DNA of 64,000 nt from assembly GCA_011032825.1 (NCBI GenBank), contig JAADJZ010000005.1, forward strand, positions 1,369,001 through 1,433,000. The letters run 5' to 3'. The position numbers and the translations under genes were made by a program. Below, one piece after another: positions 1 through 64,000 of the stretch (positions are counted from its first letter, which is position 1; every line of letters starts with the position of its first letter). The notes beneath the pieces were generated by a model. It did no database searches and was not told the DNA's origin. It worked only from the letters and a program-made list of their open reading frames with translations. Origin of the DNA: Massariosphaeria phaeospora (lineage: Eukaryota > Ascomycota > Dothideomycetes > Pleosporales).

Positions 1-1346
1 CGATACGAATTTCGCGCACAATGCCGTCTTGAGGCTGGAGTGCCACGTCATCGTTACGGGTGAGTTCCAGTTCCTCTAGCTCACTATAGGGTGTGCGGGC
101 ATATTTGCGATATCTGGACAATCTGCTGTTCTTTGAAGCATCCTGGCCGGCGGATGCGTAGCCTGAAGACGAGTGCGTAGGCAGTCGTTTAACCTCAGGG
201 CGAAAGTGAGTCCAGATTGGCCGTAGGGTAGGTAGGCAAGCAGACACGACGGCGAGAGAAAGTTCGATGTTAATCCAGAAGAAGACAGGTGCAGTATAGT
301 CTAAATTCGAATTATATGTTAGCGTATCTTTTTGGGAGTTTCGTTGCTAAAATGAAGGCATGGACTCACATATCACATCATTTGGATGTCGCAAGTACTC
401 TCCAGCGACTTCAAATAAAGCGATGACACGAGCAATGCTTACCGCACAAACACTGTAAGGACACAATTAGTTAGCGTAAGTGAGGAGAACAGATCAGCCA
501 AGTGGAGTACTTCGTTGAAGACTTACGCTGCGCCTAACAAGAGTATACCCATGACAGCGATTCTTTGTTTGAGCGGCAACTGCAGACCCAAGATGACTGG
601 TATCGGCATTGCAAGAATGATACAGTCGATAATGGTGCCGGAAATCGCGACGGATAGAAACATAGGAACTTGATTTACGCACTTGTTCCCGTAATATGGC
701 TCGATGAAGACCGTGATGGGGTAGCAAGTGAAAAGGTGGGAGAAAAAGTAGCCGGCCGTCCAGATAGTGATAATAGTCAACATTCCGTATACAGCATATC
801 TAAATGGGCGGGTTGTGAATATATTCTTGTAGTAGATCAAGATGGACGCCTTGATTAGTCCTAAGCCAACAATTCCGAGCATGTTGAGGGCGAATTTGGT
901 CTTCAAGTTCTGTAAGCATGGATTTGTACTAGAGAGCCGGGCCACTTGCCTTCTCGAAAAATATCAGTCCTGGATCATCCATGATTGGGGTTCCGTCGGA
1001 ATATAGAGGCTGATGTTGGCCAAGGTGGCCATGGACAGCAGCTGGAACTAATATAAGCAGGGTTTAGAGTATTTCAATATGATTTGAACGCTCACTAGTC
1101 AATTGCAGGAGACAGCATGTTATCGACACAAACTGAGACATGTTAGTAATTCTCTCGAAAGATCTGATACAGTTCTACAGTGTGGAATGTACTCACAAGT
1201 GCGGCTATTGCTAGATGATCATCCAGGGCCATTCGTCTTGCAGAAAGCCATTTTGCCCATAGTCGAAGGCTAACAAGAATGACTGGTACTATCATGAAGC
1301 CTACAGCGAGACCTATCATGAGGCCCTTTGAATAGTCTTGCAGCAT
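1..1346 (-). CDS. PTH11-like rhodopsin-fold integral membrane protein (3' end outside window)
   Basis: Fungal seven-transmembrane protein of the rhodopsin-domain (PTH11/SC1-like) family, probably a plasma-membrane receptor-type protein. Six exons can be read: 1346-1197, 1132-1096, 1047-950, 909-527, 452-370 and 300 to beyond position 1; all phases agree. The intron after exon 3 uses a GC donor (GCAAGT). Family landmarks in order: an N-terminal TM then the LDDHL stretch, a GQH motif in the first extracellular part, the central TM block with C-Y-P (FTCYP), the CAVSIAR helix and the final TAPVFFWINIE helix, followed by a hydrophilic tail with a Tyr/Glu-rich stretch. The C-terminus runs off the left edge. 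Function and ligand unknown; whether it belongs to the adjacent RiPP-like locus cannot be told. Confidence 0.85.
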
Positions 1347-2506
1347 AGTTGGTATAGCGTGAGCGATGTGGCGTGATTGATGGCGTTCACATCGTATGGG
1401 GAAGACGCATAATGTTATGTTATAAGTTTTTGAGAAGCATCTCTAATTGGAGCCTCTCAAGAAACACCGTGGGTAGTCGCGTCTTTACCAGGATCGCCGG
1501 AGTTCGACTACCAGCGGAGGCACAACATCTTGAAACCATTGCAGAACCCAACGGCTGTCAAGGCCAAATTGATGAGGGGTAGCAGTTGCAGGGAAGAAAC
1601 CTTGGTCAGCCGCGTAACACTCCAAGTACGTACAGCTCGTGTCAATGCCTCGTCTGAGTCGATGGTTTTACAGCTCTGGAATGCTGTGGAACGTGGCCTG
1701 CTCTTAAACTGCCTGATTGAGAGACGTACACGAGCACGTATACGATTGAAGGCTGGGCAATATGAGCAATTGAGGGACGAGAGCGATAACCGGGGTAAGA
1801 ATTGAGGGACTAGCATCACGACGGCCCCCAGAACCAATGAGAACTTCTCTGGCCTGCCATCTCTTTCAGATGTAGGACAATGAGGCATCGGTAGCCTGCA
1901 ATCCGGCTGCGCGTGAGTTTAGGTGTTAAGTTTAGGTGTCTTGAGTGCAGCGTGCCCGCCCGGCATGCATGACGCCACTGCCTGCAGCATCATTGGTCGA
2001 AAGGGCACGGTCCTCACCACACGCCATAGACCTCACCACACCCTCTCTCCCGACACATTGATGGATGCATCAACACTGCATTGGAACCGCTCTTGTCACT
2101 ATGGATTCCTCTGCTCAGAATTGGGTTGGAGATGGGTCGTCGTCTTCTGGGGCCAAAGTCTGTAGCCTGGCTATGGACACGTTCACCTCAATACGAGTAC
2201 ATGCACGTAAGGCGGCGCACTCTTGTAGCCATTCAGCTGATAATTCTTCAGCTCGGTGCAAGCTACGAAACTTGGTCTACACAGCTGGAGGGAACAAGAG
2301 AAGCACATGAGCTCACATCATCGACGCATTATCAAACCGAATGTTCGGCCGACAGATCAGTGTATGTATGATGCTTTATCAACTAGGCTTCTTCGTCCCC
2401 TGACTCGCTGAGAGGCTACATAATTTACGTCCTCCGTGTCACACAACTTCATACTGCGCCCTTACCCTCGACAGGGTGTCCACCATTTGGTGTCGTCTCT
2501 GGCGGA
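1347..2506. other. Intergenic, no supported gene
   Basis: Only short overlapping ORFs on both strands without domains, signal peptides or consistent splice sites. The longest (1508-1888 minus, 126 codons) has no recognisable family. The right end is the 3' flank of the repeat-peptide gene, where the repeat continues a few codons past its stop. Confidence 0.5.
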
Positions 2507-2702
2507 TCAGGAATTCTTGACAAGCTCATCGGCATCGGCATTGGGGTCGGCATCACGAGCAGACCAGGAGTTCTTCACCAGCTCGTCCGCATCCGTATCA
2601 CGAGCAGACCATGAGTTCTTTACAAGCTCATCCGCATCCGCATTCGCATCGGCGTCGCGAGCGGACCATGAGTTCTTGATAAGTTCGTCGGCATCGGCGT
2701 CG
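2493..2702. repeat. In-frame coding minisatellite of the repeat peptide (45/57-bp units)
   Basis: Alternating 45- and 57-bp direct repeats. The longer unit differs by a 12-bp insertion (A-N-A-D type). The repeat pattern runs past the TGA stop at 2507-2509: the following four codons again read S-A-R-D. Confidence 0.85.
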
Positions 2703-2840
2703 CGGACACTGACGTCAGCCATCGTCCTGCCTATACTACTTAGTAAACTGGGTGAAAACAGCATGGATGCATATCGTACCTTGGATCAGGGGTGAGGCCA
2801 TGCTCACACCAAGCAAGAGGGAGAGAATAGTCCAACGCAT
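2507..2840 (-). CDS. Secreted tandem-repeat peptide, candidate RiPP precursor
   Basis: Not recognised as a known precursor. Exon 1 is 2840-2780 and exon 2 is 2730-2507; the 49-bp intron has a TTTACTAAG branch region and a TATAG acceptor. The next AG downstream (GCAG) would break the frame. The product is 94 aa. Residues 1-15 are a signal peptide (MRWTILSLLLGVSMA). From residue 31 four repeats follow: 15, 19, 15 and a truncated 15 residues. Each has an Asp/Ala-rich spacer, then DEL(I/V)KNS, and in three copies WSAR. The fungal dikaritin RiPP precursors are built this way (signal peptide, acidic spacers, repeated cores cut out by a Kex2-type protease and cyclised by UstYa proteins), and the two neighbouring UstYa genes support that reading. 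No KR/RR site is present, so processing would have to occur at single K or R. Core boundaries are inference. Alternative: an ordinary small secreted repeat protein. Confidence 0.72.
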
Positions 2841-3324
2841 GTTGACGGTGAAGCGAGAATGTGTTTCTGGTCTTAAGACTGAAGGTATAACCGCGGCTGA
2901 ACGATGAGGGTGCTGAAGTATCCGAATGAGAGCTTTTAGATGCAGCGTCTACGTATATATGTTCATCGTCGGACTGAAGCTCAAACCAGGCACCCCAGTA
3001 ACGATCAGGCAACGCAACAATATGTTCGTCGTCGGACTGAAGCCCAAACCAGGCACCCCAGTAACGATCAGACAATGCAACAATAACGGCGATCACAAGG
3101 CCATCATGTCCATCAGTGTAACGACTTCGGCCTTGGTTCATGACGGGGATCCTTTCTCTGCCTACCTTCAGCTGATCTTGGCAATGTCGTCCAGGGTCGG
3201 ATTTAATCCATCCGCGCAGAAGACGGCCTCGGACACTTGCACATGCATTGGACATGAATTGGAATTGCTTGAAAACTCCAAGCACTGCAAATCGTCTTCC
3301 TGATCCCTTGTTTCTTCATCCGCA
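2841..3324. promoter_or_regulatory. Divergent promoter of repeat peptide and UstYa gene, with 63-bp tandem repeat
   Basis: 484-bp head-to-head intergenic region. It contains two direct 63-bp copies (2958-3020 and 3021-3083) differing at only a few positions; each holds a TCGTCGGACTGAAG segment with a CGG half-site and a GTAACGATCA segment. Divergent arrangement suggests joint expression of precursor and modifying enzyme, and CGG half-sites are typical of Zn2Cys6 regulator sites; binding is inference. The same repeat is open in a 182-codon minus-strand ORF (3285-2740) that would repeat RYWGAWF, but that ORF lacks a convincing signal peptide and overlaps the peptide gene. Confidence 0.5.
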
Positions 3325-4157
3325 ATGGCTTCCCAAAACGCCGAAGAGTATATACTGAAGGAATCACTGCTAAACCATGAAGAAGATCAACTCTATGCGC
3401 CTTTAGGAAAACCCGGAGGCCGCTCTGGGTATCGGTATCTAATACTGATGGGAACAGTGGTGGTATCACTTCTTGCTGGATATTCTATCGGGCAGACAAC
3501 AGTACATGAACCAGTTCAATACGGCCTTGCAAGTAAGATGACATGCCATTAGCCCATACGAACGATACTGACTTTCAACAGCGCCTCCAGGATCTTTCAG
3601 AACCGTCTGGGATCTCAATACTACCTTCATACAACGCCCCACGCTGAAGTCAGAGGCTGCGTGGAATTCGCTCGTACCAGGTAAGCCACACCAACAATCA
3701 GAAGAGAGTGAGCTACACTGATATCGACCAAGTAGGACGGGGATTCGTACATCATCCTCAACTCGCACCCTTCGTTTCCAACATCGCCGTTTTCCACCAA
3801 CTACACTGTCTTGTGAGTATCTCTAGCTCCGACCAACTCCTCCTGACATTCAAGCAGCATGGAATCCTTGTCGCCTACTACAAAGCTCTGGAGAGCCCTC
3901 CAACGAGCAACTTCACAGACATCCCGGATTTCGACCATGAAACTGGCGTGAAGACGGCTGTTCCGCACATCCACCATTGCTTCGATTACCTTCGCCAAAC
4001 CATCATGTGCGCGGCGGATACAAACATGGAGGTCCTAGATCGCGAGACACACGCTACGAATGGATTTGGACAGACGAAGAAATGTCGGAACTATGAGCAC
4101 GTCTTCGCCTGGGCGGAGCGATATGCCAACTCATCGGATACTGGGATTCTTAGTTAG
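3325..4157 (+). CDS. UstYa-like (DUF3328) protein, copy 1
   Basis: Type II membrane protein of the UstYa/DUF3328 family, oxidases that form cyclic bonds in fungal RiPPs. Exons 3325-3532, 3582-3680, 3736-3812 and 3858-4157 give 227 aa; all phases agree. The last intron (45 bp) is a multiple of three and open, but removing it gives the family spacing HCL-HGILVAYY. Features: cytosolic N-terminus, one TM at about residues 37-57 (YLILMGTVVVSLLAGYSIG), W-N-S-L-V-P-G-R-G-F, first HxxHC (FHQLHC), second HxxHC (HIHHC), then FDYLRQTIMCAAD and a C-terminal CRNYEHVFAWAE. Both metal-binding motifs are intact. It shares a promoter with the repeat peptide, which suggests that peptide is its substrate (inference). 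Confidence 0.9.
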
Positions 4158-5420
4158 CGGTCAAGCATCGCGCGATCGGTTGTCCTCTGGATACAAGCGG
4201 TGAACTGCATGGAGAAATCAGAAAGTATTCGGATCGGAAGGGTTTCTGGGGATATCAGTCTATGATGAGATTTTCCCTGCCCTCAGTTGTCACCCCATGT
4301 TTCCACAAAAAGAGAAGGGATGGAGAACGCTCGGGATCTCAACTGCCGCTTCCTTCTTGCGAAACAAAGGACAGTGATCTGAGTAATACAATATGACCAG
4401 GATTTCGTGTCAGTGGGAGGGGTGGCCCGCTCCTCTGCAGCGGTAGAGTCATATAGGACTTAAGTGCAGCTCGCCAGCGGGACAAAATGGTCTTTTGGAT
4501 ATGCGAGTGTACGAGTTACACCTTAGAATGCTGCACATCGTATACCAGCCTCGCAGTCGGTTATAACCGGTTCGAGTCTGTTGCCAGGATCAACCGGTCA
4601 ACCTAAAGCGGTAGGTGTTGATTCCGTGCTACCGCACAGCACAATTCGACTTCACTTTTCCGGAACGAAGGACGTAGCATGCAAGACCAAGCATCGGAGA
4701 TGAACTCAGGACCATTTCTGTTTCTCGATCAGCTCTTCGATGGTCTGTTGTACTCACTGAAACTTCGTATGCGGCGGACTTGATCATCGTACCCCGTACA
4801 TCGTACATGCACCCTCGGCGTCTTGCGTGCAGACTGATTTCGACAAAGTACGACGAGCCAGCATCAGGAACCATCCACGCGGTACACAGTTACCGCCCCA
4901 TCATCTATGCGCCGTAAACAGGGATCAATGTAGTAGTTTGCCAGCCTGTCTCGGTACACCATCAGATGAAAAACAAATACGTCCGGCACACCGTCTTTCA
5001 ACTACCCCGGTGGGCGATTGCTCGATCGAATCCTGATCTTCGATACGAGTATGTGGTTGCCGACTCTCCGCATCCTGAGTGCGTGATGGGTGGCTGCCAG
5101 GTTGTCCGACGTGTTCGAATAAGACGTGATGTTGGGTTTCATCGCAGCGGTGTTTGGCTGCCTGGTCCATACATGGATGCCACTCTTATGCGTCTCTTGG
5201 TATTAGCAGTACCTTTACAGTCAGAAGTTAGGACGACTTGTTTGAGTAGCTGCAAGTCTCTCACGTGATCCAATACCCACTTACTGATGAATGAGGCCGT
5301 GATCCGCGGACTGCACTTGGCGTATACCAACCTCAACGTCCTCCCGACGCCGGTACGCACTGTGCAGTCGAAACCAGACCTGCGTCTAACGTCAATGGCT
5401 AGGTCGCCACATCATTCACG
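4158..5420. other. Intergenic between the two UstYa-like genes
   Basis: 1.26 kb with only short unsupported ORFs; no HxxHC fragment, no second precursor and no transposase remnant was seen. Confidence 0.5.
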
Positions 5421-6417
5421 ATGAACAGCACCTACAAGGGCGGATACACTCCTATCACAAACTATGATCATGGAGAGCTTGACTCCGTAGTCAGACCCAA
5501 ACGTCGCTTAGACAGCCTTCTAAGTTTCCATGTTCTGAACTACTCCTTTCTCCTGGTTTCGAACTTGTTGTTCGCGTTCTTTTGGTTGCAGTCCAGCCAT
5601 GCGAGCAGTAGTTGCGTACGCCCACAACTAATCTACTGTAAGATCCAAACTCCCCGGAAACAAGGGCGGACCCGAAGGTTCTAATCACTTCGCGTGTAAA
5701 CAGCGCCTGCGACAAGTTCCCTTCAATACGAGAAACGACGTCTCTGGAGAGATATCGACGGTCCCAACCCATTCACCGGTGCACCACGACCCGAGTTCGA
5801 CGAAGCATGGCGAACAATCATCGAGCGTATGTTCCTTGTCCTGGTCTCCAATCTCAAGCTGCAAGTTCTGACTAGTTGCCCAGCAATGACCATTAAAGTG
5901 TCGGCCCATGAACTTGCGCGGTTCAGCGAAGGCGACGGGACGGTGGCGTTTAGGGATGGTTCCGGGTTCCTCGCAGAGATGGCAGTTTACCATGAACTGC
6001 ACTGCGTGGTGGGTGCTCTTTGAGCCACTCCGCCGTTTGGCTGACTCCCGGGGCTAATGAGTACTGCTTGCTTCTCGCAGAAGCGCATCAGGCACTTCCT
6101 CTACAAGGACCATTACCTTCCCAACATGACCGAAGCGGACGTCATCCGAGAAAACCAGCACATGGGTATGTCGAGTGAAGGCCAGCCCTCACCGTGGCTT
6201 AGCAGTTTGCTGACTCTGCGGACCAGACCACTGCTTGGAGTATTTGAGGGAAGCTGCTGTCTGTCGGGGAGACGTGACGTTGTCGACGTTCTTCTGGAAA
6301 GAGGGCGTTCCGGCTTCGCGGGTATATGACGACCACGAGTGCGTCAACTGGGAGCGGCTGGATACTTGGGCGAGGAGTAGGATGGTGGACATGAGCGATC
6401 TCTCGGCATTCAGCTGA
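5421..6417 (+). CDS. UstYa-like (DUF3328) protein, copy 2
   Basis: Second UstYa/DUF3328 protein. Exons 5421-5637, 5704-5826, 5899-6008, 6081-6165 and 6227-6417 give 241 aa; each junction restores frame. Order: hydrophilic N-terminus, TM at about residues 38-55 (YSFLLVSNLLFAFFWLQ), the family's luminal segment GAPRPEFDEAWRTI, first HxxHC (YHELHC), second HxxHC (QHMDHC, assembled across the last intron), CLEYLREAAVC and a C-terminal HECVNWERLDTWA. Both catalytic motifs are intact. It is clearly divergent from copy 1, so the two probably act at different steps, as UstYa pairs do in known dikaritin pathways. Same strand as copy 1, 1.26 kb downstream. Confidence 0.9.
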
Positions 6418-7503
6418 GCGTTGCGTGCTTGGGGGCGGATGGATGGCAGTCTTCACTGCAGGTGAGCAATGATGCACCTTCTTTCTTTGAAATTGCGCTC
6501 TGGTGTGCTCTGGCCGGGGGGCCGCAAATGAACAAATGCCCTACGACAAGATGCAAGGCGAAGACACATTGTCGAGTACTTTGCTCTGCACCGAGGCAAT
6601 CTTTTCGGGCTGAATTTAGAACGTCGGCCTGGTTTGCAACAGTGGCATGAGACACTAAAAAACACAGACCTGCCTAACCTCACAGCGCTCTTCTTCTTTC
6701 CTTTACGTTATGTTCAGTGTTCTCTTTCGTTCGGAGCGCCGGAGTCGCTGCCAGATGCGCCGCCACGTGCGATTGTCGAGGAAGTCACGTCCAAGCCCGA
6801 GCCAGATGTGTCCAGTGCCGATGAAAACAGCTTACACCCTCGGAGACGCTTGTGAGGTTGGTTAGATACATTCACCTTTGGAAACCCCTGCTACATCTAG
6901 CATACTGTGCAATGCCTTGGTGCAGGTAACAGTACGATCAGGCTCGCACCGCCAACGATGCCCGTGCCGGCGGTGTGTCCAGCCGTCGCAACGGCAAGCG
7001 CTGTCAGTCCGCTGCTGCTCCGGGCCTGGCTCCTGCTCCAGCGCCGTCCTCACTTACCGTCGCCCGCCGAGTTTTCGCAGTCTGCGCCCTCCCAACGAGC
7101 CCTTCGATGGCCAAACGGAGGAAGCAGCATCAGCTTCACAGCCGCTGCAGCTTCTCTGATATGTCTCCAGAACAACAAGCGCTCGGTCTCGCTCTTCGTA
7201 GCTTAAAAGCTGCTCATCCCCCCCGATGCTCCGTTTCTTCTTCACTCCACTCCACTCTCCAACCAAGGCTCAGCTCACACTGTTTGAGACGTGCTCTAGG
7301 TACGTACGCATTGCTATTCTTCGCTCGTCTTGTCCTCTTTTCTTCACCCAATTGAGCATCCTCTCACTACCCTTCCTCACTTCCGGTCCACCTCGACATA
7401 ATTCTCATCTGCTGACAAGCGCCTGCAGATACGCACCAGTGTTGTTCGTTGCTTCATCCCCCATCGTCCCCCATCCTCGCTCTGCCCATAAGCCATTGTC
7501 GAG
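6418..7503. other. Intergenic / 5' region of the following secreted-protein gene
   Basis: No supported gene. The second half is pyrimidine-rich with CT tracts of the kind found before fungal transcription starts, consistent with promoter and 5' UTR of the 7578 gene. Confidence 0.4.
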
Positions 7504-7567
7504 GTAAGTAGTCCACTCTTCTACCCAACCTCCTCTCAACCGGCAGCCGTGCTGACTTGACTTGCAG
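7504..7567 (+). other. Probable 5' UTR intron
   Basis: GTAAGT donor at 7504, a GCTGAC branch-like site and a TTGCAG acceptor at 7567, ten bases before the ATG at 7578. This argues against the in-frame ATG at 7557, which would lie inside the intron. Confidence 0.6.
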
Positions 7568-7577
7568 TTCGAACATC

Positions 7578-8978
7578 ATGGCTCCCCTCCGCTTGCTATG
7601 CCTCGTCACTGCCAGCTTTCTGGCCCTCAGCGGCGTCGATGCGCGTCGCCACAACAAGGTCGCTGTCGCCATGTTCGACCGAACGAACTGCCTCGGCCAT
7701 CCGCTTGACCACAGGATGCGCGAAGCTGAAGACGACAACGACAGCTGCACTCCGGTCCAAGGAGTGTCGCTCATGGTCAGCAAGGACAAGGACAAGAACT
7801 CCAAGTGGATTGCAGAGGTGAACAAGGGCGACAAGCAGTGCTTCCTCACCGCATTCACCGAACATGGCTGCAACTCGTCTGCAAAGGACCCGAGCCCGAT
7901 AACGATCAGTCTGCCGAGGGACTTTGGAAAATGCGTCCATGTCGATACGGCCCATCCTCTCCGGGCCGTTGACTTCAGGTGCGAACCTCGAGTTGTTCTG
8001 GCCGTGCCCACCAACGTCACCATGAGCCTCGTTGTGCCTTCCTACTCCATCCTGCCGGACGGCCTTGTCAGCGAGTTCAACCATACGACGGCGATCACGA
8101 TGACGAGCTGGATGTATCCTCGCGCTGCGACGATCACGCCCGATCCTCTAGCCGAAGCAACTGCGGGTGCGCATCTTGACCCCCGGAAGAAAAAGAAGCA
8201 GTACAACCTCAAGGCTGTATGGATGAAGCACCCGTGGACCGGCTCACATATCTGCTACAACTGCTGGCACAAGAAGAACACTGCAGTGAATAGTGACAAG
8301 TTCCTTTGCCGGTCCGGGCCAGAGCATACGCTGTTATGCGGAGAGGCTCCGGAGATTGCTTCGGTACATACATCGCACGTGACTTCTACGGTAACAACCA
8401 CCCAGCTGGTTGAGGCAACCACCGTTGCGCCGCTCCAGGAGCGGTCCAGTCACCAGGCCGTCCTTTTTCATCACCCTTGGGTCTCGGATGTGATCGTCTG
8501 TGGTGACTCCGAGTGGGAGAATAAAGGCCAGAGCGATTCGGAGATTCGGCTCCAGGACATCGAAGCAGCCAATAAATGCAAAGACGACGCGAGGCAGATT
8601 GATGCGGTATATCAAACCACGACTTTGACATCCTATACCACAACGACTACACCGTTCCCGGCGTCGTTGGTTCCGACGGGCTCGACGAAGACTTTCACTG
8701 TTACTTCCTCTCCCTCGTCATCCACCGTGGCAGCATCCACCGTTACTGTTTACGTGACATCTACAACTATTCCTGTTGTCCAGCCAACTACGTATGTCCC
8801 AATTATCCCGATTATCCCGATTATCCCCGGGACCCTCGCTCCCAGGTCTACTAGCACCACTGCTGGCGGACCATCCACTCTTTATCCTTCGGGATGGAGG
8901 ACTATGACCCCCGGTCCTACTGTTATCGACGGGGTGACATACACTATTCCCACGGCTACGTCTACGTCAGTCGCGTGA
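7578..8978 (+). CDS. Secreted Ser/Thr-rich hypothetical protein
   Basis: Family not recognised. 466 aa in one coding exon. The ATG at 7578 gives a clean signal peptide (MAPLRLLCLVTASFLALSGVDA) followed by RR. The N-terminal half is Cys-containing and globular-looking (about residues 25-150). The middle holds two related segments with an HPW motif near residues 219 and 300, each followed by Ile and Cys, suggesting an internal duplication. The last 130 residues are a Ser/Thr/Pro-rich stalk with a short Ile-Pro repeat (IIPIIPIIPG), probably O-glycosylated. No hydrophobic C-terminal GPI signal is visible. Probably an extracellular or wall-associated protein. Confidence 0.8.
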   Translation: MAPLRLLCLVTASFLALSGVDARRHNKVAVAMFDRTNCLGHPLDHRMREAEDDNDSCTPVQGVSLMVSKDKDKNSKWIAEVNKGDKQCFLTAFTEHGCNSSAKDPSPITISLPRDFGKCVHVDTAHPLRAVDFRCEPRVVLAVPTNVTMSLVVPSYSILPDGLVSEFNHTTAITMTSWMYPRAATITPDPLAEATAGAHLDPRKKKKQYNLKAVWMKHPWTGSHICYNCWHKKNTAVNSDKFLCRSGPEHTLLCGEAPEIASVHTSHVTSTVTTTQLVEATTVAPLQERSSHQAVLFHHPWVSDVIVCGDSEWENKGQSDSEIRLQDIEAANKCKDDARQIDAVYQTTTLTSYTTTTTPFPASLVPTGSTKTFTVTSSPSSSTVAASTVTVYVTSTTIPVVQPTTYVPIIPIIPIIPGTLAPRSTSTTAGGPSTLYPSGWRTMTPGPTVIDGVTYTIPTATSTSVA

Positions 8979-9042
8979 TTGTCCCGGCGAGGTTCCCGCT
9001 TGGGTTGGCTGGACTCCAGGTTGACGGAGCAGGGCCATGGCG

Positions 9043-9128
9043 GCCGGTTTGTTTCTTATGTTGTTCATCGATGGTAGTTTAGCGAGCCGGTTTGTTTCTC
9101 GTGTTGTTCATCGATGGTAGTTTAGTGA
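9043..9128. repeat. 43-bp direct duplication
   Basis: Two nearly identical 43-bp copies (9043-9085, 9086-9128) beginning GCCGGTTTGTTTCT, just downstream of the secreted-protein gene, probably in its 3' UTR. Confidence 0.8.
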
Positions 9129-9469
9129 GTAGCCGTTACAGTTTGTAGTCTTGCCAATCAATACGTGTTTGCTTTGCGCAAAGCCTGTGTCTGCTTTTGG
9201 TTCAGTGATGAGACAGGATGGAGTGGAGAGTGGAGTGGGTTGAAGCTGGACGAGTCGGTGAGTCGGTGATTCGGCGAGTCATGGGTGCCAAGCCCTAGGC
9301 TAACGTGACTCGCATCCGAAAAAGTTCGCGTTGCGTCTCGAGATGGCTCGCACGGCATGCACCAGCACCGACTTCGACTCCACGTCAAGCATGATGATGA
9401 TACCGTCCACCTAGTGCCATCTCGTCAAACAATGTCGCCGCAACCCGCCCGTCCCTGTGCCTTTCAACC

Positions 9470-10546
9470 ATGGCGTTCCTGCCGCGCACCGCGTTCCCAG
9501 CCATCCCGTCGCTCCCGCGGTCCTACTTCCTCGGGCACCACAAAGCCGGCCTGCAGAAGATGAAGACGCTGCTCAGCACCATCGACCTCGTCATCGAATG
9601 CCGCGACTACCGCGTCCCGCTCACGAGCCGCAACCCGCTGTTCGAGACGAGCCTGGAGGGCAAGGAGCGCCTGATCGTGTACACGAAGAGGGACCTGGGC
9701 GGCCCGGTGCGGGATGCCGACAACGAAGACGTCATCGCGCAGTGGCACCACCCGACGGCGACCATGTTTGTGCGCAACACGAGCAAGGAGACCGAGAGGG
9801 CGCGGGGCAGAGGCAGCATGGCCAAGTTGCTGGACTACTTGCGGGAACACGCGCAGAAGAGGTGGAAGCTGGTCGGGCACAGGCTGCTGGTGGTGGGCAT
9901 GCCGAATGTCGGCAAGAGCACGCTGGTCAACTCGCTCCGGGCGCAGGGCATCGGCAAGGGCAAGGCCGCAGCCACGGGTGCGCAGCCCGGGGTCACGCGC
10001 AAGGTCGGCAGCGGAGTCAAGATTGTGCCGAGCGAGGACGATGTGGAAGACGAGATCGTCAAGAGCAAGTACAAAGGTGTGGGTGGCGGCGTCTATCTTC
10101 TCGATACCCCCGGCGTCTTCATTCCCTATGTGCCCGACGCCGAAGCCATGATGAAGCTCGCCCTCTGCGGCAGCGTCAAGGACACCATCATCCCGCCCGT
10201 CCTGCTGGCCGACTACCTGCTGTACCACATCAATCTTATCAGCCCCGCTCTCTACAACGACTACTGCACGCCAACCAACGACATTGTCGAGCTTCTCGAA
10301 GCCATTGCGAAGAAGACAGGCCGGCTGGGCAAGAAGGGAAAAGCCGATACTGAAGCCTCGGCGCTCTGGATGATTCAGAAATGGCGGACTGGCTATCTGG
10401 GCAGGTTCCTGCTCGATGAGGTTGACGTTGAGGCGTTTGAGAAGACTAAGATCGAGGAGGAGGACATGGTGCCGAGCATGAACCAGGCGAGGAAGGCAGA
10501 GAAGGAGAGGAGGAGGGAGCGCGGACGGGCTAGGGGCGAAAAGTGA
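9470..10546 (+). CDS. MTG1: Mitochondrial ribosome-assembly GTPase Mtg1 (YlqF/RbgA family)
   Basis: Circularly permuted GTPase that assists large-subunit assembly of the mitochondrial ribosome at the inner membrane. 358 aa, single exon. The permuted motif order is visible: G4-type TKRD at about residues 72-75, then the P-loop GMPNVGKS near residue 143, the G2 threonine in GVTRK, and G3 DTPGVF. The C-terminal helical region (ADYLLYHINLI, then GRFLLDEVD) is typical for Mtg1. A basic, Arg/Lys-rich tail (ERRRERGRARGEK) ends the protein. The N-terminus is short but Arg/Pro-containing and could act as a mitochondrial presequence. Confidence 0.93.
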   Translation: MAFLPRTAFPAIPSLPRSYFLGHHKAGLQKMKTLLSTIDLVIECRDYRVPLTSRNPLFETSLEGKERLIVYTKRDLGGPVRDADNEDVIAQWHHPTATMFVRNTSKETERARGRGSMAKLLDYLREHAQKRWKLVGHRLLVVGMPNVGKSTLVNSLRAQGIGKGKAAATGAQPGVTRKVGSGVKIVPSEDDVEDEIVKSKYKGVGGGVYLLDTPGVFIPYVPDAEAMMKLALCGSVKDTIIPPVLLADYLLYHINLISPALYNDYCTPTNDIVELLEAIAKKTGRLGKKGKADTEASALWMIQKWRTGYLGRFLLDEVDVEAFEKTKIEEEDMVPSMNQARKAEKERRRERGRARGEK

Positions 10547-11950
10547 TCCGCCGTTCGTGCGAGATGCCTCGTTCGCCAATTCTACTCTATGCTCGCTTAA
10601 ATGTCGTCCTCACGCACCGCATAGCTTGGGCACTACGGAACGCACGCCCATGCTTTACGAGCCGCAAGCATGCAACTGTCGAGCCACCACCCCTCCGGAC
10701 CCCCACCCTTCGAGGCAGAACTGTATGTCATCGCCCAGTACAACACGATTCAGATCGACACAGGATCTTTCCATTTACCACGGTCTCTGCCACGCCGTGA
10801 AAGGGGATTCAGAGTGATGCGATCTTCAAGAACTCTCGAAACGGCTAGAAGCCGTGAAGATTGATCGCACATCTTTCCCGAGGATCACTACAAGAGCAAC
10901 ACCGGACAAGGCTCAGTACCGACCTATGAGCGCGGTCCGAAGGTGGCATCGAGAGGACCTCCAGCAGCTCCGCGATGATAGTTTGGGTATATATCGAATG
11001 CATGGTCGTGGACAGGTATACATCTACAGGCTGCTTTAGACGGACGACACGCGTGCTGATGATGCAAAAGCAAACGATCTGGAGGCGCACGGTATTCCTA
11101 CAGCAAGCATGTACGGATGCATGTTCAAGACGGAATGGAGAATTTGAGTTTGGAAGTATGCTGCATGAGTGCTCGCGCCGGACGATCTCGGGCGTCACCG
11201 CGACCAACCTCGATACCATCTAGACTGGCGACCATAGAAGGAATATATATCGCATGGTCATGACAATCGACTTGCAGGCATTCCATCTTTGCAGGTGAAG
11301 CCCTCGATCTGTATTATCCCGTAGTGGCTTTTTCTAGCCGTGGGTAGGACGAAGGGTCTGTCTTCCACTCGTTCTCGCACTTTTTACTTCTTTATATTCG
11401 TCTCATCTTATCTCCACCTGATCTTACATAGCCCGCCCTAACACACACTACCGCCCTACGTCTCGCACCCTTCCTCGTCTTTGGTAGGCAGGCCGGAGCA
11501 TCGGCGGAAAACAGCGATTTCATCGATCGTCCAGGAACTTATAGCCTAGGTGTCTGTTAACTAGGCAGAGTAGTAAAATACTATAGCGGAAAGGTCATTA
11601 TTCTGTCTAGTGTATACGACAGGGCTTTGCAGAGCTTAGGCCCGGGTTATAGGCGTGCGCTGGATTCTCAGGGGGTAGCTGGAGCTTGCGAATCCGCCGC
11701 CAGAATCGGGAACACTCCAGTCGCAGCCCTCCAGTACAGAAGCAGCGCAAAACACCAGTATGAATATGCATTGCCGATTATGGTGTATACGGTAGGGCCG
11801 CGTAGAACGCAGACCTGACTTTTTACTCGTGCCCGAATCCAGTAGGTCGGCCAGAGCATGCCCTGCCCCCTCCCAAAACCCACCCCCAAACGCCGAACCT
11901 CCCAGCCCCCATCCCAAAAATCAACCCAAACGCCCATCCTATCGCCCCGC
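10547..11950. other. Intergenic, no supported gene
   Basis: 1.4 kb with short random ORFs only. GC content rises sharply at the right end where the decayed GTPase begins. Confidence 0.5.
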
Positions 11951-14750
11951 CTACTCCCTGCGTACCGCAGGCAGCAGCTCCTGAAGCGCCGCGCAGTCGC
12001 CGCCCAGCTCCTCCTGCAGCGCCGCCAACCGCTCCCGCGCCGCCCGGCCCTGCTCACTGACCTGCACGTCGCTCGGCGCCAGGTCGCGCAGCTCCGCGAG
12101 GAACTCGCCCATCACGGCCTTGAGGGCCAGCAGCAGGTCTGCGGCCATGGCGCGGTAGCGCTTCTGCACGTTGGCGTCGAGCCGCACCATGATTTTCCGG
12201 ACGATATCGTCGTGTTCCTGCTCGTGCTCCAGTTTCGCGTCGTCGCCAGGAGGATCGGCGCCCTCGCGCAGCAGCTTCAGGAGGCGCTCCTTGTAGAAGA
12301 CGCCAATGGGCCTCTCGTACACGGAAATCGTGCGCACTTCCCCTTTGCGTTTTTTGGAAGTGCGCTCGATCTTCTCGGGCCGGATTGCGCGCACCTGCTC
12401 GTACGTGGCGCGCGTCAGCCGGGCAATAAACGACCTCTGGTCCTCTTCGCGCGTGGCCAGCGTCGCCAGGGCGTCGGACATGCTGTCCATGCGGGCAACG
12501 AGGCTGTTGATGAGCGCCGTGAGTCCCAAGCTCCTAGACGCCCAGCGCTTTTTGGCCTCCTCGATGGAGCGCAGGTCCGAGTCGGCGCTATCCATCTGGG
12601 TGTGTACCATGGGGATTACGCGCGTGCGGACGTCGTGCAGCATGGCGCCGAGTTTTTGATGGACAGGCTTCTGCTCGCGGGCGAGGCGCTTGAAGGCGGG
12701 CGTGAGCATCTTGGCGAGGAGCTTGTTGATGTTGAAGCCGCGCTTGAAATTGGGCGTTTTCGACATGCCCGGCAGCAGGATGCCGTACTCGTTCATGGTT
12801 TTGCGGAACGTCGGGTAGCGCATCGAGTGCCATTGCTCGGCCAGGAGATTGAGGCCCGTGGTGACGTAGTGCTCGTGGTCTTCGAGGAGAGGCTGCAGGC
12901 CTTGATCTTCGACGGCTTCGCAGTATTTGTCGAGGACGGTGGTGAATTCGGTCTCGGCGTGCTGTGCTGCATTGCGGCTTCGAAAGCTCCAACGATGACT
13001 TTGAAGCCTTCGCTCCGGTTTGGGCGGACGACGCGGTCGATCTTGGCGACGAGCGCGGGGAAAAAGACTGAGAGATGGGCGTTGTACGCTTCGTAGTTCT
13101 GCTCGGCGGCAAGGGTGAGTATATGTCGGCGTAGGTCGGGGATCCCAGACGCTTCGGCGGTCAGTTCTGGCGATTGATCGTAGAGGAACTCTTCTTCCTC
13201 AACCCACTTCATATACTATTGAATTGATCAGTTAGCTGTCATTCTACTATCGAGTGAGAGTTCACCTACTTGAGCCGAGGATACGCTGAAGACTTTGAGT
13301 TGGGGCATTCTCTCGGCAAGATTCCGATCGGCAAGAGCCTTTAAGTCTTCTGGAATCTGAGCCGCTAGTTCCTGTCTCCTGTCCAAGATGAAATTGCTCC
13401 TTAATCCGTCATAGCACGTACGTCCGGTATCTGTTATAATTGCGCAGCGTAGTCTTATCTTTACCCCTCTCAAGCTATTGCTTCACCTTAATCCAGTTCA
13501 AGATACTCCGCGCTCGCTCGTAGAATACGCCTGGCTCTTTCTCCATGTCGTTGTCGACGAGTACCTTTTGAAAATTATATTAGCGTCTGTTGTAAGTTGT
13601 AACCAGCCACCAAACTGGTGCTGCACCCACATCAATTTTGGTTGCAATCATAGCACCTTTCTCTGAACCATGCTGTTCGAGTCCGCGAATAGCACAATCA
13701 ACAATCAAAGCATCCGCCCGGATTCTGTCAGTGTCGCCGATGGCGCAGAGAAGATCTGCATCGTCCTAGGCGCGATTAGTGTTCGCAATTCGCATCTGGT
13801 TCAACTCTCCGAGACCTGTATCCGTTGTCAGTCCAGCTACGATAGTCAGCGGGTATTTACTCGCCTGGGCTGTCAATGAACTCCAAGTTGTGGCGTAACA
13901 TTGCAAACGGGCATTTGACCTCAACGTTGTCAACGAGATGCCAGAAACACTCCTTATCTTTCACGTCGGAAATACAGCCCTCGATAGCTTCAAGCATTTC
14001 TTCAAGCTCGCCAAAATACTGCTGTTTGGTGAAGGTCTCCTGATTGACTCCAACAGCAGAAAGCTTCGCCAAGCATTTTTCAAGGCACAGTGTCTCGAAC
14101 GATCCATCCTCGTAAGTTCGAGGCGTAAGGCATGCGCGGAAGTTTTCGTCATCCTCGAAGATCAGACTGAAGAACTTGCGCGCAGTTTCGGCTTGCTTAA
14201 CGTCGGCACTGTCGACGTCGTTATCGTCTTCGTTCTCAGAGATGGGCGTGCTGAAGTGACGTTCGTGGTAGCTCTTTGCGTGCTCAGTGATCAGGTTCTT
14301 GATAGCCGACGGCTTCGAGAACTGGGTGATGACGTTGTAACCATCGGTATCCCTACTAGAGGCAGTGTAGCGAACAACGACGCAAGTGCACGCATCGCCC
14401 TTAGCCCCAGTCTTTGCAATTCCATTTCTGTTGAAGAGCGCATTGAACAGCGACGGTTTGCCAACGCCCGCGGCGCCCATGAAGAAGATCTTCTTGGCTG
14501 GTCCACGACTGACCTGTCTCAAATCGAGAGCATTTCGTTCGAGGTGGCGCAACTCGACATCGTTTTTCGGGAATGTGCCGAGAGCATTGATGATCTTCGT
14601 CGAGGCTTCTCCGAGCTTCGACGAGATATAGGTCGAATCAGTGGCGAACCAAGGATGATTTGGCAATGTCTCTTTGTCGAAGTCGTGGTTGTACACCCAC
14701 TCATCTTCGGCAAGGAACTCCTCGAAGGTCTTCAAGCTATTTTCTGCCAT
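11951..14750 (-). pseudogene. Decayed SLIP-GC-like (dynamin-superfamily-type) large GTPase
   Basis: Reads from ATG at 14750 leftwards. The N-terminal block to 13857 carries a P-loop-like GAAGVGKPS in which the Ser/Thr after GK is Pro, and ends at a G3-like FIDSPG. A GC-AG intron (GCGAGT donor) then leads to LGELNQMRIANTN and an in-frame TAG. Further left the same protein is recognisable through ALIVDCAIRGLEQHG, TKID (G4-like), a second TAG, a TGA and a frame change, then LKVFSVSSAQ, then YMKWVEEEEF..GIPDLRRH (13212 leftwards), another frameshift near 12975 and finally an intact 290-codon C-terminal block (12823-11951). Fungal GTPases of this type resemble nuclear GTPase SLIP-GC. At least three stops, two frame breaks and a damaged P-loop indicate a pseudogene; sequencing error is less likely because the P-loop residue is also lost. 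The C-terminal third is much more GC-rich than the rest. Confidence 0.75.
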
Positions 14751-14942
14751 CTGTCTCTGTTTGATGAGCAAACTGTAACGCAGAGCAATTGGTGTGAGAC
14801 AGATGTCTGAAGTGTTATGAGTGACAACACTACTAGCCAGGTAGAGGAAGACCCACTTCTTCAGACAGGTGTGAGGCGGAAGAGGGAAAGCTCCAATGCT
14901 TGGAAGAGACAGATGTGGAGTCGTTGTAGGTCAAGGACTAAA

Positions 14943-15220
14943 GATGTGTGACACAAAGTTGGTAGAAAAAGGAAGGATCGGATGCAGCAAAAGCTTTCTA
15001 TAAGGCTGAGACTCAAGGGAGACAGGCTAGTTCAAGGTATGTAAGAGAGAGGTTTAGTGGTGGCGAAGAGGCAGACTAAAGAGCTGGTGTAACACACGTT
15101 GGTGAAGAAGGGAAGGAGGATGCAGCAAAGACTTTTTATATGGCTGAGACTCAAGGGAGACAAGCTAGTTTAGGGTAGGTAAAAGAGAAAACTCAGCGGT
15201 GGTGAAGAGGCAGACTTCGA
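14943..15220. repeat. Two tandem copies of a ~139-bp unit
   Basis: Direct repeats with shared blocks GATGCAGCAA, GGCTGAGACTCAAGGGAGACA and GGCAGACT recurring at offsets of 138-139 bp; diverged by point changes and small indels. Non-coding, purine-rich on the plus strand. Confidence 0.75.
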
Positions 15221-15949
15221 GGTCTTTATAGGGTATGGTGTTGTGACGATGGTTTCAAAGTGAAGTTGGATTAGGTTACTGTGAGACTGACACTAGAAAG
15301 CAGATTGTGTACAGATGGATGTGTTGAAAGACGAAGGTAAAGGCAGATATAAACATAGAGGTTATTTGGAGTGGTGAATGAACGCGCCTCAATGCTCGAG
15401 GAATTATGCTCCGATTTTCTATTTGCTGGCAAGCGACTGAAATATTGATCCAGCTATGTATAGATTCTCGTAGAAGCATTACACCTAGAAAGACCTACTG
15501 GTAGCACTTCAATATGTTTAGGGGGCATATAAGCTAGCAGAAAGAAGTTGTAGGGGTTGTCTAAAGGAAAGGTCAGAGATGATTATAGGGAAGTACGTAT
15601 GCTCCGATTTAAATGGGTAGACCTATGATAAAGGCGTCAAGACCACTCTTGTATACCATTTGATATTACAAGACAAGATAAGTAGATAGAACAATCCAGC
15701 TTGCTTGAGGAGATCATGAGCCTACTAGATCGTGAGTTACCAGCTGAAATTGCCCAATTTGAGGATGTGACGCGTGACCACTCCTGACAGTCATCGCGAT
15801 GCAGAATTGTCTGAAAGGCTCGCTAGCTTGAAGAAAGGAAGAATTAATGCCTGAAAGCCTGGCAAGGCTGTATAAAACCAGCCGAGTAGGCTGCGTGGAT
15901 AACGCTGCCTGTTATCCGTCAGCGCTCCGCCAAACAGACGCGGAATACT

Positions 15950-16335
15950 CCACGCCGTTGAGCGATAGGTCTGCATGCTGGATAGAACTGTCCCTAAAGC
16001 TTTGAAGCTAGCGCTGTAAGATTCCAGCCATTGACAATGTTGTCAGTGATCTGCCTTGAAATCTCAACCTAACGACCCCCTGAACATGCTCCAATAACCC
16101 GGCGCTGTTCAGCGATAGGTCTGCATGCTTGATAGAGCTGTCGCTAAAACTTTGAAGCTGGCGCTGTAGGATTTCAGCCTTTAACAGTGTTGTCAGTAAT
16201 GTGCCTTACGAGCTCGAATAAACGACCCTCTGAACATACTCCAACACCTCCGCGCCGTTCAGAAATAGGTCTACATGCTTAGTAGAGCCGTCGCTAAAAC
16301 TTTGGAGCTGGCGCTGTAACATTCCAGTGACTACT
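15950..16335. repeat. ~150-bp tandem repeat array, about 2.5 copies
   Basis: The landmark GCGATAGGTCTGCATGCT begins at 15962 and 16112 and in a mutated form at 16262, exactly 150 bp apart; each is followed by GCTAAA(A/G)CTTTG(A/G)AGCT and GCGCTGTA. No ORF spans the array. Between 15221 and 15950 I see no gene. Confidence 0.85.
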
Positions 16336-16798
16336 GATGTTGTGAAGTGTTGAGTGGTGAAAAGCTGCGGAAGCCGGAACCAAAAGGTCCGAGCCGCGGC
16401 AGATGCACTGATACAGTAACACCGCGTCGACGTTCACAGCCAGCACTCACAACGTCCTCGAGCAGCTTCGTGGCTATCCCAGCTGATTCCGATACTGTTT
16501 CTATCTTGCATGGATGTGTATCGCCATGAGAGCAGTTCCGCACCTGGCGTCGATGGCTGTCCCTCACCCACAGCGCAAGTCCGCACTAAGCGGAAGTCCG
16601 CACCCACCAAGCGGCGCTCTCCAGCAGAGACGTGGGTGGGATGACCGAGATGATAGCGAGCTCGGGGACCCAGTGTCTCTTCGTGTCAACTAATAAAGGG
16701 ACGCGTCATTGCCGTCTCCGATATTAGGCTCCAATCTTGTTCAAAACACGCACCCAACCTAGAGCATCTGCCATCTAAAGCTTTCAGGAACCGCAACA

Positions 16799-17920
16799 AT
16801 GGCAGACAAACATCTCAGTAGGGGTCATACACCGCATAAATCTATATCTTGCTAATAGCTATATAAGTCCCAGCGACCGTTCGTGAGGCGTTCCGCATCT
16901 TCGCGTCGGACACGTCGCTCCTTGCCCTTCCTCTCCTCCTTTCAGAGGGAGAAGTGCAAGCCCTGCCCGCCATTTCATACCCGAACGACCCCAGCGCAAC
17001 TTTCCAGGACGCCCTCACCCGCCTCGAGGATGTTGTCAAGCCGAGAACTCCCGCCTATATCCTTCTTCGACGGGACGACCTACTGTCGGCAATAACCTAC
17101 GTGCCATACCTTGCCAAGGCGGAATCTCGGCAACTATATCTCGACAACAGGCACAAGTTGGTACACAGTCTTGGAGAAGAGCACTTTGCTGCCTCGTTCA
17201 TATCCAAGGAGGTTGCTGAGATCACGGATGCGCGATCGTGGGACGAACGGGATGGGCATGGCGAATCGTGGAATGCCGCGTCGGAGAAGACAGAAGAGTG
17301 CGAGGCATGCGACACGGGGGAGGCACACACACACCTAGTCAAGGATGCTGGTTACAAGCAGAACAAGTGTCGACTCTGCGACCGTCGAATGAAGAATAAG
17401 ATTGAGCAGAGTGCCCTGGATGCACTTAGGAATATGCACGACGCTGGTGACTGCGTACAGATCGTACGTTACTTTCCATCTGGACTAACTACCATCACTA
17501 ACGCATCCGCAGTCAGTCAATATACCCACGGAGACTTTGCAGCTCAACTTCAGCGAGAAAGGCGTAAGCCCGGCGGGAGTGGCCACCAAGCTTCCCGCTG
17601 AACACCCAAGCTTCACCTTCTACCGCAACCCCGACACCCAGCTACTGTACTTCATCTTTTGCTCACCGGACTGCGCACCCGTGCGAGAGCGCATGGGCCA
17701 TACCCTGGCAATCCCGCCGCTCATCAACATCATCGCGAAAGATAACGGTGTCAATGTGGACCAGAAAATCGAAATACACGATGGAGATAACTTGGACTTT
17801 GCTCGGAAGGACGAGCGCATTGGCAAGTACCGCTCCTTATATATGCGCAATGAGTTCGTGGGCACTGAGTCTACATGGGAGAAGATGGACGAGTATCAGA
17901 AGGTTCTGGATTCGGTGTGA
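16799..17920 (+). CDS. TWF1: Twinfilin, actin-monomer-binding protein
   Basis: Two ADF-homology domains that sequester ADP-actin monomers and cap barbed ends in cortical actin patches. Exons 16799-16817, 16874-17463 and 17513-17920 give 338 aa, close to the family length; phases agree. The first exon encodes only six residues. The first ADF-H domain ends with DNRHKLVHSLGEEHFAASF; the linker contains a CRLCDRRMKNK stretch; the second domain has LDALRNMHDAGDCVQI, YFIFCSPDCAPVRERM and the conserved KIEIHDGDNL. The C-terminal tail is short. Confidence 0.88.
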
Positions 17921-18129
17921 TTGGAGAAGCACGTTTATCCTCTCGCCAGTATAAGAGTTTTCAGCAAAGCGTCATTGGTTTACTTCTACCTCTACACTTA
18001 AACAAGGTCTACATCTCATGTGTCCTGTCCTATCTCATTCCCTATCGAAGCCTCTCGTCTATGTCTACGACCTCCAAAGGCTACCTAGCTAGACTGTGTA
18101 GCACGTCTCACTCCCGAACACCACTGTCT
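17921..18129. other. Convergent 3' region
   Basis: Short gap between the twinfilin gene and the convergent Pro/Gln-rich gene; nothing notable. Confidence 0.4.
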
Positions 18130-18795
18130 CTAATCCCTCATCCACCCCCTTCTAGTAGGCGTTCCCATCGTCGCGCTTGATTCCTGAGCCATCATACTCG
18201 ATCCCTGGACTCCACATGGATCCTTCAAGTCCGTCCTCGCGATCCATATATTCCCTAGCACATGCACTTCCGACTCGTTCGACACGTTTGATTGCACCAT
18301 AGTGATGATACGGTGCTTCCCCAGAATACTGTCCGAAGCCTCGCCTTGTTCTGGCACGACGTTCACGTTGGTTATGTTTCCGTTGCGGAACGCCTGCATA
18401 GTGCTGGTGACCCACCTCGCAAGTTCAGCTCTTGCAGTCACTTCGCTATGGGCGATACATAAGAGTTGCGTCTCCAAACTTGGGCTGCCCCCGGGGTTGT
18501 CCCTCGACTTGTAGTTGCGGATGATGCCGTACGCTACTGGTGCGCTTTGTGGTGTGAAGTCCGTTGGGTGGGGGAAGAAGCCAATGGGTTGTTGGGAGCC
18601 TGCGCTTGCACGGCTGGGCGAGAAACCGCTGGGTTGAGGTGGGTTTTGCGTTGGCTGGCCGAGCGAAAAGCCACTTGAATGCTGTGGGCTCTGCGTTGAG
18701 TGACCGGGAGACGAACCGCTTGGCTGCTAGGGGTTCTGATTCGGGCGGATAGGTGAAAAACCGCTGGGCGGCTGGTAGGGAGGAGATCGAACCAT
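18130..18795 (-). pseudogene. Pro/Gln/Gly-rich hypothetical gene with in-frame TAG
   Basis: Open frame of 222 codons from ATG at 18795 interrupted only by TAG at 18729-18727 (codon 23). On both sides of the stop the same QPSGFSP-like repeat continues (PPSGFSP, QPSGSSP, SSGFSLGQP, QPSGFSPS), so the stop lies inside the repeat region and is probably CAG to TAG. The C-terminal 115 residues look globular (ETQLLCIAHSEVTARAELARW, then GNITNVNVVPEQGE). Family not recognised. Either a recently inactivated gene, a read-through, or a gene whose true start lies downstream of the stop. Confidence 0.5.
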
Positions 18796-19040
18796 GGTGA
18801 TTTGATAGGAGTCTAGCGAACGCTTGTGTGTCTGAGGGTATGTTGGAGAAGTCACCTCTTAAGTATGCGTTCGGGTCGATGCTTGTGTCAATGTGGAGCA
18901 TGACTAGACGATTGTTGGACAAACACAAAGTATATACGCGTGCCAGACCCTGTGGTGATTGCCCTGGTATCATCCACTCACGCAAATGTCACATGGAAAC
19001 ACGATTGACTACATGGGAATACGTCACGCTTACTGAATCC

Positions 19041-19451
19041 TTAAGCCCCCATGAAGTCCTCCCAGAAGTTTCCCCCAAAACGTGTTTCAACAAGCCTCTC
19101 GCCCGCAGCAGCAGCGCCCACCCTCGGACACGCATCAATCTGCGCCCGCACAATCCAAAACAGCACTTTAAAGTCCCAATCATCATCTACGTCGAGATCC
19201 CCATGAGTGCCCACCCAGACCATTCGGAAAGCGCCTAGAGGGACCGGCTGGACTTCTTTATGGTCGAAGTCATCCCGCTTGGCTTTCTCCGCGGTAACCA
19301 TGGCGTTGAGTGCGAGTCTGGCGGCGTCGAGGGTGTGGTATACGTGGAAGGAGCGGCCTTCGTGGAGGCGGTAGCCGAGGAGGTCGGTGAGGAGGATGGG
19401 GTGGAGGATGTCTTCGCGGACGAGGAGGTATGCGGATGGAGAAGCGGACAT
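19041..19451 (-). CDS. Hypothetical 136-aa protein
   Basis: Single-exon ORF with protein-like composition: MSASPSAYLLVREDILHPILL, then HVYHTLDAARLALNAMV and a C-terminal GGNFWEDFMGA. No TM, signal peptide or known domain. It lies upstream of, and on the same strand as, the Pro/Gln-rich gene, but no splice connection is convincing. Confidence 0.5.
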   Translation of the reverse strand: MSASPSAYLLVREDILHPILLTDLLGYRLHEGRSFHVYHTLDAARLALNAMVTAEKAKRDDFDHKEVQPVPLGAFRMVWVGTHGDLDVDDDWDFKVLFWIVRAQIDACPRVGAAAAGERLVETRFGGNFWEDFMGA

Positions 19452-19729
19452 ACTAGGTCTTGGACGAACTCGGGAGTCCTAATGGATGGGAAGAATAAGT
19501 TCGCAGGGCAAGCAAGTTCTATGCCATATATGTACAATCGCAAGTACCCCATCAGCAGGTCTACTCATCATGTGTGCATTGAGCGTGTGATCACTGGCTG
19601 TAAATGTCAGTAACTAGAGCAGAAAAACAGTAGCAGTCTCTCTATCATTTTTATAGGAGCACCAAAATCCCCTGAAGCCTTTCCATTCACCAAAAAGCTG
19701 GACCCATGCCTGGGCAAAAAAAGATTCTT

Positions 19730-19818
19730 TGAGACCGGTGGGGATCGAACCCACGCAGCTTTCGCTACTGGATCACATCGTCTTGAGACCAGCTCCATAA
19801 CCACTCGGACACGGTCTC
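19730..19818 (-). tRNA. tRNA-Leu(CAA) with a short intron
   Basis: Class II tRNA on the minus strand. Acceptor stem GAGACCG/CGGTCTC, D-arm TCCGAGTGGTTATGGA, anticodon loop C-T-CAA-G followed by an approximately 8-nt intron (ACGATGTG), variable arm AGC-GAAA-GCT, T-arm GTGGG-TTCGATC-CCCAC and discriminator A. Long variable arm plus A73 fits leucine. The closing pair of the anticodon stem appears to be a U-U mismatch after splicing. Confidence 0.85.
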
Positions 19819-22234
19819 GCGGTTTGATTGATTATGAATTTTCACTAAATTAGTCGATATATATACTATAATTGCTATTGCAGGTGAGGTTGACTGTAGA
19901 CAACGCTATAACTTCACCTCAGTAAGCAATATGACTTATTAGGGTGCTATGAGCGTTTGAGGATTGGTGGCTTGTGGTAAAACTCTGCGATGACGTGTTT
20001 TCACTCACGAGGTACAATACAAGAGATGTTCTACTAATTTATTTTCTACGTTTATACATCATCTCATTTATCGCGGCAATAGCCTTCACATCCAATGAAA
20101 AGACATGATAATGAGACTACTAGCTTTTGGTAGTCCTTTGACGTCTACTAGATAGTCACCTGACCCGCACATCTACTCAGTTTTCCAAGGTCGGGACAGG
20201 TTTTTCTCAAGCCGGCCCCGGGAGATCCAAATCATCATCTTCCGGCCGTTCCGGCCAATACACTCTTGTTTTTACCCCCTCCACGATTGCTATCAGCCGT
20301 GTTCTGGACTGATTACTCCAAACTTTTGCGACGATCTTTTTACGCTCAACGACAGGAGGATCGCAAATCCTTTCTTTCTAGTCATTGCGCAGCTTGTCCA
20401 ATGTGCGATGAACAAGACATAGAGCTGCCTCATCATCAATAGCTACTCGCATCGTTTCTCTGTTCATAATTATCTCCAAACCTAATGGAGATAACTTGCT
20501 GTTGCGAAGCGGTGTGTAGCTGTAGTCAACGACCCAGACACACCGTGGTGGAGGTATATCGGGTTGGTTACCGGCCGCTTTTGTTCGGTAGCGGCGCATG
20601 TCGAGGTGGAAAATAACGGCGACATGAATACAGAGGGAGAGAATACCCTTTATAACTCTGTCAACTGTTCGATCGTAAAAACCATGTTTTCAACGCAAAA
20701 TGTTACAGTTCCCTTGTGTTCTAATGCTGATCAACGGTAATGATCACGGGAAGCAGCTCAGGAGATCGGAATATCACCCTTATACAAGCTAACAAGCTCT
20801 CCTGATATGGCTTTCGTCATTCACTGGGTCAGATGGCTACTTGGCTTCATCTTTGCATCTGTTTGTTATCCGGATCATAGAGTCACGAGGCTGTGGTGAC
20901 CTTCCATACTGGTTTGGAGTATCTCACGTGCTCTTAAATACTTGGCACAAAGTTGACACGCCGTAAATCTAGCAATCGCAAAGAAGCATCATGTGTGTCG
21001 ACCCCCATGAACAAATATCTCGCCTATGAATATACGACAGCCCTTCTTCCTCACTTCCCTTTCACAATCCGTTCACCCTTGATTTTCGAGGTATGTCTGC
21101 TCTCGAGCCCGCATCGAAGATGTCACACGTCTACTCTATGGCCTTTCATACCACGGATAACGGAAGTCCTGTGGTACACGATCTCGGCGCTGCGCTCACG
21201 CAAGAAATTGCAATCTCCATATTCCGCGAACTCGCAACTCAACTGCATGAGCTTAAGGGCTGGATCGCGCAAGAGGATCCGTACGACTAACCTTATAGCT
21301 ACGGTATTGAACTTTATAGGTCCAAAGATCCGAGTTCAAGTAAAATTTTGCGTGGTCATATAGGCTACCTTCGCGCTATGCGGCTTGAGGTCAAGACGGA
21401 GGCTTGTATTAAAGATGCGGAGAAATGTCTTGAGTTTTCTATTAGCAAGAAAAACTCTGATTTTGGGCGTTACACCGCTCCTGTGAAGAAGTGAAAGGTT
21501 ATGCAAAAGAAGAGAACTGAGTTGTTATGGAGCTGTGAAGGGATGAGCTAGACCGAATCAGAATAGGTCGAATATGTCACTTCTTACCGTAGTATTCTGC
21601 CGTGACTCGACATGGACTTGCCGCTGCTAAAAGTCCCATTGCATCCGGTGTAAGGTTTCCACGGACAGGACCCCGAGAAGAACTCAAGCAATTGGTCTGC
21701 ATCCGGACCTGTTGCCGCATTCGCTGACCGGCCTGACTGGTTCTGCCCATTTGTGTCTTGCGGGTAATCATTCACCCTACAGGATATATTATGTGATCAT
21801 GTCACTTTATTTCACGGAAGACAAACTGTGTCTACCATCGAAGATGACCCCTTGGAAGACGGCACTTACAAGGTGCCCTGTACTTACGCTGCGAGTGGGC
21901 TCGTAAAATGTGGAAAGCTGCACCAAACTTGTCGCGCTGCCGGCATGAATTGCAAACACCGCGACATAAAGTCACTAAAGATCGCCAAGCCACACCCCTC
22001 CACTTCCTCATTCGCAAGCGACTCCGCCGACTCGCGAACATGTTCGCCGTCCGAGTCGTACACAGATTCGTCGTCTGAGTTGTCACTAGACTCGCAAACA
22101 AACTCGCTCTCAAAATCTTACATCGTCGTCAAGGTTGTCGTAGCTGCCGGGTTTTTGCTTGATACCTCTGTGTTCAGCGTCGTCCACTATCGTCTCATCG
22201 GCGAGATCATTGATCAGTGCGAGACGATTGACGG
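19819..22234. other. AT-richer gene-poor stretch
   Basis: Only weak candidates: a 73-codon minus ORF (20599-20378), a 65-codon plus ORF (21093-21290) that looks protein-like but has no recognised domain, a 63-codon minus ORF (21775-21584) preceded by a possible acceptor, and a Ser-rich 154-codon plus ORF (21828-22292) with several Cys near its N-terminus. None has enough support to call a gene. Confidence 0.4.
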
Positions 22235-22450
22235 GGCGGAGTGGTCCAGCGTTGTGTGTGTGGGATTGCTCGACTTTGAGCGGGCGGAATAGTCCAGCGT
22301 TGCGTGTACGGGACTGTTCGACTTTGAACGGGCGGCTTAGTCCAGCGTTGAGTGGGCGGAGTAGTCCAGCGTTGCATGGGGGAGGGTGTTCAGTCTTGAC
22401 TAGGCGGAGTGATCCATCGTTGCGTGGTGGGGACTGCTCAGCCTTGAGTA
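22235..22450. repeat. 48-bp minisatellite, about 4.5 units
   Basis: GGCGGA(G/A)T-GTCCAGCGTTG blocks start at 22235, 22283, 22331, 22355 and 22403: spacing 48, 48, 24 and 48 bp, so one half unit. It is open on the plus strand within an ORF at 22159-22497 encoding a 16-residue repeat of the type LSGRSSPALRGGDCST, with RR and KR pairs. Confidence 0.85.
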
Positions 22451-22925
22451 AGAGAGACTGTTGTCTAATGTCCGGTCAGCTTCAGAAAGACCGATAGCAA
22501 CCTGGGTTCGTCAAGCAAACTAATCCTGTGTCATTCACTAGGATGTTTCTTCTAGGATAGTGACTTCTTGCAGATTCATATGAGTTTTCATACTCGCTGG
22601 CATCTGTACGAAGAAGATTAGTCCAGCCGCAAAGGCAATCTTGGCCAAAATCGAGATCGAAATAGGTGAGTATGGGTTTCGTGTTCCGACGCTTCGCTAA
22701 CTACACTTCTACTGCAGGTTAATTCTGATATTATGGATACCTGTGTAATGTGCAACCTTCCGAAGTCCTTAGAGGCGATGAGCCAAGGCAGATAGGTTGA
22801 TATCATCTTGACCATCTGACTTTATGAATTAGACTAAAGGAATAACTTGCTACGTGCAATAAAAGCCTACGCCATGCGGCTTGGAAACAATTATATCATG
22901 CTCTGAATCCGAGGTCAAGCCTTCT

Positions 22926-23478
22926 TCAAATGTTGCACTTGCTCGCATCGACTTGGATATACTGAGCCTCGATGCGGCCAAGCTGCTCCGCTTGATTGTT
23001 GGTCAAGGCATCCATAGCCTGTTTTGCAAGATTGAAGCCGTTGATGGTTTGATCGATGGCCAGCACGTAGATAGTCTGATTGTTGTACGTAACCGAGTAG
23101 CAGGTTCCACACTGCAAGGGAATAATATTAGCGAATACATCGCGCGGAAGGGATACGAGGCCGAGTATTTACCATTGGGCTGTTCCATGCGGGAATTCCT
23201 TGGTATCCGCCAATGTAAGGGTACGTCGGAATGTCTTCTAGGGTCTGCCATCCGTATTTCGTCATGAGGCCGTTTACGCCATTAGAACATGCCAGTGCTG
23301 AGAGTGAGCGCTCGGGTAGGTCATAGCCGGGGTCATATGAAACTGCTCCTGAGGTTAGCAGCATTCGCGAAGAAGAGCTCCCTCGAAGAAGGGCTTCCTT
23401 ATAGTGCGTACCAGAGATGGCGGAGGCAAGGCTGGAAAAGCCGATCGCGGTGGCTGACAAAACACTGGAGAACTTCAT
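22926..23478 (-). CDS. Cerato-platanin family secreted protein
   Basis: Small secreted fungal protein with an expansin-like double-psi beta-barrel; family members bind chitin oligomers and can trigger plant defence. Exons 23478-23412, 23348-23173 and 23111-22926 give 142 aa; phases agree. Signal peptide [22 protein letters not shown], then the hallmark [47 protein letters not shown] and a terminal VDASKC. All four conserved cysteines are present. The start at 23478 rather than the upstream ATG is chosen because it begins the signal peptide. Confidence 0.95.
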
Positions 23479-25053
23479 GTGTGTGTTTTGTGAGGTGGAT
23501 AGCTGGTGAACGACGTGAGACTTGTTGGAATAAGAGCTCAAATGTTGTTGGACATGGAGGTAGGTGATTCTGCGTTGAGGAATGAAAGAGTTCTCCTAAC
23601 AGCAGGCCTTCTTATAGTCGTACTCTAAATGCGCCCTTGCTCGAATCTAGGGGGTGCAAACCCGTCATCGCGCTTGCGCTGTAGATGAGGCAACGATGAG
23701 CACCAGCGGGCGTGGTCCAAGTCTATCCAATGTTACGGTGTCAGGGCCTGAAGGACAAACCGGTGCAAGTGGCGATGAAAAAGTGGCTCTCGCATGGTCT
23801 TTGGTATAAATGAGCTCATAGTACCAGCAAACACGAAGAACTCGTGATCAAGGTCGGAGTATTTTAGGATCGGTGTCATGGGAGTGGGTGGCACAGACGA
23901 GAACATCTTCCGAGGCTGACGGCTGGTTACATTAGGTTAGCTGTGTCAGGCAGTGTGCGACGGCGATCGATAAAGACCGCAGTATCGGGCCAACTCCAAT
24001 GGAACGGTATGGTGGTAGTCTAGCGACCAACGGTGTGGCAAACTTTCTTCAATACGGACGAGGACCGGTGTAAAGACTTATCGCGCAGCTGAATGGATGC
24101 CGGGGAGGATGTTTGCTGATCAGGCAGCGAGCATAGCCCTGTGAACTGCCGAAGGTATCAATGTTATAGGTACTTTAAAAGCACAGCCCCTCGTCAGCTT
24201 GGCGTCAATATTATAACAATATCTGGACAGCTACGGAGTATTGGTAGGCCTAAACGACCCAGAAGAGATGGTCATCTGATAGATACCCATTCATGGGTAC
24301 GTGGCACATACTGCTGGGACCGCGGTTGATTCCGCAGAGAGAGCGACATGTCTGGGACGTAATGTATTTCTTGAAGGCCTCGAGAAAGGCACCTGTACAC
24401 TGTTCTTATTGTCGTGACTAGCAGGAATCGTAACGGGCCATAAATATGAGTTTGCAGTGAGGGGTCGGGTGAGGAGTTGCAAGGGGACCACCTCGGCTGG
24501 CTAAAAGGGAGAGAATGGTCCGTGCACTTTTGCTCTAGCTTCAATGGAACTAGCGTGAGTATCGGTCACGTCTCAGCTCCAGTCAGCGAAGTTTCAACTC
24601 CTTTATAACGACACCACAAACCCGTGAGGAACCACCTTGCCCAACCGTTTCGTTCGCCTTGGCCCTCAAACATTTACGCCCAGAGATCACGCGCTCTACC
24701 CTACGATCGGGACCAGGAGTGGCTGACCGCAGGCGCCCATCAGGACACCTCCAATCATCGCCCACTTCATCGCTAGCCGCGTGTTTCCCTAGCCTACCCT
24801 GGCCTGTTTCCGCGACAGCTGAAGTCTCGAAGTTGTCCCGCCATTTCCAGCTCGGTCTGAGCTATCAAACTTGGTACTACTCCGTGGCAGCACCCCGGCG
24901 GCAACGTACGACGACACCCTTATAAAACAAGCTCAAATTCCCTCGACTGTAGGAGGTCTTTGTTCAGGCCGGTCCAACAATTACATTCTCGTACCAATTT
25001 CACGCTACTTATTCTCGATTTTTTATACCCCGAACGAGCTAGTCTCATCAGTC
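23479..25053. other. Intergenic, no supported gene
   Basis: 1.57 kb containing promoters of the cerato-platanin (minus) and cupredoxin (plus) genes. Random short ORFs only. Confidence 0.5.
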
Positions 25054-25697
25054 ATGCGTTTCTCCACCGTTCTCGCTGCTACCGCCTTTGCGGCCTTTAC
25101 ATATGCGGAGGAGCATGTCGTAAAGGTCGGCGCCAACGGCCTCAAATTCGAGCCCAGCACCATCACGGCCGCAGAGGGCGACCACGTCATCTTCGAATTT
25201 TACGCAAAGAACCATTCCGTTGCCCAGGGTGCTTTCAACTCGCCTTGCAAACCGAGCGATGGCGGTTTCTGGTCAGGCTTCGTTCCTGCTTCAGGCACTA
25301 CACCTAATGAGACGACTTTTATGTACACTGTGGCGAACGCTAGTGCCCCTATCTGGGTGTACTGCACGCAAGGGTCGCATTGTCAAAGCGGAATGGTCGC
25401 TGCAATCAACGCACCGTGAGTCGCTCCGCTTAAGCCACATCCTACTCGGGAGCTAACATAAGTTGTAGTTCCACAGGAAACACGCTTGAGAAATACATCA
25501 ATGGCTCAAGCCTGGCCACGGAGAATCTATCGCCCACCTCAGCCGCCGGGGAAGGTGGCATGTTGATGCAAGGCACATCGCACTCCGGCACTCCTTCAGG
25601 CTCTGCAACTCCGGGAGCGAGTGGCGCGGCATCGACCTTGAACAACGGCATGGCATTTACTGGTCTGATGAGCATGTTCGCTTTCCTCATGATGTAA
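25054..25697 (+). CDS. GPI-anchored extracellular cupredoxin
   Basis: Cupredoxin-fold surface protein of the fungal extracellular Ser-rich type. Exons 25054-25415 and 25469-25697 give 196 aa. Signal peptide MRFSTVLAATAFAAFTYA, then one cupredoxin domain (about residues 20-125) with KVGANGLKFEPSTI, the His ligand in KNHSVAQG, a SPC Cys, and the C-terminal YCTQGSHCQSGM segment supplying Cys/His/Met ligands. A Ser/Thr/Gly linker and a hydrophobic tail (GMAFTGLMSMFAFLMM) form a GPI-attachment signal. Function beyond copper binding is unknown. Confidence 0.92.
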
Positions 25698-26299
25698 GCT
25701 CTGATGGACAAGAAGAACAGAACGAGGTGATAAGCCCTTGGGGTTGGTGGCCAGAGTGGAAGACGGGAGGATGGTCCCGGGATTGGCGGCCTCTGGATCA
25801 CATCTCTTTAGTGTCTTCTCTCCTTCTTGACATCTAGAGTTTGTTGATACCAACAACTATGAACGATTAGTTCTGGGATGCTCCAACGGACAAATTGGAG
25901 AGTCTCAATACAGCATACTCTTTGATGACAGCTACTGGCTCGTGAGAGATGTGCACAACTTTCCAAAAATAAACAAATCATATTCAAACCTCCGATCTTC
26001 AGGCTGCACACGGAACCGTCGGGTCCATCTTTCAAACATCGGAGTGTGAGGGTCCAATACCAGGCTTACGCGTCTACATGCTATGATTCTTGCGATGTTT
26101 CACATGCAATGCACACATCCGTTAAAGTAACACGCAAAGTACAGTGAGTTGGAGGAACTTGTAGTATGAGCTATCGGGGGAGAGTTCTGACCCGCACTCA
26201 GCGCTATACTTATGGTTATTATTCTAGCAAGGAACTACGAGCTACCCTATCCCTTGGGTTTGGTGTGCACAATATGTAGAGGATCCCTAGCATACTTCG
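25698..26299. other. Convergent intergenic region
   Basis: Between the cupredoxin and the convergent permease gene; no supported gene. Confidence 0.5.
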
Positions 26300-28957
26300 C
26301 TACCCCGCTTGCCCTGGCGCTACCGCCGGCACCTTTTCCACAACCACAAAACTCCACACCTCTCTCCAAAACCCCCGTTCCATCCGCGGAGGCCGCCTTC
26401 TCAGCACATCAAGCACATGCTCCCGCTGCTCTCGCCTCGCATCCTCAGCTTCCAGCGCCAACACTATCTCCGGATCCAATTCTTCCGTTTCCGCAGCGTG
26501 CGACGACTGTCGTGGCCGACCGATATCCTCGCGCATTATCGAGCTCTGTCTGCGATCTCTGCCGAGTACGTCCAGTTCGATAGGCGGCGGTCCGTGCTGC
26601 GACGCGCTCGAGTCGGAGGATTTACGTGAGTAGAGCCGCGGGTTCTCGCCTTCCATGGCGGCTAGGTCGTCGAGGACGTAGTCGCTTGGCCTGAGGTCTC
26701 GGACATCTACGCGGACTGAGAGGGGGTGGATGTATTTGTAGGTGAGATAAAAGCCTGCGAATAGTAGAGGCTGGCCAGAAAATTAGCCGCTGCGTGAAAA
26801 AAGCTGGGGACGGAAATGGACGAACCCCGATGTATGCGCCGAAAACATCAAACGTTAGAGAGACGGTTTGCTTTAAGTTGTCCGTGGACGTCAGACTGCC
26901 CCTTGCAGCCAGAATATATATGGGCGGGATGCCGGACCATATGATTACGAACACGCAGCCGACGATACCAATATAAGCAGGGAGTGGCTGCCAGCGTGAT
27001 TTGAACAGCTTTTTTATATACAATCTGTCATCGCGACTAAGTATCTTGCGTTTGTCGAGCCGGTCGAGCCTATACAAGGTGTAAGTAATGAGCAATACTT
27101 GGTGTAAAATTTGAACTTACCCTGCTTTGAAATTGAGGAAGGTCACACAGAGGCAGATGTAGACACAGGCCACAGACCCAGTATAGAACTCGGAAAGTGT
27201 GATACGGGGCTGCCGGATGAGACAGCTTGTTAGTACGATGGGAATTTGAATGGCAAAGATATACGGACCTGTGAATGCGCATTCTTACTTAGGCCTGCCA
27301 AGGATAGAAATCCTAACACCGAGCAGAGTGCGATGGCTGCCAGTGGTGTATGTCCATTATTGGTGCGACCAAAAGTATCGGCCAGCTTCCTCGAGAGATA
27401 TGTTTGCGCCAGCATGAAAACGCTCCTGGATGCTACGTAGATGGCAGTGTTTCTAAAACGTCAGCTATGATGCGACGAGTTACGAGGCAACTACGGGAAG
27501 AGTTTAATACGTACGCTGCGGTGTATGCTGAGATAATAAAGAAAACATTGAGAACCCTCGGCAAGGCATGGAGAGACGAAGATTGAGCGGCTATGACGAA
27601 CGGAGACAGCGACAAGTCCCCTGTTCCTCTTGCCCACATCTTGTAGAGATGTGGGTCGGCGTAGTTGACATTCGCTCCGCCTGCCATCATAACAAACGGA
27701 TAGAGAGAGAGCGGTATGACATAGACGAAAGACATCGATATGGGAATATCTCTCCAAGGTTCTTTCGCCTCACCAGCTGTCATGGCAACCATTTCCCCAC
27801 CCATGCAGGAGAACATAGCCAAGCTCACAGCAGTTCTAGTATGCCGGTTCTTAGCGGAATATCAATTAGGCAGACACAGAAGAGCTTACAAAAACGCGAA
27901 CAGTCGCCCTCCAGGTCCCGCGACACCGAACTGTGTATCAGAAACACCAGTACTGAAGAGACGCGGTTCATTCGTGCTATCAAAACCGATAGGCTTCCAA
28001 CCTGGAGGAAAGGCGTGTGATGTATAGTCTAGAAATAGACTTAGCGAAGATAATGTGGAGAGTATCATTGTGTATATTCGTAAAATTCGCGAGCCGCTCG
28101 AATAGACGGTGTAGTGAGTGATAATTGTTTCAACTTACTGCTTCGAAAGGATGTTTGTCTAGGTCCGCCACCTAGATTAAAAAGGTCAGCCATGATCTAC
28201 GGATCTTCAACTATAGATAGGCCTCCGAACCTCCGGCATTGATGACAACCGCCATAACACAAACTAAGACAAACAGGCTCAACTTGAACCACATGACGAC
28301 CTGCTGATCTTCAGTACGAGTAGGGATATCCATGGCGAGCTTTTGACGTACGCGTTCAATCTTTCCATATAGCCTCACCCCCAAGCAGTGACTGAATGTT
28401 GTCAAAGCTATTAATGACACATTGATCCCTACTTCAATACCAGTACTGTGTCGGACAGGATCGGTTTTCAGTAATGCTGTTAGTTCCGCAGATTGAGCAG
28501 TCAGGGTGGCCATGGAACAGATGTTTGCTAGCCTGTATGCCCGTTAGTCTTAACTAGCGTCAACTAAAGGATCCTTACGAATAAGACGCTGCGACTGCGA
28601 AACCAAAAGCTGGATCCAGGAAATTATGCGGCAGATCGATCAAGGACCCTGTCAAAGGCCTGGCCGAAACCATTTCGGTCATACTGTAGAGCACACAAGC
28701 TGATATGCCACCCGCGATAACATAGCTAATAGCAGCTCCAAGCGATCCAGTCGTAGAAATCAGTGAGCTTGAGGTCACAAAGATGCCTGCGCCGACGCAT
28801 CCTGATATTCCAATACCTAACGCATTTGTTGTGAGTATGTTACATGTCTAGAAGTAGGCTACGTACCGGCCAGCTGCGGACGACTCAAAATGCGGTCCAA
28901 GTGCTCGAAGTGAGAGACATAGTAAGGGCTTCGATCCAAAGGCCGTTTATCAGACAT
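26300..28957 (-). CDS. Amino-acid permease (APC superfamily, fungal AAP/YAT type)
   Basis: Plasma-membrane amino-acid/proton symporter. Ten exons in agreeing phase: 28957-28867, 28816-28579, 28532-28231, 28171-28139, 28028-27890, 27835-27515, 27425-27269, 27209-27121, 27069-26826 and 26770-26300, giving 694 aa. TM1 carries the family signature GIGISGCVGAGIFVTSSSL. Other marks: TEMVSARPLTGSLIDLP, the MGGEMVAMTAGEAKEPWRDIP block of TM6-7, SAYTAASVFMLAQTYLSRKLA, and the late-TM YLTYKYIHPLS. The hydrophilic C-terminal tail (about 130 residues, acidic then Arg-rich) is longer than usual. Substrate cannot be assigned. Intron density is high for this family. Confidence 0.93.
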
Positions 28958-29676
28958 TATACTGCGGATAAGGATGTGTTTTTGGACGAAGCAAGATGGC
29001 GGGCGAGTTGCTCTTATCGTTCATAGAGTGTACCCCAGGTTCGTTGAGTCTGCCTTGTAAGTCTTGGCATAATGTGTGGGGAAGTACAGAACCCTTTTAC
29101 AATAAAGAGGGGTGGTGGCTTAGAGCTTTGAATGTGCGGGAACTGGTTTGTCTGTTCGGAATCCTCCGCCCCAGTCCGAAGTGGCTAGCTGCGATGATCA
29201 CGAATGCACGCCACGGGCTGCGGTCGACAACCACTAGCGGAAAGACCAGTGATATAATAGGCCGAGAGCGAACGCATGGTTTTGAAGAGAAAGGCTGAAC
29301 GCGTGCGTTGCCTCTACAAGTGCGGAGGTGGTGCATCGATTCCAGCCTGACCTTCGCTGATTGGTCCATGCGGGAGGCGTCTCGTTGGGCGGAGTTCGCT
29401 TGCCTCACTTATCTGGTTGAAACGGTGCAGCCTAACAGATAAGACGCTCGTAGAGCTTTCAGGTGGCTGGAAGCATGTAGGCTTCAGCTGGGGCTTAGCG
29501 ATTTTGTGTTAGTCCAAAAACAGCCGGTTTTGGAGCTAAGAAGGAAGTGTGCGGGGCGTCAGACTGACAGTTGTTCTTCCCTTTTACATGAGCCGTTCAC
29601 GCCCAAAGACCATAGACCATCTTCTTTTTATTTCTCCACTCTTGACCACAAACCTGGTCCGCGAATGTCATGAAGC
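28958..29676. other. Divergent intergenic region
   Basis: Promoter region of the permease (minus) and of the WD40-like gene (plus). No gene seen. Confidence 0.45.
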
Positions 29677-31093
29677 ATGTTTCGAGCAGAGTCCATTCCT
29701 GGATCGCCGAGAGAGCGACGATCTACAACGGGTGAACACATTAGAACCTGGGGAGCCTCGCTGTATTCGACGTCATCAGCCGAGCTGGAGCAACCCGGCT
29801 GGCGGAAGTTGTCGCGCGACTGTTGTGTATCCACATCCATCTCTTCGTCTGGGTGGCTGGCCCTGGCAACCCCGGTGGAGGTACGACTCTATCCAGCGGA
29901 CCATCGCAATCGGAAGATCAAACTCGATATCACCATCAAACCTAAGCTGCGATCCAAAGAAGAGATAAGATCAGTCAGCTTGTCTGAAGATCTTCTCACA
30001 CTCGTTACCCACCGTCGTCTCATCGTGTACGAGTATAGGGTGCCGGGGCGTGTGGAGGAGTATCTGGTACATGACAGGTTATTTGATCAGCGTCAAGATT
30101 ATGGCTTGAACCCCACCGTAACAGATGGTCGAAAGGGCCGAAAGCACAAGGCGTCTAGGACGCATGACCAGGATGAGACCTGGATACCAAAGTCTGTTTC
30201 AGTCATACAAATCGGCTCGACGTCTGCGTTGATCGCCGTTGGAGGCGAAGGTGTGAATGGTGTGAAGCTTTATCGTTATTCGTACCATACTGGCTGGAAC
30301 CCCCAAGGCGACCCATGCAACCTGAAGTGCCTACGCAACAACGGCTCCGTTCGGCTCGTCGGCTTCTCACCGTGTCGCTATAATCGCGCAAATAGATTTA
30401 TGGTATTCGGCGTGACAACAAGTAATCGAGTCCATTGTTGGGATATGCGTACACGACCGTCGGGCAGCCTGTCGATTGAGTCAGATTGGGATATTGATTG
30501 TACCGCCAGAACAAACGAGCCCGTAAGCAACATCTCCCGAATTGGATGTGCCTAACGTTACTAATCTGTCGCAGCCGCACCGAGGAGAAATAACATCAGC
30601 CTCGATATTCCTATCGCCTGCAAGCAGACCGTACATATTCTGTACGGTAAATCAGAAGAATGGTTCACAATTGCTTCGCTCCTTTGTTGCACCAATAGCT
30701 TTTGGCCAGTCTAGCGAAGAATCTCGATGGCAGACTTTGGAGTCCGTCATGGACAGAGAGGTTCTTTCGGGGGCTGCGACCGCGAATGGACTGTTTCTCG
30801 TAGCAGTAGAGGCCGGAAAGCTGAAGCTCCTTACTCTCCAAGGCGTCTATGGAGGGTTAACGTGTCTTGCGAGAACCCAAGATGCGCCCTTATCGTTAGC
30901 AGGTCTGGCAATATCTGTTAAAGTAGAAGAGATTGAGGAAGACATCAAAGTGACAGCTATCGATGGCCGGGGGAAGATAGTCTTCGCGACATTCCGGGTC
31001 AAAGGCATGCCAGCACCAGAAGCGCCGCCAGTTGAAATACCTCCGGTCTTCGAAGCCGGAAGCCCAGACATAGGAGAACTTGCCAGCTCTTGA
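29677..31093 (+). CDS. Hypothetical protein, WD40/beta-propeller-like
   Basis: Exons 29677-30522 and 30575-31093 give 454 aa. No precise family recognised. The sequence alternates short beta-strand-like segments with propeller-like phrases such as GWLALATPVEVRLY, SVSLSEDLLTLVTHRRLIVYEY, ALIAVGGEGVNGVKLYRY, VRLVGFSPC, MVFGVTTSNRVHCWDMRT and GEITSASIFLSPASRPYIFC. These are spaced as in WD40-like proteins, though canonical GH..WD pairs are sparse. No signal peptide or TM; probably cytosolic or nuclear scaffold. Confidence 0.75.
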
Positions 31094-32845
31094 TTTCTCT
31101 ATTGCACATTCAATACAAAGCACAAAGGCCTCAGTGACTCGAATCCGCGGTGACCGCCTTGGCGGCGTGAGCGGTACGATGCAGGCAATGAAACGCTGCC
31201 ATGCAAGAAGAGCGAGCTTCCTCTGATGCGGTCTGAGTGGTGTTGAACGATAGAAGGGACGTGAAGGCGCGCGCGGACGGATTATTGCATGGCGCCAGTG
31301 GTTGGTGTCGGGTCGATGACGTCATGGACCCACCAAAGAAAGCACGACCGAGACACCACCAGCATCGCCAGCATCGCCAGCATCACGTATTGCGATCTCG
31401 AATCAACGAGAAACAATTTCGGCAGGACTGATTTCGACTGCTAGAGGACTGTTAAGTACGATGCGGTCTGCCAGCTTCCATCGCGCCCTCTGTGTTTCCA
31501 TCCTTTATCTTCGCCAGAACCTCGCTCTACTCCTTCGCTTGTAACTACCCAGTATGCTAGATGCAAACGATTTTGTATCTACCGGCTGCTCAAAAAACGT
31601 ACATTATCCAAAGGTTTGCCTACAGTATATCGTTGCCGGCAAAATATTTGGCCAGGGGTCACCATCAATGCGCGGAGTCAACATTCGACTCAGGGTTTGC
31701 CTCAAACGTTGAAATCAACATAAAAATCACTAGATGACGTGACAGTAGTATTTGTAATATATTCGACGTTGGAGTATTGAATCAACTAACCGATGAGTCG
31801 AGTGACAAGTCACAATTCACACATCTTGGACAACTATTGCCAGCAAGTCAAGCGCAACCAAGTGAAGCAAGTCAACCTGCGAAGGATCGCATGGAACAAC
31901 TCGTCAAGCTCTTGTCCAAGGCGAAGGAAAACAAGCGGCCGACTAAACGAGAAAGCGAGACTATGACTATGCTCGTATGGGAGCACGCTGTCCTGACAGC
32001 GGTGAGTAAGTAGTTCGGCATGTCTGTAATTGAGGTGCAGTGCTGACGAGTAGTATAGATGAACTGTACGACGTGTACAAGCAGGAAGCTGCATTCTTCG
32101 AAGCCGTTTCCGAAAAGGTCGGGGATAGGCGCTATACGATACGCTTCACTGCAAAGCTACTACACGGCGAGAAAATCGCTGGCCAGGATCATCAGAGATT
32201 GGGTAAGCCCTTAGAGAGCCACCGACAGGCTTTCGACGCACTGAGTGGCTTGGTCCGTAAGACGAGGGGAGTCTCTGGAGCCGCACAAGAATAGCCAGCC
32301 AAACCCGGACTGCCTGCAGCGTTCACTGTCACTACCCAGCTAGATTCAATTCAATTTCTTTACCTCGATCTTGCTCTTTCCCGACACAAATTGTTTCCTC
32401 CCGCTGACATTGCGTATATTGTTGAGGGGGTGAGTGAATCATTTTCAATCGGCGACGAGGTGAAACCGTTGAGTCAACATTCGAGCCAATATCTGAGTCA
32501 CCATTACAGTCAACGACCGAGTCGACGCTCGAGTCACCATTACAGTCACCATCCGAGTCGACGCTCCAGTCAACATTTACCCTTCGAGTCACCGTTATAG
32601 TCAACTTCTTCGGACTCCCATGCTAGCCGTGTACGAACCATGCAAATCCGAGTACGAGCAATGCAGATCTGTGGAGAGTAGAGACGTGTAAAGATTTAGT
32701 CCAAGCGAACGTCGAAGAAGAACTATGCTCATCGGGTATCATATCTACGTATGCATCGAACGCTCAAAACGCCTTGATCCGCCGGCCTCATCGCTATGCA
32801 TATCGAAAAAATTCAATGGAACCCCACCCTGAAAGACGTCTCTCT
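31094..32845. other. Gap with one weak hypothetical gene and a short-repeat patch
   Basis: Two plus-strand ORFs (31777-32013 and 32040-32294) have protein-like, Lys/Glu-rich content (MEQLVKLLSKAKENKRPTKR; SIDELYDVYKQEAAFFEAV) and could be one small gene with an intron, but no splice pair joins them in frame. Left of 31777 nothing is supported. Confidence 0.3.
32470..32605. repeat. Degenerate GAGTCA(C/A)CATT short repeats
   Basis: About ten imperfect 12-bp units in 18- to 36-bp higher-order spacing. On the minus strand they read as a Ser/Asp/Gly/Asn repeat (SVDSDGDCNGDS). No surrounding gene model supports translation. Confidence 0.6.
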
Positions 32846-33739
32846 TCATTGCCACGAGCCTTGGCTACCCTGGCCCTGCCACTGTCCTTGCCCTTGTGCT
32901 GGCCACTGTTGTTGTGCTGGCCATTGTTGTTGTGCTGGCCATTGTTGTTGCTCTGGCCAATGTTGTTGCACCGGCCATTGTTGTTGTTGCTGTTGTCCTT
33001 GCCACTGTCCTTGCGCCGGCCATTGCTGCTGCCCCTGCCATTGCGGCGCCCCTTGATTCTGATACACCGGCGGCCCCTGCGCCTGCACCGGCCACTGCCT
33101 CTCCTTATACTCCTGCTCTCCCAACTGCGTCCCCGTATTGACCACATACTCGACGGCGGCGGCCGCACCACCCGCCAGTATCACATCGGCGGCCACATTC
33201 CCCGCGCCGGCATGCCACCCCGCATACTCCTCGCCCCCCAGCGGCGCAAAGTCCAAGCGCTCCTCCGAGGTCAAAATCCCCTGGTCGTGCTGCACAGCTT
33301 CAATGGGCGCCTGCGCCGCCGCATTCGCCTCCTCGATGCCCGGCACGTGCAAGATCTCCGCGTGTGCTTCTGTCAGCCCGCCAGGAGTGCCGTATGTGTC
33401 GCCAACAAGCAGCAGGTCGTCGTGGCCGAGGAGAAGGAAGGTAAGGCTGAGTTTCTCGGCGCCGCCGACTACGGTGCCGGAGACGAGGTCGCGCTTGCGG
33501 ATGCGGTAGCCGCGCTTCTCGAGCTCTTCGAGCAGGGCTTTCGTTTTGGCGGCGTTGACGACGGTGGCGCCCGCGATGCCGGTGGGGAGTACCATGTAGG
33601 GGAGGACGGGGGTGAGGGCGCCTGAAATGGCGACGCCGAGGAGGCCGCGGGTGCGTTGGCGAGTGTTTTGGCGGAGGAAGGCGTTGAACTGTTCTTGGGT
33701 GAGGGGTTCGCCGGTGGTGGGCTTCTTCTTGCCGAACAT
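32846..33739 (-). CDS. Hypothetical protein with Gln-Trp-Pro repeat tail
   Basis: 297 aa from ATG at 33739 (MFGKKKPTTGE). The longer open frame upstream has no better start. The N-terminal region has two hydrophobic stretches (GLLGVAISGALTPVLPYMVL and IAGATVVNAA), followed by LLEELEKRGYRIRKRDLVSGTVVGGAEKLSLTFLLLG and a region ending GNVAADVILAGGAAAAVEYV. The last 80 residues are low complexity: repeated QQQWPAQ/QQWPVQ blocks with occasional QGQWQGQ. Family not recognised; the tail resembles prion-like Q-rich segments but with regularly spaced Trp. Possibly membrane-associated. Confidence 0.75.
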   Translation of the reverse strand: MFGKKKPTTGEPLTQEQFNAFLRQNTRQRTRGLLGVAISGALTPVLPYMVLPTGIAGATVVNAAKTKALLEELEKRGYRIRKRDLVSGTVVGGAEKLSLTFLLLGHDDLLLVGDTYGTPGGLTEAHAEILHVPGIEEANAAAQAPIEAVQHDQGILTSEERLDFAPLGGEEYAGWHAGAGNVAADVILAGGAAAAVEYVVNTGTQLGEQEYKERQWPVQAQGPPVYQNQGAPQWQGQQQWPAQGQWQGQQQQQQWPVQQHWPEQQQWPAQQQWPAQQQWPAQGQGQWQGQGSQGSWQ

Positions 33740-34603
33740 GATGGTGGTAGGTTTGGTGGGGGTTTGAGTTGGTGTTGTAGATTTGTAGTCGTTCAAGGGC
33801 CCTGATGAGTGTAGAGGAATAATCAGACGAATGGAGTGAGATAGATGCGTATATAGGATATATCTCACCCTCAGTGCAAGACTCACCCTGATATACAACC
33901 ACCTCAACAATCAACTCCCCAAAGAAGCCATCCCAAAATATATCTTTCTCAACTCACACATGCACGCAGCCCCAAACCGTTCAACGATGGCCTACCCAAA
34001 GCGGACTAGGGACATCGACGCACGAGCCCCAAAACCCCCCACCAACACCAAATTTACAAAATGGGGGCCGTTTATTTTCAAACCCAGGTTGCCGGGCGCT
34101 TAACAATCCAAGCAGAAAAGAGCGCAAGGCCGCGAGACAGGATCAACAGTCGATCTAATGCGGATGGGAAAAGATGCTTTGGAGGCCGCTCGCCAGGCAG
34201 CGTTTTGTTACATACAAAAATGCAGCGGAGTCGGAGTGCAAACTGACAGATTGTGGGGGCTTAGGACTCGATCGGCGATTTCGCTGAATTCCCAGTCGGC
34301 CGCAAAGAGGTTGGTGTGGGCTGCGGGGTCTGCGCCACGACCCAACGTGACTTTTGCATGCATATCAGCTGGCGATGCTGGGACACGGGGGTTGGGGTCT
34401 GAGGCCAGATGTGAGACGGGAGGACGCGGTGCGCTTGCCATGTGAAAGCTAAAATAAGGTTATCTGGGCGCGAGCACGAGGCTGCCGCTGAGGGCGGTGT
34501 TCGGGAACTGCCGTACGGGAAGTGTGGTCCACGGGCCCAGAGTCATTATCAATACCTTAGATACATACCTACTGTAGTCGCAAATCAGCTGTTGCCTTGC
34601 TGC
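33740..34603. other. Intergenic
   Basis: Upstream region of the Gln/Trp-repeat gene and 3' flank of the patatin gene. Short ORFs only. Confidence 0.45.
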
Positions 34604-36717
34604 CTACTCCTCCTGCAGTTTCAGCGACCCAGCCAACACACGCGCACACTCGTTAATCATGCCCTTGTTCTCCTCGATATACGTCGCCGTGACCTTCCGC
34701 AGCCCCTCCAGCGCCTTCGCATCGTCCAGCTCGCCAATCTTCGCATAGTCGTCGTAGTGGTGCACGACTTTATTCGTGAGCGGCCACGTGCCCGTATTCT
34801 CGTCCCAGTCGCCGATCCGGGTGCCGATGTTCATGCGCCAGTACTTCTTGCCGCCGGGGTGCGGCGCGAAGGCGTCGATGAGCGTGCGGAACAGGATGTG
34901 GATGAGCTCCGAGTTGGTGGCGATGGAGGCGAAGGCTTCGACCGTGTCCATTACTTTGGTTACTTGGCTGGGGCGCGGGATGTCTTGGTTGGCTGGGATG
35001 CCGGTGCCGACGCTGAGGAAGCAGTCGGTTGAGCGGGCGGGGCCGAAGACGCTGAGGGTTTCGGTCCAGAGCCTGGAGGGGGTTAGGCGGATGCTACGAA
35101 GGTGAGTGATGGCTGGGGCGACTTACCAGCCTAGAGGGTTATTGGCACCTAGACCTCCGTCTAGTAGTTCGTACTTTCCGATAGCGAAGGGCTTGAAATA
35201 TGCTGGTGCAGCGGAGGTCGCTCGTGCAGCCTCCCAAATCTTGATATCCGGGATTTGGATAGCTGACTCGTCTGGGGGGCTCTTGTTGATATAGGGGCGG
35301 AGAAAGACCGGGCCGCGGTTGTTCGCAGCGTCTTTACGAACTGCCATGACGAAGCTATCCGGTAGGTCAGCATGATCTGTCGGACCAGATCAAATGAGGA
35401 GGACTTACATCTTGCAAGGGTTGCTCTCATCATCCATCAGCTTAGCTTCGGGGTCTTTAAGCTTGCTCTCAACAACCTTTTTGATAGCGTCCTCCAGCGG
35501 CTTCTCGTCGTAGAATTCGCCCTTGGCCAGAAAACGGGTCTTCTTCCACGTTCCTTCAGGAAATACATCTCCCATCACATTCGTATAAGTTTCGATGCAT
35601 TCTTTGACGTCCATTCGAAGTCGGCCGAGCAGGATGGCAATGAGCCTACTTGCTGTTAGCGGATCGACTTCCAGTGTTGGAAGAACAGTGCTTACCCGCC
35701 CGTGCTCGTACCCGCAATCATGTCGAATACTTCGCAAGGCTTTTTGCCAGGTGCGGCCCGGTCCATGACAGTCTGCAAGATCTGAAGGGAGAGGAGTCCA
35801 CGAACGCCGCCACCATCTAGAAGCATGTTAGTATGGTCGGGAGAATGTCGCAACGAAAGTTCACGAACCTAGAGATAGCACTCGCAACGGCCGCTTATTG
35901 CCGGTGCCGAATGCGTCAGCACGAAAGATTTGAGTCGAAACCGTGGGATTGAACAACGCTCCGGTTTGCGCGTTGACTTCTTGGAGAGTGTTACCAATCG
36001 TTGTCATCTCGGCGACCACGTCGGCATACGCAGGTGGTGGTGCACGGTCAACTAATGGAGAGGTCAGCATCAAGTCTGTAAGCGTTTACACCAATCGCGA
36101 CCACTCACCACTCTCGATCCCGATATCAAACAGCAGATACCCATTCCTCGCATGGATCTTCCAGCCCGCAAAACGCGAACAAAGCCGCACCCCGATGACA
36201 TTTCCATCTTCGAGGGACCGCACCAAATCATGAGTCTCCTCAAATCGCTCACCCTCGAGCCACTGAAACTCGGCATTAGCCAGAACGTTGAAGTGGCTGC
36301 GCCACACTAGCTCGATGCCGTCTTTGACGCGAGGGCTCTCAGCATGCTCATCCTCGTAGATGCCCAGCTCGAGCCAGGTCCAGGCTCCCCCATCAGGGTT
36401 ATCGCAAAAGCCTTGGTCGTGGGACTCGGCATAGAGTTGGACATAGTCGATTCGGCGAATGGTGAGAGGGTCGAGCGCCTGTTAGGTGAATGTTAAATCA
36501 ACAGTACTTTTTAGTGAACCAGGAAATGTCATACTGGGGTTTTGAACCAGACTTTCGATTGGATCTCAGCGTCGTCGGAGTGATTTTCTTCCTCTTTGGG
36601 ACCCTTGATCTTGTATTGGCCGTCTGGGATGGCCTCTGACCTGAGTCGGAAAGACGGAAGGCCATCAATTCTGCTTCGCGGGATGGTTGCTGGACGTGGT
36701 GCCTGTGCTAGAGCCAT
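34604..36717 (-). CDS. Patatin-like phospholipase
   Basis: Ser-Asp dyad acyl hydrolase acting on membrane phospholipids. Seven exons can be followed from ATG at 36717 to the stop at 34604, with frame kept at every junction. The N-terminal part (about 240 residues: ALDPLTIRRIDYVQLYAESHD, then GYLLFDIGIE) is a separate fungal domain. The patatin domain has the oxyanion motif RVLSLDGGGVRG (assembled across an intron), the nucleophile elbow GTSTGG and the catalytic Asp in LLDGGLGANNP. The C-terminal region includes FLSVGTGIP and EECARVLAG-type helices (INECARVLAGSLKLQEE). Complete, no TM or signal peptide; probably cytosolic. Confidence 0.92.
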
Positions 36718-37700
36718 GGTGATAGACTGTAAACTTCACTGGATTTGAATGTGAGGGAAATGAAGAGAGAAACTAAACGGACGGCTCGTGTTGGTTTTAT
36801 ACTTTATCCGCATCTTTACGATTGATCGTGACTCGCCGCAATAATACCACATACACAAAAGAAAAACTCTTCGAATAGCTAGGTATTCAGGCGACAGATT
36901 AAACGCCTCGGCCTCGTATGCGAGACTGTCGATGGTCCAGATCTCACTAGACCAGCAATCCAGCCCACAAAGCTGAACATAAACCAAGCCGAAGCCCCGC
37001 GTAGCTGACTTTGGCTGAGCTGGACTGAGTTCACAGCACGCCGCACAACAGCCTCCAACGTTCGAAGCGAGAGCAAAATCCCCTTCGGACAATGTGGCTT
37101 TAACTGGCGGGGCGTTCCCAAGACGTTTGGGGACAGCTACGGCTGGCAATAGGGTCGAGCCGCTCCGCCCGCCGCGAGCTATGACAATCAGGGTCCTGCT
37201 GCTTTTCGCTTAAAGATGGTTTATCTAAGCTCTCGATAGCTTCGAAATATTCGTGTCGTTGAGGAAAGGTGCGGGCAGCGAAATCGGGATGTCAGCTAGC
37301 CACAGCCGCTGTGTGGCGCGGTCTAGGTCAGCCACTAGAACAGCGGTGAGGGCTACATGAATAACGCGCGGAAGTGGAATCGCAGACGTCTTGGGACAAA
37401 CTTTGACAGTGATTGAGCGTTGCGTTGTGTTTGGTGGAATCGAAGGGGCCACATTCCGCGCGAGATGTGAGCAGTCGTCGTGGAAATACTGCTAACAACG
37501 TTGATATGAGCGACAATGGATGGAGGCATATAGACATTCTGTCGCACACCATAGAGTTCCTGGCGCATGCTGTCGAAGCTTCGTTGTACGTACACAATTC
37601 CAACTCGTGATATTTAATCGATTTGGCAATCGCATCGACAAAACCACTGACGCCTCCCAGCCTAGCACTAGGTCCAGGTGAAAACTAGCTTAGTCTGTGT
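36718..37700. other. Intergenic, no supported gene
   Basis: A 137-codon minus ORF (37149-36736) and overlapping short ORFs lack domains and consistent splice sites. Confidence 0.45.
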
Positions 37701-40419
37701 CTAATCACGTATACCCAATCCCTTCACGGTCTTATATGCGCTCGTGCTTGTCGTCATGAAATGCCCAAACCAATTGCTTTTCCTTCCACTGTTGATCACC
37801 TTCTTCATATCACGAACGAGATCGCTCTCGTGCTGAGATGGTTCATGCATTCGGGCTTCAGCCCTGAGGCGTCGGACGTACCTGAGAGACCTATTCCGCT
37901 CTTTCCGCAACTCTGCGCGGTAGTCGTCGATTTGCTTGATAGCTACGTCGAATTCTTTTGCGATTTGCCAATACCTCAGCCAATAACGCCTTGCTAACTT
38001 CTCGCGGAATTGCAATTCGGAATCTGAACTAAGTAGTAGAACCCGTTGTAACACTGCCCCGAGGTAGTCTTCCCGTAGATATACATATTCGAACTTGCAT
38101 GCGTCTATAGTAAAGAGAATCTTATTCAGTTGCCGCTCTTGAACGTTCTTCAGTGTGCTGGAAAGAAAAGCTTTTCTCATCCATTTGCGCAGATCAGTTG
38201 AAATCCTTACTTGTCTCTTCTCGACTTCTATGAGCTGATGAGCTACTGCACCATATATGGACTCGGATCCGAAACTGTGGCGTCGTCTGATGATTATTGC
38301 GAAATAATCAGAAGGACAAAACCAGCTTATGAACCCAGATGATTCATGGATGTATTGTTTGAGATGTGGTTTTAACATTTCAGTACAAACACCGAGCGGA
38401 AGATTTATCAACTCTTGGATCGAATACTGAAGGCCTGCGAGCTGTGTTCGAACTGAAGCAGCTGCATGGAGCGAGTACCTGCTATAATGATACCCTGTGT
38501 ATCGTCCTCAGAGTAAATAGAGTTGTTCCAGATGAGTTATATCGACGTGAACCTCGCAGTGGTGAGCTATAAATTGGTATGAGAGTTGTCGTAGCCTTAG
38601 ATATGGTGCTCGATTGAGCACATAATATAACGCTTCTAGAAATCGTTGATGGCGTCGGAAGTTCCGAGTTGCTAGATGCGCGCTGAGGACGTTCTGTGTC
38701 ATTCTTAGGCGAGCCATGGTCAATTCCTTGTAATAGCCACTGGCAGCAAGATTCTGTTCAGAGCAATACAGCAAATTTCCACGTAGTAGTTCTAACTGTA
38801 AATCCGATTCGTGGTCGTAACGATGAAACATTTGTTCGTAATTCTTCCATTTCCCGCGTATATTTAGACGATTTTGGTACTGCCGGGACTCGTTACGACG
38901 TTTAGCCAAGTCTAACACATGCGCAGGAACATCCGCAGCAACGACGGAAGACGTCGAATATACACGCTTGAAGCGGTCCACCGATGAGTTGCTAGCAGTA
39001 TCCCCCAAAGGTCTGCGAGGTGTCCGGGTCTTTTGATGTTGGGGCCGAATTCCAGGCGCAGAATATCGATACTCATGGCTTTCGCGGGCCAATCCATTGA
39101 GTCTGAGCCTTTTGCACTTTCTCGCTTTTTCTTTGGCTGAAGCTTGTAGCTCGAGAATTGGAGCAAGTGCATTTTCGTACTCCCGGGCGATTTGTAGCCT
39201 GTGGACCAAGTATGGGCGAATCGCCCTCTCCTTTTCTTGAATCTCTGCCACTGGACGAGTGGTCAAATAACGGGAAAGCCCTGGCACCCAATTTCCAATT
39301 CTCGAGAGCTCCACATTAATATATCTGTGAGACTCGATGCCCACGTTCACTTTCCAATGGAGTATCGCTATTTAGGCCATTGAACAATCTGGGAAGTGAC
39401 GCCATCTCTGATTTTGTATACACCACCTGGAAAGAAGCGTGTGGGTCTGCTTTCTAATACCATCCAGGTCAGTGATGCTTTGCGATATGATAAGCGCAAT
39501 TCGTTCTACAGTACTCAACGACGAGCTTAAGTGTCGTCGGCTCCAGGACATGCTTTCGTACTCTTCCATCATGCTCAGCACTGGCCTAGTGCAAACAACA
39601 GAGGAAGCCAGATACATCTTCATTCTATGTCCTAGCCTCGAGCTCCAGGGAGTGTTATTCCTATCGAGGAACTCCGATATCAGGGCGAAAGGATATGAAT
39701 TGGAAAGGGACCAGGCCTTCAGAATGTTGTGGGTTTCGTAGCTGTGTAAAGCAGAGGCCGCTTTCATGTGGCCAACAGCTCTGTAATATTTTATATGGGC
39801 TAGTGACTTGAGGTCACATATGCTGGCCCGCATCGCGCGATATAAGAATTTGAAAACATGAGAGAACGATAGAAGACCTATATATCTAGGGGCTTCGATT
39901 AAAGCCCCAACAAGAAAATCCACAAAGTACAAGTTAATTTGGATTGCCAACAGTTGCTTTTCCAGATGGAGAAGTGATTCCCGGAGTAAGATGTTGCTGT
40001 TGAGGTCTGTTGTGGGGCCATAATCAAGTCGCTTTGCTTTAAGATTGTTGAGGTCCGCTTAGCGCTAATTGACGACTGATACGGTTTTGGGCCCTGAGCG
40101 GTACCCTTGCCCACTCAGTGATGAAAATCTTCCACTGGGTCTTGTCAACTACTCTCTTTTGTCGTCTCAGTCTCTCGTCAAAATTGTGGTTTTGTAAAGA
40201 CCTCCCTCCCTGAAGATCCACCGCAGACGAGTGATCAGAGGGATTTGGGGATCGCCGGCTACCATTTATTCTGACTGTGTTGTCCTCTCTTCGAGTCCGA
40301 AAATCCCCAAAATTCCTCTGGCCATGCGTGAAAGTCCTGGCTTGGCAATAGTGCTGTGTGGCTCCCACCATAGGATAAAAACGAAGGACGCGCATCATGG
40401 CAAAGACTACGCGTCCCAA
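37701..40419 (-). pseudogene. Unrecognised Arg/Tyr-rich gene, broken by two stops and a frameshift
   Basis: From 39950 to 37701 a single minus-strand frame of about 750 codons is interrupted only by TAA at 39374-39372 and TGA at 38510-38508. The segments on both sides of each stop are similar in composition. A third block (40419-40039) belongs upstream but is in another frame, with the shift near 40040. Two regions look like diverged repeats of one another: HRLQIAREYENALAPILELQ and RYWQIAKEFDVAIKQIDDYR, both followed by basic helices. No domain recognised. Nonsense positions are compatible with CAA to TAA and CGA to TGA, that is C-to-T changes. Alternative: introns hide the stops, but no good GT-AG pairs surround them. 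Confidence 0.55.
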
Positions 40420-40875
40420 ACGTGTGCACAGATGCGACAGCCTTCAAGAAAGAAGGTATGTATTAGCGTTAGGGGTTAGAAGCGGGGTGTAGTAGAGGGG
40501 AAAGGAAGAGACGCCTGAAGACGCGCGGGTGAGGTCGAGTGTTGAGTGGCGCTGGTCCGTTCCAATTCCGATGTTACACAGAAAACTCTTGCTGCAAGGG
40601 ATGTTCTGCGCATCTCCGCACACACGAGGCGATATAAAGTCAAGCGAATTTTAATGCTATTTAGTCGATGCTAAGACGGTCTGCGATCAAATTCGGTCCA
40701 AAGTCCACTAGGCATAATGCTAACGAGTGAATCTATGTACTCACGAAAACAGGCCATCCAAAAGGCCCTTGTGTCTACCCTATATCTCAGAAAAACGCCG
40801 CAGCCACAATAAGAAGATAATATACCGGGTATCTATACAATCTCCAACCCAAATATCCAAACACAGAGAAAAGCC
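40420..40875. other. Intergenic
   Basis: Nothing supported; 3' flank of the lipase gene. Confidence 0.4.
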
Positions 40876-42753
40876 TCAATACCCTCCAGCCGTAACAGCC
40901 CGAACCGCAATCCCCTCCACCCTGCTCTTATACAACGCCATCATATGCTTCAGCGGATCCCCATACACCACCCTCCTCAAAACCTCATCATCGACCGTAA
41001 CAGCCTCGACATCATCTTCACCGCCCCCGTCGCCCTTCACTCTCAACACCACAAGCCTGCCGGCCGGACTCAGCGTACAAGACGGAATAGGCCAAGACGG
41101 CGCAGCAGAAGATGTCGTGTTCAGTGACGTTTTCGAGGGCTTTGTGGAGAATTTCGAGAGTTTGGAGGACGACGGCTTGCTAGATTGCGAGGTATTCGTG
41201 CTGGAGAGATTGAGGTTCGAGAACGAGGCTAGCGTTGAGATGCACGAGTTGTTCGGAGCTGGCGCAGCGTAGAGTTTGAGCAGACTGCGGACGACCTGTT
41301 TGTCTGCGCGCGGAACTGGGTCGCCCTCGTTGATAAAACTGTAGAACAAGCTCTTTCTATGGCGCTTGTCGGTCGGCTTCTGCAGCGGGAGGAGGCTCAC
41401 AGGCGGCGCGCCAAAAGTTATGCAATGCACGCGCTTGAAGAAGCTGGTGAGGTAGCTGAGTTCGGATTCCACGATCGAGCTCATCATGTGTGCGAAGAGC
41501 AGGGCTGCGACAGCGCCGCCCGCGGAGTGTCCGGTGATGAGAAGAGAGCAGTTGGAGCGGCTGGGGTTTTCTTGTAGCAGGTTTCGGAGCCGATCCGCAA
41601 CAGGCTGGATCATTTTTCGAGCCACGTAGAGGAACCCAGAATGGCAGAGGTTTCCTTCGTCGTCGAGAAAACCTGCTGGGCTTGTTGGCTCGGACCGATA
41701 GTTCACGGCCCAGTCCATGAACGTCTGGCTTCCTCTTATCGCGAACACGACTGTGTTCATGTCGTCGACCGGAACGGCTTTGAGCACCATGGCCTTGGTG
41801 CCACTGCGCCAGTCGGATGGAACGAGCGCTTCTTCCATGGCTTTCCGTGACTTCGGGCCGCTGTAGGCACGTTCGGAGTATGTGGCTGCTAAGCAGAGGA
41901 GCGGATATGTTGGCAAATAGACCTTGAATGGAGGGAGATGAGGCGGTAATCGTGAATTAGAATAGAGCCACACCTTGGAAAATGTATTTGAACCTTTTTC
42001 TGGTGCCGCATTTGAGTACACCGGGTTGGCCGCGTGTCCTCGAGCTGTTGGAGGCTGCAACGTGGATGTTGAGCGAGAATCCTGGGCCTGATTGTCGTAA
42101 AGCAGGTCCTGTTCTTCCCCGCTGAACCGCTCATCATCAATACTAGTGATAATAACATCCAACCTCGAGCTGATCAAATCGCAGAGCGCTGCCCCCTGGT
42201 TCAACATTTGGGTGCTTTTCTTCGAAACTAGATTTGTAGGCTTATCGATGCAGTTCGTGGTGAGCATGGTCATGCTCTTTCCAGCGCCAGACGCAAGTTG
42301 GTCTCGTAAATCGGTGTAAGTTTTCCCGGCTAGACGATCAGCTTTGCTCCACGACGACTTCAGGTATCCAGTTTGTGGAGGCACGGTTGCGAGATTGACC
42401 GTAGAATTACCGACATACGGTTGAACAGGTTGAGGGTAAGGTCGTTGGCTGTTCTGTGAGGGATATGAAGGAGTTACGTCGTGTGCAGGATGGTGTTGAT
42501 ATGGGGCTGCGGGATAGGGAGGCTGCTGCTGATACGGGGTCGCGGAATAGGCAAGATTCTGCTGTGGCGCACTATGACCGTATCCTCCATACGTCCCACC
42601 AGGTGCGAACGATGAATTGCTCGACGTCTGGACCTGGGAAGGACACGAGCCCGATTTAACCGCCTGCGTCTTATTCCCCTTCGACGCCGAACTCTTCGAC
42701 GACGAAGCCTTCCTCTTCCCCTTCCTCTCACCCCCGAAAAACGGAAGCGTCAT
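40876..42753 (-). CDS. Class 3 (alpha/beta-hydrolase) lipase family protein
   Basis: Hydrolase with the lipase class 3 fold, likely acting on di- or triacylglycerols. 625 aa, single exon. The N-terminal 230 residues are a low-complexity Lys/Ser then Gln/Pro/Tyr-rich extension without signal peptide. The catalytic domain follows: AFAIRGSQTFMDW-type oxyanion segment (VFAIRGSQTFMDW), the nucleophile elbow LLITGHSAGGAVAALLF, CITFGAPPVS, INEGDPVPRAD containing the likely catalytic Asp, and a late GDPLKHMM that may carry the catalytic His. A Ser-rich insert sits between Asp and His. Probably intracellular. Confidence 0.9.
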   Translation of the reverse strand: MTLPFFGGERKGKRKASSSKSSASKGNKTQAVKSGSCPSQVQTSSNSSFAPGGTYGGYGHSAPQQNLAYSATPYQQQPPYPAAPYQHHPAHDVTPSYPSQNSQRPYPQPVQPYVGNSTVNLATVPPQTGYLKSSWSKADRLAGKTYTDLRDQLASGAGKSMTMLTTNCIDKPTNLVSKKSTQMLNQGAALCDLISSRLDVIITSIDDERFSGEEQDLLYDNQAQDSRSTSTLQPPTARGHAANPVYSNAAPEKGSNTFSKVWLYSNSRLPPHLPPFKVYLPTYPLLCLAATYSERAYSGPKSRKAMEEALVPSDWRSGTKAMVLKAVPVDDMNTVVFAIRGSQTFMDWAVNYRSEPTSPAGFLDDEGNLCHSGFLYVARKMIQPVADRLRNLLQENPSRSNCSLLITGHSAGGAVAALLFAHMMSSIVESELSYLTSFFKRVHCITFGAPPVSLLPLQKPTDKRHRKSLFYSFINEGDPVPRADKQVVRSLLKLYAAPAPNNSCISTLASFSNLNLSSTNTSQSSKPSSSKLSKFSTKPSKTSLNTTSSAAPSWPIPSCTLSPAGRLVVLRVKGDGGGEDDVEAVTVDDEVLRRVVYGDPLKHMMALYKSRVEGIAVRAVTAGGY

Positions 42754-44508
42754 CTTGAGCTAACACGCCGTTATGTCTCACACGCAAGCTTTGCCAGCCC
42801 AAAGAGTCTCTTCTAGCTCTTCCGTATATCCACTATCCAGATCTTGTAGCTTTGCTCTCGCTATGCGCGCAGCTCTTCGTCTCTTATTCACGATCCAACT
42901 CTCGTCTCGCCCTCGGCGCAATACAACGCATCGCCACTGCGTATCCGCTCCCCTCCACTGAGTCCCCCCCAAACTGCAATCCGGACGTTTGTTTCCGACT
43001 TCCGATAATCGAGCGAGCGTGCGTAAGAGGATGCGAGTGTGCTGTGGTTGGATGCGAGCTCCTCAATCGTATGCGAATTTCTGTAGTCCGACTGTATGCG
43101 ATCCTATAAGAGTATCTTTCCAGCGTTCTGCAGCCTTACTTCCGATCGTTTCTGTGCCCGTTCGCAACCGTTCGCTCGTCCCGTCCGCAATCTCTACGCG
43201 TAGATAGTCCAGGTCAGGTCGTAGGTTGTAAGGTCGTAGGTAGTAGGTCGTACGTTCTCGCAAGCTCAGTCGCGAAGCCAAACCAAACCCCTCTTTAAAC
43301 TCGTCTACACAGCCCGAGAATCCGCAGCGGCACTAACCCCTACCAGCTTAGCCCCACCCGCAAGTGGCGCCTGCCGCAAAGAGGCAAACACGCGGCTTCT
43401 GCGTCTCATTGGCTGAGATCCGATCTCAACTCTTGCTATTGATAGTAGTTTATTAATCTAACTATATGAATCTTTGCATGCAAGGGCAAGGCAATTCGCT
43501 TTTTCCTTGCAATTGCATGTAACTTTCGCCTCCTCCCTCCACATAGCGGAATCTCGCAGTGACTGTGATTGGTGGCATGTCCCACTTCCGATCTATTCTG
43601 TCCGCCGGTACATTACTCCACTGCACTCTCCACCCGCCGCCCGCCCCGCTCCGCGTCCTCCCGCTCCCCCACCATAACCCACCTGAGTACCACCCATGCC
43701 ACCTGTACGTACCAAAGGTACCCTCGTACGGCACCCAACCCATCTACCACGCGACTCTACCCGTAAACACGAATTCGATCTCCCGAGGTAATCAAAGTCT
43801 CCGCATCGCAAACTCAAAAAAGATCGCGTTCCAGCCTCCAGACTCCAGTCACGCATAACTCTGCCCAGCTCCAATCAGAACATGACCTTATCACATCGAT
43901 GATACGGGCAAACAAGTTGCAAAGAGTCTCAGAACCATGATATTGTTGACTTGTCTCGCTCTGGTTCAGGGACCAATTGCACAACAACCCCCAACAGGAT
44001 ACAGACGCAGACGCAGACGCCGACGCGGCCGCGATCCGCGTCCCCGCACCCTCCCGATAACTTCAATATAATGAATACTCCACCCCATATCCATTCGACC
44101 CATACCAATACTTTGTAAATCACTAAGTTCCCCTCCGACGACGACGGCCAGGCTGACCCGCAGAGTCCTCGAAAACCCGGACGCATGATGGAACTGCCGG
44201 CGGTCAAGATTCGGACGACGCCTAGCCAAAAGGAAATATGCACCACGGTCGAGATACGTCAAGGTGACTCCCGAGACTGTGAGCATGAAAAGAAGACGAA
44301 GTTCAAGAAGAGTACATGACGCCATTACGGAATGGCCCGATTTTGTTTCTCGTCAATCTTGGCGCAAAGGAGAGTGTGGCGAGGAACGCACTCCCACTGG
44401 CAAAGAGGCAGGAGACACAGACTCCGAGGGCTACAAAGCGCGCATAATGCAACAGAATAGAGGCTTAAAAGTCAGGAAAAAGGTGACCGTGCCTGCGCAA
44501 CGTTAGGC
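42754..44508. other. Intergenic, no supported gene
   Basis: 1.75 kb between the lipase promoter and the 3' end of the PKA gene. Short ORFs overlap on both strands without domains. A GTCGTAGGT-type short direct repeat lies at about 43216-43255. Confidence 0.5.
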
Positions 44509-46044
44509 TTAGTCTTCAGGGGATATGCGGGATACGTACGGATCATCCCCGGTTTGCCCATATGCTTCCGTTTCTTCTGGGTACTTGTCGAATTGGCTGG
44601 CATCGCCTATCCCAGGCCTCACTGGTGGTACGTACGGAGCGTCAATGTCCTTCTTTTGCAATCGCTCCCATGTCACCTCTGCAAACCAAGGGTGGTTCAT
44701 AACGTCCTTGCTGCCGGCGTGCAGATTCCCGAGGCGCTTGGTAAGATCCGGTGTGATAAGCTTCTGGAGCAGGTCTTGTGCGTCGGGGTGGATGTAGGGT
44801 GGGTATTTCACTCGCCCTTTCAAAATATTCTCGTATATCTTCATGGGCGAGCCGCCATCCCAAAAGGGCGTGAATCCGCAGAGCATTTCGAAGATCAAAA
44901 TTCCGAGGGACCACCTTCCGAAAGTCAGTTCGCATGCTTGGCGCATAAAACCTAACAAAGAACCTACCAATCGACGGATTTGTTGTAGCCCTTTGATGCA
45001 ACAACCTCAGGCGCCAGATAATCAGGCGTGCCACACAGCGTCCAAGTAATATCTGGAACTTCTTTCGCAAAGCCGAAATCGGTGATTTTGAGGTGCCCGT
45101 GGCGGTCCAAAAGCAAGTTCTCGGGTTTTAGGTCGCGGTAGATGATGTTCTGCTGGTGCAGATAATCGAGCGCGAGAGTGACTTCGGCTGCGTAGAACTT
45201 CGCGACGGGGTTGGGGAAGCGCTACCGGAAGTCAGCGATCAATTGACGGTATCTCGGCGTAAGCTCAGCTCACCTGCGACTTCCTCAGCAAGCTGAACAG
45301 CTCGCCGCCTTCCACAAAATCCATCACCATGTACAGGTTCTTAGAGTCCTGGAAGGTGCCCCATAGGGTAATTAGAAATGGATGCTTGACTTGCTGCAAC
45401 ATGCGGCGCTCGTCGTTGGTGTGCTCGACCTGTTTCATCTTGACGACCTGGGCCTTCTTCAACACCTTGACGGCGTAGAAGCGCTGGTTGTGCTTTGACT
45501 GCACCAAGTGCACTCGACCAAAGCTGCCCGTGCCTAAAGTACGCTGGATCTGGAAGTCGGGAAGCGTGTATTTGCCCTTGGTGACGCGGGGCTGTGCAGG
45601 CTGCTGGGCCTGCTGCTGGTACACAGCGCCATTGGCAGACCGGTCCTGGGCTGGTAGTTGCTGGTTCGGGTACGGTTGGGTTGTCGGTTGAGAATTGGCG
45701 GGATGTATCAGGTTTTGTATGCTGGGGACATTGTGTGATGTCTGCTGATAGGGCTCTGGAGACGCCTGCGGGGTCGCGTACGCCTGCTGCGGATAGCCCG
45801 CGGGGTTCATTGAGTCGTTCGCCTTGGAGGGTACCGTGGACGCCTGGGTGCTGTGCGAGGCGGCGTTCGACTCGGTGGTCGTCGACGCCTTGCTGCCGTA
45901 GGTGAAAGAGCCCCGGTGCGTGGACTTGGAGGCGACCGGGGTGATGGGCGACGACGTGTCTTTGATGGGCGAAGTCGGCGAGTCGAGGTCTTTCGAGCCC
46001 GAGTCCTTCGTCCGCTTCTTCTTGAAAATTCCGAGGGTCGGCAT
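44509..46044 (-). CDS. cAMP-dependent protein kinase (PKA) catalytic subunit
   Basis: AGC-family Ser/Thr kinase, effector of cAMP signalling. Exons 46044-45274, 45221-44968 and 44914-44509 give 476 aa, phases agreeing. A 150-residue Ser/Gln/Pro-rich N-terminal extension precedes the kinase core: [19 protein letters not shown] (Gly loop), YAVKVLKK (ATP Lys), [10 protein letters not shown] (catalytic loop), ITDFGFAK (DFG), [15 protein letters not shown] (activation loop Thr and APE), and the AGC C-tail ending in a FDKYPEE segment. All catalytic residues are present. The long Q-rich N-terminus is usual for filamentous-fungal PKA catalytic subunits. Confidence 0.96.
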
Positions 46045-46991
46045 TCGAGCGGCGGTGGAGGAATGCTGCCCGGCCCTGGCCTGAGCAGGGTGCCGCGGCC
46101 GGCGTCTGCGTCCTCAGGCGACGGCGGCAGCGCTATTCACAGCGCGCGGGAGCAATGGGGGCAGGGACGGTGAGGCGGCAGGGCATAGGGCGCAGGGCGT
46201 AGAGATAGAGGAGTGGTGGAGGAGTGGTGGTGGAATCCGACGTGAAGGCTGGCGCAAGGTGTGAGCGTGTCAGGGTGACAGGGTGACAGGGTGAGGGGGC
46301 TGGCATGCGGGTCGCGGGGAAGGGAGCAGTTGAGCGGCACAAGGGCAAGCGTGGCCGAGGCGGGCATAGGCAGATCGGACTGGCTCCTGCCCGTCAAAGA
46401 ACCGCCCGATGCTGGTGCTGGCTTTCTTCGCCCATCGCGCCGCGAACCGACACCGCCGCCGGAGCGCAGACGCTTGCAGCCACCAGCAGCACGGCGGCGT
46501 GTGGGCGTGGCGTGCGAGGGGCATCCCCTGCCGCGGGCACACGCCGTTCCGATTGCTGCCACGCTGCGCGTCAGGGTGACATGACTGACCCCCGCGCTGG
46601 CTGGCAGCTGGTGAGGCTCGTTTGCCGTCGCCAGCAGCATCGCGAGGTAGATACAGTCAAAGCCTCAAGGCACACAGATACAGGCACCGCGGGGTCGATC
46701 CAATCATGGCTGTGGCGTCACGCTACTCCATGTCCGTCTCGGAGACCCATCCGCACGGTCATCGGGGAGTCTCCACACAGTCGAGACCGCCAAAGCCATT
46801 ACATAGGTGGTACCCATGTGCTCGACCAGGAGACTGACGCCGAAAACACACTGTTCTAAAATGCATATCCAGCACAGGAATGCCGGCTACCGGCTCCCAT
46901 CGGCTGCACTTTCCGGACCAAGCACTTCAACCACCGTTCTCGACACGGCTTCAGTATGGGATTGAACAGGATCCAATAATGTGTATTGTTC
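46045..46991. other. GC-rich intergenic region
   Basis: Promoter side of the PKA gene, then the 3' flank of the GT8-like gene. A short GGGTGACA run (about 46266-46300) is the only repeat. No gene supported. Confidence 0.45.
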
Positions 46992-48335
46992 TCACAGCTC
47001 AGCGGCTTGCTCGCCGTCCCGTGTCTCGACGGCGCTGCCGGACAACAGCACAGGCTTCGTCCACGTCTCCAGGTCGAGCCCGCATACCTCCATGCGCCGT
47101 TGGCGGAATCCCTCGTACAGGTTCTTCCACGCCTCTCTGGCCTCGTCGTTCCTGGGATGGAGCGCTACCCGCTCGTAGTACGGCACTTCGTACTCGGGAC
47201 CAGGGAGCTCGGGGTCCGAAAGCTGCACGTACGTGGTCGCCTGTTGGAAAACGGTCGCGTTAAACCCGTCAATTGCATTTCGCAAATTCTGCGACTTGTA
47301 GACGACGTTACCCATGGTGAGCGACCATTCGGAGATGAGCGACTCTGGCGGCGTGAATGTTTTTCGAAACAGATCGAGGTCACTCATCGGCCTCGATGCG
47401 CGCAACTCTTTGAGCTCGCGGAACGTGTCCATCGATGGATGAATAAGAAACAGGGAGGTCGACAGGTCTTTTCTCTCAGGCGTTGCCGGAAATGCAGCCA
47501 TGGGCTCTGATTTGGAAAAAGCAAGCAGCGAGTCGAGAGCCGATGCATCGAGCAGTACTCCAGGGCCCTGCAGATAAATTATCCTCTCGTAGTTGGTGAG
47601 AGAATACAAGCTCGCCAGTGAATACGATGACGGAAGTGATTCTGATAGGCATGGATTAGCTGCTAATGTCTACGAAAGGGCTGCCACCAGACACTCACCA
47701 TCTACTTCGTCGACAATAGTCTCCAATGGAATCAGAGTTACCCCATATCGCCTCACCGCAGTTCTCAACAGACGCCTCGCCGTTGTCATCTGCGGATCCC
47801 ACTCGTCCTCGGTCGTCTCCTTGAGCCACGACTTTGGAAATAACAAGAGTTTCTTTGCGGGACTCTTCATCTTGTGCAGGTCCGCTAGCAGCATCACGGC
47901 GCTGCACAGCTCGACGTGCTCTCGCACGACCTGCCCATAGCCCAGCCGACTCCAGTCGAGTGTCTGCCCAGCTATCATCTGGTCTATCGACTCATCCACC
48001 GCTGGTCGGCCTCCCATGGGCCGCGCCCATTTCACGTCCAACGTTGGGGGCTGTATCGGTTTGGCTACTGGTAGCGGTTTAGGAAGTCTCGGTTTTATCG
48101 CAGCTTGAAGACTGTGGACAGTGCGCTGCTGTAGGACGTAGCCCGAAAGAAATAAGGCAAAAGTGAACAAGAAAACTATTGCGACATCAGCAGGTTGGTC
48201 CAGGGGGGGTATCACCGTGGTCGCGGTCAATGCAAGTCAACATGATAGCTTCGGGCGCAAGCTCTGACAACACGTACCAATGCTTGCCGACAATACAACA
48301 GAAACCTGGCCAGACGTGAGCAAGAGCCTGCCCAT
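46992..48335 (-). CDS. GT8-like (glycogenin/Gnt1-type) glycosyltransferase-related membrane protein
   Basis: Exons 48335-48278, 48175-47699 and 47641-46992 give 394 aa; phases agree. A type II membrane topology is assembled across the first intron: VVLSASIVFLFTFALFLSGYVL at about residues 12-33. The luminal part resembles fungal GT8 proteins (VELCSAVMLLADLHKMKSPAKKLLLFPKSW, YSLTNYERIIYLQGPGVLLD, ELPGPEYEVPYYERV). In GT8 enzymes the phrase after the tyrosine-rich helix normally contains the metal-binding DxD; here it is LQGPG, so catalytic activity is doubtful. Likely Golgi. Divergent from PRP38. Confidence 0.7.
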
Positions 48336-48839
48336 GATGAACGAGAGACAAAAAAAGCGGAGCGGGTATCGAAGTATTATACAGGTGCTCAACAGATGCG
48401 GCGCGTAAAAGGTGTAGAAACGAAGCTCGTGCAGTCGTAGATGTCGTGAATGTCGTGAATGTGTGACGTTGTTGGCCGCGCGCGTGGGTACGGCACTATT
48501 TACGTCCGGCGGTCGTTGCGGCAACCGCTTGGCGGGGCACGATGCCAAAAGTTTGTCGACCACCCACCGCACGTCACCGTCACCGTCACCGTCCACCACC
48601 ACCGCCAACACACTCGTGGCTGCCACTTCACCTTCTCATCATCGACCTTGTGTTTGCGGCCACCTCATCTTCGCCATTATCGGCACAGTCTTGGCGGCCA
48701 GCGCGCCACCCTACACCATCCTCGACAAATTCTCCGCCTGCACCCACCCACTTCTTCGCTGCCGCCCGGGTTGCCCCACCTGCGGGGATCCTGTCCGATA
48801 GCCTACGCCCGCCGCAAGAACTCTCTCAAACTTACCGTC
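48336..48839. promoter_or_regulatory. Bidirectional promoter region (GT8-like / PRP38)
   Basis: About 500 bp between divergent start codons, with pyrimidine-rich tracts on the PRP38 side and a CACCGT triplet run at about 48572-48595. Confidence 0.4.
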
Positions 48840-49745
48840 ATGTCCAAACCCACACACGACAGGCCCGACGCATCGGCGCTCCTCGACGACCGAGGCTACC
48901 GCGGCGCCCTACTCCACGGCCAAAATCCCGCGCTCCTCCTCGAGAGTGCTGTTCGAGAACGCATCGTCAAGTCCTACTACTGGAACGAACAATGCTTTGG
49001 TCTGAATGCCGCAACGCTCTGTGATCGCGCCGCAGAGCTGAAGTTCATCGGTGGCACAACCGGAATCATGGGCAGGCCGACGCCGTTCTTGTGTCTGGCA
49101 TTGAAGCTGCTGCAACTGGTACCCGAGAAGGAAATCATACTAGAGTACTTGAACTTCTCGAATCCGGACGAGGAGGAAGAAGAGGAAGAGGAGGGAGAAA
49201 AAGTGGAGGGCAACGAGGAAGAAGCCGGTGCTAGGCGTAGTGGCATTCAAGACCCAAACGCCAACGGGAAGCTCGGCGAGTTCAAATACCTACGTTGCCT
49301 CGCCGCCTTCTACATCCGATTAGCCTGGGAGCCTGTCGAAATCTTCAAGACTCTGGAGCCCCTACTCAGCGATTATCGGAAGATCAAGCGACGGACGAAG
49401 GATGGCTTTATGTTGACGTACATGGATCAGTTTATTGATGATTTATTGACACAGGATCGAACCTGCGCGACAAGTCTGTGGAAGCTGCCGAAAAGGGCCG
49501 ACCTGGAGGATAGGGGAGAGCTAGAGCCAAGAGAAAGCGCGTTAGGTGATGAGGTAGACGAGTTGGACATTGACGTGAGTGAGGGTAGCCTGAGGAGTAG
49601 GAGTAGGAGTAGTAGGAGCAGCAGTGGTAATAGGAGAGGCAGGAGCAGCAGTGGAAGTCGGAGTAGTGGTAGCAGTGGAAGCAGGAGGAGTAGGCGCAGC
49701 AGTGGAAGTCGGAGTCGTAGTAGGAGTATGGATCGAGATGTCTGA
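48840..49745 (+). CDS. PRP38: Pre-mRNA-splicing factor Prp38
   Basis: Component of the U4/U6.U5 tri-snRNP needed for spliceosome activation. 301 aa, single coding exon. The start at 48840 is the one giving the conserved N-terminus; the longer upstream frame is UTR. PRP38 domain at about residues 20-200: LLESAVRERIVKSYYWNEQCF, LKFIGGTTG, FLCLALKLLQLVPEKEII, FKYLRCLAAFYIRL and KTLEPLLSDYRKI. A Glu-rich insert lies inside the domain. The C-terminus is an RS/RG-type Arg-Ser-rich tail as in splicing proteins. Confidence 0.95.
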   Translation: MSKPTHDRPDASALLDDRGYRGALLHGQNPALLLESAVRERIVKSYYWNEQCFGLNAATLCDRAAELKFIGGTTGIMGRPTPFLCLALKLLQLVPEKEIILEYLNFSNPDEEEEEEEEGEKVEGNEEEAGARRSGIQDPNANGKLGEFKYLRCLAAFYIRLAWEPVEIFKTLEPLLSDYRKIKRRTKDGFMLTYMDQFIDDLLTQDRTCATSLWKLPKRADLEDRGELEPRESALGDEVDELDIDVSEGSLRSRSRSSRSSSGNRRGRSSSGSRSSGSSGSRRSRRSSGSRSRSRSMDRDV

Positions 49746-50098
49746 TTATTGGGATGAGTTTCGATTCGGCTACTGAATAAGGCCAAGAAGAACCTTACGT
49801 CTTCCAGCTCACACAGACCAACATTCGTTGTAACCACAAGATAATGCGACAAGTACTCAGGAGTCGGTGCCGTAGCAGTGAGAACCTCTAAAAGTCCGAG
49901 GAAGCACAAGAGCACATAACTTAGAGCGGAGAAATAGGGTTATTGTTACTGGCCAGGTAGCGAAAGATCCCAATACCATGGATCCTTAATATTGGCCACA
50001 CAACCCAAATCTGGTCGAAGAAATCGACACTACATAAGAAACGGCCAGCCTCCGTATCCGGGCCATACCATCCTCCTTGACTGCATATCGCCGCCAAC
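49746..50098. other. Intergenic
   Basis: Short intergenic stretch holding the promoter of the next gene; nothing else seen. Confidence 0.4.
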
Positions 50099-50896
50099 AT
50101 GTCTTCAACACCTCCCAACCTCCTCACAATCCCCCGCGAGCTACGCGACCAGATCTACACCCACCTCACAAAACCTGCCAGCTTCAGTTGGGACTGGACA
50201 CTAGAGCCGAACTCTGCTCCCCTGGGACGCCGTCCTGATGAAACCCATCGCCAAGTTGTGGTAGTAGCGGTCAGGAACGCCCCTGTCCTCAGCGTCTGCC
50301 TAACAAATTCTCTTCTACACGCGGAATACACACCAATGAGCAGAAAGAACTTGACTGTCACGCTCTTCATGCGGATTCGGGTAGACCACGATCACACTCC
50401 ACAACCTCTCTACAGGGACCCGTCGTATTTATTCCCTTATGTGCAGCACGCAATACTGTTTCAGCGCAACCTGAACCAACCCCGCTATTACCACGAGCCC
50501 ACCCAAGTAATCCACCACTGCATATCCGCCTTCACAGCTCAAACGCCCCACCTCAAGACGTTCAGGCTCGCCATGCGGCTCACCTATCTCGAGAGCCTGC
50601 GCCGCCATCCGTACCGTGCTATACGCCATTTATCATCTCCGAGTCCAGGTCTTCCTTCCGCTACCGCACAATTACATTTAGTGCAACGACTGGAAAGCGA
50701 AGACGGCGTGTTCGGCGTCTATCTCTACGCAATTAACCCTTCCGAACGCTGGTTCTGGACGCGAAAAGCTGCGCAGGAGGCGGCGGGCCTCTGCCGTGTT
50801 GGGTGGAGGGCGAATTCTGCTTGGAAAGAGGCGCGTGGGGAAGAGGCAAGACCTGCGAGGCATCATGGCATAAGTGCCAGGAATATTTTGTACTAG
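50099..50896 (+). CDS. F-box-like hypothetical protein
   Basis: 265 aa, single exon. It begins with PPNLLTIPRELRDQIYTHL, the degenerate F-box-like start common in expanded families of ascomycete hypothetical proteins. The rest (SVCLTNSLLHAEY; YVQHAILFQRNL; LKTFRLAMRLTYLESL) fits the usual body of that family. No leucine-rich repeats, TM or signal peptide. Any substrate-adaptor role is inferred only from the first 20 residues. Confidence 0.8.
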   Translation: MSSTPPNLLTIPRELRDQIYTHLTKPASFSWDWTLEPNSAPLGRRPDETHRQVVVVAVRNAPVLSVCLTNSLLHAEYTPMSRKNLTVTLFMRIRVDHDHTPQPLYRDPSYLFPYVQHAILFQRNLNQPRYYHEPTQVIHHCISAFTAQTPHLKTFRLAMRLTYLESLRRHPYRAIRHLSSPSPGLPSATAQLHLVQRLESEDGVFGVYLYAINPSERWFWTRKAAQEAAGLCRVGWRANSAWKEARGEEARPARHHGISARNILY

Positions 50897-53800
50897 GAGA
50901 GATTGGGTGATGGGCTGGCTGGGAATATTCGCTAGTAAGTGGACATTGACGGGATACGTTCCTGAAACAAGATGAGCAAACCAGCAAAGTCGCTTGGGTC
51001 GTTTGAATCTTTCACGAGACGTTCTCTGCTTATTGGATTAAAAGGGCGTCTTTGCGGAGGGGCTGCGAAAACCAGCTCTGTTGTATCTTCTTTATTCGAT
51101 CAAACACCTCGCTATGCATCTCCTACGAACGCCTCAACATCGCTCTCTCTACTCCACGCAACATTTGGGACTTGCACACTGGCAACTAGATGATAAATTT
51201 AAGAAGTAGACAATTGTCCGTCCGTGCCTGCGAGCGCAGCAAGATTCCGTAATGGAGTATGGGTTAATTCGATTGCCTAAAAAAACACAGGGCGGGTCTT
51301 TAGCAACCCAAGGCCAGCCAGAAACACTCATCTCGACATTACTTCCTCGTCCATCCACCAGGTATAGATAGTGAAGGGCTGAGGTATGATACAATGTCGC
51401 GCTTGGATCAATTGGTTGCGCCAGAGTATGTGCTAGACGGGGACTTATCGAGCGCGTGGCGGAGCAGGGCGTTACTAACGCGGGACGGCGCAGATGCCAT
51501 GTCTGTTGGCATAATTCTCGCAGATAGTGGTTGTTGGCGAACGTCGGGACCAGGAGGCCGGTTGTGCGGTGTTCCAACGGCGGGCCGGTAAACACAAGTT
51601 TGGAAGGAACGGTCACATGAAGACTAACAGGTTCGAGGGGTGTAGGACACTGGGTTAGATACATGGATGGCTAGTCTGCCACGTTCACGCGGAACCGTTC
51701 GGGTACCACGCGTATTGTTGCATTCACCAATTCGGAATCTCAGTCGATGTGTCCACGCTTTGGACAGCAGAGGGCGATGAAGTAGGAACGGCATTCAAAC
51801 CCCTCAAATGAAATTGCGCCTTCCACTTAGAGGGTTCTGAACGTGCAATAGTTCGGGTGCTTCTTCCATGATGGTCCCGGGCACATCTGTCGGTCGTTGA
51901 GCGCGAAGGAAGCTTCAAGCAACCGGGCCAAGTCATCGCCAACGAGCCGCTAGGTCCCAGCTACCGTGCTAGCACCAGGAACAGGCTGTAGGAGGCTGCG
52001 CATAGACGCAGCTCGCGGTACATGCCGGGTTTTTAGATAGCGGGAGAGAACTTGTGCGGCGGACGGCTTTCCACGTTGGCGCGAAATGCGCGCTGGCCAT
52101 CCCTGTCTTTGAGTTCGTTAGGAAGAACAGTGTCGGAGCCAATTGGTAATTCTGACCACCCAGCGACGTGGTTGTGTGTCGCAGCGGACCGTTTTTTCTT
52201 TTGCGCTACAACGGTTCGTCGGTTGGAGTTGGACGGCACGGGTATATTCTTATGTTTGTGCCCTCCGGTAAACAAACCACCCACTCAGCTCACGCTGAAG
52301 TCAAATGGGGCTCCCTCGCGCAAGGTTGGAGCTTGCGAAAACTTCGTGGTTACTGTGGCTAACGTGCTACACCGGGATCGATCCAAAATATATGGGCTAC
52401 TGAGATTGGCCGAGAAATATGCTATCACTACCTGGTTTTGTAGACAGATTTTGTTTCAAGTAGCACTACGTAGGGCTACAAGAGCAACGCTTTGTATAGC
52501 AGTAAAACAAGACTGTATATCTGGAAAGTGCTACATAGGGATATTTTCCGATCTTGAGGGAGTGTATCAGCTGCGTGGGCATCCTGGGCTAGCAGTGATG
52601 ACTCAGCACTTCTAATGGAGGTGCCCATGAACATCTACCATAACTGCCGGCTGGGAAAGTCTTCCTCTTGTGGTTGGATTGATGACGTTTGCCGTAACAT
52701 GCGTTGGAAGTGGGCCTGATGTTGTATTTGCAAGTTGGGTGTTTGCAGGGCGATCACGAGTGTTGCGGGGCGATAGGCTAGACTAGAAGCAATGAGTGAC
52801 GTACACGGGGTACCAACCCGCTGGCTGTTACCGGACGACACCAACCTAACACCCTGTACTACTTCTAAACTCGATCTCAAGGTCCCGAACTGTGGTTCTC
52901 ACAACTCGATGCCAACAACCAGAGACCAACCACGCTCTTTCGCTTCGGCATTGAGCTTACCAAAACTCTCTAATGGAGCAATGTGCAGGGTCCTGCATCG
53001 TTCTCGCGTCCCGCATCCGTTTCTGGGGCAACAAATCCAGGTACCCGAAAATCACAACTCGTTTATCAGTTATTCGCGTCTAATTCAGTACAGGTCGCCC
53101 GGTGCCACCTTTCGTTCTCACCTTCTCCTTTGACATTTTCAAAGGGAGGGCCCCCTGTGTCTTGAGCCCAACAAGTCACTGCTCGTCACTAAAACTAGGA
53201 TGAATTGAAATGCTGTTATTCTGCATTGTACAACCTAACATCTAGGGCCGTTGGTATGTGGGGCGAACACCTGCCGCCCCGTTTTCTGCAGCTGCATCTA
53301 CTACTGCATCCCGAATTCGCCGACAATGAACAAGCTTTCTGATCCTGCCCAGTGCGTCTTCCGTTGGAGAGGGTCAAGTAAGGCATAGGGTCCCTGATTA
53401 GGCAAAGGGCGTGCCACCAACCGAACATGTACGTCTTTTCGTCTTTTGGTGGCGTAATACTTGCGCGGGACAGGCACGGACTGATAAAGGTGATATCTTG
53501 AAGCGCACAGCACGGAACAGTTCTAGCATATGTGCGAGTTTACTACAGGATCCCAAACACTTCATAGTAACCTTGCTGTAGTGGATAATCATACGAGGGG
53601 TTTGACTTGGAAATATCTGCTCGACATCTCCGGCTGTGTCTGCCTCACCAGTTTCCTTCGCGTTCAGTGTGACGGCTTCTCCCTCCAGAATAAATCGGGA
53701 ACTGGCTTGTGCGGCCATGTGCATAGCACAACCTATGCCTTGTGTTGCGTTGGGTCCGGGTGGTTGTTGTCCGTCCGGCAAGGATCGAGATAGCAAACTC

Positions 53801-54096
53801 TCCGAGCAATCCTAGACCCTAGTGTGGGTTTCTCAATGCCCGGCTCAGTGGTATCATAGTTCGCGAAAAGTTTCTACCGTTTACAACAATGTAGGTGCTC
53901 GGGATGTTGTATGTTTGGTGTGTTGGGAAACTGATAAGCGGGCAGATCAACGTACCGTCGATGTCACTGGAGCAGTCAGTGATGGTGGATATAAAGGCAC
54001 ATTATCACACTCCTCAAATCAATCATCCACCACTTCAACAGCTTCTCACTCCTTCTCCTATCTGCTACTACGCCAATAACTTCACACTCTTTCACC
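50897..54096. other. 3.2-kb intergenic region, no supported gene
   Basis: The longest ORF (52052-52615 plus, 187 codons) has no domain and atypical composition. A lower-GC patch at about 52380-52560 could be a relic, but no transposase, terminal repeat or tRNA was found. The right end is the promoter of the secreted repeat protein. Confidence 0.5.
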
Positions 54097-55425
54097 ATGA
54101 CTAAAGCATCTGTCCTTCTCGTTTTGCTCGGATTGGCGGTACAATCATACGGTACCGCAGCAATAGCCAGCAACATCGACCTCGAATCCTCTCTGCGCCT
54201 TCCGAGGTCTGGATTGCCCAGCGGTCTTGACATCAAGAGGGCCGAGGAACCCAGGTCGCCGAAGAAGACACCTCCCCCTGCTGTTCAAGCAACACCAACT
54301 GCTACCGGTGCTGCTAAACCCGGTTCCCCGACAACGCTGGTCACAGCAGCCAGCTCTGGCTCTAAACCTGCAGCTTGCAAGCGGAAGACGGGGGCAAGCG
54401 GAACCAACAAACCAGCCGGCACCGCCAAAGTAACCGGCACCGCCAAAGTAACCGGCACCGCCAAAGTAACCGGCACCGCCAAAGTAACCGGCACCGCCAA
54501 AGCAGCGATCACGACCAAAAAGGCTTCCGCAGCGGATGTTCAAAAGAGGGCTAACGCAGAGCCCCGCGACTGGAGGTCCAAGCTCTTGGGCAAGAAAAAG
54601 ACTACATCCGAAGCTAAGAAAACGAGGACCAAGCACGCCTCCGCCAAACCCACACCCGAGGCGGGCGAGGCCACATCCGAAGCGGGCGAGGCCACACCCA
54701 CACTCGAAGCGGGCGAGGACACACCTACACCCACACACACAGCCAAAGCGCACAAAGGTGAGGCAACCCCAACTAGCGATGCACCCGTCGAGAAAAGGGA
54801 AGACCCCGTTGAAGACGAGGAAGCACCTGTCGAAGACGAGGAAACACCTGTTGAAGACAAGGAAGCACCTGTCGACGACGAGGAAGCACCTGTCGAAGAC
54901 GAGGAAACACCTGTTGAAGACAAGGAAGCACCTGTCGACGACGAGGAAGCACCTGTCGAAGACGAGGAAACACCTGTTGAAGACAAGGAAGCACCTGTCG
55001 ACGACGAGGAAGCACCTGTTGAAGACGAGGAAACACCTGTTGAAGACAAGGAAGCACCTGTCGACGACGAGGAAGCACCTGTTGAAGACGAGGAAGCACC
55101 TGTTGAAGACGAGGAAACACCTGTTGAAGACAAGGAAGCACCTGTCGACGACGAGGAAGCACCTGTTGAAGACGAGGAAACCCCCGCCGAAGACCCCGAT
55201 GCCCCAAACGATGAAGACTCAACAACACTAACTGATTCTGAAGCAACCCAAACCGCCGACGCCGAAGCAAATGCCGACGCAACCCCCGCCGCAGACGCCG
55301 ATGCCCCGAGCAATGAAGAAGACAAAGCAACGTCAACCCCGGCCCACACCAAGACCAAGACCGGCGCCAAGGCAAGCGCAACCCCAACCAAGGAAGCCGT
55401 CGCCGATGACGAGGCTCCCGTCTAG
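54097..55425 (+). CDS. Secreted acidic heptad-repeat protein
   Basis: 442 aa, single exon, family not recognised. Signal peptide MTKASVLLVLLGLAVQSYG, a Pro/Thr/Lys-rich segment with four perfect TAKVTG hexapeptides (54421-54503), a basic stretch RDWRSKLLGKKK, then about 19 heptads of the type APVEDEE/TPVEDKE/APVDDEE arranged as 21-residue triplets (about residues 236-368), and an Ala/Thr/Asp-rich tail. Three KR pairs (DIKRAE, VQKRAN, VEKRED) are potential Kex2 sites. Strongly charged and probably disordered in the extracellular space. Lacks a GPI signal. Could be a wall or matrix protein, or a repeat effector. Confidence 0.85.
   Translation: MTKASVLLVLLGLAVQSYGTAAIASNIDLESSLRLPRSGLPSGLDIKRAEEPRSPKKTPPPAVQATPTATGAAKPGSPTTLVTAASSGSKPAACKRKTGASGTNKPAGTAKVTGTAKVTGTAKVTGTAKVTGTAKAAITTKKASAADVQKRANAEPRDWRSKLLGKKKTTSEAKKTRTKHASAKPTPEAGEATSEAGEATPTLEAGEDTPTPTHTAKAHKGEATPTSDAPVEKREDPVEDEEAPVEDEETPVEDKEAPVDDEEAPVEDEETPVEDKEAPVDDEEAPVEDEETPVEDKEAPVDDEEAPVEDEETPVEDKEAPVDDEEAPVEDEEAPVEDEETPVEDKEAPVDDEEAPVEDEETPAEDPDAPNDEDSTTLTDSEATQTADAEANADATPAADADAPSNEEDKATSTPAHTKTKTGAKASATPTKEAVADDEAPV
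54421..54503. repeat. 18-bp coding tandem repeat (TAKVTG)
   Basis: Four essentially identical 18-bp copies of ACCGCCAAAGTAACCGGC within the secreted acidic repeat protein gene, then a partial fifth. Confidence 0.92.
54802..55200. repeat. 21-bp/63-bp coding tandem repeat
   Basis: About 19 units of 21 bp, in a 63-bp higher-order order (APVEDEE-TPVEDKE-APVDDEE). Adjacent copies are nearly identical, suggesting recent expansion. The array keeps several other frames open on both strands. Confidence 0.92.
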
Positions 55426-56296
55426 TCAACCTTCGACTCTCACTCCCCCATTTCATTCGGTCGTTACCCCGAGAGACTGGCATGGCATAGCTGTACGCCC
55501 GAGCCTGGCAAGATTGTATCTCATAAGTTTGTTTCCTTTGTATATAACTTCGCTGCCGCCTTTGCGCGAACCTTTTGTAAGATTAGAAACCACCGTTCTT
55601 TCGTTGCGAGTCAAAGCATGAGCTCTTTTGTGGAAACTGGTGCGCGATAGTGCCATCTACTAGGGGAGGGGGTAGCTAGATTCGAGAAACCAAATTGTTT
55701 ACCTTACCAACTCTATGCCGTGATCGGACTGTTTAGTCTGCCAACTGAATGCTTTGACGTCCAACACTCGGGCCTTGACCAGGTGTTGGGTCGAGTTCTA
55801 CGATATAAAATCTTTTCCTAGGCCTATCAGAGATCCGAGTTACAGCTCTAATTTTGGGGTTGCGAGCCGTGGTGCAACTATTAAGGTTGGATAGATGTAA
55901 CGTCACGTGGATGTGGTGACACATAGCACGTGATACTGGCTTACCAAAGGCTAAGTGCATGTCTTCTGAATCTCCGAGATGCCGAACCTGAGATGCTAAC
56001 CTGCCAATGGGAAAATTTGGTATCGACTTCTCTTAGTCCCGGTTCGATATGTATGCACCGTGGATTAGACCATGCCGTTCCATGTGTATTTTCTTGACAG
56101 ATGCCAGATTAGCTCACCCTCGGTCATTCATTACCGTATAGTAGGCAAAATCTCACATTGAAAAGAATCCAGTACATTTTGAGATGTGCAGACTTCGATA
56201 ATTAATGCGATGCAATTCATGGTATCTCTCAAACTAGAACACGCTTAGGCAACCAACCCCCAGTAAGAAACAAGAAACTCGGTCAGAAATTCTACA
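55426..56296. other. Convergent intergenic region
   Basis: 3' flanks of the repeat-protein and nitrate-transporter genes; no gene supported. Confidence 0.45.
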
Positions 56297-58078
56297 CTAG
56301 CGACCGCCAATCTGCCCCTTGGGGATCGGCCGCACCCACGAGAAGCCCACGTTGAGGCAGATGATGATTATGCCCATGATCCAGAAGACGCGGGCGTAGT
56401 GTGTGCCGTTGTAGCGGAAGATGATGGCGAAGATGATACCCCCGAGGTTGCCGGATGCGCCGACAAGACCGGAGAGGATACCTAGTTGCCGTTAGTTCTC
56501 TGGATATAGAGAGAGAATTGCAGTGAAGACAGCTTACCATTGGCATGGGGATGGATGTGAGGAACGAGGGCAAAGTTCGCGCCGTTACCCGCTTCCATGA
56601 AGATAGCCATGAGGGCGATGAGACCGATCATAGTATCGAGCTTCTTAGGATCGAGTTGCCCGATGACGATAAGGAAGATTCCAGACATGACGCCAACGAA
56701 GTGGATCCAGAACTTCTTAGCCCATAGGTTGTGGTTCGTCCATTTGTAGATGAGATCGCCAATGAAGCCGCCCGCGGGTCTGCTGAGGATGTTGAGAAGA
56801 CCAAACATGGCGGCCCAGCGGCCTGATTGCGTCTGTCCGAGAGTGGGGAAGTTCTTGAGGTAGTAGGTCCCGAGGATGGAGTTGATGGCGAGTTCACCCC
56901 CGAAGGAACAGACGTAGCCGGAACACAGCATGAGCGTTTGCAGGGACATTAGGACTTTCAGACCCTCTTTGAGGCTCGGCTTTTGGATCACCTCGTGCTG
57001 TACCTCATCGATGATCTGCACTTCACCGGAGCCAGACTCAATATCGGTAGGATTGGCATGTGTCTTCTTGTCATCGTTAGATGAGATGGATCCATCGGTG
57101 GGTTTATCAGTAAGACCGCCGGTCGTGGTAACGATGGTAGCATGTGCATGGCCGGTAGGAACGGCCGCGTAACGCTCGGACCACTTTCCAGTGGGAGTGT
57201 CCTCGGTGAGCAGGAGTAGTCCGATCGCAGTAGCGGTGATGAGGATGAAGGGTACAATGAAGGATACACGCCAAGCCACATGAGCAGAGAGGCCTGATTG
57301 GTGTACCAAGGAGTCGAAAATGGCGGGCATAACAAAGCTGAAGGGTAGGTTAGCATATAGTACTGATATCAACGATGCGCAAAGTTACATACTAGGTGAT
57401 ACCACCCCCCGAGTTACCCCAGCCACCGACAAGGGCATTGGCAGTACCGACAATGTTCCTGTCGAAGAATCCTGTTGTCCATACCTGGCAAGGCACGAAG
57501 GTACCACCAAGAATACCTACAAAGAATCGAATGGTGTAAAGACCAGCGGCGTTCTTTGCAGTTCCTGCAAGCGCAGTAGGGATAGCACCAGCGAGGAGAA
57601 GGCAACCAAATGTGAGCCGAGGTCCAAAGCGATCACACATGGGACCAGCAATAGCACGGACAAGTAAAGTAGCTGTCAAAGAGATAATGTTGGAGTTTGC
57701 GACTTCGATTTGAGAAAGATGCATGTCTTTCTTAATAGTGATGCTTAGCTGCAGAAAATTAGTGGCTGAAGCACGAATAGCGTAGGGATCGGATTGAGAA
57801 CCATACCAGAGGTGGAAACGCGTACCTAGTATATTGTGAGCAAATTGAAGAGAGAATAGCGTGGAGAAGAGACATACCATGACCAAAATGCAATGAAGAA
57901 ACCTGAAATTTCTGTTAGCTCCAGAGTCAAATGGGATGATAGGAACTGTACCTAAATATGAGAAGAAAAACACTCGTCCATATTTGTCGACAGGGTTGAA
58001 AATCGGGATCGATTTCGCTTTCTTGTTGTAGGGGTTGATCTCTGGAGCCGACCAGAGCTGCTTCAGCTGAAAACCCAT
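56297..58078 (-). CDS. nrtA: High-affinity nitrate transporter (MFS NNP family, NrtA/CrnA)
   Basis: Nitrate/nitrite-proton symporter of the plasma membrane. Exons 58078-57952, 57902-57878, 57825-57807, 57748-57393, 57337-56538 and 56481-56297 give 503 aa, the family's length, all phases agreeing. Marks: N-terminal [25 protein letters not shown] (TM1, spread over two very small exons), [11 protein letters not shown] (MFS loop 2-3), the first nitrate signature GGWGNSGGG, a long cytosolic loop rich in Asp/Thr between TM6 and TM7, [11 protein letters not shown], and the second signature [14 protein letters not shown]. Nitrate and nitrite reductase genes are not adjacent in this window, unlike the clustered arrangement in some ascomycetes. 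Confidence 0.95.
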
Positions 58079-60609
58079 GGTTGAAAATCCGGGGATGGGG
58101 ATCTAGCACTGTGGGCTGGTCGTGGAGGTACAAGGGTATATGCCGGAGAGTTGCCCGGTATCCGTTATCGAAGAGGTGATGCTTGCTTGCAGGAACAGTG
58201 CAGGGCGGGATAGGTCGAACTATATAGCAAGCAAAGCCATAGACGTCAATGCGATACTTCCGCGGTACAGCTACGAGACGCGGGACCAGACTTAGAAACG
58301 CGGAGCAACCAAGAGCGCCAAGTGCATGAGGGTTCTCCGGGGATGCTGAGGATACAGGCCTGGCTGGTGTGAGATGAGATCAATCGAGGTCCTTATCTCG
58401 GGGGTTTTGCGCGCCTGGAACCAGGAGGGTGGAAGAAAAGCAAGCGGCGACGTGTGGTTGGAGCAAAGCCTCCGATCAGCGCTGTGGCGCCCTAGAGCAT
58501 CTCGACGGTACTGCACATCATGGCAGGGCGGACTGGGTAAAGTAAGGAGGAAGCGGTGGAACGTTTTTGCGGACGAGTGAGGTGCGAATCAGATCCTTTC
58601 TCACGCGGGATGAGTGGGGGCGGGAAGCGCCTCGAGGCGGCGGAGCGGCGCTCCCTTATCTCTTGGCGCTATCTTGAGGCGCTAGGGGCACTCGAGTTGT
58701 CCCGAAACAGCATCCTTATCAGCACTCCCTATGAGATATGTTTGTAGCTTTTCCGCGGTAGTGGTTGGCAAATCGATTGTGTCGCTCGAAACTTGAAGCT
58801 TGATGGCATGCTGCTGCGCCGCGGAAAGTCTCAGACTTTTACCCGTAGTTGGAGACCTAGAGAAGTCAGATCGTCGAAGCAAGCTGAATTTCGACTTTCG
58901 GGAGAGAATGCAGTTTGCTGTTTCTTTTGTGATCGAGATTGAGTTGTTGTCGTCGGTGGTGCAAACCTGTTGTGGGATGCTACCACGCGAGCAAGCGAGC
59001 CTTCATAATTACCGTAGAACTGGATCTGAGGGGAAACAAATCGTGGCGCTCCTTTGCGACACGGAACTGAATCCGAGAGATGGTGACCCTGATTGTCCCT
59101 TGGTTTCTCCAGGTCATTGTCGATCAAGCACTTTGGAAGAAGATAAGGAATGATGATTTTGCCTTAGACCAATCAGATCGATCGACAGTGCCTTATCTTG
59201 CATGACATGGGCTACCCAGCTGTACCTGGATGTTTTCTCGCGGACCAGAAAGATACCCATGTCTCCCCTCTGTGGGCGAACATATTAAGCACCAGTGTCT
59301 CGGCAGCTATCATATCTCTTTTCTGGAGGCTTTCCTTATCGACATCTCTGCGCTCATCTTTCGTCCAAGGAACTGTTGCTAGCTGGGCGCAGTTGTCAAC
59401 AATTCTCCACCTTGCTTGGTATCCAGTCTACGACGATGAGCCTGTGGCGGTATGCTACCCGATTAGCTCGTCCTAGACCGTGGTGGCGCCAGCATGTGAA
59501 CGATGGTCCAGGAAATGCGACATCGGAGGGACAGTAACCGGAGAAAGATGAAAAAGTTATGGATGGATCTAGACAAGTCCTTGCCCAGCAGAAGATGTAA
59601 CTCCGGAGACAACATATTGGACTCGACGTACTGAGAAAGAGAGGTCGGCGACGTAGTGGTGTACACCCACCCACCTACCATCTTCAGTTCACCATGATAT
59701 CTCCATAGCTTGGCCATCATATCACAGACTCGGCCGTATTGAGACAATGATCGCGTCGACCTGATGCCGTCCACCACGCAGTAGGGCCACCACACAACAG
59801 ACTCTTGCGCTATACTCTTAGCCTACTTGAAACATCGTACCCGCAGTACCCAACACTCTCTCCGAAAACCGAGCGCGCTTATCAGTGATCACTCTCTTAT
59901 AATCTTCTTGCGACCAGTCCATTCGGACCTTCCCCGTATATTCCTCGTCATCGGAACGAGCGCGATGGAGTCGACACTGGTCAAACTACGCATCTTCAGC
60001 TAACCACACAGCACCTCTCCCGCGCCTCAACGGCGATCGACTGAAAAAGCTTCACTCACCGCAAGCTCAAACACCCCACCACCCATCCACCGGCGGTAGG
60101 CGAACGATGCGTACGTGGCACCCCGGCGCACTGATCTCGCGCAAACTCCTGCCCGCTATACCACCGTCGACTTGCGCCCCAAAACTCTTGCAGGCCGGGA
60201 CGAGCCCACCAATCGATAGCTAAGCTAGTATGCCGATTTATGTAGCGAGAAGAACGCAGACGTGAGTGTATACAAGGCGCACGATCGAAAGTCGACGTCG
60301 TGCAAAAGCGGGGGCAAGAGCAACCTTGGAATCGATGTGTCAACGACGCGGCGCGCACGCACGTGGCAGCGAACCATGGATGGACCCGACAAGAGAATTA
60401 CCCATTTAGCGATCGAACACACGAACATGATATCCATCGCAAATGGAACAAAGATGATTCGTCCCACTAAAATCTTCTTGGAAAACAAGCCTAGAAAGTT
60501 TCGACGTTCTAGGTAGTCCCGTAGTGTACACTCTAAAATAATCTTCCTCCCATACCCTATAATCATCCCAAAAGTTTCAGTGTCTCAACGCCTAGAACTC
60601 CCCACCCTC
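58079..60609. other. 2.5-kb intergenic region, no supported gene
   Basis: Holds the promoter of the nitrate transporter. ORFs are short and overlap on opposite strands. Several GATAAG/CTTATC (GATA-factor core) words occur, for example CTTATC at 58386 and 58713 and GATAAG at 59142; NIT2/AreA-type regulation is inference. Confidence 0.45.
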
Positions 60610-63482
60610 CTATCTGAACCGCCCCGCACCCTCGCTGTCCTCATCCGTCGGCGTAGCTAACAACCCCCTCTCCTCACTCTCATCATCATCCACCTGCTCT
60701 CTCATCACACCACCACCCCCCACATCCACATCGCCCTCATCCATCTCGTTCAGCACAAACCACACATCCTTCTTCGTCAGCAGGCCCTTCAACGTGCCCC
60801 TACTCACAAACACCACATATCGCAAGCCCAGTTTCTGGAACATGGAGACGGTGAGCTGGAAGCTCGCTTTGGCGTTGAGCGTAATGGGCGTTTGGTCCAT
60901 CCACGGGCGCAGATCGAGGGATGTGGTCGGGTCGGAGAGGGGCTGGTGCGAGAAATACGCTTCGGTGTCGTCGCTGAGGTGGCGGGGCGCGGAGAAGGCC
61001 GAGGAGAGGGCGAAGGCGAGTTCGGTGCGGGAGATGTAGCCTAGGAGGATCGCATCGCGACTGTTGTCGATGACGGGGAAGCCGCGGAAGCGGTGGTGGG
61101 TGAGCAGCTGCCGGAGACTATGGATGGTGTGGCCCGTGGCTGTGATGACTATGAGGTCCTCGATGCGCGTCATGACTTGCGCGGCGGGGACGTCGGGAAC
61201 GGAAGACCCGTTGTCGTCGCGATTGTCGAGGAATGGATAGCCACTGAAATGGATCCAGGATTCGTAGATGCCCCGGGGTGAAATAGCATCCCCGACCCAT
61301 TTGCTGATCATGACTGCAACCATGATGGGGAGAACGTAGGTCAAAGCTCCCGTAAGCTCAAACATGATGACTACAATAGAGACGGTCATTCTCGTAACGC
61401 CGCCGAGTGCAGAAGCAGCCCCGATGATGGCGTAGGTGCCTGGCGTTACGCACGGTACGTCTGGCTCGCAAGACCCAAAGACGAATAGAGTCGGCCAAGC
61501 CTGTTGTATTTCTTGGACTATGAGTCCTACCGCGCGCCCATAGAGTCCGCCTATGGCCATGGATGGCAGGATGATGCCCGCTGGAATCTGGAGACCAAAC
61601 GTGAAGCTGGCGAGTATGATGCCGAGTAAAGCGGAGATGATAAGCAGAGCCACCACGCCGGTGTTTGCTTTGCCCGCTTTACACAAGCCCAGGGTGTCTT
61701 CAGATAGATCGACACATTCAGCGAAGAGGAAATACACCAGCTCTGATGCCTGAGCTCTCATGAACTTGATGGGGTAGTTGACGAGAGCTGTGACGAAAGC
61801 AACGAGCACTACCTCGGTGACAGGGCCATTCAAATAAGTCCTCTGTCTACGCCATTCGGCGACTCGCATGTTTAGCTTGATAAACAGCCCGCCATAGAGG
61901 CCACCAAGAATGCCCAAGAAGGCGAACGGGACAAGCTCAAAGTCGTGCCAGCCGGTGTGGTACGTAACCTGGTACAAGACGAGTTTGCCGGTCCGGAATG
62001 GGTTGAGGGCTTGCAGTGTTACGGCTGCTACCATAGCACAGACGAAGCTCTGCCACATGGTCTTGTCTGGAAAATAGTAGGATAGCTGCTCCAGGCTGAA
62101 CAGCACGCCACCGATTGGTGAGCCGAATGCAACCGAAATACCTGCTGCTGCTGCGGCAGAAAGTACTTCTCGTTTCCTTGCTAGATTTCATTAGTATAAC
62201 CCTATACCTAGTGGACGTTCGATCGGTACCTTCGTTGCCATTAACATTACTGAACAGTTTCATAAAGAGATTTGCAGAGCAGCATGCGACATGCACCAAC
62301 GGGCCCTCCTTCCCTAGCCACAGACCCGACGCAACAGCGAGACACTAATTAGAGTTAGCGATAGTACACTTTTATTGAACGCAGAATGCATACCAGACCC
62401 AGTGTTTTCACAACCAACGTCCAAGCGCCCAAGAAACGCCGAATAACGAATCCGCCCAAGACCGTCTTGATTTCGGCAATACCACTATGTTGCGCATATG
62501 TCGAGAACTCGCGTACCAAGAGGCTAGCACATGCCGCGAAAAGAACCTATGCATGTCAGCCAAGTGCGTATTAGCACGGCACGGGCACTTACAGAAAAGA
62601 GGACGAAAAAGATATACTCGACAATCCAGCCGCCGCCGAGCGAATTGATGCCCAGAGCGCTGCTCCAAGGGTGCCAGTCATGGCAATGGGAGTATTCCGC
62701 GTACCCCCAGCAGCAGAAGCCCTTGTTCAGATAGAATCTGCCATCTCCATCGACGTTGCTGCAGTATCCCGTTTTCAGATCACCTAACCAGTCGCTAGCC
62801 ACGTCGATGAAGGCCGCGATGCCCCCACTCAGGATGCCGGTGGCAATCAGGACTATCCATATCTGGCTGGCATCCGCGAGCTGCTTGATGTGCCCGAGAA
62901 TGCCCGAAACACCCGTGTAGAGGTACCGCAGCCGCTGCCGCTCCTTCGCATACTCAAAAATCCAGTCGATGGCCGTGAGATCGTCGTAGCCGACGCGCCG
63001 TCCGGGCCCCTCGACATACCAGTCCAGGCCGGTCGCATCTTTGGTGTCCTGCAGGTGGTCGCCCGCGTTCCCCGGCGTGTCGAGATAGTTCAGGATGAGC
63101 TCTGTCGAGTCGTTGGTGCGGGAGCCGGTGCGCAAGTGCTGCAGCCGGGCTTGCGGCGGCCGTGGGACGGGAGAATTGCGGTCCTTGGGGGTTCCGATTG
63201 TCGAGGACAGGAAGCGCGAAAGGCCGAACGACGACGAGGCAGCCGCTTTCTGCCTGCGCTTGAAGGAGATGCTGGTGCAGAGTTGTCAGTGACAAGCCTG
63301 GGGAAAGCTTCACAAGGGGGGGACTCGTACTGTTCAGGCAAGCTGTGGTCTAGGGGATCCGACGCCAGCAGGCTCTCATCCTCGCTGTGGTCGTCGTCGA
63401 CGGTGGGCTGGCGGTTCGGCGTGCGGCTGGACGACGCTTCGGCCTGGCCATGGGCTTGCTGGCTGGAGGACGAGCTGGACAT
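60610..63482 (-). CDS. CLC voltage-gated chloride channel/transporter (Gef1-like) with CBS domains
   Basis: Intracellular anion channel or Cl/H exchanger related to yeast Gef1. Exons 63482-63331, 63271-62593, 62546-62394, 62344-62230 and 62180-60610 give 889 aa; phases agree. N-terminal Ser-rich cytosolic region, then CLC core: [13 protein letters not shown] (GSGIPE-like), [13 protein letters not shown] (GKEGP filter/gating motif), [19 protein letters not shown] and [17 protein letters not shown] (GxFxP-like). The gating-glutamate position in GKEGP is kept. Two CBS domains follow ([19 protein letters not shown] and [28 protein letters not shown]), and the tail is acidic. Confidence 0.95.
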
Positions 63483-63888
63483 CCCCTCGACATGTAAGTG
63501 CAGGCGGTCGGGCGGGCATGTTCCTACGTGCGCATCGTGGCCCGTCGCTCTCAGCGCATCGCCCGTGAGCCGGCTTCAGAGCTTCGCGTCTGTGGCGCTG
63601 TGGCGCTCGCTTATGTAACCCCGCGCAAGAGCCGCGTTGCGCGTTCGACCACATCCACATCTCTCTCCGTCTCATCCTTCAGCTGCTGGCCGTCCTTCCG
63701 GAATATCCGCGGTTCAGTGCGGAAGAATGAGCGAGCATGTTGTGTCATTAGTCTCGTCCCCGCACCTGAGTTTGGCGTCATGAATGATGCAATAGGCGAC
63801 TAATCAACGGTCTGCATTGTCTGCACCATAAGTTTGCGTTTCCGCCAGATCACCAACGCGTAAATCTGTCTAAAAGCTCCACTCTATT
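63483..63888. other. Divergent intergenic region
   Basis: Promoter region between the CLC gene and the NmrA-like gene. Confidence 0.4.
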
Positions 63889-64000
63889 ATGGCACCCTCG
63901 TTTCTGATTGTTGGCGCCACTGGCAACACGGGTCGAGGCGTTGTGGAAACACTCTCAAAGCGGCTGGAAACCACGCAAGCCTGGTCTGGATACCGACTCC
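63889..64000 (+). CDS. NmrA-like NAD(P)-binding protein (partial, runs off window)
   Basis: The ATG at 63889 opens a frame to the window end. MAPSFLIVGATGNTGRGVVETL is a Rossmann-fold start with the GxxGxxG motif (GATGNTG) typical of NmrA-like/atypical short-chain dehydrogenase proteins. Only 37 codons are visible, so the exact family and substrate are open. Confidence 0.75.
   Translation, partial: MAPSFLIVGATGNTGRGVVETLSKRLETTQAWSGYRL

Follow-up and report, generated by a model that had tools for sequence, protein, structure and literature searches.

A putative minimal UstYa-type RiPP cluster with a tryptophan-core precursor in Massariosphaeria phaeospora

Our analysis of a 64,000-nt stretch of Massariosphaeria phaeospora DNA (the window; assembly GCA_011032825.1, contig JAADJZ010000005.1, positions 1,369,001–1,433,000, forward strand) points to a minimal UstYa-type, dikaritin-like RiPP cluster with a Trp-core precursor, for which we propose a cross-linked secreted peptide as the product (probability about 0.78). 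We conclude, as judged from sequence, that the precursor is of a new type: its core, N-x-W-x-A, contains Trp and no Tyr, and the window copy has no dibasic Kex2 site.

Table 1. Features of the candidate cluster and its surroundings, in window coordinates
Feature	Position	Strand	Basis or remark
Exon of Fung_rhodopsin gene (7TM, PF20684)	523..963	-	101.9 bits, cut-off 27
Precursor gene, 94 aa	2507..2840	-	spliced translation; homologues P0001, P0002; paralogue on C33
Precursor exon 1, intron, exon 2	2840-2780, 2779-2731, 2730-2507	-	splice model
Precursor exon 1, signal-peptide-like stretch MRWTILSLLLGVSMASPLIQ	2780..2840	-	translation, by eye
Precursor repeat 1, DADELIKNSWSAR	2657..2695	-	translation
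Precursor repeat 2, DADELVKNSWSAR	2600..2638	-	translation
Precursor repeat 3, DADELVKNSWSAR	2555..2593	-	translation
Precursor repeat 4, shortened: DADELVKNS + stop codon (2509-2507)	2507..2536	-	translation
Shared intergenic region, 484 bp	2841..3324	.	likely divergent promoter (putative role)
UstYa1 (PF11807), 228 aa	3325..4157	+	domain match; identity to P0003
UstYa1 exons	3325-3532, 3582-3680, 3733-3812, 3858-4157	+	gene model
UstYa1 motifs HQLHC; HIHHC	3795-3809; 3966-3980	+	translation
UstYa2 (PF11807), 246 aa	5421..6417	+	domain match; gene model
UstYa2 exons	5421-5637, 5704-5826, 5884-6008, 6081-6165, 6227-6417	+	gene model
UstYa2 motifs HELHC; HMDHC (split)	5991-6005; 6159-6165 + 6227-6234	+	translation

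In the predicted gene model, removal of a GT-AG intron (2779-2731) yields the 94-aa repeat protein described in an earlier note on this DNA. Its N-terminus is, by eye, a short hydrophobic signal-like stretch (MRWTILSLLLGVSMA), in line with the signal peptide claimed there, and resembles, also by eye, MKLSLVILSMAAGALTAPLMK of a paralogue on contig C33 and MRLVYIAAFLGASLAVPILEG of the homologue P0001. The acidic-spaced repeats are present; of the four that had been counted, three are complete (D-A-D-E-L-[VI]-K-N-S-W-S-A-R) and the fourth (2536-2510) ends at K-N-S, with a stop codon at the W position of the other copies, beyond which S-A-R can still be read in frame. The 94 residues include no Tyr, and the repeats have no Cys and, when complete, one W each. 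The repeats vary mainly at silent sites (pS 0.65, pN 0.03; comparing the three complete repeats pair by pair gives differences at 16.5 of 25.3 synonymous and 2.5 of 91.7 non-synonymous sites), and so, on this pattern of substitutions, the frame is translated and under purifying selection. A chance or spurious ORF is ruled out by the silent-site pattern and by the homologues, including P0001 in another fungal class; a plus-strand reading (123-aa stop-to-stop ORF, 2424-2795) was rejected because homology and the silent-site pattern both indicate the minus strand.

A search of the 42-Mb genome with the precursor (4 candidates scored, E up to 10) revealed one other precursor-like place, on contig C33, and the match is reciprocal. 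The C33 precursor has four Kex2-bounded repeats (SDSDEVVGNLWH[AE]K) at a spacing of 19 aa, each opened by KR; the repeats contain no Cys and one W each, the Trp of the core being conserved, and their substitution pattern (pS 0.59, pN 0.02) indicates purifying selection here too. Both precursor introns are in phase 1, after codon 20 in the window and after codon 21 on C33. The C33 precursor stands head-to-head with the UstYa gene that, UstYa2 itself aside, matches UstYa2 best in this genome (1.2 kb ATG to ATG; 49–54% over two exons, 43.8% overall); the genome's 14 UstYa loci (our own grouping of 26 matches), taken with 5 kb on either side, make up about 0.33% of the genome. This pairing supports the earlier assignment of the repeat peptide as the probable precursor, and is the opposite of the outcome named as grounds for refutation, homologues always lying without DUF3328 neighbours, for the one homologue with readable context. 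UstYa1 has no match at the C33 locus, and the UstYa1–UstYa2 pair is therefore not strictly tied to the precursor type. Because both loci share D-x-D-E-[LV]-[VI]-x-N-x-W-x-[AE]-[KR], the core, originally drawn around K-N-S-W-S-A-R, is better drawn as (V-x-)N-x-W-x-A.

In the protein database, the precursor has two homologues: P0001 from Hypoxylon texense (Sordariomycetes; E 6e-13) and P0002, a JGI sequence, both of which retain [NS]-S-W-S-A-R. No Hypoxylon texense protein was returned by the UstYa1 or the UstYa2 search, where linkage near Hte_012008 was sought, so that the precursor–UstYa linkage is seen within the M. phaeospora genome alone. Of 25 other named species, 11 have relatives of UstYa1 and UstYa2 together on one contig, and in 4 of the 11 the locus tags are consecutive (one of them on a 23-kb contig); in the other 14, no UstYa2 match was found on the contig of the UstYa1 relative. 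The same-contig pair occurs in species of three fungal classes, the class having been determined for 3 of the 11. Species with UstYa pairs include Daldinia caldariorum, Hypoxylon argillaceum and Penicillium chermesinum.

The precursor and UstYa1 are arranged head-to-head, with 485 bp from ATG to ATG, and about 2.6 kb separates the precursor and UstYa2 ATGs, as had been reported. The 484-bp region between precursor and UstYa1 is likely a divergent promoter and contains a 63-bp unit in two tandem copies (2957-3085, 93% match). Both enzymes match PF11807 (UstYa1 79 bits, UstYa2 173.1 bits, cut-off 25), and each carries the two intact HxxHC motifs attributed to it. UstYa1, with exon 3 starting at 3733, equals a public protein letter for letter (P0003; BDV95DRAFT_309506, 228 aa). 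For UstYa1, HQLHC and HIxHC are invariant in a 10-sequence alignment, as are, for UstYa2, the His and Cys of both motifs in a 12-sequence alignment; UstYa2 has no match among PDB chains at E up to 1. The protein database search returned neither the M. phaeospora precursor nor its UstYa2, and both may therefore lack annotation there. These absences, together with a stop that has already cost repeat 4 its W-S-A-R, could also reflect a decaying locus whose cluster has ceased to yield a product in this strain. We consider such decay improbable, since three intact repeats are under strong purifying selection and the frames of UstYa1 (4 exons) and UstYa2 (5 exons) are open, with motifs intact.

Comparison with known systems places the locus closest to the dikaritins, whose class-defining feature is a DUF3328/UstYa enzyme with two HxxHC motifs (PMC12048977), present here in both UstYa1 and UstYa2. 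Like ustiloxin, phomopsin and asperipin-2a, the locus combines a repeat precursor bearing a signal peptide (by eye) with nearest-neighbour UstYa genes; ustiloxin likewise has two (PMC7329392). It differs in three respects: the core conserves Trp and lacks Tyr, through which ustiloxins, phomopsins and asperipin-2a are cross-linked; dibasic sites (KR/RR/KK/RK) are absent between the cores of the window precursor, as from P0002 (P0001 has one, the C33 paralogue four), so that the window cores are not expected to be freed by canonical Kex2 cleavage; and no tyrosinase, methyltransferase or peptidase was found next to the precursor in the neighbouring stretches scanned. The Tyr criterion is not strict, because victorin, which has been described alongside the dikaritins, uses Phe for its link (PMC9233826). 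The definition of Ding 2015, as quoted in PMC12048977, expects the cluster to include a tyrosinase, methyltransferase, transporter or peptidase, and none lies among the scanned neighbours, the one transporter-family match seen elsewhere in the window being to MFS_1, near 57.4 kb; functional dikaritin clusters without some of these genes exist (PMC12048977). The epichloecyclin (gigA) cluster is similarly small and likewise pairs a DUF3328 gene with a repeat precursor; it differs in having its own kexin gene and 27-aa repeats (PMC7317419) and in its cores, in which Tyr and Ile are joined to form the ring (PMC9233826).

KEPs (Umemura 2020) require at least three tandem repeats of at least 8 aa between KR/KK/RK/RR sites, a definition that fits the C33 paralogue, with its four KR-opened repeats, and not the window precursor. 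In the survey of this group in PMC7329392, 22% of 7878 Kex2-processed repeat proteins have a DUF3328 gene close by, most commonly in the adjacent position, and W is not enriched in repeats with DUF3328 neighbours (20.5% versus 24.5%). Our literature search covered CC-licensed PMC text; a C33-type precursor might stand in a KEP supplementary table.

The repeat protein could instead give linear, unmodified secreted peptides, alpha-pheromone-like or otherwise signalling, with the UstYa neighbours serving another purpose. Its acidic X-Ala stretches resemble the Ste13 signatures found in alpha-pheromone precursors (PMC6339444), the pheromone-type repeats G-4 and P-6 typically have W's a short distance apart (PMC7329392), and a 7TM Fung_rhodopsin gene adjoins both the window locus and the C33 locus. 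We regard this reading as unlikely: an alpha-pheromone precursor would be expected to have a pheromone core and no DUF3328 neighbours, and all but three repeat proteins annotated as mating factors or pheromones are without accompanying DUF3328 genes (PMC7329392), whereas both loci have UstYa genes and repeats with no Cys and a single W. The remaining exons of the window's Fung_rhodopsin gene would lie somewhere in about 1-1400, with a weak sub-cut-off match running on at the window's left edge and no domain match in the stretch 1143-1442.

That UstYa1 and UstYa2 act on another substrate, such as a non-ribosomal peptide made elsewhere (as does the DUF3328 enzyme CctR; PMC12435403), leaving the repeat protein a bystander, is very improbable, as domain scans of 23 of the 52 listed window ORFs of at least 170 aa, and of 8 of the 27 ORFs in a 9.9-kb stretch at the left edge of the window, gave no NRPS or PKS domain, and as precursor and UstYa2 relatives recur paired on C33.

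DUF3328 proteins are binuclear copper enzymes (PMC12435403). For the UstYa-type RiPP cluster, we propose that the predicted signal peptide carries the precursor into the secretory pathway, where UstYa1 and UstYa2, as membrane-anchored lumenal binuclear copper oxidases like CctR, would target the conserved Trp of the core for oxidation. The most likely bond would join the indole to a neighbouring side chain, at a carbon of Asn, Ser or Ala; UstYa1 may serve as a partner of UstYa2 or carry out a second oxidation. The acidic D-x-D-E-[LV] stretch ahead of each core would be the recognition segment; ustiloxin-type precursors also carry an acidic spacer ahead of the core. The core, (V-x-)N-x-W-x-A, would be cut free at the conserved single Arg/Lys behind it, a Ste13-like dipeptidase would trim away its acidic X-Ala head, and the result would be a small secreted cross-linked Trp peptide that could act as a toxin, in defence or as a signal. 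The Fung_rhodopsin gene is a possible cluster member and, in a stronger form of the proposal, may encode the peptide's receptor. Tentatively, and with the odds somewhat against it, the two loci could represent a distinct fungal RiPP class, in which lumenal dicopper UstYa enzymes cross-link Trp in N-x-W-x-A and the N-S-W-S-A type, found in one Dothideomycete and one Sordariomycete, leaves its precursor by cleavage at a single basic residue; a type released in this way would escape the published KEP definition.

UstYa enzymes form strained side-chain cross-links on unactivated carbons, and the examples in the literature passages run through Tyr or Phe. A natural Trp substrate would allow a direct test of which residues UstYa enzymes recognise and of how cores are released, and the two related loci of this genome, of which only that on C33 carries Kex2 sites, form a comparison pair for such tests. 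The window precursor also suggests that dibasic-site mining misses part of fungal RiPP diversity. Within CC-licensed PMC text, the papers matching the core letter strings all look unrelated by title and abstract start, and none of the UstYa, DUF3328 or KEP papers among the matches listed names an N-x-W-x-A-type core.

The same genome contains a YDGIGRGY repeat precursor on contig C49 (L018), which gave no match to the window precursor in the genome search. It differs in its Tyr-containing core, its KR sites and a nearby O-methyltransferase gene. It resembles the window precursor in its exon 1, which encodes a signal-like stretch and stops at a comparable point, also in phase 1, in having A-[DEK]-E-V ahead of the core, and in the UstYa and Fung_rhodopsin genes nearby.

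The spliced model of the 94-aa candidate precursor and the models of its two PF11807 (UstYa/DUF3328) neighbours, UstYa1 and UstYa2, bear out the coordinates, intron and spacing proposed in the earlier note. The precursor comprises a signal-like stretch followed by acidic repeats. Four such repeats had been claimed; three are complete copies of D-A-D-E-L-[IV]-K-N-S-W-S-A-R, but the fourth stops after K-N-S, a stop codon occupying the W position. When the complete repeats are compared in their three pairs, the differences add up to 16.5 of 25.3 synonymous sites and 2.5 of 91.7 non-synonymous sites; this excess of synonymous change speaks for a translated frame and for selection acting on the peptide. 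A 63-bp tandem duplication lies between the precursor and UstYa1 (2957-3085). By enzyme and layout, the predicted cluster belongs with the UstYa RiPPs. It probably ends at UstYa2, since genes for an uncharacterised protein and a GTPase come next on the right. Elsewhere in the window, positions 53995-55425 encode a long, acidic, repetitive protein in which P-V-[ED]-D-[EK] units recur many times; it has no Pfam match.

Features in and around the predicted window cluster, and other repeat-coding loci in the same genome
Feature	Position	Strand	Remarks
FAD-binding oxidase	just beyond window's left edge		
Fung_rhodopsin gene	left of precursor		
Precursor	2840-2780, 2730-2507	minus	two exons; spliced translation 94 aa
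UstYa1	3325-4157		four exons; PF11807 match; two HxxHC motifs
UstYa2	5421-6417		five exons; PF11807 match; two HxxHC motifs
Uncharacterised protein	7512-8978		right of UstYa2; no Pfam match
GTPase gene	further right of UstYa2		
Tyr-type repeat precursor	L018 4494-4914 (C49:61493-61913)	minus	four Y-D-G-I-G-R-G-Y units, KR between
Repeat-rich ORF near another UstYa gene	L020 2302-2718 (C18)	minus	ends Y-G-A-Y-K-R-E-A-D-A
Repeat-rich ORF near another UstYa gene	L021 6556-7188 (C5)	plus	

A search of the 42-Mb genome (4 candidates scored) reveals one other place matching the precursor, C33:21209-21436 (E 2e-8), and the reciprocal search returns the window precursor. Both genes have a phase 1 intron, after codon 21 at C33 and codon 20 in the window. 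The C33 precursor consists of four copies of K-R-S-D-S-D-E-V-V-G-N-L-W-H-[AE]-K and has Kex2 sites; comparison of the two loci gives the common repeat D-x-D-E-[LV]-[VI]-x-N-x-W-x-[AE]-[RK]. A UstYa gene lies head-to-head with the C33 precursor (1.2 kb ATG to ATG); among the genome's matches to UstYa2 it ranks first after UstYa2 itself, with 54% and 49% identity over two exons and 105 of 240 aligned residues between the spliced proteins, one splice site being taken as GC-AG, which keeps the frame. UstYa1 has no match at this locus. The second precursor is unlikely to lie next to a UstYa locus by chance, because the 14 UstYa loci (our own grouping of 26 matches), with 5 kb either side, cover only ~0.33% of the genome. 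An M20 peptidase gene, a possible processing enzyme, adjoins the C33 UstYa gene (L012 7517-8530, minus strand). The C33 precursor also abuts a long AT-rich stretch (L027 and L012 1-4000; C33:7000-21000; 30% GC) that is like a repeat-induced-mutation island, with no ORF of >=130 aa in L027.

Outside the genome, a search of 5.8 billion proteins (E up to 10; 4922 candidates) returned two precursor relatives: P0001 from Hypoxylon texense (Sordariomycetes; E 6e-13), with three repeats D-A-D-D-L-V-[HK]-N-S-W-S-A-R, and P0002 from a JGI data set (E 5e-3), with two repeats ending [NS]-S-W-S-A-R. It returned no entry from M. phaeospora (Dothideomycetes), so the precursor gene is seemingly absent from that database; UstYa1 is 100% identical to an M. 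phaeospora database protein. The UstYa1 search gave 33 matches (E up to 1e-20; 1 own species, 25 other named species, 7 unnamed) and the UstYa2 search 53 (E up to 1e-25), H. texense being among neither. Relatives of both were assigned to the same contig, by species and equal contig size, in 11 of the 25 species: Hypoxylon sp. FL1857, Daldinia caldariorum, H. argillaceum (23-kb contig), Xylaria longipes, X. grammica, Podospora appendiculata, Aspergillus pseudocaelatus, A. spectabilis, Lophium mytilinum, Penicillium chermesinum and Apiospora aurea. These span Sordariomycetes (Daldinia), Eurotiomycetes (Penicillium) and a Dothideomycete (Lophium). Sharing a large contig does not by itself prove adjacency; four of the 11 have consecutive locus tags for the two genes (H. 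argillaceum, A. pseudocaelatus, P. chermesinum, Apiospora aurea). The other 14 species gave no same-contig UstYa2 match at E up to 1e-25, which is weak evidence given the 90% clustering of the database.

The example of CctR (PMC12435403) shows that a DUF3328 protein can be anchored in the membrane, face the lumen and work as a binuclear copper enzyme through its HxxHC pairs. Within the secretory pathway, oxidation of the Trp core would fall to UstYa2, the partner at both loci, with UstYa1 as its helper or as the enzyme of a further step. The acidic segment ahead of the window core resembles the A-[DEK]-E-V preceding Y-D-G-I-G in the C49 Tyr-type precursor, the two precursors having no match outside this stretch; the likeness suggests, by analogy, a recognition segment. 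Release would differ from that of known dikaritins: dibasic sites number zero in the window precursor, zero in P0002 and one in P0001. Each of the 12 complete repeats in the four related precursors (window, C33, P0001 and P0002) has a basic residue, R or K, directly after the core. If the chain were cut at this residue and X-Ala pairs were then removed in Ste13-like fashion (PMC6339444), the freed peptide would be about 5 to 10 residues long.

Besides dibasic sites, the window precursor lacks the Tyr core common among UstYa RiPPs, and the stretches scanned around the cluster contain no UstYa-RiPP accessory enzymes. Described UstYa products are, in the source excerpts, linked through Tyr or Phe. 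At the genome level, Trp in repeats near DUF3328 genes has precedent, since a survey (PMC7329392) already counts it in 20.5% of 1758 repeat proteins near DUF3328 genes; sequence strings of the window core occur in no relevant paper in CC-licensed PMC text.

Among the matches listed, no more than 3 kb separates a Fung_rhodopsin (7TM) match from UstYa at five or more of the 14 loci (C45, the window's contig; C33; C49; C50; C2), including all three clear repeat-precursor loci. The expectation within 5 kb is 0.48 loci for ~145 genes, our own estimate from the matches listed, with rows compared by hand, or 0.91 for all 273 candidates; among those matches the observed number is higher (Poisson P 1.5e-4 to 2.4e-3). 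The two gene families may just tend to occupy similar regions, and the proximity therefore counts as a lead only. Identity among the five rhodopsin pieces is low (22-33% in alignments >40 residues).

Two UstYa matches, an O-methyltransferase and a Fung_rhodopsin gene neighbour the C49 Tyr-type precursor; this dikaritin-like cluster is fuller than that of the window. The repeat-rich ORF on C18 may be another precursor.
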